A model generated the notes under the pieces. That model was not told the origin of the DNA, ran no database searches, and saw only the letters and a program-made list of their open reading frames with translations. A stretch of DNA of 64,000 bases, from contig NZ_CP089507.1 of the NCBI RefSeq assembly GCF_021233355.1, positions 496,001-560,000 on the forward strand, read 5' to 3'. Numbering within the stretch: position 1 is the stretch's first letter; every line of letters starts with the position of its first letter. Positions 1 to 64,000 of the stretch are shown piece by piece. A program made the translations under genes and the position numbers. This stretch comes from Luteimonas fraxinea. GTDB lineage: Bacteria; Pseudomonadota; Gammaproteobacteria; Xanthomonadales; Xanthomonadaceae.

Positions 1-261
1 CATGTGGTCTGGGACAAGGCCGGCGAGATCGAGTTCATCCGCCCGGGCCGCGGCACCGTATCCGCGGCCTTCGATCTCGACGACGCGACGGTCGAGGCGA
101 TCCGCGCCGTCACCGCCGACGGCAGCAAGCATCTGCACTGGTTCACCACCGACGTGGTTGATGCCTCGGGCGAACTGGTCGCCCGAGTGCGCAAACAGGT
201 CTACGTGCGGCGCAAGCGGCGCAGCGGTCAGTCCGCGGCCGCGGTCGATTCGACAAGATAG
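1..261 (+). CDS. DUF4442-type hotdog thioesterase-like protein (C-terminal part)
   Basis: The frame is open from base 1 to the TAG at 259-261, so the gene begins before the window and 86 residues are visible. The segments GEIEFIRPGRGTV and HWFTTDVVDASGELVARV, followed by a basic KQVYVRRK strand, match the end of DUF4442 hotdog-fold proteins (YiiD-C-like, putative acyl-CoA thioesterases). No catalytic residue can be assigned from this fragment. The 3' end overlaps the convergent gene at 228-1547 by 34 bases. Function is a family-level inference; the enzyme's substrate is unknown. Confidence 0.72.
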   Translation, partial: HVVWDKAGEIEFIRPGRGTVSAAFDLDDATVEAIRAVTADGSKHLHWFTTDVVDASGELVARVRKQVYVRRKRRSGQSAAAVDSTR

Positions 262-1547
262 GCCGGCAACGGCAGCGACCAGTTCTCCTGTTGACGGGTG
301 TCGTACTGGGCGATCTGCAATGCGCGACCGTCCGCGGAGACGGTGATGTCGCGAGCGGCGCTTCGCAGCCCATCCGGTCGACGCGCGAGCCGTTCGGAAA
401 GTGCACCCTCTGCAGGCTGCGCGCGCAACCAGGCGAGCGTTCCGACCAGCTGCAGACGGGCATAATGGTCTTGGCCCGCACGAACGTAACCGTCGTACGC
501 CGGCCCAGCGATATCGCTCAGAATGCAGCCCGCGCTGTTGGCGATGCATTCGAAACGGCTGAAGAACGGACGCGCGTCTTCCGACACGAAACGCCGGTCG
601 AGACGCAGCGCCTCAGCCGCGGCATCCGTGCATCCCTGACCGACGCGGTCCGCGGCCATTGCTGCATAGCCGTGCTGGTCGAACACCAACCACTCGCCGA
701 CTTCGTCAGACGCCATCTGCTGCGCCACACGCTGTCCCAAGGCGAACTCTCCGCGCAATGCCGGGCAGACGCTTGCTTCGATTTCTGTTGGTGCGGACAC
801 CGCAGCCGCGCAGCTGTCGGGCAGCGCAATGTCCGCAGGCAGTTCTACAAGCATGTCGGCGAGCAAGCGTCCGTAGCCTTCGGTCACGAGCCGGGTGAAG
901 TGCACGCGGGAAATCAGGAGATCGCTGTTCGCGCCGAGCCGTCGCGTCGTGGACAAAGCCCTGCAGGTCGCATCGACCGCTGCCAGTCGATCCCCTTGGG
1001 TGAATGCCACAGCATGTGCGGTCAGCGGCCACGCCAACAGTGAAAAGGGCGGAATCGGCCCATCCACGCGGACAGGCAAGCGCGATGCAAGATGGTCGTA
1101 TTGCGCGAGCGCTTCCACCCGCGCGATCAACTTGCGGTTGGCCTCCACCAGCGCTGCGTAGCCGTCAGTGTCGCTACGCACAAGCGCCAGACACGGCTCA
1201 CCCGCGATCTGACAATGCGTGAGCGGAGTGCTCCTGTCGGGTTGCAGGTCGGCATAGCGCATATTCGCAATGCTTTGAGGTTCCAACGACCGCAACGCCG
1301 GCGCCGAGGAAAGTGCCGCCATGTCGGCATCCGCTACCGAAGCGATCTCCGCTTCCGGCACGTCGTAGCGCAGTAGCCAGACCGCATCGAAGGCGTTGCG
1401 CCCTTCGAACGCATTGGGTGCTTCGAGCACCGCCAGCGCCGCGCGCTGTTCCGGCGTCGGTCCATTCAACCGAGACCACGTCCACAGCGCCGCCAGCACG
1501 AGCACCACGACCAGTAACCCCAAGCCCAACCGTTTCAACCAGCGCAT
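228..1547 (-). CDS. Hypothetical membrane-anchored protein
   Basis: The start at 1547 is chosen because a GGGAGAAAGG ribosome-binding site sits just upstream; the frame is open farther upstream but looks non-coding. The 439-residue product begins MRWLKRLGLG, followed by a hydrophobic helix at about residues 7-24, so it is probably an inner-membrane anchor with the rest in the periplasm. The body is acidic, largely helical and contains several Cys residues (for example CRAL, SVCPAL, FECIANSAGC), consistent with periplasmic disulfides. I recognise no enzyme motif. It is transcribed divergently from the FAD oxidoreductase at 1756 and converges on the DUF4442 gene. Proteins of this shape occur in xanthomonads without known function. 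Confidence 0.75.
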   Translation of the reverse strand: MRWLKRLGLGLLVVVLVLAALWTWSRLNGPTPEQRAALAVLEAPNAFEGRNAFDAVWLLRYDVPEAEIASVADADMAALSSAPALRSLEPQSIANMRYADLQPDRSTPLTHCQIAGEPCLALVRSDTDGYAALVEANRKLIARVEALAQYDHLASRLPVRVDGPIPPFSLLAWPLTAHAVAFTQGDRLAAVDATCRALSTTRRLGANSDLLISRVHFTRLVTEGYGRLLADMLVELPADIALPDSCAAAVSAPTEIEASVCPALRGEFALGQRVAQQMASDEVGEWLVFDQHGYAAMAADRVGQGCTDAAAEALRLDRRFVSEDARPFFSRFECIANSAGCILSDIAGPAYDGYVRAGQDHYARLQLVGTLAWLRAQPAEGALSERLARRPDGLRSAARDITVSADGRALQIAQYDTRQQENWSLPLPAYLVESTAAAD

Positions 1548-1755
1548 ACCCTTTCTCCCGATCCGCGTCCTGCGGACCGGCAGTCTGCCATCGCAGCAGG
1601 CCTGTCTGCGACGGCCCTTCTGGCACGCCAGCGTCGTGCCCGGAGGCGCGGGAGGTATCCTGTGCGCCGCGCCAGACCCTGTGCGGGATGCACGACGCAC
1701 CCGATCGCCTGCACGCCAGCGGACCCACGCACGCCTCCAACGCCCCGAATCCCCG

Positions 1756-3459
1756 ATGCTCCGACTCACCGACCTCAAACTGCCCCTCGACCACGACGAT
1801 GCCGCGCTGCCTGCGGCGATCATCGAGCGCCTGGGCATCCATGCCGACGAACTCACTAGCTTTACCGTCGCCAAGCGCAGCTACGACGCGCGCCGGCGCG
1901 GGGCGATCGTGCTGATCTATTCGGTCGACGTGGAGACGCCGCGCGAGGCCGACATCCTGCAGCGTCTGGAACTCGATCCCGAAGACGCGGCGGCAGGCGA
2001 ACAGGGCGATGGCGCGGTGGCCAGTGGCAACGGCAAGGTCGGCGCGTCGCCGGATACCTCGTACCGCTTCGTCGCCCATGCCAGCGATGCGATGCCGCTG
2101 CGCCCGCTGGTGATCGGCACCGGCCCCTGCGGCCTGTTTGCAGCGCTCGTACTCGCGCAGATGGGCTTTCGGCCGATCGTGCTCGAGCGCGGCAAGGCCG
2201 TGCGCGAACGCACCGTCGACACCTTCGGGCTGTGGCGCAAGAAGGTGCTGAATCCCGAATCCAACGTGCAGTTCGGTGAAGGCGGCGCCGGCACGTTCTC
2301 CGACGGAAAGCTCTACAGCCAGATCTCCGACAAGCGTCACCACGGCCGCAAAGTGCTGACCGAGTTCGTCGCCGCCGGTGCGCCAGACGAGATCCTCTAC
2401 GTCAGCAAGCCACACATCGGCACGTTCCGGCTGGTGTCGATGGTCGAACACATGCGCGCGACCATCGAATCGCTGGGCGGCGAGATCCGGTTCTCCAGTC
2501 GCGTCGACGATCTACTGGTCGAATCCGATGCCGATGGCGTGCGCCATGTGCGCGGGGTGACACTGGCCGACGGCGAGGCGATTCGCAGCGATCACGTGGT
2601 GATGGCGCTGGGTCACAGCGCGCGCGACACCTTCGCGATGCTGCACACGCGCGGCGTGTTTCTCGAAGCGAAGCCCTTCTCGATCGGTTTCCGCATTGAG
2701 CACCCGCAATCGCTGGTCGACGCCGCGCGCTTCGGACCGCAGACCGGTCATCCGCTGCTCGGCGCCGCCGACTACAAGCTGGTACACCACGCGCGCAACG
2801 GCCGCTCGGTCTACAGCTTCTGCATGTGCCCGGGCGGCACTGTGGTCGCCGCTGCAAGCGAGCCGGGCCGTGTGGTGACGAACGGCATGAGCCAGTACTC
2901 GCGCAACGAACGCAACGCGAATGCGGCGATCGTCGTCGGCATCACCCCCGAGGATTACCTGCCCTACGCGCCCGAAGGCGGACCGCTGGCCGGCATCGCG
3001 CTGCAGCGGCACTGGGAGTCGAACGCGTTCGCGCTCGGCGGCGGCGAATACGAAGCACCGGGACAGCTGGTCGGCGATCTGCTCGCCGGGCGCGCGTCGA
3101 GTGCGTTCGGCAGCGTGGTGCCGTCGTATACGCCTGGCGTGCGTCTGGGTGACTTGTCGGGTGCACTGCCCGAATACGCGATCACCGCGATCCGCGAGGC
3201 GCTGCCAGCCTTCGATCGCCAGCTGCGCGGCTTCGCGATGCATGACGCGCTGCTGACCGGCGTGGAGACGCGCACGTCATCGCCGCTGCGTATCACCCGT
3301 CACGCCGACGGCCAGAGCTTGAACACGCGCGGCTTGTTTCCGGCCGGCGAAGGTGCGGGTTACGCCGGCGGCATCCTGTCCGCAGGCGTGGACGGCATCA
3401 AGGCCGCCGAGTCGGTGGCGATGGCGATGGTCGCGGCCGGGCACGCACGCGCAGCCTGA
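1756..3459 (+). CDS. NAD(P)/FAD-dependent oxidoreductase (COG2509 type)
   Basis: This 567-residue protein has an N-terminal region of about 110 residues and then a dinucleotide-binding fold beginning VIGTGPCG (residues 119-126), followed by LERGKAVRER and SNVQFGEGGAGTFSDGKL, which are hallmarks of the COG2509 FAD-dependent dehydrogenases. A second FAD-contact segment near the C terminus reads GLFPAGEGAGYAGGILSAG. Length and architecture fit the family. The start at 1756 is the ATG preceding LRLTDLKLPL; longer upstream readings run into the divergent gene's promoter region. The physiological substrate of this family is not established; members are often called uncharacterised FAD dehydrogenases. 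It is probably monocistronic, with about 105 bases before the kinase gene. Confidence 0.88.
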   Translation: MLRLTDLKLPLDHDDAALPAAIIERLGIHADELTSFTVAKRSYDARRRGAIVLIYSVDVETPREADILQRLELDPEDAAAGEQGDGAVASGNGKVGASPDTSYRFVAHASDAMPLRPLVIGTGPCGLFAALVLAQMGFRPIVLERGKAVRERTVDTFGLWRKKVLNPESNVQFGEGGAGTFSDGKLYSQISDKRHHGRKVLTEFVAAGAPDEILYVSKPHIGTFRLVSMVEHMRATIESLGGEIRFSSRVDDLLVESDADGVRHVRGVTLADGEAIRSDHVVMALGHSARDTFAMLHTRGVFLEAKPFSIGFRIEHPQSLVDAARFGPQTGHPLLGAADYKLVHHARNGRSVYSFCMCPGGTVVAAASEPGRVVTNGMSQYSRNERNANAAIVVGITPEDYLPYAPEGGPLAGIALQRHWESNAFALGGGEYEAPGQLVGDLLAGRASSAFGSVVPSYTPGVRLGDLSGALPEYAITAIREALPAFDRQLRGFAMHDALLTGVETRTSSPLRITRHADGQSLNTRGLFPAGEGAGYAGGILSAGVDGIKAAESVAMAMVAAGHARAA

Positions 3460-3539
3460 ATCCACGCGCCTCGCACTGCGGGACCCACGCACGTGTCGGA
3501 CCCGGCAACGCATCACACCGTTTTCCGGCGCGCCCTCGG

Positions 3540-3545
3540 TATGCT
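3540..3545 (+). promoter_or_regulatory. Possible -10 box (TATGCT) of the Ser/Thr kinase gene
   Basis: TATGCT lies 21 bases before the kinase ATG, in the context cggTATGCTgtgcg. The same hexamer in the same kind of context precedes phaZ (30979) and the DUF885 gene (52682). No convincing -35 hexamer is visible at 16-18 bases, so this is a weak call. Confidence 0.3.
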
Positions 3546-3566
3546 GTGCGACGCACAGGGGGAACC

Positions 3567-5651
3567 ATGCCGTACACGCCAGCCGGGCCCGATTCGACGG
3601 TCTTTCCGGACATCGCCGGTTATCGCCTCGTGCGCATCGTCGGGCACGGCGGCATGGCGACGGTCTATCTCGGCACGCAGCTGTCGCTGGGCCGCGACGT
3701 CGCGATCAAGGTCATGCTGCCCGAGGCGCTGGCAGATGAAGTGAGCCGGCGCCGCTTCGAGAACGAAGCGCGCACGATCGCCCGGCTCGAGCATCCCAAC
3801 ATCGTCGGCATCCACGAGGTCGGTCGTACCGAGGCCGGACTGCCGTGGTACGCGATGCCGTATCTGCCGCACGGCCATCTGGGTAGCCGCAATCTCACCG
3901 GCGACCACGCACGCGTGCGCGAAGTGCTACGCGCCCTGTTGTCGGCACTGGCGTACGCGCATGCGCGGGGTGTGATCCATCGCGACGTCAAGGCCGAGAA
4001 CGTACTGTTCGACGAAGCCGACCGGCCGCTGCTGGCGGATTTCGGCATCGCCCTGCGCCGCGGCTACGGCACGCGCGTCACGATGGTCGGGCTGGCCGTC
4101 GGCAGCACCGCTTACATGGCGCCCGAGCAGGCGCGCGGCCAGCAGGTCGACTTCCGGGCCGATCTCTACAGCGTCGGCGTGCTGGCCTGGGAGATGCTCA
4201 ACGGCAGCCTGCCGTACCAGGGCGAAGACGCGCTGTCGATGGCGATCGCGCATACCCAGAATCCGATTCCGCGGCTGTCGCCGCCGCTGCGTCATTGGCA
4301 GCGCTTCATCGACCGCGCTCTGGCCAAATCGCCCGGCCGCCGCTTCGCCGATGCCAACCAGATGCTGCAGGCGCTGGCACAGGTGCCGCAGCGCGATGGG
4401 AAGCGCGAGCCGGTCGTCACCGGGGCGTTCCGGCGCATCGGCGAGGGCGCACGCCGCATCGGGGACGGCGCGCGGCATGTGTCACCGATGTTGTGGATTC
4501 CAGCGGTGCTGGTGGTCGCGGCCGGGATTGGTTTTCTGCTGCGGCCATCCGGCGTACCGGACATCGATTCGCCAGCGCCCGGCCTTGCAGTCGCCGCCGG
4601 CAACGCAGCCGCGCCCGTCGATGCCGAGGGCCTCGCCCACGACGACGCACGCATACCGGCTGCCGCGGTCGCAGCGGACGAGTCCGCGGCGCCGAAGGCA
4701 GCGCCGGTCTCGACGTCAGATCGGCACCTCGGCGATGCCGAGCGCCAGTTGCGCAACGGCCAGCTCGCAGCACCCGCAGGCGCGAACGCCTTCGAATCAC
4801 TGACCCGCGCCTGGCAGGCCGATCGCGAGCACCTGCGGTTCGCGCCGCTTTCGGGCCGCGCATTCGATGCGGCCGGCGCGCGCGCCACCGCGTTGATCGC
4901 CAAGGGCGACCACGACGATGCGAGCGCGATCCTCGCCGCCGCGCGCCAGCATGCGTCCTCGACCGGACAAGCCGACAGCGATGCAATGCGCCGCCTGCGC
5001 ACCCGCGTCGACGACGCGCTCGAAGCGCGCCTCGGCCAGGCAGTCACCGATGTGGATCGCAGCGAAGCGGTCGCAAGTCTGGCCTCGGCCGAAGCGGTGG
5101 GCCTCGACGCCGCCGCGACATCCCGCCTGCGTCGCCAGGCCATGACCATTCCCGATGTCGCCGCGTTGGCCGCCAGCGTCGCCGGCGGTGCCCGCGTGAT
5201 CCGCAGCAGCGATGGCGTGTACGCGATTTCCAACGCGCCCGTCAGCCGCGCGGATTACGCCGCCTTCGTGTCGGCGACCGGCCACAAGTCCGCCGCGTGC
5301 CGCGCGCGCGGTTCGATGCTGCGTGCGCTTTCGCCGAAAAACTGGGAAGACCCCGGCTTCGAACAGTCGGCGTCCGATCCGGTGGTCTGCGTGTCGTGGC
5401 ACGACGCAGTGGATTACGCCCGCTGGCGCAGCGAGCGCGAGGGCCGCAGCATCGTCGTCGCGTCCACCGCGCAGGGCGCCAGCGTCGCCACGCGCGCGGT
5501 CGGTCCGGCCGAATGGCGCAGCGACTGCGCGGCCGCGTGCAAGGACCGCATCGCCGCCGGCCGCAGCCAGCGTGACGAGCTCACCAGCCGCGCACTGGAT
5601 CCGCGTCGCGGTTACGACGACGTCGGCTTCCGGCTCGCGCATCTGCCCTGA
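3567..5651 (+). CDS. Membrane-anchored Ser/Thr protein kinase with a degenerate FGE/sulfatase-modifying-like C-terminal domain
   Basis: The 694-residue protein starts at the ATG preceded by CAGGGGGAACC. An N-terminal Hanks-type kinase carries the glycine loop GHGGMATVYLG (residues 26-36), AIKVM lysine, catalytic HRDVKAENVLF (from 138), DFG (158-160) and an APE motif in MAPEQARG, so it should be active. A single transmembrane helix (about 308-325) follows, then an Ala-rich linker of about 220 residues and a C-terminal module from about 551 with NAPVSRADYAAFV, DPVVCVSWHDAVDYARW and GFRLAHLP. That pattern is a formylglycine-generating-enzyme-like (SUMF1/PvdO) fold, but the central RLPTEAEWE block is missing, so it is probably a binding or sensor domain rather than an enzyme. 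Its targets are unknown. Confidence 0.9.
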   Translation: MPYTPAGPDSTVFPDIAGYRLVRIVGHGGMATVYLGTQLSLGRDVAIKVMLPEALADEVSRRRFENEARTIARLEHPNIVGIHEVGRTEAGLPWYAMPYLPHGHLGSRNLTGDHARVREVLRALLSALAYAHARGVIHRDVKAENVLFDEADRPLLADFGIALRRGYGTRVTMVGLAVGSTAYMAPEQARGQQVDFRADLYSVGVLAWEMLNGSLPYQGEDALSMAIAHTQNPIPRLSPPLRHWQRFIDRALAKSPGRRFADANQMLQALAQVPQRDGKREPVVTGAFRRIGEGARRIGDGARHVSPMLWIPAVLVVAAGIGFLLRPSGVPDIDSPAPGLAVAAGNAAAPVDAEGLAHDDARIPAAAVAADESAAPKAAPVSTSDRHLGDAERQLRNGQLAAPAGANAFESLTRAWQADREHLRFAPLSGRAFDAAGARATALIAKGDHDDASAILAAARQHASSTGQADSDAMRRLRTRVDDALEARLGQAVTDVDRSEAVASLASAEAVGLDAAATSRLRRQAMTIPDVAALAASVAGGARVIRSSDGVYAISNAPVSRADYAAFVSATGHKSAACRARGSMLRALSPKNWEDPGFEQSASDPVVCVSWHDAVDYARWRSEREGRSIVVASTAQGASVATRAVGPAEWRSDCAAACKDRIAAGRSQRDELTSRALDPRRGYDDVGFRLAHLP

Positions 5652-5747
5652 TTCAAGCGGTCGATCGACTGCGGCCGCGCGCCACGCTTCCGCGGTTCAG
5701 TCACGGGGCGCATCATGTTGCGTCCCCTACCCCACCCGCGGATTCCA

Positions 5748-6446
5748 ATGAGTGCCCACACCCTGGGCGGACGCCTGCAGCGTCTGTTCCTCACCGGCCT
5801 GCTGACCCTGCTGCCGATCTGGCTGACCTGGATCGTCGTCAAGTTCGTCTTCGTGCTGCTGTCCAACATCAGCACGCCGTGGGTCGCGCCACTGGCACAC
5901 CGGATCGCCGCCGGCTTTCCGAATTCGATGGGCTGGATCAATGCGGTCTCGGTGCAGGCCACGATCGCGATGCTCGCCACCATCGCGCTGATCCTCGGCG
6001 TGGGCTGGCTCGCGCGCCGCGTCATCGGCCAGCGCATGCTGTCCTGGGTCGATGCGCTGGTGCGCCGCATTCCGCTGGCGAACGTGATCTATTCCAGCGC
6101 GCGCAAGCTGCTCGACATCCTGCAGACCAAACCCGACGGCACCCAGCGCGTCGTGCTGATCGACTTTCCGCACGCGGAAATGAAATCGGTCGGCTTCGTC
6201 ACCCGCGTCATCCGCGAGCAGGGTACCGGCCGCGAACTCGCTGCCGTCTACGTACCGACTACGCCGAATCCGACGTCCGGTTACCTGGAAATCGTGCCAC
6301 TGGAGAAGATCACGCCGACCGACTGGACCGTCGATCAGGCGATGAGCTTCATCATTTCCGGTGGCGCGGTCGCGCCGGACACGATTCCATTCGATCCGCC
6401 CAAAACGCCGCCTGCTGCGACCGCGGACACACCGCCCCTGCCCTGA
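5748..6446 (+). CDS. DUF502 family inner-membrane protein
   Basis: The 232-residue protein has two N-terminal transmembrane helices (about residues 13-40 and 70-95). These are followed by the DUF502 signature region, with RRIPLANVIYSSARKLLDI and VYVPTTPNPTSGYLEIVP, and a Pro-rich tail. The family is widespread in bacteria and plants and is of unknown biochemical role. Two starts compete: 5715 (ATG after CACGGGGCG) would add 11 residues rich in Pro. The ATG at 5748, giving MSAHTLGGRLQRLF, is preferred because it places a short positively charged segment directly before the first helix. It lies about 95 bases after the kinase gene on the same strand. Confidence 0.85.
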   Translation: MSAHTLGGRLQRLFLTGLLTLLPIWLTWIVVKFVFVLLSNISTPWVAPLAHRIAAGFPNSMGWINAVSVQATIAMLATIALILGVGWLARRVIGQRMLSWVDALVRRIPLANVIYSSARKLLDILQTKPDGTQRVVLIDFPHAEMKSVGFVTRVIREQGTGRELAAVYVPTTPNPTSGYLEIVPLEKITPTDWTVDQAMSFIISGGAVAPDTIPFDPPKTPPAATADTPPLP

Positions 6447-6521
6447 GTCCGTGACCTCCGGCCCTTGCCGGCCGTGCATCGCGTTCGACAGCATCGACCC
6501 GAATCGCCTTTGGAGCCCGAC

Positions 6522-8402
6522 ATGCAACAGCCGCTCGTTCTCGCCATTGCCATCGCCATCGCCGCCGGCGGCGGACTCGCCGGCTGCAATCGGGATGCGC
6601 CCGCGCAGACGGCGGCCACTGCTGTCGCCGAGGCGCCGGTCGAAGATGCCGCAGCGCGCGCTGCGCGACTGACCACGCTGTATGCCGAGTACTGGGAAGA
6701 GGTGCTCAAGCTCAACCCGGTGCAGGCGACCTTCCAGGGCGATGCGCGCTACAACGATCAGCTGCCGGATTTCGGCAGCGCCGAGTATCGCGAGCAGGTG
6801 CGCAGTTTCAACGAGCGCTGGCTCAAGACCATCGAGGCGGTCGGCAGCGAAGGCCTGCAGGGGCAGGATCTGCTGAGCTATCGCATCTTCGTCGACGAGC
6901 GCCGCAATACGCTCGACGGTGAGCGGTTTCCCGACTGGATGATGCCGGTCAACCAGATGGGCAGCATCGTCAGTTACTCGGTGCTGCTTGGCTCGGGCAC
7001 GAACGCGCAGCCGTTCGCGACCGTTGAAGACTACGACGCCTGGCTGCGCCGCGCCGCGCGCATCCCCGTGCTGCTCGATACCGAGATCGCGAACATGCGC
7101 GCCGGTATCGACGCCAATGTCGTGCAGCCGCGCGTGGTGATGGAGAAGGTGCTGCCGCAGTTCGACACGATCCTCGTCGACGACGTGGAGAAGAGCCCGT
7201 TCTGGGGTCCGGTCACGAAATTCCCGGACGGCATGTCCGAGGCCGATCGCGAGCGCCTGACCGCTGCGTTCCGCACGCTGATCACTGACCAGCTCAATCC
7301 CGCGATCCAGCGCCAGCGCGACTTCATCGCCAACGACTACATGCCGCATACGCGCGACAGCGTCGGCCTCGATGCGCTGCCCGACGGCATGGCCTGGTAT
7401 ACGTTTTCGGCCAGGCAGCAGACCACGTCCGACCTGACACCCGAGGCGATCCACCAGATCGGCCTCGATGAAGTCGCGCGCATCCACGAGCAAATCCGCG
7501 GGGTGATGGCGGAGACGAAGTTCGAGGGATCGCTGCAGGATTTCTTCCGCTTCATGCAGACCGATCGCCGCTTCCAGTTCCGCTCCGAGGAACAGCTGCT
7601 CGCGCATTACCGCGCGATCGAGCAGAAGATCGAAGCGAAGGTGCCCGAGCTGTTCTCGCTGACGCCCAAGGCCGCCTTCGAGATCCGCCCCATCGAGGCC
7701 TTCCGCGCCGCGTCGGCCGCGGGTGGCGAATACATGAGCCCCAGCGAGGACGGCAGCCGCCCGGGCATCTTCTACGTCAACACTTTCGACCTGCCGACAC
7801 GCAAGCGCTGGGATGCCGAGGACCTGTTCCTGCACGAGGCGATTCCCGGCCACCATTTCCAGCTCGCGCTGCAGCAGGAACTCACCGACCTGCCCGCCTT
7901 CCGCCGCTTCGGCGGCGAGACCGCGTACATCGAAGGCTGGGGCCTTTACGCTGAGAGCCTGGGCAAGGAACTCGGCCTCTACAGCGATCCCTACGACTAC
8001 TTCGGCCGTCTGCAGGGCGAGCTGTGGCGCGCAGTGCGTCTGGTCGTCGACACCGGCCTGCATAGCAAGGGCTGGACGCGTCAGCAGGTGCTCGACTACA
8101 TGTTCGAGAACTCTTCGGTCAGCGAACCGGACGCGGTCGCCGAAGCCGAGCGCTACATCGCATGGCCCGGCCAGGCGCTGGCGTACAAGATCGGCGAACT
8201 CAAGATCCAGGAATTGCGCAAGCGCAGCGAGGCCGCGCTCGGCGAGGCGTTCGACATCCGGGAATTCCACGCCGAAGTGCTGAAGGATGGTGCGCTGCCG
8301 TTGCCGCTCTTGGAGGCGAAGATCGACGCGTGGATCGCGGAGCGGAAGGGGCGTGTGGATGCGCAGCCGGTGACGGCGGCGCCTGCTGACGTGGAGTCGT
8401 AG
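6522..8402 (+). CDS. DUF885 family metallopeptidase-like lipoprotein (copy 1)
   Basis: The 626-residue product begins with a hydrophobic segment and the lipobox LAGC at about residues 24-27, so it should be a periplasmic lipoprotein. The DUF885 body contains the zinc-type motif HEAIPGHH (residues 438-445), followed by YIEGWGLYAESLG, where the Glu residues are typical metal/active-site neighbours in this family. DUF885 proteins resemble M3/M32-like gluzincins and some are carboxypeptidase- or dipeptidase-like; the substrate here is unknown. A second, divergent copy lies at 52720-54531. The start follows TGGAGCCCGAC. A REP-rich gap of 450 bases follows the gene. Confidence 0.9.
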   Translation: MQQPLVLAIAIAIAAGGGLAGCNRDAPAQTAATAVAEAPVEDAAARAARLTTLYAEYWEEVLKLNPVQATFQGDARYNDQLPDFGSAEYREQVRSFNERWLKTIEAVGSEGLQGQDLLSYRIFVDERRNTLDGERFPDWMMPVNQMGSIVSYSVLLGSGTNAQPFATVEDYDAWLRRAARIPVLLDTEIANMRAGIDANVVQPRVVMEKVLPQFDTILVDDVEKSPFWGPVTKFPDGMSEADRERLTAAFRTLITDQLNPAIQRQRDFIANDYMPHTRDSVGLDALPDGMAWYTFSARQQTTSDLTPEAIHQIGLDEVARIHEQIRGVMAETKFEGSLQDFFRFMQTDRRFQFRSEEQLLAHYRAIEQKIEAKVPELFSLTPKAAFEIRPIEAFRAASAAGGEYMSPSEDGSRPGIFYVNTFDLPTRKRWDAEDLFLHEAIPGHHFQLALQQELTDLPAFRRFGGETAYIEGWGLYAESLGKELGLYSDPYDYFGRLQGELWRAVRLVVDTGLHSKGWTRQQVLDYMFENSSVSEPDAVAEAERYIAWPGQALAYKIGELKIQELRKRSEAALGEAFDIREFHAEVLKDGALPLPLLEAKIDAWIAERKGRVDAQPVTAAPADVES

Positions 8403-8464
8403 AGCTGGATTTTCGGCGGGCGGACCGGAGCGATCGCTGAGAGACCTCGCAATACTTCGAAGCC

Positions 8465-8544
8465 CGTCATCCCAGCGAACGCTGGGATCCATTTTCGCGG
8501 TAATGCCTCAGATCAAAATGGGCCCCAGCGTTCGCTGGGGCGAC
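8465..8544. repeat. REP-type inverted pair A
   Basis: Two short palindromic units face each other. One is CATCCCAGCGAACGCTGGGA (from 8467) and the other is CCCCAGCGTTCGCTGGGG (from 8524), joined by an A/T-rich linker containing ATTTTC and AAAATG. This REP-pair (REPIN-like) layout recurs at 8650, 54555 and 56473. Such elements are typically spread by a RAYT transposase encoded elsewhere and can act as transcription ends. No gene was found in 8403-8855; the gap holds this element, element B and otherwise unremarkable sequence. Confidence 0.75.
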
Positions 8545-8649
8545 AGTGGATCGCGCGTAGAGGCCTTCCACGCTGAAGGCGCCGATTGGATTGCCGTTCG
8601 CCTCTCCATCGTTTGGAACAGCCGGACTTCGCTCTGCTTATGCGCACAA

Positions 8650-8726
8650 GTCGCTGGATCCCGGCTTCCGCCGGGATGACGGAGTAGTGGATGTCGTCAT
8701 CCCGGCGCACGTTGGGATCCAGCGAC
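8650..8726. repeat. REP-type inverted pair B
   Basis: Outer arms GTCGCTGGATCCC and its complement GGGATCCAGCGAC enclose inner CCGGGATGAC and GTCATCCCGG blocks. The result is an inverted repeat of two arms of about 31 bases, with only a few mismatches, around a 15-base centre. Each arm contains its own small CCCGGC-GCCGGG stem. It is the same family as elements at 8465, 54555 and 56473 but with a different linker. Confidence 0.75.
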
Positions 8727-8855
8727 TTCGACTTGCCAACAGTGATCGGTCACTCCGAACGCCGCGACGCGCAAGGTGCGCCCCTGCCGCACCGCCGCTT
8801 GCCCTCCTCCACCCACCGCGCGATGCTGCACGCCGGTTCGCGCTGGGGAGGCGCC

Positions 8856-11104
<2,249 letters not shown>

Positions 11105-11157
11105 ATCGGCTGGGGATCGGCGCCGCGTCCCAGAAACAGCGAACGGGCACGTGCCCG

Positions 11158-12495
11158 ATGGAGAAGTATCCCTTGCGTATTCCAGTTCTCATTACCTGTC
11201 TGGCTGCGTCCGTTGCACTTCCGCTCGCGGCTTCGGAGCGCACGCTGTATCACGGTGCGACATTGATCGACGGGACCGGTGCAGTGCCAAGGCCCGCCAT
11301 GAGCATTCTGGTGTCGGACGGAGTGATCGAGTCGGTCATGCCCGACAGCGACGCGACTGAGCTCGATGCGACTCGCGTGTCTGCGGATGGGCTCTATGCA
11401 ATTCCCGGCCTCATCGATACCCACGTGCATCTTGCCACGCCGCCTGACGCGGATCGGAGCCGCACGCTGTTGCGCCGCCAGGTCCAGTCCGGGATCACAG
11501 GCGTGCGCAGCATGGCGGACGATGTGCGATCAGTCGCCGAGCTCGCGCGCCAGGCACTGACCGGCGAAATTCCCGCGCCTGATATCCATTTCGCTGCCCT
11601 GATGGCCGGCCCCAGCTTCTTCGACGACCCGAGAACGATTGCCGTCACGCGTGGTCATGTGCCCGGGCACACGCCATGGATGCAGGCGATTGATGCAGAG
11701 ACGGATATCGCAGCGGCGGTGGCAATCGCACGTGGTACGTCGGCGAGCGGCATCAAGCTGTACGCGAATCTTGAAGCGGAGGCGATTGTGCGCATTACAG
11801 CCGAAGCCCATCGGCAGGGCATACCGGTATGGGCACATGCCGCGGTGTTTCCCGCGCTCCCGGTAGACAACATTCTGGCCGGCGTCGATGTGATTTCGCA
11901 CAGCTGCCCGCTTGCGTATCAGGTGTCGTCATCCACACCCGTCAGCTATCAGGATCCGATGCCGGTGGATGCCCGTCAGTTCCAGGACGGCATCCCACCG
12001 GCCATGATCGAACTGTTCGCCCGGATGGCGGCGCAGGGCATCATTCTGGACGCCACAAACCTGGTGTACGCCCGTCACGAAGCGGCGTACGCCGCTCGTG
12101 CGGAGGGTCGACCGCCGCGCTGCAGCGCGATGTTGACCTATCAACTCACCCGGGCCGCCTACCTGCAGGGTGTCCGTATCGCCAGCGGCACTGATGGCGA
12201 TAATCCACCGGAAGCTCCTTGGCCCTCGCTGCACGACGAGTTGGAAATTCTTGCGGGGCCCGTGGGCATGGCGCCGATGGATGTACTGCTTGCAGCCACC
12301 TCGGTAGCTGCTGCCGCCATGAACGCTTCCGATACCCAGGGCACGGTGGAGCCCGGAAAACTCGCAAATCTCGTCTTCCTGAAAGCTGATCCGCTGCAGG
12401 ATGTCTCGAATCTGCGCGAGGTGGCATTCACCCTCAAACGCGGGGCAGTTCACCGGAGGACAGCGTCTGCTGACAAGGTGCCTTCAGCACGGTGA
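11158..12495 (+). CDS. Exported amidohydrolase (imidazolonepropionase-like superfamily)
   Basis: The 445-residue protein has an N-terminal signal-like segment (RIPVLITCLAASVALPLAAS) and an amidohydrolase TIM barrel. Visible ligands are HVH in DTHVHLATP, the bridging Lys in GIKLYANL, His in VWAHAAVF and SHSCP, and Asp in ASGTDGD, so a binuclear or mononuclear metal site is likely. The product is probably periplasmic and may hydrolyse a cyclic amide, lactone or dipeptide. The ATG at 11158 has no ribosome-binding site, whereas TTG at 11173 has GGAGAAG six bases upstream and starts exactly at the signal peptide. Translation may therefore begin there. Base composition looks less GC-rich than in its neighbours, which hints at separate origin. 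Confidence 0.85.
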   Translation: MEKYPLRIPVLITCLAASVALPLAASERTLYHGATLIDGTGAVPRPAMSILVSDGVIESVMPDSDATELDATRVSADGLYAIPGLIDTHVHLATPPDADRSRTLLRRQVQSGITGVRSMADDVRSVAELARQALTGEIPAPDIHFAALMAGPSFFDDPRTIAVTRGHVPGHTPWMQAIDAETDIAAAVAIARGTSASGIKLYANLEAEAIVRITAEAHRQGIPVWAHAAVFPALPVDNILAGVDVISHSCPLAYQVSSSTPVSYQDPMPVDARQFQDGIPPAMIELFARMAAQGIILDATNLVYARHEAAYAARAEGRPPRCSAMLTYQLTRAAYLQGVRIASGTDGDNPPEAPWPSLHDELEILAGPVGMAPMDVLLAATSVAAAAMNASDTQGTVEPGKLANLVFLKADPLQDVSNLREVAFTLKRGAVHRRTASADKVPSAR

Positions 12496-12506
12496 CGCTG
12501 ATGCGA

Positions 12507-12534
12507 CTCTCTGGACGCGCTCGCGTCCAGAGAG
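12507..12534. terminator. Strong hairpin between convergent genes
   Basis: Thirteen perfectly paired bases (CTCTCTGGACGCG / CGCGTCCAGAGAG) enclose a two-base loop between the convergent amidohydrolase and M16 peptidase genes. No T-tract follows on either strand, so it is a likely two-way transcription barrier or mRNA 3'-end protector rather than a classic intrinsic terminator. Confidence 0.6.
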
Positions 12535-12570
12535 CCCTGCTGCGAAGATCTGCCGCACGAACGTGCCTGC

Positions 12571-14037
12571 TCAGTCCTGCTTGAACTCGCCGTAGGTCTT
12601 CAACTGTTCCGCCACGGCCGCGTCGCCGACCACGACGATGCTCTGCTGCTTCGGGTCGAAGAACTCGCGCGCGACCGACTGCACCTGCGCCGCGGTCACG
12701 TTGTTGACCTTGTCGACGTACGTGCTGAGGTAGTTGGCCGGCCGTCCGAGCAGCCAGTTGCCGGCGAGCGCGGACGCGACCGCGTACTGCAGCTGGTTCT
12801 GGAACAGGTAAGTACCGGCGGTGAAGCGCTTGGCGCGCTGCAGTTCGTCGGCCGGGACCGTCTGCGCGCGCATCTGCTCGAACTCCTTGAGGAATTCGCC
12901 GATCGCGGCTCCGGTCACTTCGTTGCGCACATCGGCCTGGGCCTGAAACGATCCGCCCTCCGCGCGCAGACCGAAGCTGCTGCCGGCGCCATAGGTATAG
13001 CCCTTGTCCTCGCGCAGGTTGCGCATCAGCCGGCTGTCGAAGCCGCCGCCGAGAATCGTGTTGGCCAGCGCTGCGGGAATCGCGCGGTCGTCGTCCGCAT
13101 CGAAGGCCGGACGGCCGATGCGTACCGCCGACTGCACGCTGTTCTGGCGCGGCACGAGCACGAACTGGGGACCCGTCGGATACGCCGGCGCGGCGACATC
13201 GGCGATCGGATCGCCGCTGCCCTGCCAGTTGCCGAACATCGACTCGGCCAGCGCCTTGGCCGCGTCCGGCGTCACCGGTCCTGCGATCACCAGCAGTGCG
13301 TGGTCGGGTCGGAAGCGGCCGGCATGCGCGGCCTGCAGGCCGGCGATGTCGGTGCCGTTGATCGCGGCTTCGGTGGGCAGTGTGTTGCCGTAGGGATGTT
13401 CGCCGAACAGCACGCGCCCCATCGCACGGTTGGCCTGGTAGCTCGGCTGCGCCTGCATGGCCTTGAGGCCCTGCAGTGCATTGGTCTTCGCCAGCTGCAC
13501 TTCGTTGGCCGGGAACGCCGGGTTGCGCACCACGTCGGCGAACAGCTTCGCCAACGGCTGCGCCGACGACGACAGGCCCGACGCGCTGACGAACAGGCCG
13601 TCGTTGCTCGCGGTCGCGCCGATCGAGCCGCCGAGGCGGTCGAGTTCCTCGGCGATCTGCACCGAGCTGCGTGTGGCCGTGCCTTCGCGCAGCAGGCCGG
13701 CGAGCAGGTTCGACATGCCCGGCAGCTGCGCCGGATCGCTGGCGAGACCGCCGCGTACGGCCAGCACATAGTCGACACGCGGCAGGCCGCCCTGGCGCGG
13801 CAGCACCCAGACGGTCAGCCCGTTGTCGAGCGTGTGTTCGACGAGGCCGAGTTCGGGCAGCGGCTTGTCTGCGCCGTAATCGGGCAGACCCGCGGGCAAT
13901 TCGGTCGGCGGCGCGGTGGCGGGCGGTGCGCCGGCTGCGGCCGGCTGCTGCGCGTAGGTCGCGCTGGCGAACAGGCAGGCGCCGAGCGCCAATGCAAGCG
14001 GACGCAGGCCGCGGGTCGGAATGTGGTGCTTGTCCAT
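12571..14037 (-). CDS. M16 (pitrilysin) family protein, non-catalytic subunit
   Basis: The 488-residue product has a signal peptide (about residues 1-28, ending SATYAQQ) and two M16 domains. The place of the HxxEH zinc motif is taken by MSNLLAGLLREGT, so the first His, the Glu and the second His are all absent and it cannot bind zinc there. Such proteins form the closing half of a heterodimer with a catalytic M16 partner, as in bacterial PreP/MPP-like pairs. The catalytic partner lies immediately upstream (14048-15469) with only ten bases between stop and start. GAGGAGATCGAC precedes the ATG. The pair should act in the periplasm on small proteins or peptides; the target is unknown. Confidence 0.88.
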   Translation of the reverse strand: MDKHHIPTRGLRPLALALGACLFASATYAQQPAAAGAPPATAPPTELPAGLPDYGADKPLPELGLVEHTLDNGLTVWVLPRQGGLPRVDYVLAVRGGLASDPAQLPGMSNLLAGLLREGTATRSSVQIAEELDRLGGSIGATASNDGLFVSASGLSSSAQPLAKLFADVVRNPAFPANEVQLAKTNALQGLKAMQAQPSYQANRAMGRVLFGEHPYGNTLPTEAAINGTDIAGLQAAHAGRFRPDHALLVIAGPVTPDAAKALAESMFGNWQGSGDPIADVAAPAYPTGPQFVLVPRQNSVQSAVRIGRPAFDADDDRAIPAALANTILGGGFDSRLMRNLREDKGYTYGAGSSFGLRAEGGSFQAQADVRNEVTGAAIGEFLKEFEQMRAQTVPADELQRAKRFTAGTYLFQNQLQYAVASALAGNWLLGRPANYLSTYVDKVNNVTAAQVQSVAREFFDPKQQSIVVVGDAAVAEQLKTYGEFKQD

Positions 14038-14047
14038 GTCGATCTCC

Positions 14048-15469
14048 TCAGTCCTGCGCCGGGGCGGCAGCGGGCGCCGGCGCAGCCGGCGGGGCGATGC
14101 CGCGTGCAGGCGCCATCGCGGCGGGCACGCGGTCGATGACGGTGCGGTTGGCATCGGTCAGATAGGTCTTCGCCACGCGCTGCACGTCGGCGACGGTCAC
14201 CGTCTGCACCCACTCGGGCACCTTGTTGAGCGTCTCCGCATCGCCCCACAGCAGCTGCGCCTTGGCGAGCTCGTCGGCGCGCGAGATGAAGGGCTCGAGA
14301 CCGTTGACGTAATCGGCGAGCAGCTTGGTCTTGGCGGCGGCCAGCGTCTCGGCCGGCACGCCCTCGGCCACGATGCGCGCGACTTCCTCGTTGACCGCGC
14401 CCAGCACCGCGTCCGGCTCGACATTGGGCTTGTACAGCGCGAACAGCGTCAGCAGCGTCGGACCGTCGTAGTCCCAGGCGTGACCCAGCGGCCAACCGAG
14501 GCCGCCGTCGATATTGAGCAGCTGCTCGCGACCCTTGACCAGTCCCTGGTAGAGACGCGAAGCGTCACCGCCGGCCAGCAGCTGCGACAGCACCGCCATC
14601 GGGGCGTGATCGGCGTGGCCGCGCGCAGGCATCTTCCAGCCCACCGCGAGCGCCGGCACCTGTGCCAGCGCATCGCCTTGTGCTTCGCGCCTGCCTTCGG
14701 TGTTCAACGGTTCGGACACGTCCGGACGTGCCGGCGTCGCACGCGACGGGATGTCGCCGAAGTATTCCTCGACCAGTGCGAAGGCCTCTTCGGCCGAGAT
14801 GTCACCGGCAATGCCGATGACCGCATTGTTCGGGCCGTAGTAATCGCGGTGGAACGACTCGACATCGGCGAGCGTCGCGCCCTCGAGATCCTTGAAGCTG
14901 CCGTAGCCGTCGTGCGCGTTGGCCCACTTGGAGAACGCCAGACGGTTGATGTCGAACACGAAGAACAGGCCGTAGGGCTGGTTCTGTACGTTGACGCGGA
15001 TCTCTTCCTTGACCACGTCCTGCTGGTTCTTGAGGTTCTCGGGCGAGAAGTCCAGCGTCTTCATGCGGTCCGCTTCGAGCCACAGGATCGGCGCGAGCGC
15101 GGAGACCGGTGCGGTCTCGATGTAGTTGGTGTAGTCGGGACGGGTGGAGCCGTTGAGCCGGCCACCGCCGCCCTGGATCACGCGATCGAACGTACCCTTG
15201 GGCGCGACCGGCGTGCCCTGAAACATCAGGTGTTCGAACAGGTGCGCGAATCCGGTGCGGTTCTCGGGTTCGAGGCGCATGCCCACGTGATAGACCACGC
15301 TGACGCCGACGGTCGGCGAGCTGCGGTCTTCGGACACGACGACGGTCAGGCCGTTGTCGAGGCGTTTGGTTTCGATCGGCAGACGCCAGTCGGCCTGTCG
15401 CGCGGCCGCGGGCGCGGCCAGCATCGCGAGCAGCACGCATGTGCCACCCAGTCCTGCGAGTCGTTTCAT
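14048..15469 (-). CDS. M16 (pitrilysin) family zinc peptidase, catalytic subunit
   Basis: The 473-residue protein carries a signal peptide ending about AAPAAARQ. The inverted zinc motif H76-L-F-E-H80 lies in RTGFAHLFEHLMFQGT, and the distal Glu ligand is in VVKEEIRVNVQNQP. A second M16 domain follows, with GGDASRLYQGLV, and the C terminus is an Ala/Pro-rich tail. All catalytic elements look intact. It is the first gene of a two-gene unit with the zinc-less homologue at 12571-14037, so the two most likely fold as one periplasmic clamshell peptidase. Length per subunit is typical of bacterial two-chain M16 enzymes. Confidence 0.92.
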   Translation of the reverse strand: MKRLAGLGGTCVLLAMLAAPAAARQADWRLPIETKRLDNGLTVVVSEDRSSPTVGVSVVYHVGMRLEPENRTGFAHLFEHLMFQGTPVAPKGTFDRVIQGGGGRLNGSTRPDYTNYIETAPVSALAPILWLEADRMKTLDFSPENLKNQQDVVKEEIRVNVQNQPYGLFFVFDINRLAFSKWANAHDGYGSFKDLEGATLADVESFHRDYYGPNNAVIGIAGDISAEEAFALVEEYFGDIPSRATPARPDVSEPLNTEGRREAQGDALAQVPALAVGWKMPARGHADHAPMAVLSQLLAGGDASRLYQGLVKGREQLLNIDGGLGWPLGHAWDYDGPTLLTLFALYKPNVEPDAVLGAVNEEVARIVAEGVPAETLAAAKTKLLADYVNGLEPFISRADELAKAQLLWGDAETLNKVPEWVQTVTVADVQRVAKTYLTDANRTVIDRVPAAMAPARGIAPPAAPAPAAAPAQD

Positions 15470-15615
15470 GGTCGGTTCCCTGTCCGCCCCGCTCCCCGGG
15501 GCACGAACCCCGACTATAAGTCGCGAGGCCGTGCTCGTGGGTGCAGGCGGTCGGGCGGGTCCGGCCGCGTCGACCGCAGCGCTGCCGGAGCACGCTGGCG
15601 TGTGTGCGCGCGGTG

Positions 15616-16908
15616 TTACTTCCGTGCGTCGACTTCCGCTTCCGGATCGTCGAGTCCGACATTGCTGCGGGCCGACTCGTAGATCTCGCGGTCCAGCAGC
15701 CCGGTCTCGCGTGCGACCAGCACCGGCACCAGCATCTGCCCGGTGACGTTGGTCATGGTGCGCATCATGTCGAGGATGCGGTCGATCGCCAGCAGCAGGC
15801 CCAGGCCTTCCAGCGGCAACCCGGCCGCCGACAGCACCACCGTTGCCATGACCACCGCCGTGCCGGGCACGCCCGCGGTACCGAAGCTGCCGAGCACCGA
15901 GGCCAGCAGGATCGCCGCGTACTGGGCGAAGCTCAGTTCGATGCCGAAGTACTGCGCGATGAACACCGACGCGAGCGTCGGATAGATCGCGCCGCAGCCG
16001 TCCATCTTGATCGTCGCGCCCAGCGGCACCGCGAACGCGGCGTAGTCGCGGTTGACGCCGAGGTTGTGGGTGACCGCGCGGATCGCGACCGGCATCGACG
16101 CCAGGCTCGACGAGCTGACGAATGCGACCTGCATACCCGGCGCCGCGCCGCGGAAGAACTTCAGCGGATTGAGGCCGTGCGTGAGCAGCAGGCCGCCGTA
16201 GACGACGACGATATGCACCGCGCAGGCGACGTACAGCGCGATGACGAAGCTGCCCAGCGGCAGCAGCCGTTCGAAGCCGTAGGTGCCGACGAGCGCAGCG
16301 ATCAGGCCGAAGGTGCCGATCGGCGTGAGCTCCAGAACGAAACGCGTGACCTGGATCATCGCGTCGGACGCCTGGCCGACCAGCGCGCGCAATGCCGCGA
16401 CTCGCTCGCCCAGCTTCACCAGCGCGAAACCGAGCAGACCGGCGAAGAAGATCACCTGCAGGATCTTGCCTTCCGACAACGCCGCGAACGGATTGGTCGG
16501 CACCACGTTGAGCAGCACCTCGACCGGCGTCGGCACTTCGCGCACCGTGTAATCCGCGGCCGCGGTCAGCGAACCCGCCTCGATGCTCAGACCCGGATTG
16601 AAGGTGTAGGCAACCGCGAAGCCCACGCCGACCGCGAGCACCGCAGTGGCGGCGAACCAGCCGAAGGTGCGCCCACCGAGCGCGGCGATCGACTGCTGTC
16701 CGTGCAACGCGGCAACCGCGTTGATCACCGCGAAGAACACCAGCGGCACCGCGATCATGCGGATCAGATTCACGTACAGCGTGCCGAGCGGCTGCAGCCA
16801 CGTGCCGGCCGCCGGCCCCATCAGCCAGCCGACCAGCGCACCGAGCACGAACGCGCCCAGCACCCGCTGCCAGAACGGAATCCGGAACCACCAGGCCAGA
16901 GCATTCAT
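15616..16908 (-). CDS. Dicarboxylate/amino acid:cation symporter (DAACS family)
   Basis: The 430-residue integral membrane protein shows the GltPh-like plan. There is an N-terminal scaffold of about six helices, then the Ser-rich re-entrant loop AFVSSSSLASMPVA, the MDGCGAIYPTLASVF helix and the second hairpin SFGTAGVPGTAVVM. TNVTGQ near the C terminus lies in the substrate/Na+ site. It should import a C4-dicarboxylate, glutamate or a neutral amino acid with Na+ or H+. An Asp-for-Asn change in the usual NMDG motif (here KMDGCG) may alter specificity, so I give no gene symbol. It stands alone, 147 bases after the M16 catalytic gene's promoter region. Confidence 0.9.
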   Translation of the reverse strand: MNALAWWFRIPFWQRVLGAFVLGALVGWLMGPAAGTWLQPLGTLYVNLIRMIAVPLVFFAVINAVAALHGQQSIAALGGRTFGWFAATAVLAVGVGFAVAYTFNPGLSIEAGSLTAAADYTVREVPTPVEVLLNVVPTNPFAALSEGKILQVIFFAGLLGFALVKLGERVAALRALVGQASDAMIQVTRFVLELTPIGTFGLIAALVGTYGFERLLPLGSFVIALYVACAVHIVVVYGGLLLTHGLNPLKFFRGAAPGMQVAFVSSSSLASMPVAIRAVTHNLGVNRDYAAFAVPLGATIKMDGCGAIYPTLASVFIAQYFGIELSFAQYAAILLASVLGSFGTAGVPGTAVVMATVVLSAAGLPLEGLGLLLAIDRILDMMRTMTNVTGQMLVPVLVARETGLLDREIYESARSNVGLDDPEAEVDARK

Positions 16909-16980
16909 TCGAGGGTTGTCCGCGACATCAACAGGCGACGATACGTGACGCCATCCATGCTGGCGATGCCGGCACCGGGA

Positions 16981-17010
16981 CGCCAGCGTCCCACGTACGG
17001 AACGCTGGCG
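16981..17010 (-). terminator. Hairpin after the S8 protease gene
   Basis: CGCCAGCGT (16981-16989) pairs perfectly with ACGCTGGCG (17002-17010) around a 12-base loop. It lies 55 bases past the S8 protease stop and just before the symporter start. There is no U-tract, so it is only a probable transcription end. Confidence 0.4.
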
Positions 17011-17064
17011 CCTGGGTGTCCGGTCCGACGGCCGCAGGCAGGCGACGGACGCCGCGGACGCTGA

Positions 17065-18942
17065 TTACTGTCGCGCGACCAGCGTCAAGCCGCTGTAGCT
17101 GCCACTCAGCTGCAGGTAGTACGTGCCGGCCTTGGGTGCGGTGATGCGGATGGTCTCGATGTTGCCCGCACGCGCGGAACGGAACTCGTAAGCCGCCGAC
17201 GTCGGCACTTCGCCATGGCGCGCATGGAGGGTCACATCGCCACTGCCGCCGAGCGTCATGAAGCTCAGCACGCGACCGGCCTGTGCCTCGAAGCGGTACA
17301 GCGCGCCCTGGCCGTTCGACGAGAGGCTGGTGACGTTCACACCGTTGATCAGCTCGGTACCGACCACGCAGGTTTCGGTGTCCGGGTCGCAGGGCACTTC
17401 AAGCGCCTTGGCCAGCGCGCGCGTCGCGTCGACGATGCCGACGCCGATCGGCGTGCTCGCCGGCGGTGCAACGTTGAACGGACGCGCGGTGTCCTTGAGC
17501 AGTGCCTCGATCTGCGCCGGCGTCAGCGGATCGCGGTCCTGTCCAGCGAGTGCGCTCTGTACCAGTGCCACGGTGCCGGCGACGTGCGGCGACGCCATCG
17601 AGGTTCCGGCCAGTCCCACGTACAGGTATTCGCCGGAAGTCGGGGTCGTCAGGCCGTCGTATCCGGCCTGCAGCACATAGCCGTTCCAGCCGCCGTTGCC
17701 GGGATCGAAGTCGCCACCGCCGCCGGGACCGGACACATCCACGCGCGGCCCGAAGTTCGAATAGAACGCGCGACCACCATTGATACGGTTCGCGCCGACG
17801 GTCACCACGTTGTCGCAGTTGGCCGGCGAATAGTTCTGCGCATTGTCGTTGGCGTTGCCGGCTGCGACGACGACCGTGCTGCCGCGCGAGACCGCGCCGT
17901 CGATCGCCAACTGGGTCTGCGCATCGCACGCGCCCAGGCCGCCGAGGCTCAGGTTGATGACTTCGGCAGGCGTCTCGTTGCGCGGCACGCCGTCCACTTC
18001 ACCACCCGAGGCCCAGACGATCGCGTCGGCGATATCGGACGGATAACCGCCGCAGCGGCCGAGCACGCGCACCGGCAACACCTGCGCGTCGAACGCGACA
18101 CCCGCGCCGCCGATGCCGTTGTGCGTGGCCTCTGCGACCGTGCCCGCGACGTGGGTGCCATGCCACGAACTCGGAATCTGCGGCGAGCCCGCGTAGCACT
18201 CGCCGGCGACCGGATTCCAGTCGCCCAGATCGAGTGCACCGGCCACGCGCGCATCACTGTCGCGGCGCGAGACGAAGCGGTCGGTGATGAAGTCGTAGCC
18301 CGGCAGCAGGTTGTCGGCGAAGTCCGGATGGTCGGGCAGGATGCCGGTGTCGAGCACGGCCACGACCACGCCCGCGCCGGTCGAGCTGTCCCAGGCATTG
18401 GTGACGTTGATCGCACCGGCCGACCCGCTCAGATGCCACTGGTGGCTGCCGAAGAATTCATCGTTGGGGGTGAACTGCGGAGTCACCGGTGCCTTGGCGA
18501 CGCCGGTCGCCTGCACGCGGCGCTCGACGTGCACGGAGGCGACCGCGGGATCGGCGGCTAGCTCGGTCACCAGCGCGTCGAGATCGCGCGCCGACAGGCT
18601 GCGCGACAGGCGCAGCACGTCGAAGCCGACGGCGGTCGTGCGCAGGTGCGCGACCTGCAGCGCGGGCAGCGCCTTCGCGGCGCGTCCAGAGACGACCGGA
18701 CGCTCGACGCCGGCGCGGCGGATCGCGGAGGTCGCGATCTGCAGCTTGCCGGTCGCGTCACCGGACGCGATGCGCGTGGCGGCGTAGCGGATGACGAGGC
18801 GATCCGAGGGTGCATCGGCCGGTGCGGGCGCGCCGATGCGCTGGACGATCTTGGCGCGCGTGGACGCGGCGTCGGCGAACTGCATGCCCAGGGCGCTGAC
18901 GAGCGCGGCGGTCAGCGCGAGGCTGATGGTGGTCTTCTTCAT
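17065..18942 (-). CDS. Secreted S8 (subtilisin-like) serine protease with PPC domain
   Basis: The 625-residue precursor begins with a signal peptide (MKKTTISLALTAALVSALG, cut near FADAAS), preceded by GAGGACATCAAC. A pro-region of about 130 residues follows, including LAADPAVASVHVERRV, an inhibitor-I9-like end. The catalytic domain shows the triad D198 (VAVLDTGI), H261 (HGTHVAGT) and S448 (GTSMASPH). A C-terminal pre-peptidase (PPC) domain (about 535-625) starts near ALYRFEAQAG and ends AGTYYLQLSGSYSGL; it is usually removed after export. Paired Cys residues suggest disulfides outside the cell. It is an extracellular, type II-secreted-style protease typical of xanthomonads and lies 108 bases downstream of the adhesin gene on the same strand. 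Confidence 0.93.
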   Translation of the reverse strand: MKKTTISLALTAALVSALGMQFADAASTRAKIVQRIGAPAPADAPSDRLVIRYAATRIASGDATGKLQIATSAIRRAGVERPVVSGRAAKALPALQVAHLRTTAVGFDVLRLSRSLSARDLDALVTELAADPAVASVHVERRVQATGVAKAPVTPQFTPNDEFFGSHQWHLSGSAGAINVTNAWDSSTGAGVVVAVLDTGILPDHPDFADNLLPGYDFITDRFVSRRDSDARVAGALDLGDWNPVAGECYAGSPQIPSSWHGTHVAGTVAEATHNGIGGAGVAFDAQVLPVRVLGRCGGYPSDIADAIVWASGGEVDGVPRNETPAEVINLSLGGLGACDAQTQLAIDGAVSRGSTVVVAAGNANDNAQNYSPANCDNVVTVGANRINGGRAFYSNFGPRVDVSGPGGGGDFDPGNGGWNGYVLQAGYDGLTTPTSGEYLYVGLAGTSMASPHVAGTVALVQSALAGQDRDPLTPAQIEALLKDTARPFNVAPPASTPIGVGIVDATRALAKALEVPCDPDTETCVVGTELINGVNVTSLSSNGQGALYRFEAQAGRVLSFMTLGGSGDVTLHARHGEVPTSAAYEFRSARAGNIETIRITAPKAGTYYLQLSGSYSGLTLVARQ

Positions 18943-19021
18943 GTTGATGTCCTCGATGCGGTCAGGGAGCGGCCCGCGCACTGGCGCGGACCGTGGAGGT
19001 GGAAGATCGGAATGCGGGGAA

Positions 19022-19045
19022 CGCCGGCGCATCGATGCGCCGGCG
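19022..19045 (-). terminator. 24-bp perfect palindrome just after the adhesin stop codon
   Basis: CGCCGGCGCATC and its complement GATGCGCCGGCG meet with no spacer, beginning five bases beyond the adhesin stop. In RNA it would form a very stable stem. The downstream minus-strand bases TTCCCC are poor in T, so termination may be partial, allowing read-through into the protease gene. Confidence 0.5.
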
Positions 19046-19050
19046 CGGAA

Positions 19051-22000
19051 TCACAGGTCGATGCCGAAGCCGATGCCGGCCGAACTCTCGTCACCGCTGA
19101 AAGCGCCGCCGAGGCTGATCGACGCGCGCTCGCCGACCTTGCGTGCGTAGCCCAGCGACAGCGCGCGCTCGCCGCTCTGGAAGCCGGCACCCACTGCCAC
19201 GCGCCCGCGTGGGCTCTGCGTGCCGGCCGCGTTCGTGGCCATGTTGAGCATCGCCGCGCTCATCGCGCCCTGCTTGTCCATGCGGCGGTCGACATCGCTG
19301 AAGCGACGTTCGACATCGCCGCGATAGGCGCTGAAATCCTCGTTCCACGCCGCGAAGCGCTGGTCCGTATAGGCGTTCGCCGACGACAGCGTCTTCGTCG
19401 CCGTGGTGTCGGTGTAGGTGCGCGACTCGGCGACACTGGCCTGCACCTGCGCGACGTTGGCCGCATCGGTGGATGCCGTACCGGCGGCGACGTTGGTGAT
19501 CTGGCGCGTATTGCCTGCGCTGCCCACCGACACCGTGTTCGCACGATCGGCCACCGCGCCCTGGCCCAGTGCGACCGCGTTCTCCGCGGTCACCGATGCG
19601 CCCTGCCCGATCGCCGTTCCCGAGGCCGCGGACACCGAAGCGCCTTCGCCCACGGCCACCGCATTGGTCGCATTCGCCGAGATCGACGTATTCGCACCCA
19701 GCGCGGTGCTGCCGTCGGCGTGCACCTGCGCGTTGCCGCCGATCGCGGTGTCGTTGGGACCGTGTGCGTAAGCGCCGCCGCCGATCGCGACGCCGTTCTC
19801 GCCGTTGGCGGCCGCGCCGCTGCCGATTGCCACCCCGTTCGGGCTGTCGGCACCAACGCTCGCGGCGCCATCACCACCGATCGCCAGGCCCGGATCGCCG
19901 GCGCCGGTTCCCGGCGCCGCCTCGACTGCGCCGATGCGGGCATCGAGTGCGCCGATGCGCGCGTCGAGTGCGCCGAAGGCCGCGCCGATCGAGGTGTACT
20001 GCGTGCCCTGCAGCACATACCCCGGTGCGGAGATCGTGCCGAACGCGGTGACGGCGGCGCCGCCGCCGAGCACGTCGGCCACGCTCTGCAGCGCGGCGTG
20101 GACCTGTCCGCCGTTGACCGCATCGCGGCTGTCGATCGCCACTGCGCCCGCGGCGACATTGCCCAGACGCGTGCCGTCTGCACCGCCCAAGGACACGCTG
20201 TCGCGCTGCGCGGAGTCGTAGACCACCGCGTTCGCGACGATCTCGCCGACGTCGCCGATCCGCGTTTCGATGTCGTCGACGCGGACATTGGTCGCATGCA
20301 GCTGGCTGCCGTTGACCGCCTCGGTGCTGTCGGCCGACAGTTCGCCGGCGGCGACGTTCGCCAGCACGGTCCCGCCTGCACCTTCGAAGCGGACGCGGCT
20401 CTTGTCGGTGTCCTCGTAGCGCACGACGCCTTCGACCAGCTCGCCGACTTCACCCGCGACTGCCTTGAGCTGTCCGAGATTCACCGCATCCGTGTCTTCG
20501 GTGCCGGCCGCGACGTTGATGATCTGACGGGTGAAAGCCCCGGTCAGCGTGCCATCGTCTCCGTTCATCCACGGCTGCGAGGCGCCGACCGAGATCGCAT
20601 TGCCGCGATCGGCCAGCGAACCCATGCCGAGCGCGACGGCGCCGTCGTCGAGCGTCAGGGTGTGGTGCCCCAGCGCCAGCGCACCGCGACCGAGTGCCGC
20701 GCTGTAGGCACCGAGCGCGACCGAGAACGGTGCCGCCTCGCGCGTGCCGTCGCCGCCGAACTCCCATGGCCGGAACGCGCCTGCGTTGGCGAACGTGCCC
20801 AGCGCGATGGCGCCTTCACCTTCGGCCGTCGCCAGGAAACCGGCGGCGATCGACGTGTCGCTGTTCGCGTACGCACCGTTGCCCAGTGCCACCGACTGGA
20901 TGCCGGACGCGAAGCTGTTGTTGCCCAGCGCGGTGGAGAACATCACCCGCGCCTGCGCGTTGGCGCCAATCGCGGTCGCGCCCCAGTCCGAGGCCCAGGC
21001 GCCACCGCCAACGGCGGTCGCGTTCTCGCCGGATGCGCGTGCGCCGACACCCAGCGCGTGCGCCATCTCGCCGACCGCATCGGCGTTGTAGCCGAACGCC
21101 GTCGCCCAGAGTCCGTCGGCACTGCTGAACGCACCGACCGCCATGCTCGCCGGACCGCCACTGACCGCGGCCAGACCGATCGCGATGCTCTGGTCGCCGA
21201 GCGCCAGTGCATCGGTGCCCACCGCGATGGTGTTGAAGTTCGACGCTTCCGCATTGCGACCCAGGGCGAGCGCGTTGTCGGCCGATGCGAGGGCGTTGTG
21301 GCCCACGGCGAGTGCACCGTCGGCATATGCCGTCGCGCCCGCGCCAAAGGCGGACGCGCCGTAACCGATCGCCGTCGCCGTTTCGCCCGAAGCGGTCGCT
21401 TCTTCGCCCGCCGCGAATGCGCCTGCATCCTCGTCGGGATCGGCGCGACCGACCGCTGCGAAATACTTGTTCGACGCGGTCGCGTCCTCGAGTTGGCCGA
21501 GATTCACCGCGTCGGTGGCTTCGGTGCCGTCGGCGACGTTGATGATCTGCCGGGTGAACGCCGCGGTCTCCGTACCGTCGTAACCGTTGACCCAGGCCTG
21601 CGACGCACCGACCGAGATCGCGTTGCCGCGATCGGCGAGCGAGCCGGCGCCGAGTGCGACGGATCCGTCCTCCAGCGTCATCGTGTAATGGCCCAGCGAG
21701 AGCGCGCCCCGGCCCAGTGCCGTGCTGTAGGCACCGAGCGCGACCGCGAACGGCGCCGCCTCGCGCGAGCCGTCGCCGCCGAGTTCCCAGGGCCGGAACC
21801 CACCGGCGTTCGCGAAGTAGCCGAACGCCAGGCTGCCCTCGCCTTCGGCCGTGGACAGAAATCCGGCCGCGATCGATGCATCGCTGTTCGCGTACGCGCC
21901 GTTGCCCAGTGCCACCGACTGGATGCCGCGCGCGAAGCTGTTGTTGCCGACGGCAGTGGCGTACATCACATCCGCGCGCGCATTGGCGCCCAGTGCGGTC

Positions 22001-23232
22001 GCGCCCATGTCGCCGGCGAATGCCGTCCCACCGACCGCGGTGCTGTCGTAGCCGTTCGCGTTCGCGCCGACGCCGAGCGCATGCGCCATCTCGCCGACCG
22101 CATTCGCGTTGTAACCGAACGCGGTGGCCCACAGACCGTCGGCGCTGCTGAACGCACCGACCGCCATGCTCGCCGGACCGTCGCTGATCGACCCGAGGCC
22201 GATCGCAATGCTCTGGTCGCCGAGTGCCGTCGCATCGGTACCGATCGCGATGGTGTTGAAGTTCGACGCTTCCGCGTTGCGACCGAGCGCCATGGCGTTG
22301 TCGGCCACGGCGAGCGCGTTGTGGCCGATCGCCAGCGTGCCGTCGGCGTAGGCGGTCGCGCCCGCGCCATAGGCCGAAGCGCCGAAGCCGATCGCGGTCG
22401 CGGTTTCGCCCGCTGCGGTCGCTTCCTCGCCGACGGCCAATGCACCCGCGTCCTCGTCCGGATTCGCGCGCCCCACCGCGGCGAAGTACTTGTTCGAGGC
22501 GGTCGCGTCCTCCAGCTGCGCCAGGTTCACTGCATCGGTCGATTCGGTGCCGGCGGCGACGTTGGTCAGCTGACGCTCGTCATCCTGCTGGCCGAACGAC
22601 ACGGTGTTCGGGCGATGCGCGGAGGCGTTGCGACCGATCGCGACGCTGTCGGGCGCATCGGCCCACACCACTGCGTTTTCGCCCAGCGCGATGCCGCCCA
22701 GCGCAAAGGCGCGTGTGGCGCCGCCGATCGCGATGGCGTTCTGGCCGTCGGCCCAGGACTCGATGCCCAGCGCGACGCTGCCGCCACCACTCGCCCAGGC
22801 ATAGGACCCCAGCGCCGAGCTGCCGTAGCCAGAGGCAAACGTGCCGTTGCCGATCGCCGTCGCCTCGCCACCGGATGCAGTGGAATCGAAACCGACCGCG
22901 ACCGATACGCCACCCGACGCCGTCGCACCGGCGCCGACCGCCACTGCGCCCGATCCCGCTGCCGACGCGCCGTCGCCGCAGACCACCGCATCGCCGGTGC
23001 CGCCGGTCGTGCCGAGCACGTTGCCATCCGGGTCGACGCAATGCGCATCATCGGCGAACGCGACACCCGAGCCAGCGGCCAGGGCGACCAGCAGCGCAGC
23101 CTGTGCGAACACGCGTGGCGATGCGCCCGTCGTGCGACCCGCGATGCAGCCGCGACCACTGCGTGCGAGTTCGGAGGCGACCACCAGCTGTCCGGCCGCG
23201 CGGTTCCAGACCTTCCTGTAAATCCTGTTCAT
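19051..23232 (-). CDS. Trimeric autotransporter adhesin (YadA/Hia-like)
   Basis: The 1,393-residue protein starts MNRIYRKVWN, the extended signal (ESPR) of large type V secreted proteins, with cleavage after about residue 60 (SGVAFA). It then has a head built of many YadA-type repeats (AIG-x-x-A-x-A-x-G), HIM-like necks (NVAAGT-x-x-TDAVNL-x-QL, several copies), a short coiled stalk and the C-terminal YadA anchor (about 1325-1393, from MSAAMLNMA to IGFGIDL) that forms the trimeric beta-barrel. It should sit on the outer membrane and mediate adhesion or autoaggregation. A 341-residue unit is duplicated in tandem. The reverse strand also stays open for over 1,500 codons, an artefact of the repeat composition. 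Confidence 0.95.
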   Translation of the reverse strand: MNRIYRKVWNRAAGQLVVASELARSGRGCIAGRTTGASPRVFAQAALLVALAAGSGVAFADDAHCVDPDGNVLGTTGGTGDAVVCGDGASAAGSGAVAVGAGATASGGVSVAVGFDSTASGGEATAIGNGTFASGYGSSALGSYAWASGGGSVALGIESWADGQNAIAIGGATRAFALGGIALGENAVVWADAPDSVAIGRNASAHRPNTVSFGQQDDERQLTNVAAGTESTDAVNLAQLEDATASNKYFAAVGRANPDEDAGALAVGEEATAAGETATAIGFGASAYGAGATAYADGTLAIGHNALAVADNAMALGRNAEASNFNTIAIGTDATALGDQSIAIGLGSISDGPASMAVGAFSSADGLWATAFGYNANAVGEMAHALGVGANANGYDSTAVGGTAFAGDMGATALGANARADVMYATAVGNNSFARGIQSVALGNGAYANSDASIAAGFLSTAEGEGSLAFGYFANAGGFRPWELGGDGSREAAPFAVALGAYSTALGRGALSLGHYTMTLEDGSVALGAGSLADRGNAISVGASQAWVNGYDGTETAAFTRQIINVADGTEATDAVNLGQLEDATASNKYFAAVGRADPDEDAGAFAAGEEATASGETATAIGYGASAFGAGATAYADGALAVGHNALASADNALALGRNAEASNFNTIAVGTDALALGDQSIAIGLAAVSGGPASMAVGAFSSADGLWATAFGYNADAVGEMAHALGVGARASGENATAVGGGAWASDWGATAIGANAQARVMFSTALGNNSFASGIQSVALGNGAYANSDTSIAAGFLATAEGEGAIALGTFANAGAFRPWEFGGDGTREAAPFSVALGAYSAALGRGALALGHHTLTLDDGAVALGMGSLADRGNAISVGASQPWMNGDDGTLTGAFTRQIINVAAGTEDTDAVNLGQLKAVAGEVGELVEGVVRYEDTDKSRVRFEGAGGTVLANVAAGELSADSTEAVNGSQLHATNVRVDDIETRIGDVGEIVANAVVYDSAQRDSVSLGGADGTRLGNVAAGAVAIDSRDAVNGGQVHAALQSVADVLGGGAAVTAFGTISAPGYVLQGTQYTSIGAAFGALDARIGALDARIGAVEAAPGTGAGDPGLAIGGDGAASVGADSPNGVAIGSGAAANGENGVAIGGGAYAHGPNDTAIGGNAQVHADGSTALGANTSISANATNAVAVGEGASVSAASGTAIGQGASVTAENAVALGQGAVADRANTVSVGSAGNTRQITNVAAGTASTDAANVAQVQASVAESRTYTDTTATKTLSSANAYTDQRFAAWNEDFSAYRGDVERRFSDVDRRMDKQGAMSAAMLNMATNAAGTQSPRGRVAVGAGFQSGERALSLGYARKVGERASISLGGAFSGDESSAGIGFGIDL
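20460..22505 (-). repeat. Tandem 1,023-bp duplication inside the adhesin head
   Basis: Two consecutive 341-residue units both begin at DATASNKYFAAVGRA and end at ...VNLGQLE/K; they occupy about 21483-22505 and 20460-21482. The units share long identical stretches such as AEASNFNTIA and GAFSSADGLWATAFGYNA, with scattered substitutions. The duplication is therefore not brand new but is long enough for recombination to delete or add a unit, which would change head length. Confidence 0.85.
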
Positions 23233-23469
23233 CGTTCAACCCCTGGAGAATGAGACGGCATCGGCAGCCCGCGACGCCTGCCCGTGGGGCGCGTCGGTCA
23301 TGCCGTGAAATGGGTGTCGAATCCTGTCGACGGTGCGCGTCCCCCGAAGGCCGCGCCACGTGCTCGAAGGCACGCGCCGACACTAAGTTTCAATCGCGTG
23401 ACTTGTCACACTCAGAATCTGGCCGGATGATCACGACTTCTCACATTCCGTCTGCAGGCGGCTCCGACG

Positions 23470-24879
23470 ATGTCGTCCAGTCCGCCCGTTCCGCCGTTTC
23501 GACGCATCGTTTCGGGCTTCGGTGATCTCGCCCGATGGCTGCAGCGCGTGCCACTCGCCGAGCCGATGGATCGCCGCAATGCGGCGACCCTGCAGGTACT
23601 GTTCCTGTTTCTCGGCATCACGATCCCGCTGAACTGGTGGCGGCATGCGGCTGCCGGCATGGTTTCGCAGCAGTTGCAGACCTTCATGGCCGCCGATGTG
23701 GTCGCGGCGCTGCTGTGCTTTCCCTGCATCTGGCTGATCCGCCGCGGCTGGTTGCGCGGCGGCATCGCGCTGTTCGTCTGCGCGCAGCTCACCGCGGCCT
23801 GCATCGGCTACGTCACCACGGCGGTGATGTTCGACCAGAGCCTGCAGATCCTGTCGCTGGTGATCGCCGGGCTGATCCTCGGCCGCAAGGCCTTGTGGAC
23901 GGTGTTCCTGATGCTGCTGGCGGTGGCCACCATCGGTGTGCTCGTGCACGTACTGCCTGAAACCCGCACGGCGCAGGCGATGACGCGCGCGGCGGTGATC
24001 CTGCCGTCGTTCGTGATGAGCTATCTCGTCGTCACGCTGGTGCTCGACCGCATCATCGCGGCGTTGCGCGAGGCGCTGGCCGAATCCAAGGCGCGCGGCG
24101 TTCGGCTGGAGAACGAGATGCGCGAGCGCGAACGCGCGCAGGCGCAGCTGATCGAAGCGCAGAAACTCGAGGCCACAGGCCGACTCGCGAGCGGCGTCGC
24201 CCATGATTTCGACAACATCCTGTCTCTGATGTCGGCCTTCGCCAGCGAGCGCCATCGCGTGGACCCGTCGGCCTCCGCGCATGCGCGAGCGGACGCACTG
24301 GCCGACGCACTCGACGGTGTCGAGCAGGCCGCCGAACGCGGCATGGCCCTGACCCGCAAGCTGCTGACGTTCGCACGCCCGCTGCCGGCGAAGCTCGAAA
24401 CCGTGGAACTGGGCGCGGCGATCGATGCGCTGACGCCGATGCTGCGCCAGACCTTCGGGCCGGACGTGCGCGTGCACGTGCGGCGCAGCGAAGTACCGCT
24501 GCTGGCACGGATCGACCGCCACCAGTTCGATCTGATGCTGCTCAACATCGCCTCCAACGCCCGCGATGCGATGCCCGACGGCGGCCGTTTCGACGTGGGC
24601 GCAGCCGTGACCGGCGACGACGCTTTGGAAATCGTGTTGCGCGACGACGGCACCGGCATGCCCGAGGCGGTGCGGCAACGCATCTTCGAACCGTTCTTCT
24701 CGACCAAGCCGACCGGCAGCGGCACCGGGCTGGGCCTCGCGGTCGCGCACAGTCTGGTCAGCAGCGCCGGCGGCACGATCGCCGCCGACAGCGCGCCGGG
24801 CGCGGGTACGACGTTCCGTATCCGCCTGCCGCGCGTGGCGGCAGACGCGGGCGTTCACCGCATCGACGTCAGCACGTAG
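23470..24879 (+). CDS. Membrane sensor histidine kinase
   Basis: The 469-residue protein has about six transmembrane helices (residues about 35-200, including TLQVLFLFLGITIPLNWW and LILGRKALWTVFLMLL), with no large periplasmic loop. A coiled linker (about 205-235) leads to the H-box ASGVAHDFDNIL, with phospho-acceptor H245. The ATPase domain has NIASNARDAMPDGG (N-box), LRDDGTGMPE (G1) and GSGTGLGLAV (G2). The H-box reads DFDN where most kinases of this class have DFNN. It faces and overlaps the response regulator gene at 24855-25547 by 25 bases, so the two are probably cognate. The signal is unknown; the membrane-embedded sensor suggests an envelope or lipid-soluble cue. Confidence 0.92.
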   Translation: MSSSPPVPPFRRIVSGFGDLARWLQRVPLAEPMDRRNAATLQVLFLFLGITIPLNWWRHAAAGMVSQQLQTFMAADVVAALLCFPCIWLIRRGWLRGGIALFVCAQLTAACIGYVTTAVMFDQSLQILSLVIAGLILGRKALWTVFLMLLAVATIGVLVHVLPETRTAQAMTRAAVILPSFVMSYLVVTLVLDRIIAALREALAESKARGVRLENEMRERERAQAQLIEAQKLEATGRLASGVAHDFDNILSLMSAFASERHRVDPSASAHARADALADALDGVEQAAERGMALTRKLLTFARPLPAKLETVELGAAIDALTPMLRQTFGPDVRVHVRRSEVPLLARIDRHQFDLMLLNIASNARDAMPDGGRFDVGAAVTGDDALEIVLRDDGTGMPEAVRQRIFEPFFSTKPTGSGTGLGLAVAHSLVSSAGGTIAADSAPGAGTTFRIRLPRVAADAGVHRIDVST

Positions 24880-25547
24880 CCCTCGCCGTGCACGGCGAGC
24901 AGCGGCATCGGCTCGCCGCAGGCATCGGCGATCTTGCGCCGCAGGCGATAGATCAGCGTGTCGAGGCGATGCGGATCGAAGTCGTGGACGTTGTCGGAAA
25001 CCGCGGCGATCAGGCGATCGCGCGAGACGGTCTCGCCTTCCGCGCCGACCAGGCACTGCAGCATCCGGCGTTCGGATTTGGTCAGTGCCGCGCTGCCGCC
25101 GCCGGGTCCGATCAGGCTCCAGCCGTTGTCGGCCAGATGCCAGGCGGATGTCACCGTCGTCGCAGGGGCCACGCCCTCGTACAGGCGGCGCGCCAGGCTG
25201 TGCAGGGTGGCCGCCAGCAGGTCGATCTCCACCGGCTTGGACAGATACGCGTCGGCGCCTTCGTTGAGCCCGCGTACGCGGTCGGGCGTTTCGCGGCGCG
25301 CGGTCAGGATCACGATCCCCATCCGCGGATACCGCGCTCGCAGACTGCGCGCGACGTCGTAGCCACTGGCGTCGGGCAGGCCGACATCGAGCACGACGAT
25401 GTCGGGCACGTCGCGGCCGAGCAGCGTTTCCAGCTCCGCCGCGTTCGCCATCCCGTCGACGGAAAACCCGAAGTCGGCGAGGCGCGGCAGCAGCACGCGC
25501 TCGCGCAGCATGTCGTCGTCTTCGAGGAGCGCAATCTTCAGCGTCAT
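24855..25547 (-). CDS. OmpR/PhoB-family response regulator
   Basis: The 230-residue protein has a receiver domain with the acidic pocket LEDDD (residues 8-12), phospho-acceptor D54 in VVLDVGLPD, a Thr in ILTARRE and Lys in YLSKPVE. A winged-helix DNA-binding domain follows (about 130-228, with LTKSERRML, DTLIYRLRRKI and HGEGYVLTS). The start at 25547 (MTLKIALLED) is standard; a frame-compatible ATG eight codons earlier lacks support. The gene converges with the histidine kinase, overlapping by 25 bases, which means their transcripts are antisense at the 3' ends. The alkaline phosphatase gene starts 165 bases away on the other side, divergently, and could be a target. Confidence 0.93.
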   Translation of the reverse strand: MTLKIALLEDDDMLRERVLLPRLADFGFSVDGMANAAELETLLGRDVPDIVVLDVGLPDASGYDVARSLRARYPRMGIVILTARRETPDRVRGLNEGADAYLSKPVEIDLLAATLHSLARRLYEGVAPATTVTSAWHLADNGWSLIGPGGGSAALTKSERRMLQCLVGAEGETVSRDRLIAAVSDNVHDFDPHRLDTLIYRLRRKIADACGEPMPLLAVHGEGYVLTSMR

Positions 25548-25673
25548 CACCGGAATCCTGGACTCCGGCATACGTCGGGGGATCGCATCACCGGAGCCCC
25601 ACGATGTTAGCGCGTCGCCGCGTGCGCAGGGTCCGCGACCTGCGTCTGCCGCGAACGTGCAATGCAGGCCGGG

Positions 25674-25679
25674 CATAAT
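25674..25679 (+). promoter_or_regulatory. Possible -10 box (CATAAT) for the alkaline phosphatase gene
   Basis: CATAAT in an otherwise GC-rich stretch lies 34 bases before the phosphatase ATG, followed by a GCGCGG start-site-like run. No PhoB box (two CTGTCAT direct repeats) is recognisable nearby. Confidence 0.3.
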
Positions 25680-25712
25680 TGCGCGGCGTTTTTTACCGGA
25701 ATCCCCTGCCCC

Positions 25713-27413
25713 ATGCGCTTTCTGACTGCAGGCTTCGCCTGTTCGCTGACCCTGCTCTGCGCCGCGTGCGCGTCCTCCCGCAGCTCCACCGCCGGCCATG
25801 TCCGACCCATCAATGTGCCGCCGGCCGCGTCCCGCGCCGACGAGACCGCGCAGTGGTGGTATCGCAGCGGCGCTGCGCGCGCGGCCGGCAACGGGGCGAT
25901 GGGCGGCAACGCGAAGAATGTCATCGTGTTCCTCGGCGACGGCATGAGCCTGACCACGGTCGCGGCCGCGCGCATTCTCGAAGGCCAGCGTCTGGGCGGC
26001 AGCGGCGAAGAACACGCGCTGAGCTGGGAACGGTTCCCGGCAACCGGACTGTCGAAGACCTACAACACCGATTCGCAGACGCCCGATTCGGCCGGCACGA
26101 TGACCGCGGTCGCGACCGGCGTGAAGTCGCACATGGGCGCGATCGGCGTCTCGTCGGGCAAGCGCTTCGATTGCGAGGACAGCCGCCAGCGCCACGTGCA
26201 GTCCTGGCTGCGCCTGGCCAGTGATGCCGGTCTGGACACCGGCATCGTCACCACCGCGCGTCTGACCCATGCGACCCCGGCGGCGACCTACGCGCATGTG
26301 CCGGACCGCAATTGGGAGAACGATGTCGACGTGCCGGACGAGGCGCGCGCGCAGGGCTGCCGCGACATCGCCCAGCAGATCCTCGATTTCGCACCGGGCC
26401 GCGCGCCGAAGGTGCTGATGGGCGGCGGCCGCGGCATGTTCCTGCCCGCCGGCGTGCGCGATCCGGAATACGACGACAAGGTCGGCCAGCGCCTCGACGG
26501 CCGCGATCTGACTGCCGAATGGCTGGCCGCCAATCCCGGCGGCGCCTTCGTCTGGAACACCACGCAGCTGCGCGCAGCGAACGATGCCGATGCGGTCTTC
26601 GGCCTGTTCGAACCCGACCACATGCAATACGAGCACGACCGCAACCAGGGCGAGGACGGCGAGCCGGATCTGGCGGAGATGACCCGCGTCGCGATCGAGC
26701 GTCTGGCCCGCGACGGCAAGGGCTACGTGCTGCTGGTCGAGAGCGGACGCATCGATCACGCCAACCACGAAGGCAACGCCTTCCGCGCGCTCGACGAGAC
26801 CGTCGCGATGTCGCGTGCGGTGCAGGCCGCGGCCGAGGCGACGTCGGCTGAGGACACGCTGATCCTCGTCACCGCCGACCATTCGCATACGCTGAATTTC
26901 GTGGGCTATCCGACCCGCGGCAATCCGATCCTCGGCAAGGTGCGTGGCAGGGTCAGCGAGGACGACGATCCGAACGCCTACGCGCTCGACGCGACCGGTC
27001 TGACCTACACCACGCTGGTCTATGCCAACGGTCCCGGCTACATCGGCGCCAGCAACCAGCAGCCCGCCGGCCCCAAGGTCCACTATCACAAGCCCAGCAG
27101 CTTCGAGCCCGCGAGCGGCCGCCCGGATCTGCGCGAGGTCGACACCGAGCATCCGGACTTCATGCAGGAAGCGCTGGTGCCGATGCGCAGCGAATCGCAT
27201 GGCGGCGATGACGTGGGCATCTGGGCACGCGGCCCGGGCAGCGACGCGGTGCGCGGCACGGTCGAGCAGAACGTGATCTATCACCTGATCGTGCAGGCGA
27301 CACCCGCATTGCGCGCGCAGCTGTGCGCGACCGGCTATTGCAATGCCGATGGCGTTCCGGTCGACCTGCCAGCGATGACGCCGGTGGACGCGCCGGTGCG
27401 CGCGGCCGACTGA
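25713..27413 (+). CDS. Alkaline phosphatase (PhoA family) lipoprotein
   Basis: The 566-residue product starts MRFLTAGFACSLTLLCAACA; the CAAC lipobox places a lipid-anchored Cys at about residue 19. The alkaline phosphatase fold is complete: metal site NVIVFLGDGMS, nucleophile S126 in DSAGTMTAVATG, LVESGRIDHANHEGNAF for the second metal site and VTADHSHT plus SESHGGDDVGIWA for the remaining His/Asp ligands. It should release phosphate from monoesters in the periplasm. The divergent response regulator suggests phosphate- or stress-linked control, but no clear Pho box is seen. Cys residues near the C terminus (LCATGYC) may form a disulfide. Confidence 0.92.
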   Translation: MRFLTAGFACSLTLLCAACASSRSSTAGHVRPINVPPAASRADETAQWWYRSGAARAAGNGAMGGNAKNVIVFLGDGMSLTTVAAARILEGQRLGGSGEEHALSWERFPATGLSKTYNTDSQTPDSAGTMTAVATGVKSHMGAIGVSSGKRFDCEDSRQRHVQSWLRLASDAGLDTGIVTTARLTHATPAATYAHVPDRNWENDVDVPDEARAQGCRDIAQQILDFAPGRAPKVLMGGGRGMFLPAGVRDPEYDDKVGQRLDGRDLTAEWLAANPGGAFVWNTTQLRAANDADAVFGLFEPDHMQYEHDRNQGEDGEPDLAEMTRVAIERLARDGKGYVLLVESGRIDHANHEGNAFRALDETVAMSRAVQAAAEATSAEDTLILVTADHSHTLNFVGYPTRGNPILGKVRGRVSEDDDPNAYALDATGLTYTTLVYANGPGYIGASNQQPAGPKVHYHKPSSFEPASGRPDLREVDTEHPDFMQEALVPMRSESHGGDDVGIWARGPGSDAVRGTVEQNVIYHLIVQATPALRAQLCATGYCNADGVPVDLPAMTPVDAPVRAAD

Positions 27414-27526
27414 AGCCGACGCCCTTGATCCGTACGCGATCGGCCCGCCCGATCGCGTACGCAGCGTTCCACGCGCGACATCCTGCCTCGCCCGAAAGTA
27501 CGACGCGGCCCGCAGCATCGACGGGC

Positions 27527-27532
27527 TAAGCT
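27527..27532 (+). promoter_or_regulatory. Possible -10 box (TAAGCT) for the 3-hydroxybutyrate dehydrogenase operon
   Basis: TAAGCT followed by ggccgcatcc lies 33 bases before the dehydrogenase ATG. It resembles the TATGCT-type boxes noted before other genes in this window; no matching -35 box is evident. Confidence 0.28.
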
Positions 27533-27565
27533 GGCCGCATCCCCATTCGAAGCGGAGCGGCACCC

Positions 27566-28351
27566 ATGAATCGACTCGACGGCAAGGTCTGCGTGGTCAC
27601 CGGCGCGGCCAGCGGCATCGGCAAGCGCATCGCCGAGGTCTACGCGCAGGCGGGCGGCAAGGTCGTCATCGCCGATCTCAAGCTCGATGCGGCCGAAGCC
27701 ACCGCGACCGAAATCCGCAATGCCGGCGGTGATGCGCTGGCCGTGGCGATGGACGTCACCGACGAAGCACAGGTGGTCGACGGCATCGCCAAGGTCGTCG
27801 CGCACTACGGCCAGGTCGACGTGTTGGTGTCGAACGCCGGCATCCAGATCGTCAACAAGGTCACCGACTTCAGCTACGCCGACTGGAAGAAGATGCTCGC
27901 CATCCATCTCGACGGCGCGTTCCTGACCACGCGCGAGTGTCTGCGCGACATGGAAACGCGCAAGACCGGCGGCGCGATCATCTACATGGGCTCGGTGCAT
28001 TCGCATACCGCGTCCAAGCTCAAGGCGCCCTACGTCACCGCCAAACACGGCCTGCTGGGCCTGGCCCGTACGGTCGCCAAGGAGGCCGCGGCCTATGGCG
28101 TGCGCGCGAACGTGATCTGCCCGGGCTTTGTGCGCACGCCGCTGGTCGACAAGCAGATTCCCGAGCAGGCGAAGGAGCTCGGCATCAGCGAGGACGAAGT
28201 GATCCAGAACGTGATGCTCAAGGACACCGTCGATGGTGAGTTCACCACCGTCGACGACGTCGCCAATGTCGCGCTGATGCTGGCCGCGTTCGAGACCAAC
28301 GCGCTGACCGGCCAGAGCCTCGTGGTCAGCCACGGCTGGTACATGCAGTGA
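27566..28351 (+). CDS. bdhA: 3-hydroxybutyrate dehydrogenase (SDR family)
   Basis: The 261-residue short-chain dehydrogenase has the NAD-binding TGAASGIG (residues 12-19), the structural NAG of SNAGIQ, and the catalytic S143, Y156 and K160 in the GSVHSH...PYVTAKHG region. Family-typical [20 protein letters not shown] and the C-terminal [11 protein letters not shown] closely resemble bacterial D-3-hydroxybutyrate dehydrogenases, which oxidise 3-hydroxybutyrate to acetoacetate. The stop codon overlaps the GTG start of the patatin-like gene (GTGA), indicating translational coupling. With phaZ downstream it fits breakdown of polyhydroxybutyrate. A general SDR activity cannot be excluded. Confidence 0.9.
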
Positions 28352-29529
28352 GCGACGCCGCGGTTTGCCGGCACGTCGCGCGCTATCCCACCGTCGCCCT
28401 GGTGCTGCAGGGCGGTGGCGCGCTCGGCGCCTACCAGTGCGGCGTCTACGAACGCCTGCACGAGGCCGGCATCGCGCCGAACTGGTTCGCCGGCATCTCG
28501 ATCGGCGCGATCAACGCGGCGATCCTCGCCGGCAACGCGCCCGAAGACCGCATCGCGCAACTGCAGGCGTTCTGGCACACGATCACCGAGCCTGCCGGCC
28601 CGATGTCGCTGCCGGCGCTGGCGATCCGCACCGCGATCGCCGGCCTGCCCGAGGATCCGATGCTGCTGTCGTGGGCGCGCGGCATGAGCGCGATGGGTGC
28701 ACTGCTGCAGGGCCAGCGTGGTTTTTTCGAAGCGCGTCCGATCTCGCCGCTGCTGTTGCCTGGCGACGGCAGCGATGCGGCGACGAGTTTCTACGACACC
28801 TCGCCCCTGCGCGAAACGCTGCTGCGCTACGTCGATTTCGACCGCATCAACCGTGATCGCAGCGTGCGCCTGACCGTGGGCGCGACCAGCGTGACGCGCG
28901 GCAATTTCCGCTACTTCGACAGCGCGCTGGCGCCGATCCGCGTCGAACACATCCTCGCTTCGGGCGCGTTGCCGCCGGCGTTTCCGGCCGTCGAGATCGA
29001 CGGCGAGCCGTACTGGGACGGCGGCATCGTGTCCAACACGCCGCTGGAATACATCCTCGACTGCCGCCCGCACGAGGACACGCTCGCCTTCCAGGTCGAC
29101 CTGTGGAGCGCGCGCGGCGTGGCGCCGGCGTCGATGCTCGACGTACTCGAGCGCATGAAGGACATCCGTTTCTCCAGCCGCACGCGCCACGGCACGCGCA
29201 TGGTCGAGATGGCGCAGACGCTGCGCACGTCGCTGAAGGAACTGATCGAGCATCTGCCCGACCGCGTGCTGCCAGCGCATCTCGAAGAGGCGCTGTCGCC
29301 GTATCTCGACGACCGCGTGTTCAACGTGATCCATCTGATCTACCAGACCAAGCCGCACGAGCAGCAGAACAAGGACTACGCCTTCGGCCACATCCCGCTG
29401 CGCGAACACTGGGACAGCGGCCGACGCGACATGGATCGCACGCTGTCGCATCCACGCTGGTTCGATCTGCCGGACCGCGCGAAGGGCGTGGCGACGCACG
29501 ATATCCATCGGGCGCGATCGGGCGACTGA
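28348..29529 (+). CDS. Patatin-like phospholipase with DUF3734 C-terminal domain
   Basis: The 393-residue protein starts with GTG overlapping the bdhA stop by four bases. The patatin domain (about residues 15-230) contains the oxyanion loop [11 protein letters not shown], nucleophile S51 in GISIGAIN and the catalytic D224 in [11 protein letters not shown], so the Ser-Asp dyad is intact. The C-terminal part ([19 protein letters not shown]) matches DUF3734. No signal peptide is present, so it works in the cytoplasm. Fusion of coupling with bdhA suggests a role in lipid or PHB-granule turnover; related patatin/DUF3734 proteins are commonly found beside 3-hydroxybutyrate dehydrogenase. The substrate (phospholipid or granule-associated ester) is unproven. 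Confidence 0.9.
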
Positions 29530-29590
29530 GTGGATGCGGATTCGGCGGACTGGGCGGAGCGCATTGCCTGCAGCGGAGTCCTCGCGAGCG

Positions 29591-29718
29591 TCACCCCTCA
29601 CCCCAACCCCTCTCCCGAGGGAGAGGGGCTCCATACGGTTCGCGCGTCGCGCTTCCTGCGTCGATGCTCACGGATCGTGCGCTGTTTGCAGGATGGGTAA
29701 AGCGCAGCGGAACCCGTC
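29591..29718. repeat. Composite intergenic repeat (CCTCACCCC hairpin plus GGATGGGTA unit)
   Basis: CTCACCCCAACCCCTCTCCC leads into a ten-pair hairpin (29607-29628, CCCCTCTCCC-GA-GGGAGAGGGG). About 60 bases later follows GGATGGGTAAAGCGCAGCGG. The same two units, in inverted order and orientation, occur at 50706-50805, so this is a dispersed repeat family. The hairpin may also end transcription of the patatin gene and of the convergent HemJ-like gene. Confidence 0.65.
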
Positions 29719-29727
29719 GAACCCGTT

Positions 29728-30186
29728 TTAGAACGGCTTGGCGAGCACCAGCCACACCACGCCGACCAGCAGCAGCACCGGGATCTCGTTGAACCAGCGC
29801 AGCGCCTTCGTCGACGGCAACGCGCGGCCCTTGTCGACGCCTTTGAGCCAGCGTCCGGCGACGACGAAATGCAGGATCAGCAGCACGACCAGCCCGAGCT
29901 TGGCGTGCAGCCAACCCGCGCCGCCGCCCATCGGGGCCATCGTCGGGAAGTCGGTGATGAAGGTGTAGCCCATCCACAGCACCAGGCCAAGAAAGAGCGC
30001 GAGGCCCAGCATCACGTGGCCGAAGCGGTAGAGGCGGCGGCCCATCAGCACCAGCCGTGCGCGCACGTCGACGGTGTCGCCGGCTTCAACGAGGTTGATC
30101 AGGATGCGCGGCAGGTAAAACGCCGCGGCGATCCACGCCATCACGAACACGAGATGGAAGGTCTTGACCCACAGATAGGCTTGCAT
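29728..30186 (-). CDS. hemJ: CopD/HemJ-like membrane protein (probable protoporphyrinogen IX oxidase)
   Basis: The 152-residue protein has four transmembrane helices. It matches HemJ in order: AYLWVKTFHLVFVMAW with the conserved His near residue 11, AAFYLPRI, RRLYRFGHVMLG, GWLHAKLGLVVLLILHF with the conserved Lys, and the C-terminal FNEIPVLLLVGVVWLV. HemJ oxidises protoporphyrinogen IX to protoporphyrin IX in the penultimate haem step in bacteria lacking HemG and HemY. If so, it is an inner-membrane haem enzyme. Some annotations would call it only CopD family; no copper motif is seen. Its neighbours are unrelated to haem synthesis. Confidence 0.78.
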   Translation of the reverse strand: MQAYLWVKTFHLVFVMAWIAAAFYLPRILINLVEAGDTVDVRARLVLMGRRLYRFGHVMLGLALFLGLVLWMGYTFITDFPTMAPMGGGAGWLHAKLGLVVLLILHFVVAGRWLKGVDKGRALPSTKALRWFNEIPVLLLVGVVWLVLAKPF

Positions 30187-30323
30187 CGCGCTGGCTCCCT
30201 CGGCTGACGGGCAAGGATCGCACGCCCGCGCGTGCGGTTCTCATCACGGATGCGTGCTGCGACGCTGTGTCGCAGTCGGGGCCAGCGCCTAGAATGCGCG
30301 TCCCGCACCTGTCCGGCTCCTCG

Positions 30324-30914
30324 ATGTCCAAGCAATACGACCGCGCCTATTTCGACCGCTGGTATCGCGCCGGCGACATCGGCGGCCCTGCGCGGCTCGC
30401 ACGCAAGGTCGCGCTCGCGGTCGCGACGGCCGAGTACCACCTGGAGCGCCCGCTGCGCACCGTGCTCGATATCGGCGCCGGCGAAGGTGCATGGCGCGCA
30501 CCACTGCTCAAGCTGCGTCCGAAGGCGCAGTACCTCGGCTTCGATGCCAGCGAATACGCGGTGTCGCGTTTCGGGCGTGCGCGCAATCTGCATCACGCGC
30601 GCTTCGCCGATTTCGAGATGCTGCGGCCCTGCCCGCCGGTCGATCTGCTGATCTGCAGCGACGTGCTGCATTACCTCGACACGCGCGAACTCGACCGCGG
30701 CCTGCCTGGCCTGGCCGACCTCACCGGCGGCGTCGCATTCCTCGAATGCTTCACCCGCGAAGACGGTGCCGAAGGCGACGACGACGGTTTCAAGCAGCGC
30801 CCCGCCCGTTTCTACCGGGAACGCTTCGCCGCTGCCGGCTTCCGCGCTCTGGGCTCGCATTGCTGGCTGTCGCCACAACTGGCGGACGCCGCGACGGCAC
30901 TCGAAACCGCCTGA
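30324..30914 (+). CDS. SAM-dependent class I methyltransferase
   Basis: The 196-residue protein begins MSKQYDRAYFDRWY. The SAM-binding motif VLDIGAGEGAW (about residues 46-56) is followed by the acidic residue of YLGFDASEYA and by LLICSDVLHYLD, a typical class I layout. The target is unknown. An in-frame ATG at 30294 would add ten residues but overlaps a possible TAGAAT -10 sequence at 30290-30295, so 30324 is preferred. It lies between hemJ-like and phaZ genes, divergent from the former. Confidence 0.82.
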   Translation: MSKQYDRAYFDRWYRAGDIGGPARLARKVALAVATAEYHLERPLRTVLDIGAGEGAWRAPLLKLRPKAQYLGFDASEYAVSRFGRARNLHHARFADFEMLRPCPPVDLLICSDVLHYLDTRELDRGLPGLADLTGGVAFLECFTREDGAEGDDDGFKQRPARFYRERFAAAGFRALGSHCWLSPQLADAATALETA

Positions 30915-30978
30915 TCCAGCGCAAACGCGTCACCTGAATCCTGCCCGCGCCCGCCCCGGCCGTTCACGGCCGATGCGC

Positions 30979-30984
30979 TATGCT
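30979..30984 (+). promoter_or_regulatory. Possible -10 box (TATGCT) for phaZ
   Basis: TATGCT followed by GCGCCGCAG lies 32 bases before the phaZ start. It is the same hexamer seen before the kinase and DUF885 genes; no clear -35 box. Confidence 0.3.
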
Positions 30985-31016
30985 GCGCCGCAGCAACACC
31001 ACTGACCGGAATGCCG

Positions 31017-32351
31017 ATGCTGTTCTACCAACTGCACGAGATGGGCCGCGCCTGGATGAAGCCGTGGACGCTGCTGGCCGACGCGAACGCGAAGGCGTTC
31101 GGCGCCGACAGCACCTGGCTGTCCAATCTGCCCGGCTCCGAGCAGCTCTCCGCCGCCAACGAGCTGCTGTACCGCATCGGCAAGGATTACGAGAAGCCGG
31201 CATTCGACATCCATGCCGTCGAGAACGACGACAACGACCGCACCTATCCGGTCGTGCAGCTCGACGCGCTGGTGAAGCCGTTCTGCAAGCTGCTGCGCTT
31301 CAAGCGCTACACCGATGATCCGGCGCATCTCGAAGTCATCAAGGCGCAGCCCACCGTGCTCGTCGTCGCGCCACTGTCGGGCCACCACTCGACGCTGCTG
31401 CGCGACACCGCGCGCACGCTGCTGCGCGACCACAAGGTCTACGTCACCGACTGGATCGATGCGCGCATGGTGCCGGCCGAAGCCGGTGCGTTCTCGCTCG
31501 ACGACTACATCGCCTACATCGAGGACTTCATCCGCCATATCGGCGCCGAAGACCTGCACGTGGTCAGCGTCTGCCAGCCGACCGTGCCGGTACTCGCCGC
31601 GGTCTCGCTGATGGCCGGTCGCGGCGAAGCCACGCCGCGTTCGCTGGTGATGATGGGCGGTCCGATCGACACGCGTCAGTCGCCGACCGCGGTCAACAAT
31701 CTCGCGACCGAGAAGCCGCACGCCTGGTTCGAACAGAACGTGATCCACCCGGTGCCGATGAACTATCCCGGTCGCGGTCGTCTTGTGTATCCGGGCTTCC
31801 TGCAGCACATGGGTTTCATGGCGATGAATCCCGAGCGCCACCTCGAATCGCACTGGGATTTCTATCGCGATCTGGTCAAGGGCGATGACGACGACGCGCA
31901 GTCGCACCGCCGTTTCTACGATGAATACAACGCCGTGCTCGACATGCCGGCCGAGTACTACCTCGACACGATCCGCATCGTGTTCCAGGAGCATCTGTTG
32001 CCGCGAGGCAAGTGGGTCGTCGCCGGTGAGCGTGTGGATCCGTCGAAGATCACCGGCACCGCGCTGCTGACGATCGAAGGCGAGCTCGACGACATTTCCG
32101 GCGAAGGCCAGACCCGCGCCGCGCACACGCTGTGCACGGGTGTGTCGGAAGCTGATCGCGCACATCTGACCGTCAAGGGCGCCGGCCACTACGGCATCTT
32201 CAGCGGCCGCCGCTGGCGGACGCAGGTGTATCCGCAGGTGCGTGCCTTCATCGCATCGCATGCGCAGGGCGCGAGCCCGGCGCAGGCAAAGCCGGCAGCG
32301 AAGACCGCACGCAAGAAGGCGGCGAAGCGGACGACGAAGAAGACGACCTGA
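31017..32351 (+). CDS. phaZ: Intracellular polyhydroxyalkanoate depolymerase
   Basis: The 444-residue protein begins MLFYQLHEMG; the ATG at 31017 is chosen because a CGGA element sits six bases upstream and the N terminus aligns with Ralstonia PhaZ1-type proteins, although ATG at 31011 is in frame. The alpha/beta-hydrolase core has the nucleophile C186 in SVCQPTVP, where intracellular depolymerases use Cys instead of Ser, and the catalytic His H391 in KGAGHYGIF. It cleaves native PHB granules into 3-hydroxybutyrate oligomers in the cytoplasm. A Lys/Ala-rich tail of about 30 residues (AAKTARKKAAKRTTKK) could bind granules or DNA. It works with bdhA 2.7 kb upstream; no PHA synthase lies in this window. 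Confidence 0.93.
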   Translation: MLFYQLHEMGRAWMKPWTLLADANAKAFGADSTWLSNLPGSEQLSAANELLYRIGKDYEKPAFDIHAVENDDNDRTYPVVQLDALVKPFCKLLRFKRYTDDPAHLEVIKAQPTVLVVAPLSGHHSTLLRDTARTLLRDHKVYVTDWIDARMVPAEAGAFSLDDYIAYIEDFIRHIGAEDLHVVSVCQPTVPVLAAVSLMAGRGEATPRSLVMMGGPIDTRQSPTAVNNLATEKPHAWFEQNVIHPVPMNYPGRGRLVYPGFLQHMGFMAMNPERHLESHWDFYRDLVKGDDDDAQSHRRFYDEYNAVLDMPAEYYLDTIRIVFQEHLLPRGKWVVAGERVDPSKITGTALLTIEGELDDISGEGQTRAAHTLCTGVSEADRAHLTVKGAGHYGIFSGRRWRTQVYPQVRAFIASHAQGASPAQAKPAAKTARKKAAKRTTKKTT

Positions 32352-32387
32352 TCCCGCGCGCCACGCATGCGCGGATCACGCAAACAG

Positions 32388-32421
32388 AAAGGCGCGCCGG
32401 TCGAAACCGGCGCGCCTTTTT
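32388..32421 (+). terminator. Rho-independent terminator after phaZ
   Basis: AGGCGCGCCGGT pairs perfectly with ACCGGCGCGCCT around a CGAA tetraloop (12-bp stem), preceded by AA and followed by TTTT. It lies 36 bases after the phaZ stop, and the converging sensor gene ends at 32443, so it may serve both strands. Confidence 0.9.
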
Positions 32422-32442
32422 CGTGGATCGGTGAACAGCCGC

Positions 32443-33384
32443 TCAGCTGTACTGCGCCGTCTTGACCAGCAGGTGCTTGGCGATACCGCCATGCATGCGG
32501 CCGATGCCGCGGAACAAGTGCAGGCTGGCAAACAGGGTCAGCACGCCGGTCACCAGCAGCAGCGGGGTCGCGATCAGCGGGAAGGACGTGGACAGGCCCG
32601 AATCGTTGGACCAGTTCAACACCGACCAGCCGAAGTTGTCGACGCCCGGCGTCGCCATGCCCGTCCACACCAGCAGCGGCGCGGCGATCATGCTCAGCGA
32701 CAGCGACAGCAGGGTCACGTTGATCGTGAAGTAGACGATGCCCAGCGGCAGCATCAGCAGCAGGTAGAACAGCGTGCTCCAGGTGCGCACGTCGGTGAAC
32801 ATGTCGCCGATGCGCTGCAACCAGTTGCGACCGCGGGCCGAATACAGCGGCCTGCGCGGCATGCGCTCGCCGAGCATCACTTCGACCAGGCGGCCTTCGA
32901 CCAGCGACAGCAGCCGCACTGAACCGAAGAACAGGATCAGCAGCGGAATGCCGATCAGCACGACGACCAGGCTCAGCGATACCGACAGGCCGGTCACCAC
33001 CCAGGTGAAGTAGAAGATGCCCGTCGCCAGCGACAGCACCATGTAGAACATCGATGCGTAGGTGCGCGGATCGGCGGCGACGCCGAAGAAGCGGCCGACC
33101 AGCGACGTGCGCGGCTTCGGCGCCGGCGGCCGCAGCGCAGTCTGCACTTTGACCTCGGTGTCGCGATAGATATCGGCCACCTCGTCCGGCGCGCCGTAGC
33201 TCGACGCGACCGACGCGATGACCTCGGCTTCCGAACGGCCCGGTTGTTCGGCCAGTTCCGAACGCAGATATTCCTCGGCGTCGTAGAGCGCGTCCTGCAC
33301 GAGTGCGGGATCGGCGCCGGTGAGCGCGACGCGCAGCTGTTCCAGGTACTCGGGGATGCTCTGCGGTGGCTTGTGCATGTTCAT
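32443..33384 (-). CDS. HAAS/sensor-domain membrane protein
   Basis: The 313-residue protein starts with a soluble HAAS-type helical domain (about 10-75, EYLEQLRVAL...YGAPDEVADIYRD). It continues with about seven hydrophobic segments containing two similar halves (DPRTYASMFYMVLSLATGIFYFTW and DVRTWSTLFYLLLMLPLGIVYFTI), which is the layout of the 'sensor' domain found in PadR-linked proteins. Its start overlaps the PadR stop in ATGA, so the pair is translationally coupled. Such membrane proteins are thought to respond to membrane stress or to hold a regulator; the ligand is unknown. An ATG two codons later is equally possible. Confidence 0.85.
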   Translation of the reverse strand: MNMHKPPQSIPEYLEQLRVALTGADPALVQDALYDAEEYLRSELAEQPGRSEAEVIASVASSYGAPDEVADIYRDTEVKVQTALRPPAPKPRTSLVGRFFGVAADPRTYASMFYMVLSLATGIFYFTWVVTGLSVSLSLVVVLIGIPLLILFFGSVRLLSLVEGRLVEVMLGERMPRRPLYSARGRNWLQRIGDMFTDVRTWSTLFYLLLMLPLGIVYFTINVTLLSLSLSMIAAPLLVWTGMATPGVDNFGWSVLNWSNDSGLSTSFPLIATPLLLVTGVLTLFASLHLFRGIGRMHGGIAKHLLVKTAQYS

Positions 33385-33755
33385 TCGCGTATCCCCTCCA
33401 GGACGGCGTCGACGGAATCCCGTGTGGCCCGCCAGGCGGCGGTCCAGTGCTGCAGGGTGGTCCGCCCTGCCTCGGTGATGCGGTAGTAACGGCGCGGCGG
33501 TCCGGCGACGGACGGTTCCACGTGACTGTCGAGCAGCCCGGCAGCGCTGAGATTGCGCAGCACCGGATACAGCGCGCTCTGCTTGCCGCTGAGCACGCCG
33601 TCGAGCGATTCGAGACGCTTGGCGATCTGGTAGCCGTACATCGGCTCGCCCGCGCTGCCCAGTACCGCCAGCAATGCCAGCGACACCGTGCCCGCGCTCA
33701 GCTCCTTCTGGAACTTGCGCAGCTGCAGATCGCTGTCATCAGGGGCGTCGGCCAT
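33381..33755 (-). CDS. PadR family transcriptional regulator
   Basis: The 124-residue winged-helix protein starts after a strong AGCGGAGG site. It has the PadR hallmarks SLALLAVLGSAGEPMYGYQI and SALYPVLRNLSAAGLL, and the wing PPRRYYRITEAGR, followed by a dimerisation helix (LQHWTAAWRATRDSV). It overlaps the downstream sensor gene by four bases (ATGA). The pair resembles PadR/HAAS units that autoregulate their own operon and membrane-protein partner. It probably represses the promoter between it and the divergent cyclophilin gene (33756-33876). Confidence 0.92.
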   Translation of the reverse strand: MADAPDDSDLQLRKFQKELSAGTVSLALLAVLGSAGEPMYGYQIAKRLESLDGVLSGKQSALYPVLRNLSAAGLLDSHVEPSVAGPPRRYYRITEAGRTTLQHWTAAWRATRDSVDAVLEGIRE

Positions 33756-33876
33756 GGGCCACCTCCGCTAGGTTGATCCAGATACTAGTGCGGACTTCGC
33801 TATAGCGGATGTGCCGGTAGTCACGCAGACCATCGACTCGGCCACAATCGGGGTCTGTTTTCCGGGGAATCCATCC

Positions 33877-34815
33877 ATGCGCCAGCTGTCGCGTCACGCC
33901 CTGTCCGCCACCCTCGCCGCCTGCGTGCTCGCGCTGGCCGGCTGCGCCACGTCCGGCGCACCAGCGACCGTCGAGACCCGTTCCACACAGGAACTGCTGG
34001 ATGCCTCCACGCCTGAGGACTGGCGCACGCCCGACCCGGCCAACCTGCTGTACATGGATGTCGACGGCGGCCGCGTGGTGATCGAACTGGCGCCGGCGTT
34101 CGCGCCCGAACACGTCGCCAACATCCGCACCCTCGCCCGCGGCGGCTTCTGGAACGGACTCACCCTGTACCGCTCGCAGGACAACTTCGTCGTGCAGTTC
34201 GGCGACATCACCGAGGACGGCGCACCCGGCAAGCCGATCGGCAGCGCACGCGCGAAGTTACCGGCCGAGTTCGATCGCGCGTCGGCCGGTCTCGCCTTCC
34301 ACGCGCTGCCCGACCCCGACGGCTGGGCGGCGCAGGCCGGTTTCGCCGACGGCTTTCCGGCCGCGCGCGACGACCGCAACGGCGCCGGCCGCGCGTGGCT
34401 CGCGCATTGCTACGGCACGCTGGGCGCGGGCCGCGACATGGCGCCCGATTCCAGCAACGGCACCGAGCTCTACATCGTCACCGGCCAATCGCCGCGCCAG
34501 CTCGATCGCAACATCACCACGGTCGGCCGCGTGCTGCAGGGCATGGAACTGCTGAGCGTGCTGCCGCGTGGGACCGGTCCGCTGGGTTTCTACGAGGATC
34601 CGAAGCAGCGCACGCCGATCCGCCGCATCCGCCTCGCCTCCGAAGCACCAGCAAACCAGCGCACGCCGCTGCAGGTGCTGCGCACCGACACGCCGCTGTT
34701 CGACGCCGTGGTGGAATCGCGCCGCAACCGCCGCGACGACTGGTACGTGCAGCCGGCTGGCCACATCGACCTGTGCAACATCAACGTGCCGGTGCGCACG
34801 CCGCCGGCGAGCTGA
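33877..34815 (+). CDS. Periplasmic cyclophilin-type peptidyl-prolyl isomerase lipoprotein
   Basis: The 312-residue product has a lipobox (LALAGCA, Cys at about residue 25) and a cyclophilin-like domain. It reads [31 protein letters not shown], then DNFVVQFGD, and later [32 protein letters not shown], which are family landmarks; an insertion of about 60 residues separates the two. It should catalyse proline isomerisation during folding of envelope proteins. The C-terminal extension of about 60 residues (from [11 protein letters not shown]) is not part of the core. The acetyltransferase gene starts five bases beyond the stop. Confidence 0.87.
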
Positions 34816-34820
34816 TCACG

Positions 34821-35342
34821 ATGCGCATCGAGACCGAACGCCTGCTGTTGCGTCCGCACACGATCGAGGACTTCGACGCGCTGCGGGCGATGATCCGCGA
34901 CCCCGAGGTGATGCGGCACATCACCTCGATCGTGCCCAGCGACGAGGACATCTGGAACCGGCTGCTGCGCTACATCGGCCACTGGACCGCGTTCGGCTTC
35001 GGCATCTTCGCGGTGATCGAACGCGAAACCGGCCGCAACGTCGGCGGCGCCGGCTTCGCGGATTTCCGTCGCGATCTGGGCGATGCGTTCTCCGCCTCGC
35101 CCGAGGGTGCCTGGGTGTTCGCCAAGGAAGCGCACGGTCGCGGCATCGCGTCGGAAGCCACGCAGGCGATGCACGCCTGGTTCGACGCACAGCCCTTCGG
35201 CGGGCGCAGCGTCTGCATCATCAATCCGGACAACGCGCCGTCGCGGAAACTGGCCGGCAAGCTCGGCTACGTCGAAACGGGTCCGACGCAGTACCACGAT
35301 GAGACCACGCTGACCTTCGAGCGCCTGCGACCGCGCGCCTGA
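34821..35342 (+). CDS. GNAT family N-acetyltransferase (RimJ/L-like)
   Basis: The 173-residue protein starts MRIETERLLLRPHTIEDF, a standard GNAT opening of the RimJ/RimL group. The acetyl-CoA loop is EAHGRGIASEATQAM (about residues 107-121), where the R/Q-x-x-G-x-G/A pattern is partly kept. NPDNAPSRKLAGKLGY near the C terminus is typical. It probably acetylates an amine on a protein, antibiotic or metabolite. It is five bases after the cyclophilin gene and ends one base from the convergent, disrupted speG homologue. Confidence 0.88.
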   Translation: MRIETERLLLRPHTIEDFDALRAMIRDPEVMRHITSIVPSDEDIWNRLLRYIGHWTAFGFGIFAVIERETGRNVGGAGFADFRRDLGDAFSASPEGAWVFAKEAHGRGIASEATQAMHAWFDAQPFGGRSVCIINPDNAPSRKLAGKLGYVETGPTQYHDETTLTFERLRPRA

Positions 35343-36185
35343 TCAGGCGTCGCGGTGGCTGTCGTCTCTGCCCAGCGCCTGGTGCTGGAACAGACACATG
35401 CGGATCGCGCTGCGATAGCGGCCGTCGCTGAAGAACTCGTCGACCAGAACGCCTTCGCGCTGGAAGTCCAGCGACTCGTAGACGTGGATCGCCGCGGCAT
35501 TGTCCACGTCGACCAGCAGGTACAGCTTGTAGAGATTGAGCACGCGGAACGCGTAGGCGATCGCGAGCGACGTCGCCGGCCGCGCATAGCCGCGGCCCTG
35601 ATGCGTCGGCGAGATCATGATCGCGAACTCGGCGCGCCTGTGCAGATGATCGATCTCGACCAGCTCCACCATGCCCACGCGCGTATGACTGCCGTCTTCG
35701 ACGATGAAGCGGCGTTCGCTCCAGGACCTGCTCACTCGATTGGGGCATGTCCCGCCGCGCCTGAGCGCGTTCGGCGCAAGGAAGAGCGAGGGCGCTTATG
35801 TCGATAAGCAACCGAGTGATGACGCAGTGCCGGACGCGCTCAGGCGCGGCCCTTCGGGTTGCCGCGTCCGGCGCCCAGACGCCCGCGCGCCGCTCGAACA
35901 GGCACCCGGCCTGTCGCTTCGCGGCGCAACGAACCTCTGGACGCCGGACGCGACAACGGGACACGCCCCAATCGGGTGAGCAGGTCCTTCGTGGATATGT
36001 TTGCGGAACAGTTCCTCGAGCTCGACGAAGGACTCGTAGGGCTCCTCGAACCAGTAGCTCATGACCGTGCGGTTGTTGTTGAGCTCGTGGACGAAATGCA
36101 GATCGCCGCGTTCGAGTGGGCGCAGCAGCACCGGCAACTGTTCGTCGGCGGTTTCGGTCGTGGGCGCGTTCGCATTCATGGGCAT
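35343..36185 (-). pseudogene. speG: speG-like spermidine N-acetyltransferase, split by a MITE
   Basis: The N-terminal piece (36185 to 35988) reads [31 protein letters not shown], then RKHIHE. The C-terminal piece (35723 to 35343) resumes [33 protein letters not shown] and ends [14 protein letters not shown]. Together they make a 192-residue protein matching SpeG, which acetylates spermidine. A 264-bp inverted-repeat element (35724-35987) lies between them. Its length is a multiple of three so frame is kept, but it contains stop codons, leaving a 129-residue N-terminal product and a possible GTG-initiated 130-residue C-terminal piece at 35735. Loss of the acetyl-CoA site from the N-terminal part should abolish activity. 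Removing the element would restore HIHE-WSERRF in frame. Confidence 0.88.
35724..35987. mobile_element. MITE-like element, 264 bp, with 31-bp terminal inverted repeats
   Basis: The left end GGACCTGCTCAC and the right end GTGAGCAGGTCC are the tips of 31-bp inverted repeats (35724-35754 and 35957-35987) that differ at two bases. An internal inverted repeat of 21 bp (35754-35774 and 35830-35850, one mismatch) flanks a GCTTAT-GTCG-ATAAGC hairpin (35794-35809). No transposase is encoded. The element interrupts speG. A target duplication is uncertain: the edges read AGGACCT and AGGTCCT, so either a short imperfect one or none exists. It should be mobilised in trans by a full-length transposase with matching ends. 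Confidence 0.85.
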
Positions 36186-36285
36186 GAGACTACGCCCCGC
36201 CGGTGACAGATGCGTGTGTCGTCACGTCGGCTTTCCGTTTCGCTGCCTAGCCTGCACGTCATCCCCCGCACCACAAGGAACCGAC

Positions 36286-36582
36286 ATGCCCATGCTCCGC
36301 ATCCGCCTCACCGGCAGCGACGACACTGCACGCGCGGTGATCAATCTTCTGTCGAGCGTGGAGGGCATCGAGCACGTCGAGGAAATCGACGACCTGATGC
36401 CGCACATGGACGATGCCGATTCCAGCTCCGCCGGTCTCAGCGATGTCGCCGGACCGAAGATGCACGAGATCGAAGTCGAGGTCGGCAATCCCTCGACCGA
36501 GCGCAAGGTGCGCGAGGCGATCGAAGCGCTGGCCTTCGACCTCGACGCCGTCGTCGAGTTCGAGACCGAAGAAGAAGGCTGA
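36286..36582 (+). CDS. Small acidic protein, unknown function
   Basis: The 98-residue product starts after CACAAGGAACCG. It is very acidic, with a beta-alpha-beta-like N terminus (MLRIRLTGSDDTARAVINLL) and a similar second half (HEIEVEVGNPSTERKVREAIEAL), separated by a Ser/Ala/Asp linker. This looks like a ferredoxin-like or ACT-like fold. The C terminus ends EFETEEEG. No catalytic residue or signal is seen, so it is a cytoplasmic protein, perhaps a small ligand-binding regulator. Confidence 0.65.
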   Translation: MPMLRIRLTGSDDTARAVINLLSSVEGIEHVEEIDDLMPHMDDADSSSAGLSDVAGPKMHEIEVEVGNPSTERKVREAIEALAFDLDAVVEFETEEEG

Positions 36583-36618
36583 GCCCGCACACCATTCGCG
36601 GCGGCGGGCTCGCTGCAC

Positions 36619-37569
36619 TCAGCTCGCCGCCGGCAATGCCTCGATCAGCTTGGCCATGCGTTCGCGCTGCGCGGTATCCGGCAGGCGACCGCGGCCTGCA
36701 CCGAGATTGTCGATCAGGTTCGAGGCGCGACTCGTCGCCGGCGTCGCGCATGTCACGGCCGGATGCGACAGCACGAACTTCAGGAAGAACTGGCCCCAGG
36801 TGGCCGCATCGAATTCCGCTGCCCAGTCCGGCACCGGCGTTTCGCCGACGCGACGCCACAGCCGCGTCCGCCCGAACGGCGCGTAGACCAGCACACCGAT
36901 GCCGCGCTCGGCCGCCAACGGAAGAATCGTCTCTTCGACGTCGCGGTTGTCGATCGCGTAATCCACGCCGATGAAATCCAGCGGCTCGTTGCGCATCGTC
37001 TCGATCAGCTTCGGATACGCCGGCTTGCTGGTCGACGTGACGCCGATGTAGCGCACGCGCTTGGCCTCTTTCAGTTCCTTGAGGATGCCGAGCTGGGTCG
37101 GCACGTCGCCGAGGTTGTGCACCTGGATCAGATCGATCGTGTCGCGGCCGAGGCGCGAGAACGAGGCTTCGATCTGCGCGCGCGCCGCAGCCGGGTCGGC
37201 CTTTGCATCCGCTTCGCGGCCGGCGACATTGACCTTGGTCGCCCAGAACACGCGATCGGCGATGCCGAGGTCCTGCACCGCCTTGCCCGCGACCTCTTCC
37301 GAGGCGCCGTAGCTGGGCGCGGTATCGAACACCGCGCCGCCTTGGTCGACCAGCGCGCGCAGCACCTCGTTGAGCGCGGATGCGTCGTCGCGCGCGGTCG
37401 ACGAGAACGTCGCCGAGCTGCCGAGACCGACGACGGGAATACGTTGGCCGCTCGACGGAATCGGGCGCGTCAGCAACGGCGCGGGCGTGGCGGCGAACAG
37501 CGTGCCGGGCAATGCCAGCGACAGGCCGGCACCGAGTGAGAGTTTCAGGGCATCGCGACGGGTGACCAT
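36619..37569 (-). CDS. Tat-exported aldo/keto reductase
   Basis: The 316-residue protein starts MVTRRDALKLSLGAGLSLAL, a twin-arginine signal, after GGAGGACGCC. The AKR barrel shows VVGLGSSATF, the catalytic-region residues DTAPSYG (Asp, Tyr), ATKVN (Lys) and DLIQVHNL (His), and a C-terminal cofactor region. NADPH-dependent reductases are normally cytoplasmic, so export of a folded, cofactor-loaded enzyme via Tat is plausible. Xanthomonads have several such exported reductases of unknown substrate. It is convergent with the small acidic gene and about 150 bases from the DUF4349 gene upstream. Confidence 0.87.
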   Translation of the reverse strand: MVTRRDALKLSLGAGLSLALPGTLFAATPAPLLTRPIPSSGQRIPVVGLGSSATFSSTARDDASALNEVLRALVDQGGAVFDTAPSYGASEEVAGKAVQDLGIADRVFWATKVNVAGREADAKADPAAARAQIEASFSRLGRDTIDLIQVHNLGDVPTQLGILKELKEAKRVRYIGVTSTSKPAYPKLIETMRNEPLDFIGVDYAIDNRDVEETILPLAAERGIGVLVYAPFGRTRLWRRVGETPVPDWAAEFDAATWGQFFLKFVLSHPAVTCATPATSRASNLIDNLGAGRGRLPDTAQRERMAKLIEALPAAS

Positions 37570-37723
37570 GGCGTCCTCCTTGCATGGATGGCGCAGGCCG
37601 GGCCTGCGTCGTGAACCGGCGCGGTGTGGGAACTGCGTTGCGCGTCCGGCGTGCCGGCATGACAGGCGGCGTCCCGAGTCTGCAATACCCCACCGCGTCG
37701 GGCAACCGACGCGCTTGATGCGA

Positions 37724-38521
37724 TCAGCCGCGGCGACGTCGCCGCCACAGCGCGCGCAGCGCGAGGAACAACGCGAAACCGGCGATGCCCAAGGGCAACA
37801 GGAATGCGGTCGCGCGGATCGTCCAGGCGGTGCCGACCGCCAGCGTGCCGCCGAACTCGCGGAACGCCATCGCGATCTCGCTGCGGCCCTGCTCGCCGTC
37901 GCGCGCGCGCCGCTGCACGGTCAGCAGTTGCGTGTCGATGCGCCGGCGGTGCTGGGCGCCGTCGAGACGCGCGGCCTCGATCTGCGCTTCGGTCGCGGCG
38001 ATGCGCTCCGACAACGCGATCATGTCGGCCACCGACAGATCACGTCGCGCTTCGAACGCCTGCAGCCGCGCCAGTTCCTTCGTCAGCCGGTCCTGCTCGG
38101 TGGTGTTGTCGCGTACGACGACGGCGAGATCCTCGGCGCGCGTACTGCGCTCGCCGGCCTCGCCACCCTCGCCTGCCAGCGCGATCATCGGTTCGATGCC
38201 CGCGGGCGCCATGCGCAGCACCGCGCGTGCGGACGGGCGATCGCCGGCCGACTGCTGCGCTTCGATCAGCGTGCACGCACCGAAGCGCGCATCGCGGCAC
38301 GCGGCCTGGATCGCCTGCAGCCGCGGCACGATCATCGCCCCGTCCAGCTGCACGCCGACGCTGTGCTCGTAGGCCAGCAAGGCCTCGGCGTCGTCTGCCT
38401 GCGCGGCGGCGCCCTCGGTATAGGCCATGCCGTCCGCATGTGCGTTCGGATTCGAGCAAGCGGTGGTCAGCGCGCCCATGAGCGCGAGCACGCCGACCCA
38501 ACGCAGGTGCGCGCGCCTCAC
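37724..38521 (-). CDS. DUF4349-type lipoprotein
   Basis: The 265-residue protein starts with GTG, overlapping the stop of the GFA gene by four bases. A signal with lipobox (LTTACS, Cys about residue 22) is followed by a periplasmic domain, a coiled-coil (about 150-215, EQDRLTKELARLQAFEARRD... and ATEAQIEAARL) and a C-terminal transmembrane helix (TAFLLPLGIAGFALFLALRAL) ending in six basic residues. This arrangement fits DUF4349, a domain found in envelope proteins with unknown function. Confidence 0.75.
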   Translation of the reverse strand: MRRAHLRWVGVLALMGALTTACSNPNAHADGMAYTEGAAAQADDAEALLAYEHSVGVQLDGAMIVPRLQAIQAACRDARFGACTLIEAQQSAGDRPSARAVLRMAPAGIEPMIALAGEGGEAGERSTRAEDLAVVVRDNTTEQDRLTKELARLQAFEARRDLSVADMIALSERIAATEAQIEAARLDGAQHRRRIDTQLLTVQRRARDGEQGRSEIAMAFREFGGTLAVGTAWTIRATAFLLPLGIAGFALFLALRALWRRRRRG

Positions 38522-38862
38522 AGACGCGCCCCATCGATCTGCACGATCTCCAGCGCTGCGAGATCGATCCCGCCGACGCAGCGCACATTGATGCAGGCCA
38601 TCTTCACGCCGTCCGGACCGACGCCGCGGCTGTAGGGCGCGATGCCGCAGGTGTCGCAGAAGTGGTGGTCGATGTTGTGCGTGTTGAAGCGATAGGTCTG
38701 CGGCGTGCCGCTGCCGGTTTCGCGCAGCGCGTCAGCGGCCACGAATGCCAGCAGGCCGCCGCGCCGGCGGCACATCGAGCAGTTGCAGTCGTAGACCTCG
38801 GCGATCTCGCCGTCCAGCTCGAACGCCAGGCTGCCGCAGTGGCAGCGCCCCGTATGCGCCAT
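38518..38862 (-). CDS. GFA-family zinc protein (glutathione-dependent formaldehyde-activating-like)
   Basis: The 114-residue protein carries the GFA zinc sites: CHCGSL (residues 8-10 and neighbours), CNCSMCRRRGG, and FCDTCGIAPYSRG. The Cys spacing C-H-C ... C-x-C-x-x-C ... C-x-x-C is complete. Family members were linked to adding formaldehyde to glutathione, but most are uncharacterised and may act on other thiols. It is the first gene of a pair with the DUF4349 lipoprotein (GTGA overlap). Confidence 0.9.
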   Translation of the reverse strand: MAHTGRCHCGSLAFELDGEIAEVYDCNCSMCRRRGGLLAFVAADALRETGSGTPQTYRFNTHNIDHHFCDTCGIAPYSRGVGPDGVKMACINVRCVGGIDLAALEIVQIDGARL

Positions 38863-38889
38863 CGTCGTCTCTCCGGTTGTGCGGCGGGA

Positions 38890-40704
38890 TTATGCGCCTG
38901 ACGAGGGCGCCGGCACCCGGTTGCGGCCCGCGCGTGCACGGCCGAGCGCCCACAGTGCAGCGGTGACGCACAGCCAGGCCAGCAGCCACGGCCAGGCGCG
39001 GCCCGGGCGTGTCGCCGTCATCGTGTCCGGGGTTGCGTCCGATGCCCGCGCGAGCGCCCGGGTCGCGCTCTGCAACGCGGCGACGTGGAGACTCACGGCG
39101 GCACCGTCTGCGCGCACTAGGAACGGCCAGTCTCCGGCACCGGATTCGACTCGATGCCAGCCCGCCACCGTCGGCCAGATGCCGGCGCAGTCGTTCGTGG
39201 CGGGATCGGGGACCGGCGTCGAGGTCGTGCCGTCGGGCGCATGGACGCGTGCATCGGCGTCCAGCCCGCAGACCGTCGAACGCGTGCCGACACGGAATTC
39301 GCCGTCGAAACGTGGCGGCTGCACATCACCGACGCGCGCGAGCGTGCCTGCCCAACCGCTCCACAGTCCTGCATGCAGATCCGCGCGGCCGGCCAGCGGC
39401 AGTTGCCAGCTGTCGGCCAGCGTGACCACACCGAGCCGTCCGTGTCCGACCTCCTGCCAGCGCATCATCCCGGACGGCCCATCGCCGGGCGCCGCTGCGC
39501 CGCCCGACAGCGGCAGGTAGGCGAGCGTCGGCGCCGCTTCGCCGGCCAGCAGCGGATCGAAGGGCGCGTCGTCGCTGCCCGGCCCCATCCACGCGCGCAG
39601 ACGTGCGACATCGTCGGGGCCGACGTCCGGCTGCCAGTCGACGGCGCGTCCGGTCTCGATCGTCAGGCCAGCGCTGCGCAACCAGCCCCGCAGCGCCGCA
39701 GATGGCGCCTGCGGCGTATGGATCAGCAGGCCCAGGCCCCCACGCACGGCGGTCAGCAACGATGCACGCGCGCCGGCGCCGAGGCCGTCCCAGGCGCGTG
39801 CGTCGAGCAACACCAGATCCTGCTGCGCGAGCGATGCGGCATCGAGAGCCGGCGCATCGCCGACGCCCGCGCCGCCGCCGAAGGTCGTGCGCCAGCGCAA
39901 GCGCAGACCCGCATCCTCCGCCCAGCGACGCAGCGCGCGCACGTCCGGATTCGGAGCGCCCGCGATCAGCAGCACGCGCAGCGGCGCTGCCGCGTCGACG
40001 ATCACCGGCACCTGCACGCGCTCGATCTCGCGCGCGTCCGCGTCGTGCACGACGACATCGAACAGCGTCGCGCCTGCCTCACGCGCGGTCGCGTCCAGCC
40101 GGAAACGTCCGGCGTCGTCGGCCTCCACGTTCGACACGAGGCGGCCTGCGGGATCCATCAGCGAGACGCGTGCCGCCTCGATCCCGGCCACGCGGCCGCG
40201 CACGTCGAAACGCGCACCGGCGCCGATGTGGTCTGGCGCAACGAGTTCGACGACTCCTGCAGGCAATTCGGCCGGCACGAACGCCAACGCGCGACCGTCG
40301 ACCGCATCGCGATCACGTGCGTCCAGCCCATGACCGACGACGACCAGCGCGCGCGCATCGGCATGCCGACGCAGCGCGGTCGCCAGATCCGGCATGCGTT
40401 CGGCACCCGGCGGCATGTCACCGGCTTCCGGCAGGGCGACGACGGTCTCGGCGGCCGGCACCGCGAGACCTTCAGCGCCGGCGGTCAGCACGGCGAGCGT
40501 GCCGCGCTCGACCGCGACGGGCGGCGGCAACAACCCGCGGAACAGCAGGACTGTCGACGCCAGCGTCAACGCGACGAGCGCGCACGTGCGCCACGCGGCA
40601 GGACGTGCGTCGGGCGTCGCGCGCAGATGTCCCACCGCCAAGCGCAGCACCGCGAGCGCGGCACCGACGACGAGCACGACGAGCAGCCAGCGATCCGCGT
40701 TCAT
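38890..40704 (-). CDS. Large membrane protein with glutamine-amidotransferase-like domain, last gene of a Bat-type operon
   Basis: The 604-residue product has two N-terminal transmembrane helices (about 6-24 and 42-60), a long periplasmic region and a C-terminal helix (AWPWLLAWLCVTAALWALG). The middle region reads PLRVLLIAGAPNPDVRALRRW and LVLLDARAWDGLGAGARASLLTAVRGGLGLL, the Rossmann-like pattern of class I glutamine-amidotransferase-like domains found in BatA-associated proteins. No catalytic Cys-His-Glu triad is seen, so it is probably a binding fold. It overlaps the preceding DUF4175 gene by four bases (ATGA). Confidence 0.78.
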   Translation of the reverse strand: MNADRWLLVVLVVGAALAVLRLAVGHLRATPDARPAAWRTCALVALTLASTVLLFRGLLPPPVAVERGTLAVLTAGAEGLAVPAAETVVALPEAGDMPPGAERMPDLATALRRHADARALVVVGHGLDARDRDAVDGRALAFVPAELPAGVVELVAPDHIGAGARFDVRGRVAGIEAARVSLMDPAGRLVSNVEADDAGRFRLDATAREAGATLFDVVVHDADAREIERVQVPVIVDAAAPLRVLLIAGAPNPDVRALRRWAEDAGLRLRWRTTFGGGAGVGDAPALDAASLAQQDLVLLDARAWDGLGAGARASLLTAVRGGLGLLIHTPQAPSAALRGWLRSAGLTIETGRAVDWQPDVGPDDVARLRAWMGPGSDDAPFDPLLAGEAAPTLAYLPLSGGAAAPGDGPSGMMRWQEVGHGRLGVVTLADSWQLPLAGRADLHAGLWSGWAGTLARVGDVQPPRFDGEFRVGTRSTVCGLDADARVHAPDGTTSTPVPDPATNDCAGIWPTVAGWHRVESGAGDWPFLVRADGAAVSLHVAALQSATRALARASDATPDTMTATRPGRAWPWLLAWLCVTAALWALGRARAGRNRVPAPSSGA

Positions 40705-42944
40705 GGTGCGTCCGCCTGCAGCGCTTCGAGATAACGCGCGCCCATCGCATCGTGCGCTGCACGCCGCGCGGGCGCCGGCAGCGGTCGCTGCAGCACGCGC
40801 CACAGCTGTCCACGCGCCGCCTGCCGGCAGTCGGCGCAGGCCGCGTCGCGGCGCAGTGCATCGACGGCGGCCAGCAACGCGAGCGGATCGTCGACCTGGC
40901 GCGGATGCGCCTGCGCCCAGCTGATCAACCCATCGAGATCCGGCGCATCGTTCCAGGCGAGCGCGCGCCAGGCGTTTGCGGGTGCCGCGTCGGTGTCCAC
41001 GTCGGGTGCGGGCACGGCACGCGGCGCGATGCCGTCGCGATCGCCCTCGAGGCGTCGCGTGGGATCGACGGGTGGCAACGAAGCACCGACGCGCGCCAGG
41101 TAGATGCGATCGGCTTCCTGCACCTGTTTGATCAGTTCGAGCGCGCGGTTGGCGTGCGGCAGCGCCTCGCGAGGCGCGGCCTGGCGCAGGTGCAGTTCCG
41201 ACTGCCACATCGCCTGCAGCGCGCCACGCAGGATCTCGCGCGTTTTCGGGTCCAGCAGCGTCGCCGCTTCCGGCAGGTCGTGGGTGTGGCCGAACGTCGC
41301 CAGCACGTCGTCGGCGCGGCCGAAGGTCATCGCGTCCTGCGGTGCATGATCGTGGTCGTGGTTGTGGTCGTCGTGCGTGGCCGCGCCCTGTGCGGCGGGC
41401 GCATCGTCGTGCGCGTGATCGTCATCGTCGTGGGCGTCCACCGGCGGCGTATCGGTCTGGCCGAAGTCGTCGATCGGCAGCGGTTTGCGCGGTCGTGGAG
41501 GCGGCGCTTCGGCATCGTCGGTCGGCGGCGGACGTGGCCCCCCTTCCGATTCCTCGCCGAGGAACTGACCGTAGCGCAGCCGCAGGATCCGCTGGTCCAC
41601 GCCGAGGGCATCGGAGCGTCCCTCGAAGGCGCTGCGCTCGATGCGCGGCTGCTCGGCGATCAGGGCTTCGGCATCGATGATGATCTGGCGCTGGCTGCGG
41701 AAGTACGCGGGCAGCACGTCGCGCGCGAGTCCTTCGAGCCCATCCGCATCGACCGGTGCCGGCGGCGGCCAGCGCAGGATCAGGCTGGCGCTGCGGGCAC
41801 GTTGCGGTTCCGGCGCGCGGTTGTCGCGCACTTCGAGCTGGGCGACGAGATCCCCGCCCTCTTCCAGCCCGAGTGCGACCGGATCGAGCGTCGTTGCGAA
41901 GGTCAACGCGCGCGCATCGCCGCGTCCGCGTAGCGGCATCGTGCGGTCCTCGAACGTGATCGCTTCGCCACTGCCGCGCGTGACCGTGATCCGCAGCTGC
42001 GCGTCCGGCGCGACGCCGTGATCGTCACTGGCTTCGAAGACCAACGGCCAAGCGCGCTGTCCGCGGGTATAGGTCGACAGTGTCTCCTCCGGCGTGCGCA
42101 CGCGCACCTCGGGCGGCCGGTCCGGCACCGCGTCCAGTCGCCAGGGCTGCGCGCGCGCCAGGATGTGGTCGGTATTGCCATCGACGGCGATGCGGTATAG
42201 CCAGGACTGGTCGAGCCGCAACGTGGCGACCCAGTCCTCGCCCTCGCGCACGAACGCGATCTCGCTGTCGTCATGCAACCGCAGCGCGACACGCTGCGGC
42301 TGCGGGGCGAAGCGCAGCGTCCATCGCAAGGTCGCGCTGACTGGTGCCTGCGCGTCTAGTTCGGTTTGCGTGCGCATCGCCTGACCGGTGTAGGCCGGCG
42401 CGTCGATCCGCAATGCTTGCGACTGCAGGACCGGCGTGCCATTCACCGCAGCGGATCGCGACGCAAGTCGTGTCTGCGCATCCGCATTCGGCGCGATGGG
42501 CGGCCACCACACAGCCGCTGCGATCAGGATCGCGCCGGACACCCATGCCGCCGCGATCGTTTGCGTCGGGAGCGGTACGGGTACAGACGTCCAAGGCGCG
42601 CTCGTGAGTCTTGCCTGCAGACGCGACTGCTGCAGGCGCTGCAGCGCGCCTAGTGTCTCGGCACGCGCGAACACCAGTGCGGCGCTGTCGTCCATGTCCG
42701 CGCGGTCCGCGTCCAGGCGGCGCGTCAGCCATGCGCGATCGAAGCGCACCATGCGACGCGACGCCAGCCACGCGACGACCGCCAGCCCCGCGAGCGCGAC
42801 GCCTGTGGCGAACGGCATGCCCGCGAGCCGCCACGTCAGCGCTGCACCGCCCGCGATCAGCGGCAGTGCGCACAGCAGCACGCTCGCGACCGCGCGTCGG
42901 CGCGCGGCACCCAAGGTGCGGGTCAGCTGTGCAACGACGCTCAT
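40701..42944 (-). CDS. DUF4175-type membrane protein with His/Asp-rich insert
   Basis: The 747-residue protein has three N-terminal transmembrane segments (about 20-37, 44-62 and 135-151). A large periplasmic region (with DAPAYTGQAMRTQTEL and VPDRPPEVRVRTPEETLS) follows, as in DUF4175 proteins encoded with MoxR/BatA. A striking segment at about residues 500-545 is packed with His and Asp, for example DDDDHAHDD and DDHNHDHDHAP, resembling zinc or nickel reservoirs. The C-terminal part has CADC, a possible metal or disulfide pair. It overlaps neighbours on both sides by four bases. Function is unknown; an envelope-stress role is inferred from context. Confidence 0.82.
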   Translation of the reverse strand: MSVVAQLTRTLGAARRRAVASVLLCALPLIAGGAALTWRLAGMPFATGVALAGLAVVAWLASRRMVRFDRAWLTRRLDADRADMDDSAALVFARAETLGALQRLQQSRLQARLTSAPWTSVPVPLPTQTIAAAWVSGAILIAAAVWWPPIAPNADAQTRLASRSAAVNGTPVLQSQALRIDAPAYTGQAMRTQTELDAQAPVSATLRWTLRFAPQPQRVALRLHDDSEIAFVREGEDWVATLRLDQSWLYRIAVDGNTDHILARAQPWRLDAVPDRPPEVRVRTPEETLSTYTRGQRAWPLVFEASDDHGVAPDAQLRITVTRGSGEAITFEDRTMPLRGRGDARALTFATTLDPVALGLEEGGDLVAQLEVRDNRAPEPQRARSASLILRWPPPAPVDADGLEGLARDVLPAYFRSQRQIIIDAEALIAEQPRIERSAFEGRSDALGVDQRILRLRYGQFLGEESEGGPRPPPTDDAEAPPPRPRKPLPIDDFGQTDTPPVDAHDDDDHAHDDAPAAQGAATHDDHNHDHDHAPQDAMTFGRADDVLATFGHTHDLPEAATLLDPKTREILRGALQAMWQSELHLRQAAPREALPHANRALELIKQVQEADRIYLARVGASLPPVDPTRRLEGDRDGIAPRAVPAPDVDTDAAPANAWRALAWNDAPDLDGLISWAQAHPRQVDDPLALLAAVDALRRDAACADCRQAARGQLWRVLQRPLPAPARRAAHDAMGARYLEALQADAP

Positions 42945-44089
42945 GCCGTTCGGTTCCGACGCGGCGCCGCAGCCATCCAGCGCTCCAGCGCGAACGCCAG
43001 CGCGACGAGCAAGGCCCACCAGGGCCGCAGGTCGCGTGGCGTCGTCGGCCAGGCATCGGCGCCGGTCGATGGCGCCAGATCCGTGGCAGCGATGCGCTGC
43101 GGTGCGGGCAGCGGCTGCAGCAACTCCCGCAGGCGCGACGGGAATCCGGGATCGAGCAGAACGGGCATCGTCGCCGGATCGACCGCCTGCGCGAAACGTA
43201 CGCAGATCGCTTCGCCACAGGCGGCGCGTTCGACCACGGCCGCACCGTTCGCGTCCTGCTGGAGCGACTGCCAGTCGATCTCTTCGCGCGGTACGTCCGG
43301 CCCCAGCAGCAGAACGCGGCCAGACGCTTCGGTGCGAAACGCAGCGGGCGGGGCGGTGTCGCCCCACCAGACGGCAATCGCATCCGCCCGCGGCGCTTCG
43401 TCTGCGTTCGCGATGCGCAATGCATCGGCATCATCGGGGCGCCACGCGCGTGCAACAGCGCGCAGCACGCGCAACGCCGGATCGTCGGCGGCAATGCCGA
43501 AGGCATCGAGACGCGGGGGCAGGACTAACGGTGCGTCCGTGTCGGGTTCACTGCCGTCCACGATCTGCCAGTCGACCGGCCGCGACAGCACGATGCGTCC
43601 ACCGTCGGCCCCGTCGATCGTCTCGGGCACCAGCACCGTCAACGCGGTGTCGGGGGGCGCGGTCATGTCCAGCTCGCGCAACAGGCTGGCGACACTGGCG
43701 CCGTTGCGTGCGGGCGCGGATTCGCCGCCCACTTCGGGAAATCCGGGCGCGAGCCAGCGCGGCGCCGGTACGCCGTCTTCGGTACGCGGCAGCGCGGCGT
43801 CGGCAACGCCAGGCACGACGACGGTCCAGCGCGCCGGTGCGGTTTCACCGTGCAGCACCGGCCACGCGAGCCACAGCGCAAGCAGTGCCAAGACCAGCAG
43901 CCGCACCAGCAGCAGCGGCCAGTCGTCGAAGCGCAGACGACGTCGCGGCTTCGGCCGCTCGCGCAGCCAGCGCAACGCGGCGAACGGCGTGGGCCGCGTC
44001 GCATCACGACGTGCCAGATGCAGCAGCAGCGGCAACAGCAGTGCGATCAGCGCCGCGAGCGCGGCCGGCGCGAGCAGACCGACACTCAT
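42941..44089 (-). CDS. BatA-like membrane protein
   Basis: The 382-residue product begins with the BatA-type N-terminal double helix (LLAPAALAALIALLLPLLLHL and FDDWPLLLVRLLVLALLALWL) that flanks the conserved RRDATRPTPFAALRWL segment. A large soluble region with a possible von-Willebrand-like fold follows, and a final transmembrane helix (PWWALLVALAFALERWM). The MIDAS motif D-x-S-x-S is not recognisable, so metal-dependent ligand binding is doubtful. It is embedded between DUF58 and DUF4175 genes with ATGA overlaps at both ends. Confidence 0.85.
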   Translation of the reverse strand: MSVGLLAPAALAALIALLLPLLLHLARRDATRPTPFAALRWLRERPKPRRRLRFDDWPLLLVRLLVLALLALWLAWPVLHGETAPARWTVVVPGVADAALPRTEDGVPAPRWLAPGFPEVGGESAPARNGASVASLLRELDMTAPPDTALTVLVPETIDGADGGRIVLSRPVDWQIVDGSEPDTDAPLVLPPRLDAFGIAADDPALRVLRAVARAWRPDDADALRIANADEAPRADAIAVWWGDTAPPAAFRTEASGRVLLLGPDVPREEIDWQSLQQDANGAAVVERAACGEAICVRFAQAVDPATMPVLLDPGFPSRLRELLQPLPAPQRIAATDLAPSTGADAWPTTPRDLRPWWALLVALAFALERWMAAAPRRNRTA

Positions 44090-45015
44090 GGCGCTCGGTC
44101 ACCGAACAGTGCGCCAAGCACGGTTGCCGGCGGCGTATCGATCACGTGGGTCGCGAAGCGGATGCCGGCCGCCGCGAATCGCGCCGCCAACGCGCGTCGC
44201 GCAGTCTCGAAACGGGCGAGGTAATCCGCGCGCAGCGCGGGACCATCACCGAGCAACGATTCGCCGGCTTCCTGTTCCACGAAGCGGCGTCCGTCGCGGA
44301 ACGGGAAATCGCGTTCGTCGGCGGTCAGCACCTGCAGCGCGGTCACGTCGCGGCCGGCGTTGGCGAGCTGCACCAGCTGCTCGACTGCGGTGTCGTCGAA
44401 CCAGTCGCCGATCGCGACGACGAGATCGCCACGTGCAATGCGTCCCCACGCGGGCGCAAGCGCCTTCGCCTCCGGCCATTCGCCACCCGGACGCACCGCG
44501 GCCAGGGCATGCCGTAGCCGGTCGCGCTGACGCGGACCGGTGCCCGGGGTCACCAGCGCGACGCCTGCGCCACCGCACAGCACGAGGCCACAGGCGTCCC
44601 CTTGCCGCTGTGCGATCTCATAAACGCAAGTCGTCAGCAACCGCGCGACATCGAAGCGCGTGCGCGTCGGCGCGGCCTCGTCGGCCTGGGTCATCGATGC
44701 CGTGGTGTCGAGCAGCACCCAGGCACGCACGGGGCTGTCGCGCTCCGCCTCGCGGACGAAGAAACGATCGCTGCGCGCGTAGAGCTTCCAGTCGATCTGC
44801 CGCGGCTCGTCGCCGGATTCGTAGGCGCGGTACTGGGAGAATTCGAGCCCGCTGCCGCGATTGCGGCTTGCGTGGTGGCCGATGCCCTGTCGTCCCGGTG
44901 CGTGACGCGGCCGCAGGCGCAGGGTCGCGAGCAACGAACGCAGCGCAGGCGACAGCACGTCGCCCACGGCATCGGCCGCAGGCGTTCCGGATACGTCGGG
45001 TTCCGCAGTCGCCAT
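44086..45015 (-). CDS. DUF58 domain protein
   Basis: The 309-residue protein has the DUF58 signature EFSQYRAYESGDEPRQIDWKLYAR (about residues 57-80), followed by a von-Willebrand-A-like domain starting VLLDTTASM, where D-x-T-x-S partly keeps the metal site. DUF58 proteins work with MoxR ATPases, probably in assembly of envelope or metal-dependent complexes. It starts nine bases after the MoxR stop and overlaps the BatA-like gene by four bases (ATGA). No signal or membrane helix is seen, so it should be cytoplasmic. Confidence 0.93.
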   Translation of the reverse strand: MATAEPDVSGTPAADAVGDVLSPALRSLLATLRLRPRHAPGRQGIGHHASRNRGSGLEFSQYRAYESGDEPRQIDWKLYARSDRFFVREAERDSPVRAWVLLDTTASMTQADEAAPTRTRFDVARLLTTCVYEIAQRQGDACGLVLCGGAGVALVTPGTGPRQRDRLRHALAAVRPGGEWPEAKALAPAWGRIARGDLVVAIGDWFDDTAVEQLVQLANAGRDVTALQVLTADERDFPFRDGRRFVEQEAGESLLGDGPALRADYLARFETARRALAARFAAAGIRFATHVIDTPPATVLGALFGDRAP

Positions 45016-45023
45016 CGCGTGCG

Positions 45024-46025
45024 TCAGCGTGCCGGCGCGGGCAAGGCGCGCAGCAGGCCGGCAATCACCGCGTCGGCATCGATCTGCGCCGCCTCGGCGG
45101 CGAACGACAGCACCAGACGATGGCGCAGCACCGGCGCGAGCAAGGCTGCGACATCTTCGCGCGTTGCCGCGAGCCGGCCCTGCAACAACGCACGCGCCTT
45201 CGCCGCGAGCACCAGCGACTGGCCCGCCCGCGGACCCGCGCCCCAGCGCACGTACTCGCGCACGACATCCGGCGCACCCTCGCCCGGCCGCGTCGCACGC
45301 ACCAGCGCGGTGATCCACGCCAGCAGGTCTTCGCTCACATGCACTTGGCGCACCAGCGCCTGCAGCGCGAGCACCGCATCGGCGCCCATGACGCGCGGCA
45401 CCTCGGCCTCGGCCGTGCCGGTGGTGCGCGCGAGAATCGCCTGCTCTTCGTCTGCATCGGGATAGCCGAGCGCAACGTGCAACAGGAAGCGGTCGAGCTG
45501 CGCCTCGGGCAAGGGATAGGTACCGGCCTGTTCGATCGGATTCTGCGTGGCCAGCACGAAGAACGGCCGCGGCAACGCGCGGGTGACACCGGCATGGCTG
45601 ACGGTGTGCTCGGCCATCGCTTCCAGCAACGCGGCCTGGGTCTTGGGTGGCGTGCGGTTCAGTTCGTCGGCGAGCAGCAGCTGGGTGAACACCGGGCCTT
45701 CCTGGAACCGGAAGTGGCGCTTGCCGGTGCCGTGATCTTCCTCGAGCAGTTCGGTGCCGAGCAGATCGCTGGGCATCAGGTCGGGCGTGAACTGCACGCG
45801 CCGGAAGCCCAGATCGAGCGCCTGCCCCAGCGTGCGCACCAGCAGCGTCTTGCCGAGCCCGGGCACGCCTTCGAGCAGCACGTGGCCGCCTGCGAGCAGC
45901 GCGACCAGCAGTTGTTCGACGACATCGGCCTGGCCGACGACCGCGCGCCCAATCGCAGCGCGCAGGGCATCGAGCTCGGCGAGACGGGCCTGCAGGTCGG
46001 CTTCGGTAGGAGCGGTGTCGGTCAT
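45024..46025 (-). CDS. MoxR-family AAA+ ATPase
   Basis: The 333-residue AAA+ protein has Walker A GVPGLGKT (residues 53-60) and Walker B LLLADELNR (about 117-125). Sensor-like ATQNPIEQAGTYPLPEAQLDRF is the classic MoxR block, followed by a lid domain with VRWGAGPRAGQSL. MoxR ATPases act as chaperones for von-Willebrand-A proteins, here probably DUF58 and the BatA-like product. It is the second gene of the operon that begins with the DUF4159 gene at 46776. Confidence 0.95.
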   Translation of the reverse strand: MTDTAPTEADLQARLAELDALRAAIGRAVVGQADVVEQLLVALLAGGHVLLEGVPGLGKTLLVRTLGQALDLGFRRVQFTPDLMPSDLLGTELLEEDHGTGKRHFRFQEGPVFTQLLLADELNRTPPKTQAALLEAMAEHTVSHAGVTRALPRPFFVLATQNPIEQAGTYPLPEAQLDRFLLHVALGYPDADEEQAILARTTGTAEAEVPRVMGADAVLALQALVRQVHVSEDLLAWITALVRATRPGEGAPDVVREYVRWGAGPRAGQSLVLAAKARALLQGRLAATREDVAALLAPVLRHRLVLSFAAEAAQIDADAVIAGLLRALPAPAR

Positions 46026-46077
46026 GCGTGCCTCGAAAAGTGCAGGTGTGGACGCGTGCCCACACGAGAAATGCGTG

Positions 46078-46776
46078 TCATGCGCTCAAGGCATACATGA
46101 CGATGTTGACCGCGAACTTCGTGTTGTCCTCGGCCAGGAAACGCTTGTTGCGCCAGTCGTAATCCCACTCGCAGCCGTAATCTTTGTTGCTGTAGAGCAC
46201 GGCCAGGCGCCCGTCGATCGTGATGCCCTTGAGATAGTCGTGCACCAGATCGTCGCCCCAGCCATTGAGCTCGAAACTCGTCGCCGGCGGGCCGTCAGGG
46301 AACTGGAAAAAGCTGCGGTAGAGCGCATGATTGTTGGGCAGCTTGCTCAGCGCAGACGCGCCGAAAATCTCAGCCATCTGCGCCTCGAACGATTTGGCGA
46401 ACAGCCCGTCGATGTCGTGGTTGCAGTCATCGACGAACACGAATCCACCACCGCGCACATAACGCTCGAAATTGCGTCGCTCGGCGGGGCTGAACTCGAC
46501 CAGCTTGTGCCCGGCGAGATAGCAGAACGGCGAGGCGAGCATCTTCGGATCCGACAGCGCGACGACGCGCTCTTCCGGATCGACCCGCAGGCTGGTGTAG
46601 TCGATCAGCGAGGTGATGACATTGGACGGCATCCGCTGGTCCACATCCCAGTTGCCTGATTCATAGCGCAGGCGGGTGAACCAGAAGTCGTAGCGGGCCG
46701 ATTGGGCCGCGACATGCGGCAGCGCGAGCGTTGTGGCGCTGGCGAGCAGCAGTTGCAGGGATTGGCGGCGGTTCAT
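46078..46776 (-). CDS. DUF4159 exported protein, first gene of the Bat-type operon
   Basis: The 232-residue product begins MNRRQSLQLLLASATTLAL, a Tat-like signal, then RYDFWFTRLRYESGNWDVDQ and, centrally, LSPAERRNFERYVRGGGFVFVDDCNHDID, the DUF4159 core with a GATase-like strand-turn. DUF4159 proteins accompany MoxR/DUF58/Bat gene sets in many Gram-negatives. The ATG at 46776 has GAGG ten bases upstream; a GTG at 46785 would add three residues. A hexanucleotide repeat begins 35 bases before the start. Confidence 0.85.
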   Translation of the reverse strand: MNRRQSLQLLLASATTLALPHVAAQSARYDFWFTRLRYESGNWDVDQRMPSNVITSLIDYTSLRVDPEERVVALSDPKMLASPFCYLAGHKLVEFSPAERRNFERYVRGGGFVFVDDCNHDIDGLFAKSFEAQMAEIFGASALSKLPNNHALYRSFFQFPDGPPATSFELNGWGDDLVHDYLKGITIDGRLAVLYSNKDYGCEWDYDWRNKRFLAEDNTKFAVNIVMYALSA

Positions 46777-46810
46777 CGCGCGCACGCCTCAGTAGTGACG
46801 AGGTACTCGA

Positions 46811-46850
46811 TTTGGCTTTGGCTTTGGCTTTGGCTTTGGCTTTGGCTTTG
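46811..46850. repeat. Hexanucleotide tandem repeat (TTTGGC), about 6.7 copies
   Basis: Six perfect TTTGGC copies and a partial seventh lie 35-75 bases before the DUF4159 start, in the leader of the Bat-type operon. On the coding (minus) strand it reads GCCAAA repeats. A change in copy number would shift promoter spacing or the mRNA leader by six bases. Together with the palindrome at 46862-47304 it accounts for the gap 46777-47364, in which no credible gene is seen. Confidence 0.85.
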
Positions 46851-46861
46851 CAGCGAATGGT

Positions 46862-47304
46862 CGATGCAGAACGCAGACCCGGAGGGCGCCGCACATGGAT
46901 GTGCGGCGTTTTTCGACCGAGCCATGGATGGCGAGTCGAAAAATCCCGGAACAAGTGACTCACCGGATTTGCTTCCTCGGGGAGACGTTTTTCTTTGGTT
47001 CCGTTTCTTTTGGCGTCTACCAAAAGAAATGAACTCGGCCGCGTCAGCGGACGAAAGCGTTTGATCCTCGCCTCTATCGGCACCTTCGGTGAGACAGGCA
47101 GAGTCAAGAGCTTCCACTCGCCTTGCGGCGAGCGGGTTCATTTCTTTTGCTGGCCCAAAAGAAACGGAACCAAAGAAAACGGCCTCCCCGACGGAGCTCA
47201 CCCGGCATGTCATTCGTTCCGGAATTTTTCGACTCGCCATCCTGGCTCGGTCGAAAAACGGCGGGCATCCATGCCCGCCGCCCTCCGGGTTTGCGATCTG
47301 CATC
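46862..47304. repeat. 443-bp imperfect palindrome of nested hairpins
   Basis: The left arm (46862-47034) and right arm (about 47130-47304) are inverted copies of about 173 bases with scattered mismatches. Both carry GTTTTTCGACCGAGCCA, GGCGAGTCGAAAAAT, TTTGGTTCCGTTTCTTTTGG and AAAAGAAATGAAC (or complements). Each arm contains smaller hairpins: CCGCACAT-GG-ATGTGCGG before CGTTTTT, a terminator-like TTTTTCGAC/GTCGAAAAA pair, and TTTCTTTTGG/CCAAAAGAAA. The centre is about 95 bases of unrelated sequence. No transposase is present. It probably belongs to a dispersed xanthomonad repeat family and may stop transcription in either direction. Confidence 0.8.
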
Positions 47305-47364
47305 GCGCGCGTCGCGGAAAGCGAGCACTTTCCACGACGAACGCAGAACCGCGAACCGAATGCC

Positions 47365-48699
47365 TCAGACCGCATCCGACAACGACGTAAACGTGAAATC
47401 CCGCAACCGCATCGGCGGCAGCATCATCACCATCGACGACTCGTCGCCACCCACGCGCACCGGGCGACCCAGCTCGTCGATGTTGTTGAGCATGATCACC
47501 GGCGACTCGTTGAAGCGGAAATTCTTGACCGGATGCTTGATCTCGCCATTCTCGATGTAGAACGTGCCGTCACGGGTAAGACCCGTCAACAGCACGGTCT
47601 GCGGATCGACCATGCGGATGTACCAAGTGCGCGTGACCAGGATGCCGCGGTCGGTGCCGCGGATCAGGTCGGCCGTGGTGCCCTCGCCGCCCGACATCAG
47701 CAGGTTGCCCGGACGGCCGACTGCGCGCTTGCCCTGCTGCTGCGCCCAGAAGCGCGAGTAGTCAAGGTTGGCGATCTTGCCGTTCTCGATGATCGGCATC
47801 TTCTCGCGCGGCAGACCTTCGCCATCCCACGGCATCACGGCCGCTTCCGGGTGCCACGGATCGGCCACGATGTTGACGCGCGGGTCGTAGACCTGCTCGC
47901 CGAGCTTGTTGCCGCCGCCGCGCTTGGACAGGAAGCTGCGGCCTTCATCGGCGGTACGCGCGTCGAAGAACCGCATCATGAAACTGATCAGGCCAGCAGA
48001 TGCGGCCGGCTCCAGGATCACCGTGTACTTGCCCGGCTCCAGCGCCTTGGCCTCGGCCGAATCGCTGGCCTTGCGCATCGCCACGCGCACGTCGCGGCCG
48101 GCGTCGAACGCGCTGGCGTCCTTGAGGTTGCGACCCACCCAGCCCGAACCGCGGCCGTCTTCGGTGCGCACGGTGCAGGTGTAGTTGAAGTTCGTCGCCT
48201 GCTGGTAACCGAAGTTGCCATTGCTGTTGGCGAAGGCGACGAAGTTCTTGCCGTCGTCGAGGAAGCCTGCGGCGATCAACTGCTCGGCGCGACACGGGGT
48301 GATCGAGCCGGCTGCGACCTGGGCGCGGAATTCCGGCGTGATCGCGGCCGTCGATTCGCTGAAGGTCGGGCTGGGGCGGTATTCCTGCTTGCCGATTGCC
48401 GGCAGGAATTCCGGATTCTCCGGCGCCAGGCGCGCGAGGACTTCGGCGCGCTTGACCACGCTGCGCAGCGAGGCGTCGTCGAAGGCGTTGATGCTGGCGG
48501 TGCCGACGCGCTTGCCGAACGCGACCTGCACCGCGAGTTCGGCATTGCTGACGATGCCGCTGGTGGACACGTTGTTGAGTGCGAAGCGGATGTTGCCGTC
48601 GACGGAACCGGCCAGCGTGGCCGTGCATTCGTCGGCGGTGGACAGGGCGACGGTCTTCTCGAGGATCTCGCGCGCCTGGGCTTCGGTGAAGATGGTCAT
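47365..48699 (-). CDS. TldE/PmbA-like protein (TldD partner without zinc motif)
   Basis: The 444-residue protein is a TldD/PmbA-family member. It shows TSGIVSNAELAVQVAFGKRVG in the N-terminal domain and FTLDPAGS-type strands replaced by YTVILEPAASAGLISFMMRFF, with no HExxxH motif; that is the TldE/PmbA pattern. TldE forms a heterodimer with TldD, which supplies the zinc. There is no signal peptide (MTIFTEAQAREI...), unlike the TldD proteins upstream. GGAGATCCCACC precedes the ATG, and the gene begins 12 bases after the TldD stop. In E. coli the pair degrades unfolded peptides and matures microcin B17. Confidence 0.88.
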   Translation of the reverse strand: MTIFTEAQAREILEKTVALSTADECTATLAGSVDGNIRFALNNVSTSGIVSNAELAVQVAFGKRVGTASINAFDDASLRSVVKRAEVLARLAPENPEFLPAIGKQEYRPSPTFSESTAAITPEFRAQVAAGSITPCRAEQLIAAGFLDDGKNFVAFANSNGNFGYQQATNFNYTCTVRTEDGRGSGWVGRNLKDASAFDAGRDVRVAMRKASDSAEAKALEPGKYTVILEPAASAGLISFMMRFFDARTADEGRSFLSKRGGGNKLGEQVYDPRVNIVADPWHPEAAVMPWDGEGLPREKMPIIENGKIANLDYSRFWAQQQGKRAVGRPGNLLMSGGEGTTADLIRGTDRGILVTRTWYIRMVDPQTVLLTGLTRDGTFYIENGEIKHPVKNFRFNESPVIMLNNIDELGRPVRVGGDESSMVMMLPPMRLRDFTFTSLSDAV

Positions 48700-48711
48700 G
48701 GTGGGATCTCC

Positions 48712-50346
48712 TTAGCCGAGCGAACGCGCGGTGTTGATGACGTTGATGCCGTCGAAGCGGGCGGTGGACGAGCCGTGCGAGACCGCAGACACCTGGCTCG
48801 GCTGGCCCTTGCCGTCGAAGAACGAACCACCGAGGCGGTAGTCGCTCTCGTCGCAGATCGCGGTGCAGGCGTTCCAGAATTCCGGCGTGCGGATCTGGTA
48901 GGCCACGTCCTCGACCATGCCGGTGATCGCGCCGTCCTTGATCTCGTAGAACAGCTGGCCGCCGAACTGCGCGTTGTAGCGCTGCTGGTCGATCGAAAAC
49001 GAACCGTCGCCGATGATGTAGATGCCGTTCTCGACGTCCTTGATCATGTCCGCAACGCTCAGCTTCGCCTTGCCCGGCGCCAGCGAGACGTTGGGCATGC
49101 GCTGGAACTGCACGCTCGACCACGAATCGGCGTAGCAGCAGCCGTCGGATTCGGTCTTGCCGAGGATGTGGGCCTGGTCGCGGATCGCCTGGTAATCGAC
49201 CAGCTTGCCGTCGGTGATCATGTTCCAGCGCTTAGTCGCAACGCCTTCGTCGTCATACCCCACGGCGCCGAGGCTGCCTTCCTGGGTCTTGTCGGCGAAC
49301 ACGGTGACGATGTCGCTGCCGTACTGGAAACGCTGCTCGCGCTTGTCGAGCGTGGCGAAGCTGGTGCCGGCGTAGTTGGCTTCGTAGCCGAGTACGCGGT
49401 CGAGTTCGAGCGGATGGCCGATCGCCTCGTGGATGGTGAGCCAGGTGTGCGAGGGGTCGAGTATGAGATCGTAGCGACCCGGCTTGACCGTCGGCGCCTT
49501 GAGCTTTTCCTGCGCTTGGCGGGCCGCGGCGATCGCATCCTCGCGCATGTCGTAGGAGTTGCCGTAGTTGACGACGCCGTTGGGCGAGAGGATCTTGCCC
49601 GACGCCGCGCCATCCAGATATTCGTAACCCATGCCCATCGGTGCGGACAGGCCTTCGCGCGTGCGGAACTTGCCGCTGGCCTTGTCGATCGCGGTGACCG
49701 TCATCGGTGCCCAGATGCGGTGCACGTCCTGATCGATGTAGGAGCCGTCGGTGCTGGCGAAATACTTCTGCTCGTTGACCAGGAACAGCGTGGAATTGAC
49801 GAAGCTCGCGCCTGCACCCATCGCCGCCGCGTTGACGCCGAGCAGCAGCTCCACCTTCTCGGCCACCGGCACTTCCATGGCGTTCTTGGTGATCGGCGTG
49901 CGCCACGAGGCCTCGCCCACACCCTTCACCGGCGCCAGCTGCACGGGCGCGGTCTGCACCTTGGAATTCGCCATCGCGATCGCCGTCGCCTGACGCGCGG
50001 CCTCGGCCACGCCCTGTTCCGTCAGCGTATTGGTCGCCGCGAAGCCCCAGGCCCCACCGGCGATCACGCGCACACCGACACCGATCGATTCGGTGCTGAC
50101 GACGTTCTGCACCTTGTCCTCGCGCGTCATCACGAACTGGCGCAGATAGCGGCCGACGCGGACATCGCAATACGTGGCACCCGCGGATGTCGCGGCATTG
50201 AGGCCGGCATCGGCAAGCCGCTTCTTGAAGCCGACATCGAGCGTGGACACCAGCTGCTCGGCGGCGATGACCCGGCCGAAGACGGCAGGCAACATCAGGC
50301 CGCCCGCGCCGACACCAGCGAGGGCGAGGAAGTCGCGTCTATGCAA
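48712..50346 (-). CDS. Tat-exported TldD family metallopeptidase (copy 1)
   Basis: The start is set at TTG 50346, with GGGAGA seven bases upstream, because it gives HRRDFLALAGVGAGG, an exact twin-arginine signal; no ATG or GTG start fits. The 544-residue protein has the TldD zinc motif H306-E-A-I-G-H311 in TIHEAIGHPLELDRVLGYEANYAG and Cys ligand candidates in SDGCCYADSW and NACTAICDE. It should form a TldD-TldE heterodimer with the gene 12 bases downstream. E. coli TldD is cytoplasmic, so the Tat signal implies a periplasmic version. A paralogue with the same signal type and motif position is at 50826-52457. Confidence 0.9.
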   Translation of the reverse strand: MHRRDFLALAGVGAGGLMLPAVFGRVIAAEQLVSTLDVGFKKRLADAGLNAATSAGATYCDVRVGRYLRQFVMTREDKVQNVVSTESIGVGVRVIAGGAWGFAATNTLTEQGVAEAARQATAIAMANSKVQTAPVQLAPVKGVGEASWRTPITKNAMEVPVAEKVELLLGVNAAAMGAGASFVNSTLFLVNEQKYFASTDGSYIDQDVHRIWAPMTVTAIDKASGKFRTREGLSAPMGMGYEYLDGAASGKILSPNGVVNYGNSYDMREDAIAAARQAQEKLKAPTVKPGRYDLILDPSHTWLTIHEAIGHPLELDRVLGYEANYAGTSFATLDKREQRFQYGSDIVTVFADKTQEGSLGAVGYDDEGVATKRWNMITDGKLVDYQAIRDQAHILGKTESDGCCYADSWSSVQFQRMPNVSLAPGKAKLSVADMIKDVENGIYIIGDGSFSIDQQRYNAQFGGQLFYEIKDGAITGMVEDVAYQIRTPEFWNACTAICDESDYRLGGSFFDGKGQPSQVSAVSHGSSTARFDGINVINTARSLG

Positions 50347-50576
50347 GGGAGCTCTCCCGGAACGGGTCCGCAGCGGCGTTCGCCGTGGACGGGGTTGGCA
50401 AGGGTGGCGTCGCATCCTGCGAGGCCATCCCGATTCTTGACGCGATGCGTGCACAGCGTCCAGTGACTTTCGGCATACGCGTGTGTGATGGGGGTCGCTG
50501 GGTGGGTGTGTAGAGGGCGAAGCGTTGGAGATGGCTGTCCGCGGATCGAGCAAAAGCGTTCTGCACTGCCTCACTG

Positions 50577-50810
50577 CCGACCCTCACCCGACGCGCTGCG
50601 CGCGTCGACCTCTCCCGGAGGGAGAGGTGCTGGTCCCGGAGGGAGAGGTGCTGGGTCATGCGATGCGCTGGATGCAATGAAAATCCGTAGACGCACGTTG
50701 AGCGAGCCCCTCTCCCTAGGGGAGAGGGGTTGGGGTGAGGGCAGACGCTCGCACCGATGCCGACTTCAGCCACACGGTATGGGTTTCGCTGCGCTCTACC
50801 CATCCTACGA
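50577..50810. repeat. Cluster of repeats between the two tldD genes
   Basis: CCCGGAGGGAGAGGTGCTGG occurs twice in tandem with a 21-base period (50614-50634, 50635-50655). It is followed by a hairpin CCCCTCTCC-CTAGG-GGAGAGGGG (50707-50729) within GGGAGAGGGGTTGGGGTGAG, and ATGGGTTTCGCTGCGCTCTA (from 50779). The last two units are the same family as at 29591-29718, in opposite order and orientation. No gene is seen in 50347-50825; 50347-50576 appears unremarkable. Confidence 0.7.
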
Positions 50811-50825
50811 GGCGCTTTGAACGCC

Positions 50826-52457
50826 TCAAATATTCCGCGCCGTATTGATGATGTTGATCCCGTCGAAGCGCGTCGTCGCCGAGCCGTGCGACACCGCCGA
50901 GACCTGGCTCGGCTGGCCCTTGCCGTCGAAGAACGAACCACCGAGGCGGAAGTCGCGCTCGTCGCAGATCGCCGAGCAGGCGTTCCAGAATTCCGGCGTG
51001 CGGATCTGGTAGGCCGCGTCCTCCACCATACCGGCGATCTCGCCGTTCTTGATCTCGTAATACAGCTGCCCGCCGAACTGCGCGTTGTAGCGTTGCTGGT
51101 CGATCGAGTACGAACCGCGGCCGTGGATGTACAGGCCGCGTTCCACGCCCGCGATCATGTCCTGGACCGTCAGCGGCGCCTTGCCCGGCGCCAGCGCCAC
51201 ATTGGGCATGCGCTGGAACTGCACGCTCGACCAGGCATCCGCATAGCTGCAGCCATCCGACTCGGTCTTGCCGAGGATGTGGGCCTGGTCGCGCGTGGTC
51301 TGGTAGTCGACGAGGATGCCGTCCTTGACCAGATCCCAGCGCTTGCACTGCACGCCTTCGTCGTCGAAACCGACCGCGCCGAGGCTGCCCGGCTGGGTCT
51401 TGTCGGCGAAGAAATTGACGATCTCGCTGCCCCAACGGTATCCCTCGTCGCGCTTGTCGAGCGTGGCGAAGCTGGTGCCGGCATAGTTGGCCTCGTAGCC
51501 GAGCACGCGGTCGAGTTCGAGCGGGTGGCCGACGTTCTCGTGGATGGTCAGGAACAGGTTCGACGGATCGAGCACGAGGTCGTAGCGACCCGGCTGCACC
51601 GACGGTGCGGACAGCTTCTCGCGCGCCTGACGCGCCGCCGCTGCGGCATCGGCGCGCATGTCGTAGGCCTGGCCGTAGGCGATCACGCCGCCCGGCAGTT
51701 CGAAGCGCTGCGCCGGATCGGGCGAGAGGTATTCGTAGCCCAGACCCATCGGCGCCGACAGGCCGTCGCGGGTGCGGAACTTGCCGCTGGCCTTGTCGAC
51801 AGCGGTGACGGTGAACGGTGCCCAGATGCGATGCACGTCCTGGTCGATGTACGAGCCGTCAGTGCTGGCGAAATACTTCTGCTCGTTGACCAGGAACAGT
51901 CGTGAACTCACGAAGTCCGCGCCTTCCGCAGTGGCCGCGGCATTGACGTCCATCAGCAGCGCGACCTTTTCCTCCAGCGGCACGGCCATGCCGTTGCGGC
52001 GCACCGGCGTCGCCCACGACACCTCACCCACGCCGCGCACCGGTGCCAGCTGCACCGGCTCGGTCTGGATGCGTGCATTGGCCTTGGCGATTGCCAGCGC
52101 CTGCCGCGTGGCTTCGGCAATGCCGTCTGGATCGAGTGCACGCGTCGCCGCGAAGCCCCAGGCACCGTTCGCGATCACGCGGATGCCGACGCCGGTCGAT
52201 TCCTCGTTGACCACGTTTTCAGCGCGCGTCTCGCGAGTCATCACGTACTGGCGCAGGTAGCGTCCGATGCGCACGTCGCAATAGCTGCCGCCGCCATCGC
52301 GTGACGCCTGCAGGGCGACATCGGCGAGCCGTTTCTTGAGCGCCGGATCGAGCGTGCTGGTGAGGTCTTCCGCAGCGATCGCGCGGCCGATGCCACCGGG
52401 CAACAAGAGGCTGCCAAGCCCGATTCCACCGTAGGCCATGAAGTCACGACGCCGCAT
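50826..52457 (-). CDS. Tat-exported TldD family metallopeptidase (copy 2)
   Basis: The 543-residue product starts MRRRDFMAYGGIGLGSLLLP, a twin-arginine signal. It keeps the zinc motif H306-E-N-V-G-H311 and the same surroundings (HENVGHPLELDRVLGYEANYAG) at the same residue numbers as copy 1. Long stretches, such as NEQKYFASTDGSYIDQDVHR, IRTPEFWNAC and DFRLGGSFFDGKGQPSQVSA, are nearly identical between the copies. Copy 2 has EN instead of EA in the motif and different flanking residues, so it may have a different substrate. No TldE lies immediately beside it; the nearest is beyond copy 1. It ends at a repeat cluster. Confidence 0.92.
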   Translation of the reverse strand: MRRRDFMAYGGIGLGSLLLPGGIGRAIAAEDLTSTLDPALKKRLADVALQASRDGGGSYCDVRIGRYLRQYVMTRETRAENVVNEESTGVGIRVIANGAWGFAATRALDPDGIAEATRQALAIAKANARIQTEPVQLAPVRGVGEVSWATPVRRNGMAVPLEEKVALLMDVNAAATAEGADFVSSRLFLVNEQKYFASTDGSYIDQDVHRIWAPFTVTAVDKASGKFRTRDGLSAPMGLGYEYLSPDPAQRFELPGGVIAYGQAYDMRADAAAAARQAREKLSAPSVQPGRYDLVLDPSNLFLTIHENVGHPLELDRVLGYEANYAGTSFATLDKRDEGYRWGSEIVNFFADKTQPGSLGAVGFDDEGVQCKRWDLVKDGILVDYQTTRDQAHILGKTESDGCSYADAWSSVQFQRMPNVALAPGKAPLTVQDMIAGVERGLYIHGRGSYSIDQQRYNAQFGGQLYYEIKNGEIAGMVEDAAYQIRTPEFWNACSAICDERDFRLGGSFFDGKGQPSQVSAVSHGSATTRFDGINIINTARNI

Positions 52458-52681
52458 TCCACTCTCCCCGCGGCGATGGCCGCATACCGCCCGATTCTTC
52501 GGTGCGCATGGTGCATGCGTCAAATCAGGCGCCATTTTTCCGCACCTGTATGCGCGCTCATACGTGACGTGGGCCGGGCCAGCCTGGCGTTGCCGATGAC
52601 GCGGCGTGACGCGTGTGCGCCTTCCACCGCTGCGGACCCGTTCCGCCACCATCGGCACATGCAAGGCCGCCGGCGCGCCTC

Positions 52682-52687
52682 TATGCT
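52682..52687 (+). promoter_or_regulatory. Possible -10 box (TATGCT) for the second DUF885 gene
   Basis: TATGCT lies 32 bases before the ATG at 52720, in the context gcctcTATGCTtgcccgc. It matches the boxes at 3540 and 30979. A -35 match is not visible. Confidence 0.3.
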
Positions 52688-52719
52688 TGCCCGCTGTCCC
52701 GTACCCGGAAAACCGCCGC

Positions 52720-54531
52720 ATGCGTCGTTCCCTGCTCGCTGTCGCCGTGCTCACCGCCGCCCTCGCCGGCTGCAACCGTGAGGCGCCGACCGCGCCCGCC
52801 ACCGCGCAGGACGCGCCCGCTGCCAGCGCACCGTCGCAGGCCGACGCCGCGTTCGCGGCACTCTCGAAGCGCTATCTCGACGAGGGCATGCGGTTCTCGC
52901 CGATCTCGGCCACACAGATCGGCGATCACCGCTTCGATTCCGAAGTGGACGATCTCTCCGCGGCCGGCCGCCAGGCGGGTCTCGACTTCAACCGTCGCTA
53001 TCTGACCGAGCTCGATGCAATCGATCTCGCCCAGCTCTCGCGCGACAACCATGTCGATGCGTTGATCCTCAAGAACACCCTCGAGTACGGCATCTGGGAT
53101 ACCGAAACGCTGCAGAGCTGGGCCTGGGATCCGCAGATGTACAGCGGCCTGGCGGGCGGCGCGATCTACAACCTGATGGCGCGCGAATTCGCACCGATGC
53201 CCGAGCGCCTGAAGTCGGCGACCGCGCGCATGGAGAAGATCCCGACGATCCTGGCCCAGGCGCGCGAGAACCTCGACCCGGCGCGCGTGCCCGCGACGCA
53301 TGCGCGCACCGTTGCCGCGCAGAACAAGGGCGTGCTGTCGCTGATCGACACGTTCATCACCCCGAACGCCGACCAGCTGCAGGGCGAGGACCGCACGCGT
53401 CTCGACGCCGCGGTGGCGACGCTGCGCGCGGCCGTCGACGAACACCAGACCTGGCTCGACGGCACGCTGGTGCCGAACGCCAAGGGCGAGTTCCGCGTCG
53501 GCGCGGAGATCTACGACCAGAAGCTCAAGTTCGCGCTCAATTCCTCGCTCAGCCGCCAGGACATCCGCCAGCGCGCGGAAGCCGAACTGGTGCGCATCCG
53601 CGACGAGATGTACGTCGTCGTCCAGGCCGTGCTCAAGGATCGCGAAGGCGCACCGGAGACGCCGGCGCAGCCGAGCGAAGACCAGCGCCAGGCGGCGATC
53701 GAAGCGGCGATGGAAGTCGCCTATGCCGACAAGCCGGGCCGCAATGAAGTCGTCGATTTCGCCAAGCACACGCTGGATGTCGCGACCGAGTTCACCCGTC
53801 AGCACGATCTGGTAACCGTGCCCGACGATCCGGTGAAGATCATCCTGATGCCGGAATTCCAGCGCGGTGTTGCGGTCGCGTATTGCGATTCGCCCGGTCC
53901 GCTCGACAAGGGCCTGGACACCTACTACGCGATCTCGCCGATCCCGGACGACTGGGACGACGGCCAGGTCGATTCGTTCCTGCGCGAATACAACAAGCAC
54001 ATGATCCACGTGCTGACGATCCACGAAGCGATGCCCGGCCATTACCTTGAGGGCGCGCATTCGGTGAACCATCCGTCGACGCTGCGCGCGGTGTTCCGCT
54101 CGGGTCCGTTCGCCGAAGGCTGGGCGGTCTACACCGAGCGGATGATGGCCGACGCCGGTTACGCCGATAACGATCCGCTGTTCCGCCTGATGCAGCTGAA
54201 GTTCTACGCGCGCGCAGTGGCCAACGCGATCCTCGACCAGGGCATCCACGTCGACAACTGGACCAAGGAACAGGCAATGGACCTGATGGTCCGCCAGACC
54301 TTCCAGCAGACCAGCGAAGCCGAAGGCAAGTGGATCCGCGCCCAGCTGTCGTCGACCCAGCTCGCCACGTATTTCGTCGGCGCGCAGGAACATTTCGACG
54401 CGCGCAAGGCGGCCGAAGCCAAGGCCGGCGAGGCGTTCAACCTCAAGCAGTACCACGACGACATGCTGGCCCAGGGCGCCCCACCGGTGCGCTTCGCGCG
54501 TCAGCTGATGCTGGACGAGACGATCGAGTAA
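52720..54531 (+). CDS. DUF885 family metallopeptidase-like lipoprotein (copy 2)
   Basis: The 603-residue protein starts with a signal and the lipobox LAGCNRE, almost identical in position to copy 1 at 6522. The core has HEAMPGHYLEGAH with H435-E-A-M-P-G-H441 and, 45 residues on, FAEGWAVYTERMM, the expected Glu region. It should be a periplasmic, lipid-anchored zinc-type peptidase-like enzyme. Copy 1 and copy 2 share the family's layout but have diverged strongly outside the motifs. A REP pair follows it. Confidence 0.9.
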   Translation: MRRSLLAVAVLTAALAGCNREAPTAPATAQDAPAASAPSQADAAFAALSKRYLDEGMRFSPISATQIGDHRFDSEVDDLSAAGRQAGLDFNRRYLTELDAIDLAQLSRDNHVDALILKNTLEYGIWDTETLQSWAWDPQMYSGLAGGAIYNLMAREFAPMPERLKSATARMEKIPTILAQARENLDPARVPATHARTVAAQNKGVLSLIDTFITPNADQLQGEDRTRLDAAVATLRAAVDEHQTWLDGTLVPNAKGEFRVGAEIYDQKLKFALNSSLSRQDIRQRAEAELVRIRDEMYVVVQAVLKDREGAPETPAQPSEDQRQAAIEAAMEVAYADKPGRNEVVDFAKHTLDVATEFTRQHDLVTVPDDPVKIILMPEFQRGVAVAYCDSPGPLDKGLDTYYAISPIPDDWDDGQVDSFLREYNKHMIHVLTIHEAMPGHYLEGAHSVNHPSTLRAVFRSGPFAEGWAVYTERMMADAGYADNDPLFRLMQLKFYARAVANAILDQGIHVDNWTKEQAMDLMVRQTFQQTSEAEGKWIRAQLSSTQLATYFVGAQEHFDARKAAEAKAGEAFNLKQYHDDMLAQGAPPVRFARQLMLDETIE

Positions 54532-54554
54532 ACGTCGCTCGCGCACCCGCAACC

Positions 54555-54640
54555 GTCGCCCCAGCGAACGCTGGGGCCCATTTTGATTTTCGCGCAAAGC
54601 ATCAGAATCAAAATGGATCCCAGCCTGCGCTGGGATGACG
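54555..54640. repeat. REP-type inverted pair C
   Basis: GTCGCCCCAGCGAACGCTGG with a GGGGCCCATTTTGA tail faces TCAAAATGGATCCCAG and CCTGCGCTGGGATGAC, with linker TTTTCGCGCAAAGCA. It is the closest relative of element A (8465), and its linker ends in the same TTTTG/CAAAA arms, so the pair can fold into one long stem. Confidence 0.78.
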
Positions 54641-54739
54641 GTGCCGAACGATTCCCTAATGACCGAGAGCACGAGCCCAGGTCGTCAGGGCGGAACAGGT
54701 GTCAGCAGGTCGATTATTGACCCGCGATATCATCGCGTC

Positions 54740-56404
54740 ATGCCCACACGCGCTTCTCTTCGCCACGCCGCCGCGCGCATGCTCGATCCCTTGTGCAGCA
54801 TGGGGCTCTGGCTTGGGACGCTGTGCTTCGCGGCATCGCTGACACCCAGTCTGATTCCGCGCGACGCGTTGCTGCAGGGCGTGCTCTCCGGCATCGCTTT
54901 CGCGGCCGGATATGGCGTCGGCGTGCTGATGCGTTGGCTGTGGATCTTCCTCGGTCTACCGCGATTGCGTGATCTGGCGGTCGGGCGTGTCGCGACCGGG
55001 CTCGCGGTCGTCGTGTGCGCGGCGATGGTGATCGGGTTTCTCGCGCAGGCCTCCGGTTGGCAGAACGACATTCGTGCGCGCATGGGCATGGAGGCGGTTG
55101 CGAGTGCGCGCCCGGTGTTCGTCGGGCTGGTGGCGGGCGGTGTCGCGCTGGTGCTGTTGCTGCTCGGCCGATTGTTCGGCGGCGTGGTGTACGTGCTGTC
55201 TCAGCGTCTGGGCCGGCATCTGCCGCGGCGCGTGTCGCTGATCGTCAGCGTCGCGCTCGCCGGCCTGCTGTTCTGGTCGATCGGCAACGGCGTCGTGTTC
55301 GAGGCCGGCCTGCGTGCGCTGGATTCGTCTTACCGGCAACTCGATTCGGTCGTCGACACCGCGCTCGATCCGCCGCTCGATCCATTGAAGACCGGCAGCG
55401 AAGCGTCGCTGCTCGGGTGGTCCGGCCTGGGTCGCATGGGCCGTGCCGCAGTCGCCGCCGGCCCGACCCAGGTCGAGATCGAAGCGCTGAGCGGACAACC
55501 CGCGCAGGAACCGCTGCGGATCTACGTAGGCCTGAATTCCGCGCCGGACATCCGGGCGCGCGCCGAGCTCGCACTGGCGGAGATGATCCGCGTCGGCGCG
55601 TTCGAGCGTTCGACGCTGGTGATCAACACGCCGACCGGCACCGGCTGGCTCGATCCCGCGAGCCAGAAGGCGATGGAATATCTGCAGCGCGGCGATGTCG
55701 CGACGGTCTCGATGCAGTACTCATACCTCGCCAGCTGGCTGGCGCTGATGGTCGACCCGACCTATGGCGCTGATTCGGCGCGCGCATTGTTCGCCGCCGT
55801 GCACGGCCACTGGCGCACGCTGCCGCGCGACCAGCGCCCGCGTCTGTATCTGCATGGCTTGAGCCTCGGCGCGCTGAACTCCGATCTTTCGGTCGATCTG
55901 TTCGACATCATCGGCGAACCGTTCGATGGCGCGCTGTGGGCGGGCCCCCCGTTTCCGAGTCGCACCTGGCGTCACGCGACGCTCGGCCGCGATCCCGCCA
56001 CGCCGGCCTGGCGTCCGCGGTATCGCGACGGTTCGGTCGTGCGCTTCATGACCCAGGACGGCGCGCCGGCGGGCGATGCGGCATGGGGCGGCACGCGCAT
56101 CGTCTATCTGCAGTATCCGAGCGACCCGATCACGTTCTTCGAAGCCGGCTCGGCGTTGCGGCGCCCGGACTGGCTGGCCGGGCCGCGTGCGGACGACGTG
56201 TCCGATTCGCTGCGCTGGTTTCCGCTGGTGACGTTCCTGCAGCTCGGCATGGACATGGCGGTCGCGACCTCGACGCCGACCGGATACGGACACGTGTTCG
56301 CCGCCGACGATTATGTCGATGCGTGGATCGCGACGACGGGGGCGACGTGGGACGCGGATTCGGTGGCGGCGTTGAAGGCGACGCTGGCGGCGGAGGGCTT
56401 GTAG
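54740..56404 (+). CDS. Alpha/beta-hydrolase-9 family membrane protein
   Basis: The 554-residue protein has five to six N-terminal transmembrane helices (about residues 15-200, including GLWLGTLCFAASLTPSLIPR and FVGLVAGGVALVLLLLGRLFG), then a cytoplasmic alpha/beta-hydrolase domain. The nucleophile is S375 in LHGLSLGALNSD, following the strand RPRLYLHG; a catalytic Asp and His are plausible in the C-terminal part (for example YGHVFAADDYVDAW). This matches the alpha/beta-hydrolase family 9 architecture, whose substrates are unknown, possibly lipids. The ATG at 54740 is favoured over earlier starts that run through REP element C. Confidence 0.85.
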   Translation: MPTRASLRHAAARMLDPLCSMGLWLGTLCFAASLTPSLIPRDALLQGVLSGIAFAAGYGVGVLMRWLWIFLGLPRLRDLAVGRVATGLAVVVCAAMVIGFLAQASGWQNDIRARMGMEAVASARPVFVGLVAGGVALVLLLLGRLFGGVVYVLSQRLGRHLPRRVSLIVSVALAGLLFWSIGNGVVFEAGLRALDSSYRQLDSVVDTALDPPLDPLKTGSEASLLGWSGLGRMGRAAVAAGPTQVEIEALSGQPAQEPLRIYVGLNSAPDIRARAELALAEMIRVGAFERSTLVINTPTGTGWLDPASQKAMEYLQRGDVATVSMQYSYLASWLALMVDPTYGADSARALFAAVHGHWRTLPRDQRPRLYLHGLSLGALNSDLSVDLFDIIGEPFDGALWAGPPFPSRTWRHATLGRDPATPAWRPRYRDGSVVRFMTQDGAPAGDAAWGGTRIVYLQYPSDPITFFEAGSALRRPDWLAGPRADDVSDSLRWFPLVTFLQLGMDMAVATSTPTGYGHVFAADDYVDAWIATTGATWDADSVAALKATLAAEGL

Positions 56405-56472
56405 CGCTCGCAACCGCTGCCATCCGCCGGGATGCCCACGATCGCCACACCGGGCAGCACGTTCGTTTTGCC

Positions 56473-56556
56473 GTCGCCACGGCGCACGCTGGACCCATTC
56501 TGATGTTTATCCGGAAGCACAGCGTCAGAATGGATCCCGGCCTTCGCCGGGATGAC
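56473..56556. repeat. REP-type inverted pair D
   Basis: GTCGCCACGGCGCACGCTGG with a CCCATTCTGA arm faces TCAGAATGGATCCCGGCC and TTCGCCGGGATGAC around a TGTTTATCCGGAAGCACAGC centre. The layout is the same as element C, with a mutated left unit. It lies between the converging hydrolase and regulator genes. Confidence 0.75.
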
Positions 56557-56606
56557 GCGCGGATGTCTGCTTCCTCCGGCGCAGTCAACACAGCGCATGC
56601 ACCGCC

Positions 56607-57683
56607 CTATCCCCGCGCCGACTCGAACGCCTCCGGCAATGTCTGCACCTTGCCGCAGTAGCTCGGGTCGTACCCCGGCAGCATGCCGAGATCGCGCCGG
56701 AATCCATCGCTGCGCAACAGCGTCAGCAGTGCGGTCAGTCGCCCGGAATCGAGCACATCGTTGTGGCACAGGAAGAAATAGTGCTCGGTGATCAGCGGGA
56801 AGAAATCCAGGCCGTACTTGCGCGCAGGCGGCTCCAGCGCGAAGCCGACATCGGCCAGGCCGCTGGCGACGTAGGCCGACACCGCCGCATGCGTGAGCTC
56901 CTCGACGTCGCAGGCGCGGATGCGTTCGAACGCGATGCCGTGGCGCGCGAGCATCGCTTCCAGCAACAGGCGCGTGCCGGAGCCGGGCTGGCGATGGATC
57001 ATGCGGATGTCGGGGCGTTCGAGATCCTGCAGCGTCTCGATGCCGCGCGGATTGCCCGGCGCGAGCACCAGACCCTGACGGCGCATCGCCAGATGGATCA
57101 CCCGGTCGGCGTCGAGATCCAGGCGGTCGCGGTAGTGCACGAACAGCGCGGGTTCCAGATCGCCGATCGGCAGGTGCAGGCCGGCGATATCGCAGGCACC
57201 GCTGCGCAGCGCGACCAGTGCGTCGTCGGGGCTGCGGTATTTGAGGTCCAGCGCGAGATCGGCTTCGGCCATCGTGCGACGCAGCGTTTCGACGCCGAAG
57301 CCGTGCGAGGCGTGGATGCGCAGCGGCGTGGCATGCGCGCTGACGGTACGTTCGAGTTCGGCTTCGAGTTCCGTGGCCAGGCTGTCGAGCATCGGTGTCA
57401 GGCGCGCGGCGATGCGGTTGTCGGCCCAGACCAGACGTTCGCCGATCGGGGTCAGGCGCGCGCCGCGGCCGCGGGTCATGCGCAGCAGCGGCTGGCCGAA
57501 GACTTCGCGCGCGTCCTGCAGCTGGCCCCAGGCGTAGCGGTAGGACAGGCCGACTTTGCGCGCCGCCGCGGCCAGCGAGCCCGTCCCGCGTACCGCGATC
57601 AGCAGCTCGACCAGATGCGACGGCAGCTTAGCGCCCGCAGCGCTTTCCAGTTCCCAACGCGGCTGGATGCGGACCTTGTACAT
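56607..57683 (-). CDS. ModE/LysR-like transcriptional regulator with substrate-binding domain
   Basis: The 358-residue protein starts after GAGGGAGTCGCGC. Its N terminus is a LysR/ModE-type helix-turn-helix (about 20-85: LIAVRGTGSLAAAARKVGLSYRYAWGQL and RMTRGRGARLTPIGERLV). The remainder is a periplasmic-binding-like domain (about 125-340), including RIHASHGFGVETLRR, ACDIAGLHLPIG and RQPGSGTRLLLEAML, as in ModE-like or LysR-family sensors of oxyanions. It is divergently transcribed from the formate/oxalate carrier and precedes the Fdh genes, so it probably controls them, sensing molybdate, formate or oxalate. An AT-rich operator region lies in the gap. Confidence 0.85.
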   Translation of the reverse strand: MYKVRIQPRWELESAAGAKLPSHLVELLIAVRGTGSLAAAARKVGLSYRYAWGQLQDAREVFGQPLLRMTRGRGARLTPIGERLVWADNRIAARLTPMLDSLATELEAELERTVSAHATPLRIHASHGFGVETLRRTMAEADLALDLKYRSPDDALVALRSGACDIAGLHLPIGDLEPALFVHYRDRLDLDADRVIHLAMRRQGLVLAPGNPRGIETLQDLERPDIRMIHRQPGSGTRLLLEAMLARHGIAFERIRACDVEELTHAAVSAYVASGLADVGFALEPPARKYGLDFFPLITEHYFFLCHNDVLDSGRLTALLTLLRSDGFRRDLGMLPGYDPSYCGKVQTLPEAFESARG

Positions 57684-57733
57684 GCGCGACTCCCTCAAAC
57701 CTGCTGCAGCGCAGCGCGCATCGGCCGCAGGTT

Positions 57734-57841
57734 CAATATGTTCCTGAAAGCCGGATATTCGACCATTGGAACTGGCGGCACAAGGGTTGCGGGGGTACCG
57801 TTGCGGCGATTTGTCGCAGCCAATATGTATCCAAGAACATA
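57734..57841. promoter_or_regulatory. Candidate operators in the regulator/carrier gap
   Basis: CAATATGT occurs at 57734-57741 (followed by TCCTG) and 57821-57828 (followed by ATCC). The second copy is part of the 18-bp inverted repeat TATGT-ATCCAAGA-ACATA (57824-57841), and AATAT/ATATT flank the first (57735-57739, 57755-57759). This AT-rich block in a GC-rich gap is the likely binding region for the divergent regulator. The match to a ModE consensus is not exact. Confidence 0.5.
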
Positions 57842-57889
57842 AATACGCGACAAAGGTCAGAGATCGGCACATCGACCCGGGGAGGATTC

Positions 57890-59575
57890 ATGGCCACCAG
57901 TTCCGCAACGACACAACCCGCCAGCAGCGCCCGCGAAGGCAGCCTGCTCTCGAAAGAACGCATCATCGCCAAGCCCGGCTTCAACCGCTGGCTGGTCCCG
58001 CCCGCCGCGCTGGCGATCCATCTGTGCATCGGCATGGCTTACGGCTTCAGCGTGTTCTGGCTGCCGCTGTCGAAGGCGGTCGGCATCGATGCCGCCATTG
58101 CCTGCGGCGCCGACATGGGCTTCTTCGCCCGCATCACCTCGGCCAGCTGCGACTGGCAGATCAGCGAACTGCAGTGGATGTACACGCTGTTCTTCGTGCT
58201 GCTGGGGTGCTCGGCAGCGATCTGGGGCGGCTGGCTGGAACGCGTCGGTCCGCGCAAGGCCGGCTTCGTCGCCGCACTGTGCTGGTGCGGCGGTCTGCTG
58301 ATCTCCGCACTCGGCGTGCACCTGCATCAGATCTGGATGCTGTGGCTGGGTTCGGGCGTGATCGGCGGTATCGGTCTGGGCCTGGGCTACATCTCGCCGG
58401 TGTCGACGCTGATCAAGTGGTTCCCGGACCGCCGCGGCATGGCGACCGGCATGGCGATCATGGGCTTTGGCGGCGGTGCGCTGATCGGCAGCCCGCTGGC
58501 CGACATGCTGATGCGCCACTTCGCGACGCCGACCTCGGTCGGTGTGAAGGAAACCTTCCTGATGATGGCCGCGGCCTACTTCGTCTTCATGATGGCCGGC
58601 GCGTTCGGTTATCGCGTGCCGCCGACCGGCTGGAAGCCGAAGGGCTGGACGCCGCCGCCGGCGAAGGACAACGCGATGATCACCCAGGGCCACGTGCACG
58701 TGAAGCGCGTCTGGGGCATCCCGCAGTTCTGGCTGGTCTGGGGCGTGCTGTGCCTCAACGTGTCGGCCGGTATCGGCGTGCTGGGCTTGGCCTCGCCGAT
58801 GCTGCAGGAGATGTTCGGTGGTCGTCTGATCGGTCTGGATGTCGGCTTCGGTGATCTGAGCACCGAGCAGCTGTCGGCCATCGCCGCGATCGCTGCGGGC
58901 TTCGTCGGCATGCTGAGCCTGGCTAACATCATCGGCCGGTTTTTCTGGGCCTCGATGTCGGACAAGTTCGGCCGCAAGGTTACCTACTCGATCTTCTTCG
59001 TGCTCGGCATCGCGCTGTACGCCTCGGCGCCGACGCTCGGCAACGCCGGTTCGATCGCGCTGTTCGTTGCGGCCTTCTGCGTAATCCTGTCGATGTATGG
59101 CGGCGGCTTCGCCACTGTGCCGGCGTATCTCGCCGATCTGTTCGGCACTCAGCACGTCGGCGCGATCCACGGCCGCCTGCTGACCGCATGGGCGACCGCC
59201 GGCATTCTCGGCCCGCTTGTGATCGGCTACATGCGCGAGCATCAGCTGAGCCTCGGCATGCCGCCGTCGCAGGTCTACAACACCACGATGTACATCCTCG
59301 CCGGCATGCTGGTGCTGGGCCTGATCTGCAACCTGCTTGTGCGTCCGGTGAACCCGAAGTACTTCATGTCGCCGGAAGAACTGGCGCACGAGAAGCAGCT
59401 GGCGCACGAGAAGGTCGACGCAAGCGGCAAGTCGCTGATCTCTCAGGACGAGATGGATCGCATCGGCGCGGGTGGCAACCCGGCACTGGTCGCGTTCTGC
59501 TGGGCCGCAGTCGGCATTCCGCTCGCCTTCGGCATCTGGAAAACGCTGGAAAAAGCCCTGGTGCTGTTCGCCTGA
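57890..59575 (+). CDS. OFA-family MFS transporter (oxalate/formate antiporter type)
   Basis: The 561-residue protein starts after GGGGAGGATTC. It has 12 or more transmembrane helices with the OFA feature of a long N-terminal cytoplasmic segment and a charged loop. Family landmarks include RWLVPPAALAIHLCIGMAYGFSVFWLPL, GLGLGYISPVSTLIKWFPDRRGMATGMAIMGFGGGALIG and a second MFS motif near NIIGRFFWASMSDKFGRK. An inserted loop (about 250-275) and a C-terminal cytoplasmic tail are longer than in the E. coli MFS set. OFA carriers move formate, oxalate or other small carboxylates. The downstream genes supply a formate-dehydrogenase system, so formate is a good guess. Confidence 0.9.
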   Translation: MATSSATTQPASSAREGSLLSKERIIAKPGFNRWLVPPAALAIHLCIGMAYGFSVFWLPLSKAVGIDAAIACGADMGFFARITSASCDWQISELQWMYTLFFVLLGCSAAIWGGWLERVGPRKAGFVAALCWCGGLLISALGVHLHQIWMLWLGSGVIGGIGLGLGYISPVSTLIKWFPDRRGMATGMAIMGFGGGALIGSPLADMLMRHFATPTSVGVKETFLMMAAAYFVFMMAGAFGYRVPPTGWKPKGWTPPPAKDNAMITQGHVHVKRVWGIPQFWLVWGVLCLNVSAGIGVLGLASPMLQEMFGGRLIGLDVGFGDLSTEQLSAIAAIAAGFVGMLSLANIIGRFFWASMSDKFGRKVTYSIFFVLGIALYASAPTLGNAGSIALFVAAFCVILSMYGGGFATVPAYLADLFGTQHVGAIHGRLLTAWATAGILGPLVIGYMREHQLSLGMPPSQVYNTTMYILAGMLVLGLICNLLVRPVNPKYFMSPEELAHEKQLAHEKVDASGKSLISQDEMDRIGAGGNPALVAFCWAAVGIPLAFGIWKTLEKALVLFA

Positions 59576-59627
59576 GGCATGAGCCAGGACCGGCGGCCGC
59601 TCACGCGGTCGCCGGTACCCTCCCGAC

Positions 59628-60515
59628 ATGACACGTTCCCCCAACACAGATCTTCTTCAGAGCGACGCGACGGCCGGCGCGGTGCGCCGTCCGGTCGAAC
59701 GCTGGCGCGACGGCGCGGTGCGTCAGGTCGACGACCACGTGGCCGAAGAAGTGCCGGTGGCCTTCGTCTACAACGACGTGCCGTTCGCGGTGATGATGGC
59801 AACGCCTGCCGACCTCGAAGATTTCGCGCGCGGTTTCGCGATCAGCGAAGGCATCGTCGATGCGCCGGAGGATGTGGCGATCGAAGGCATCGCGCATTTC
59901 ATCGAAGGCATCGAGATCCGGCTGCGGATTCCCGAGGCGCGCGCCGAGGCACTGGCGCTACGTCGTCGCAGCATGAGCGGACGCAGCGGCTGCGGCGTCT
60001 GCGGCAGCGAGTTGCTGGAAGCGGCATTGCGGTATCCGGCACCGGTCACGACCGATGTCCGTGTGTCACCCGAATCACTGTCACGGGCATTGCGCGCACT
60101 GCGCGATGCGCAATCCATCGCCGCCCTCACTGGCGCGACGCATGCGGCAGGCTGGGCGTCGCTCGACGGCAGGCTGCAACTCGCACGCGAGGACGTCGGC
60201 CGCCACAACGCGCTCGACAAACTCATCGGCGCGCTGCACGCCGATAACTTCGATCCGGCCGACGGCTTCCTCGTCGTCACCAGTCGCGCCAGCTACGAAA
60301 TGGCGATGAAGGCGGCGAGTGTCGGCATCGCATTGATGGCGGCGATTTCCGCGCCCACTGCGCTGGCGATTTCGCTGGCCGAGCGCGCCCATCTCACCCT
60401 GATCGGTTTCGCACGCGACGACGGGCATGCCGTATACACCCACGCGCAGCGGCTGCTGCCCCCGCCGGCGACATCGCCGGTCGCCGCGCGCACAGGCAGG
60501 AGCTTTGCCCCATGA
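59628..60515 (+). CDS. fdhD: Formate dehydrogenase accessory sulfurtransferase
   Basis: The 295-residue FdhD has the sulfur-relay pair C122-G-V-C125 in SGCGVCGSEL, the N-terminal EVPVAFVYNDVPFAVMMATPADLEDFARGF, and the GGRHNALDKL-like EDVGRHNALDKLIGALH. It passes sulfur from IscS to the molybdenum cofactor of formate dehydrogenase, which needs a sulfido ligand. It overlaps the oxidoreductase gene by four bases (ATGA), as expected for a maturation partner made with its target. Confidence 0.95.
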   Translation: MTRSPNTDLLQSDATAGAVRRPVERWRDGAVRQVDDHVAEEVPVAFVYNDVPFAVMMATPADLEDFARGFAISEGIVDAPEDVAIEGIAHFIEGIEIRLRIPEARAEALALRRRSMSGRSGCGVCGSELLEAALRYPAPVTTDVRVSPESLSRALRALRDAQSIAALTGATHAAGWASLDGRLQLAREDVGRHNALDKLIGALHADNFDPADGFLVVTSRASYEMAMKAASVGIALMAAISAPTALAISLAERAHLTLIGFARDDGHAVYTHAQRLLPPPATSPVAARTGRSFAP

Positions 60516-62866
60516 GCAACGACACGATCCGCAAGTACGACGGTCCCGCCGGTGGCTGGGGCGCGCTCAAGAGCGTGGCCAAGCATCTGACCGAACAGAA
60601 GATCGCGGTCAGCGGCGCGAAGACCCTGCTCAAGGCCAACCAGCCCGACGGCTTCGATTGCCCCGGCTGCGCCTGGCCCGACCGCGACCACACCTCGACC
60701 TTCGAGTTCTGCGAGAACGGCGCCAAGGCCGTCGCCGCCGAAGCGACGAAGTTCCGCGCCGGTCCCGAGCTGTTCGCCAAATACACCGTCACGCAGCTAG
60801 CCGAGTACAGCGATTACTGGCTGGAACAGCAGGGACGGCTGACCACGCCGATGCGCTACGACGCGGCGACCGATCACTACGTGCCGGTGACCTGGGACGA
60901 AGCGCTCGGTCTCGTCGCGACGCATCTCAACGCCCTGCCCTCGCCCGACAACGCGATCTTCTACACCTCGGGTCGCACCTCGAACGAGGCCGCGTTCCTC
61001 TATCAGCTGTTCGTGCGCGAGTACGGCACCAACAACTTTCCCGACTGCTCCAACATGTGTCACGAGTCGTCCGGCACCGCGCTGAAGAAGCAGATCGGCG
61101 TCGGCAAGGGCACGGTGTCGCTGCACGATTTCGAACTCGCCGACGGCATCTTCATCTTCGGCCAGAATCCCGGTACCAACCATCCGCGCATGCTCGGCGA
61201 ACTGCGCGAGGCGGCGAAGCGCGGCGCAAAGATCGTCTCGTTCAATCCGCTGCGCGAGCGCGGCCTGGAACGTTTCGCCGATCCGCAGGACAAGCTGGAG
61301 ATGGCGACCTACAGTTCGACGAAGATCTCCTCGGACTATTTCCAGCTCAAGATCGGCGGCGACCTCGCGGCTGTGAAAGGCATGATCAAGCACGTGCTCG
61401 AACGCGATGTGGAAGAGACCGGACTCGGCCGGCCATCGCTGCTCGACCATGCGTTCATCGCCGAGCACACGACCGGCTTCGATGAGTTCGTCGTCGACGT
61501 GCTGGCCGAATCCTGGGACGTGATCATCGAGGAATCCGGACTCGACGAGGCGCAGCTCCGTCGCGCCGGCGAGCTGTATCTCTCGTGCGAACGCGTCATC
61601 GCGTGCTGGGGCATGGGCATCACACAGCACAAGCATTCGGTCGCGACGATCAACGTGCTGATGAACCTGCTGCTGCTGCGCGGCAACCTCGGTCGTCCCG
61701 GCGCCGGCGCGTGCCCCGTGCGCGGCCACAGCAACGTGCAGGGCGACCGCACGATGATGATCTACGAGAAGCCGCCGGTCGCGTTTCTCGATCGCATCCG
61801 CGACGTATTCGGCTTCGAGCCCCCGCGCGAGGACGGCTTCGATACCGTCGGCGCGATCGAGGCGATGATCGACGGCCGCGGCCAGGTGTTCTTCGGCATG
61901 GGCGGCAACTTCGCCATCGCCACGCCCGATTCCGACGCGACCGCGCGCGGTCTGCGCAGCTGCGCGCTCACCGCGCACGTCACCACCAAGCTCAACCGCA
62001 GCCATCTGATCCACGGCAAGGACGCGTTGATCCTGCCGTGCCTGGGCCGCACCGAGATCGACATCCAGGCCGCCGGCCCGCAGGGCGTGACAGTCGAGGA
62101 TTCGATGAGCATGGTGCACCTGTCATCGGGCATCAATCCGCCGGCGTCCGACACGCTGCTGTCGGAACCGGCGATCGTCGCGCGCCTCGCGCACGCCACA
62201 CTGGGCGCGCGTTCGAGGATCGACTGGCTGGGCGTGGTCGAGGATTACGACCGCATCCGCGACCTGATCGCAATGACTTTCGACGACTTCCATGACTTCA
62301 ACACCCGCGTGCGCGTGCCCGGCGGTTTCCGCCTGTCGAATACGGCGCGCGATCGCAAGTGGGTGAATCCGGCCGGCAAGGCGGTGTTCTTCGCCTGCCC
62401 GGTGCCGACCGACAATCCGATCCATCGCGCGCGCCGCATGCACGGCACGCAGCCGGTGTTCACGCTCGCGACCACGCGGTCGCACGACCAGTACAACACC
62501 ACGATCTACGGCCTCGACGACCGTTATCGCGGCGTGTTCGGCGAGCGTCGCGTGCTGTTTTCGAACGCGGATGACATCGCCGCGCTCGGCATGAAGGCCG
62601 GCGACTGGGTGGACCTGGAAAGCCTGTGCGAGGACGGCGTGCGCCGTCAGGCCCTGCGCTTCCTGCTGGTCGAATACAACATCCCGCGCGGATGTCTGGC
62701 CGCTTACTACCCGGAGACCAATCCGCTGGTGCCGCTGTCGAGCTTCGCCGACGAATCGCGCACGCCGACCTCGAAGTCGGTACCGGTCATCGTGACCCCG
62801 CACGTCGCCGACGTCGGCGCGCACATGCCGCGCCAGCGCGACATCACAGCCACCATTGTCCGCTGA
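60512..62866 (+). CDS. FdhF/YdeP-family molybdopterin oxidoreductase (probable formate dehydrogenase)
   Basis: The 784-residue protein shows CPGCAWPD (C50 and C53) near the N terminus, typical of the FdhF/YdeP group, then the molybdopterin domains with SGRTSNEAAFLYQLFVREYG, NFPDCSNMCHESSGTAL with C183 as the probable molybdenum ligand, GQNPGTNHPRMLGEL and AGACPVRGHSNVQGDRTM. The C-terminal domain has LATTRSHDQYNTTIYG. The gene is preceded by fdhD in a four-base overlap, supporting a sulfido-Mo enzyme, though no beta or gamma subunits are beside it. YdeP-like enzymes can have other substrates, so formate is an inference. Confidence 0.88.
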   Translation: MSNDTIRKYDGPAGGWGALKSVAKHLTEQKIAVSGAKTLLKANQPDGFDCPGCAWPDRDHTSTFEFCENGAKAVAAEATKFRAGPELFAKYTVTQLAEYSDYWLEQQGRLTTPMRYDAATDHYVPVTWDEALGLVATHLNALPSPDNAIFYTSGRTSNEAAFLYQLFVREYGTNNFPDCSNMCHESSGTALKKQIGVGKGTVSLHDFELADGIFIFGQNPGTNHPRMLGELREAAKRGAKIVSFNPLRERGLERFADPQDKLEMATYSSTKISSDYFQLKIGGDLAAVKGMIKHVLERDVEETGLGRPSLLDHAFIAEHTTGFDEFVVDVLAESWDVIIEESGLDEAQLRRAGELYLSCERVIACWGMGITQHKHSVATINVLMNLLLLRGNLGRPGAGACPVRGHSNVQGDRTMMIYEKPPVAFLDRIRDVFGFEPPREDGFDTVGAIEAMIDGRGQVFFGMGGNFAIATPDSDATARGLRSCALTAHVTTKLNRSHLIHGKDALILPCLGRTEIDIQAAGPQGVTVEDSMSMVHLSSGINPPASDTLLSEPAIVARLAHATLGARSRIDWLGVVEDYDRIRDLIAMTFDDFHDFNTRVRVPGGFRLSNTARDRKWVNPAGKAVFFACPVPTDNPIHRARRMHGTQPVFTLATTRSHDQYNTTIYGLDDRYRGVFGERRVLFSNADDIAALGMKAGDWVDLESLCEDGVRRQALRFLLVEYNIPRGCLAAYYPETNPLVPLSSFADESRTPTSKSVPVIVTPHVADVGAHMPRQRDITATIVR

Positions 62867-63134
62867 CGAAGCCCTGCTGCAGGCGCTGCTGACCGAACTG
62901 GCGGCAGCGCCGGATGGCATGTCGCTGCCGCGACTGTGCAAGCGTCTCGGGGTTCGCATGAGCGTGCTGTTGCGCACCCTCGCCTACCTCGGCGAAGAAC
63001 GCATCGGCGATGCGCAGGGCCCGGGCTGGGTCCGCACCGTCGAAGATGGCGAGCGGACGCTCGCGCAACTCACCGACAGCGGCCGCGCAGTCGCGATGTC
63101 GCTGCTGCAGCCGGACGACAGCGCGCCGGCTTGA
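62856..63134 (+). CDS. Small winged-helix-like protein in the Fdh operon
   Basis: The 92-residue ORF starts with TTG at 62856, inside the last codons of the molybdo-oxidoreductase (11-base overlap). The sequence EALLQALLTELAAAPDGMSLPRLCKRLGVRMSVLLRTLAYL looks like a winged helix-turn-helix with a recognition helix, ending RTLAQLTDSGRAVAMSLL. Its tight overlap suggests coexpression and a regulatory or accessory role in formate metabolism. It is an uncertain gene because the start codon is weak, but the protein-like pattern and overlap are persuasive. Confidence 0.6.
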   Translation: MSADEALLQALLTELAAAPDGMSLPRLCKRLGVRMSVLLRTLAYLGEERIGDAQGPGWVRTVEDGERTLAQLTDSGRAVAMSLLQPDDSAPA

Positions 63135-63187
63135 CCGGCGCTTCTACGCCGCGCTTGACCGCACCGCAACGAGCACTTCGGCCTGCG

Positions 63188-63233
63188 TTGTCCACACCGG
63201 ATGTGGATGGTCTGATGACAAAGGTGTGGATAA
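63188..63233. other. Pair of DnaA-box-like 9-mers
   Basis: TTGTCCACA (63188-63196) and, on the opposite strand, a perfect TTATCCACA (complement of TGTGGATAA at 63225-63233) lie 29 bases apart, with a further TGTGGATGG between them. This matches DnaA boxes, but there is no nearby dnaA, dnaN or AT-rich unwinding region, so it is not evidence for an origin. Confidence 0.45.
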
Positions 63234-63242
63234 GCACCGCGA

Positions 63243-63261
63243 GGCCGCCTCGCAGGCGGCC
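63243..63261 (+). terminator. Hairpin after the Fdh operon
   Basis: GGCCGCCT and AGGCGGCC enclose a CGC loop (8-bp stem) about 110 bases after the small ORF. It is followed by CCCATTTC, a weak T-tract, so termination is plausible but not certain. Confidence 0.45.
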
Positions 63262-63357
63262 CCATTTCATGCGGTCAAATTTTCACCACCCTGCCGATGC
63301 CGGTGGATCTTGCCGCTTGATCCGCGCATCGGGATGTGCAGCGCGCTGTCGCACCGC

Positions 63358-63717
63358 TCAGGCGACCGGATCCGACCACACCGCGAACTCGTTGCCGCTC
63401 GGCTCGGCGAAGTGGAAACGGCGACCGCCCGGAAACTCGAAGACGGGTTTCAGGATCGTGCCGCCCGCGGCCTCGACCTTCGCCAGCGTCTCTTCGATGC
63501 GTGCGCTGTAGAACACCAGCAGCACACTGCCCGCCTCGCTGCGCGCCTGCAGATCCGCGCGATAGAAACCGCCGTCGAGTCCTTCGTTCGAGAACGCGAT
63601 GTACTCCGGACCGTAGTCTTCGAAGGTCCAGCCGAATACCTGCGCGAAGAACCGCTTCGTCGCATCGAGATCGCGGGCGGGAAGTTCGACGTAGTTGAGC
63701 TTTTCGTGGGCGGGCAT
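63358..63717 (-). CDS. VOC (glyoxalase/bleomycin-resistance-like) family protein
   Basis: The 119-residue protein follows GGAGCCCCGCC and begins MPAHEKLNYVELPARDLDATKRFFAQVFGW, the typical VOC beta-alpha-beta opening. The second half has AGGTILKPVFEFPGGRRFHFAEPSGNEFAVW, where the final Glu is a usual metal ligand. VOC proteins include glyoxalase I, dioxygenases and resistance proteins; here the metal site is partly present and the substrate is unknown. It probably acts in the cytoplasm as a homodimer. Confidence 0.9.
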   Translation of the reverse strand: MPAHEKLNYVELPARDLDATKRFFAQVFGWTFEDYGPEYIAFSNEGLDGGFYRADLQARSEAGSVLLVFYSARIEETLAKVEAAGGTILKPVFEFPGGRRFHFAEPSGNEFAVWSDPVA

Positions 63718-63846
63718 GGCGGGGCTCCGGTGCGGTTTCGCGGATGATGCCCCAATGCCGTCGGCACGTCGCGCCTGCGCGGCGCTTCATTCGTTTGGTG
63801 CGGAAGAGACTCGCGCCTGGAAGCAGCGCCGATCCACGATGAAGAA

Positions 63847-64000
63847 TCAGACCGCGCCCGCAGGTACGAAGCTGGAATCGTGCAGGGTCTGCAGAGGTGG
63901 GAACAACGGAGCCGGCAGGTCGGCCCAACGGCACCACGACCAGCCCAGGCATTTCGCGGGTTCGAGCACCGCTGGCTCACCAGTCGCCTGCGCGGTGACG
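63847..64000 (-). CDS. NUDIX hydrolase, C-terminal end (NUDT15-like)
   Basis: The minus strand is open from the window's last base to a TGA at 63847-63849, giving 50 residues. The visible part reads EPAKCLGWSWCRWADLPAPL, then FPPLQTLHDSSFVPAG. The segment E-P-x-K-C-x-G-W-x-W followed by LPxPLFPP is the end of NUDT15/MutT-like NUDIX enzymes that hydrolyse nucleotide analogues. The NUDIX box itself lies beyond the window. The gap between this stop and the VOC start (63718-63846) shows no clear signal. Confidence 0.7.
   Translation of the reverse strand, partial: VTAQATGEPAVLEPAKCLGWSWCRWADLPAPLFPPLQTLHDSSFVPAGAV

Follow-up and report, generated by a model that had tools for sequence, protein, structure and literature searches.

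REP sequences are palindromic and GC-rich, and the Rickettsia palindromic element (RPE) is read through in frame. According to PMC2229807, ERIC/IRU and Correia/NEMIS elements are non-autonomous sequences that form long hairpins on transcription; ERIC measures 127 bp and Correia 107 or 155 bp, and such elements are mostly A+T-rich and shorter than 200 bp. PMC3733652 puts REP sequences at 20-40 bp.

In Luteimonas fraxinea, within the window of 64,000 nucleotides analysed here, a speG homologue is divided by an element that can be set beside each of these systems. Compared with ERIC/IRU and Correia/NEMIS, its family is likewise non-autonomous with long hairpins, but the speG element is 266 bp long, GC-rich and built around a core of tandem G-A loops. 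With REP/RAYT it shares a palindromic, GC-rich make-up, at 266 bp as against the 20-40 bp quoted above. A RAYT/REP origin was rejected on this length and on the lack of a match to the Y1 transposase model PF01797 in L. fraxinea itself (G000), in Luteimonas terrae (G009) and in G073, a genome with 26 matches to our element model; PF01797 is present in 33 of 52 genomes of the genus. Like RPE the element is palindromic and lies within a coding gene, but it has stops and divides that gene. Its family resembles IS5-family insertion sequences and MITEs in having members whose ends are identical over 17-18 bp to ends beside IS5-family transposase pieces in two genomes (G256 and G036), a TNA duplication at part of the copies, no coding content and many copies, and its GAG/GGG ends and TNA duplication resemble those of the IS1031 and ISL2 subgroups of IS5. 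Unlike IS5-family MITEs the present family has a conserved, covarying four-stem interior and mostly no exact duplication, and its ends vary by lineage while the interior stays recognisable.

Results

The features of the locus are as follows, the element's plus strand being the one that reads AAGGAAGA..GATGAC in the core.

35343..35722, minus strand: C part of speG, starting at WSERRF, whose W codon takes the element's last base
35723..35988, plus strand: palindromic MITE-like element, 266 bp
35723..35754, plus strand: left terminal inverted repeat (AGGACCTGCTCAC...), 32 nt
35754..35850, plus strand: hairpin A, arms 35754-35775 and 35829-35850
35778..35823, plus strand: conserved core of 46 nt with tandem G-A internal loops
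35850..35858, plus strand: CCC-NNN-GGG mini-hairpin separating hairpins A and B
35858..35957, plus strand: hairpin B, arms 35858-35879 and 35936-35957
35957..35988, minus strand: right terminal inverted repeat, 32 nt
35989..36185, minus strand: N part of speG, with HIHE as its last residues; the ORF opens at the ATG at 36185, relatives beginning at the second Met, 36179

The sequence-only reading of this DNA had described a mobile-type element with inverted ends and a nested inverted repeat that splits a speG homologue, and all of this is confirmed. It had also given the ends as 31 bp with two mismatches and the element as 264 bp; the mismatches stand (30 of 32 positions complementary, 94%), the ends are 32 nt, and 264 bp is the net gain in a gene that holds an element of 266 bp. 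Its interior contains two nested inverted repeats, each 22 nt long, and the element is non-coding and contains stops, as had been read. The R1 model scores 115 bits at 35756-35868, this same copy being included in its training set. The speG-sense strand folds with a minimum free energy of -206 kcal/mol and the opposite strand with -199 kcal/mol, and with z scores of -15.6 and -14.2 against 200 dinucleotide shuffles per strand the fold is far beyond chance.

Rfam at curated cut-offs gave no match in 34000-38000, and the best sub-threshold scores in 35650-36050 came from a miRNA model at 25.9 bits and rsmX at 19.1 bits (cut-offs 84 and 56). Nine other loci yielded four weak matches at E <= 0.1, of which one fell on an element: L149 matched a plant miRNA model at 31 bits (cut-off 90). 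Separately, a glycine riboswitch model scored 67.5 bits at L158:270-445 on the minus strand, below its cut-off of 110. A self-splicing intron was rejected on the lack of an Rfam match at cut-off and on the altered junction residues, DQ to E/W.

Against the spermidine N1-acetyltransferase model NF011709 the N part covers positions 5-54 and the C part 56-172, either half alone scoring below the whole-protein cut-off, and the insertion point falls at positions 54-55. The solved structures nearest to the C part are the spermidine N1-acetyltransferases 5wif and 6d72. We examined 41 speG loci, of which 34 were readable by motif (PS02340 counted twice, as L041 and L070), two were carriers (L036 and L071) and five had no motif match. 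Every one of the 34 readable loci has an open HIH-DQ-SERRF junction, and both carriers, L. fraxinea and L. terrae, read HIHE-[element]-WSERRF. On the speG sense strand cacga-cca-gagc becomes cacga-[AGGACC..GGTCCTG]-gagc; the element, 266 bp with its terminal A/T, replaces the three empty-site bases cca, hence the net gain of 264 bp, and this copy has no target duplication. The proposal that precise excision would restore the gene does not hold, since removal of 264 bp would leave E-W and not the D-Q seen at all the open junctions.

Further copies were found, as had been anticipated: the covariance model, trained on 37 of the 54 core sequences available, places four family copies in L. fraxinea and matches 19 of the 52 genomes of the genus (E <= 0.01). 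The core pattern gave 42 matches in 15 of the 52, and across the order it is present in 65 of the 398 genomes sampled, spanning 20 of 98 genera and families f1 and f12; a reversed control pattern gave none in every genome listed in both scans. With narrower spacing in a class sample of 369 genomes (364 outside the order) L. fraxinea alone matched. One query of plasmids and phages returned no match, and of 23 pattern matches in viral contigs none passed the model at E <= 0.1. In the open-access literature, mostly represented by the openings of abstracts and with ISfinder and subscription journals outside its scope, we recognised no description of the family, which we provisionally regard as undescribed.

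Parsed copies (n=48) fall into 37 of 262-270 bp and 11 of 157-207 bp. For alignment 34 were selected by length (258-275 bp kept) and L128 was omitted, giving 33 full-length copies over 277 columns, whose near-constant length is partly due to this filter. They support 94 consensus pairs, 74 of them with compensatory change, in a structure of four stems: an outer stem of 32 pairs, hairpin A, the mini-hairpin and hairpin B. Between the two speG copies 10 of 106 pairs have changed, four of them compensated on both sides, two one-sided and still paired, and four broken. Hairpins A and B may be related, given that hairpin B on the opposite strand weakly matches the hairpin A model at L311:1237-1353 on the minus strand (33.6 bits). 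Genome G036 has amplified a shorter form, about 186 bp long (L314-L326), with TCA duplications in L314, L317, L323 and L326.

Compensation is predicted both by selection on a folded strand and by DNA-level repair of quasi-palindromes, and strand bias did not settle between them. G-U exceeded A-C by 32 to 4 in 45 distinct pattern-selected cores; in the 33 full-length copies the outer stem gave 31 to 20, the hairpin A arms 35 to 9, the A core 19 to 0 and hairpin B 10 to 30. A clear strand bias was not upheld, the sign being opposite (6 to 19) in the 27 of 44 model matches outside the pattern, where 12 of the 19 come from one site in one amplified G036 subfamily. The four G-A loops, whose apparent invariance in pattern-selected cores is partly forced by the pattern, read GA/GA in 38, 26, 35 and 10 of the 44 model matches.

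From 98 located copies 93 were parsed, and 82 insertions remained after likely shared ones were dropped. An exact 3-bp target duplication, always TNA, accompanies 11 of the 82 (shuffled mean 2.7, with 0 of 500 shuffles reaching 11), and exact 4-bp duplications that reach two bases into the ends occur in another tally of 11 of 82 (shuffled mean 4.2), mostly, by inspection, as CTAG, a palindrome and so ambiguous. Most of the 82 insertions are without exact duplication. Empty sites in relatives were found for speG (the 34 open junctions) and for two other copies of L. fraxinea, ins2962913 and ins3810529, neither of which has a clean target duplication. In 66 of the 82 insertions one junction or both are spanned by a stop codon, where about 41% is expected from a per-end background of 23%, and at the two other L. 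fraxinea copies with empty sites the element's AG has converted TAA or TGA into TAG. Stop-codon targeting as a separate mechanism was set aside: TNA and CTAG targets in a GC-rich genome together with selection against in-gene insertion may explain the excess.

One of these two copies (L206, C1:3810529) lies between putative bamB-like and der-like GTPase genes, named by eye, and the TAA stop of close relatives is TAG there, from the flanking T and the element's AG. At the other (L176, C1:2962913) the relatives' TGA stop was turned into TAG by the copy, and L179, at a contig end in G020, is an apparent internally deleted remnant of the L176 copy.

A full-length transposase with the same ends had been envisaged; what we found are IS5-family pieces with matching ends in two other carriers, and none in L. 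fraxinea. The IS5-family transposase model NF033580 scores 157 bits in G036 and 145 bits in G256 (cut-off 110). The G256 score belongs to the DDE part, the DUF4096 part reaching 94 bits, below cut-off. These pieces sit inside GAGCCTGTTCAAAGTCTC ends, with internal duplications and outermost flanks TGA/TGA, in a genome with 43 core-pattern matches, and over 18 bp the ends are identical to both ends of the MITE copy L163 of another genome, G411. L242 (G256:C46) is an IS5-family element with tandemly duplicated left and right segments. G036, with 20 model matches, has three PF13586 matches, two of which adjoin one end each, GAACCTGTTCACGATCT or GAGCCTGTTCACGATCT; GAACCTGTTCACGATCT shares 17 identical bp with the left end of MITE copies from the same genome, for example L317. 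PF01609 was matched in five of 15 carrier genomes searched (G036 not among them) and PF13586 in two of 18; by these models most carriers searched, L. fraxinea included, have no such transposase. In L. fraxinea no DDE_Tnp_1, DDE_Tnp_1_2 or Y1_Tnp match was obtained at E <= 0.001. Among 12 fetched PF01609 (DDE_Tnp_1) loci AGRGCCTG occurs on both strands in one region only, L242 with the overlapping L246.

L. terrae THG-MD21 (L008, L071) carries the insertion at the same base, with an element 92% identical and the same three bases replaced; over 265 aligned bases the two elements differ by 20 substitutions, with one gap besides. In the sister strain PS02340 (Lysobacteraceae bacterium, G020) the speG site is empty, a state that had been suggested as worth looking for in sister strains, although its flanks are nearer to those of L. 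fraxinea (three blocks at 89-94%) than the flanks of L. terrae are (six blocks at 80-90%). Identity between L. fraxinea and PS02340 is 90.8-98.7% in 20 of 22 bins, the exceptions being 88.7% at 35989-36050 and 76.9% at 36121-36185; with L. terrae it is 76.6-95.7%, but 53.8% in 36121-36185. L. terrae is the nearer of the two in 35989-36050, and they tie in 36051-36120. Away from the element, sites at which L. fraxinea agrees with PS02340 greatly outnumber those at which it agrees with L. terrae (114 to 32 in 34000-35342, 19 to 4 in 35343-35640, 23 to 4 in 36061-36200 and 106 to 15 in 36201-37000), and beside it they are balanced (4 to 2 in 35641-35722, 2 to 4 in 35989-36060). This pattern fits a short exchanged tract, with few sites to go on and some of them changes peculiar to PS02340. 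PS02340 has a lesion of its own, a 1-base deletion in the C part of its empty-site speG (L070/L041, G020:C11), possibly an assembly error.

The insertion is older and less simple than first thought. Mobile-element activity is borne out by the other copies and by the IS5-family elements with matching ends in relatives; that it was recent is doubtful, because L. terrae shares the insertion with a diverged element while the closer sister is empty. From these comparisons short-tract recombination appears the likeliest path, the disrupted allele having probably passed between the L. terrae lineage and that of L. fraxinea after the split from PS02340. Synonymous divergence (dS) between L. fraxinea and PS02340 is 0.16-0.25 in four stretches and 0.45 in the N core, that between L. 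fraxinea and L. terrae is 0.28-0.55, and the elements have diverged less than the synonymous sites of L. fraxinea and PS02340. The insertion could instead be ancestral to all three, PS02340 having regained an intact allele by recombination, that is, the same MITE by another path. The identical insertion point and replaced bases in both carriers would agree with this, as would the unusually distant N core of PS02340, but it would require the element to have changed several times more slowly than synonymous positions (0.08, as opposed to 0.28-0.55, between the carriers), and we regard such an origin as somewhat unlikely. Two independent insertions at one base in two species are very improbable: the family does have target preferences (TNA, CTAG), but the two speG copies are alike over their full length and replace the same bases, and among the other matches listed (at least 100 bp) none exceeds 82% identity and none spans the full 266 bp.

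Loss of polyamine acetylation, which had been called probable, is plausible for L. fraxinea, where the C part has Gly changed to Asp in a Y-E-x-x-G-F stretch and there is no second speG-like gene (a C-part search at E <= 0.001 gave only the locus itself), yet the changes in both halves are mostly synonymous, as they might be if the halves were still functional. On the L. fraxinea branch since PS02340 the C part has 11 synonymous and five non-synonymous codon changes, the Gly-to-Asp change among the latter, and the N core six and none; on the PS02340 branch the counts are five and none, and seven and none. The N-terminal tail (0 synonymous, 2 non-synonymous) was set aside, its count including a codon upstream of the likely start. 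All 33 other readable loci have the Gly (of the 41 loci 34 were readable, PS02340 counted twice), and the C part of L. terrae retains it. Close SpeG is patchy in the genus, with a match at E <= 1e-50 in nine of 37 sampled genomes, L. fraxinea included.

Could the split gene still work, its N and C polypeptides being made separately, by cutting of the transcript or reinitiation of translation at the element, and then reassembling? Between the carriers dN/dS of the C part is 0.072, inside the range that the three closest intact pairs span (0.052-0.080), and that of the N core is 0.044 (intact pairs having been computed for the C part only), but such counts cannot tell whether the constraint acted before or after the insertion. 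The Gly kept in L. terrae favours function; the Asp of L. fraxinea speaks against it, and a consensus scan of 35300-36400 gave no promoter-like site. We hold a working split gene to be quite unlikely. To judge from codons and homologues, SpeG is likely lost in L. fraxinea; for L. terrae the matter is undecided.

Discussion

The family is best read as an IS5-family MITE because of the 17-18-bp identical ends at IS5-family pieces in two carriers and the TNA duplications in 11 of 82 insertions. If this reading held, the family would be a transposase-dependent bacterial element with structural conservation of its whole interior and not just of its ends. Taken together, our results point to a probable course of events in which an IS5-family transposase acting in trans, of the type whose pieces occur in the two other carriers, moved a non-autonomous MITE into speG at model positions 54-55; the disrupted allele would then have been exchanged within a short tract, and SpeG would now be inactive in L. 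fraxinea. We put this no higher than probable, since the G256 ends and the MITE copy compared with them are in different genomes and each G036 piece offers a single end. Two sister lineages have different speG lesions, and the distribution of the insertion contradicts the relationships of the strains.

One may further speculate that the family is a structured parasite of two layers, in which selection on a folded strand (RNA or single-stranded DNA) keeps the four-stem interior across two bacterial families and the outer repeats track whichever IS5-type transposase is available. We consider this reading unlikely at present.
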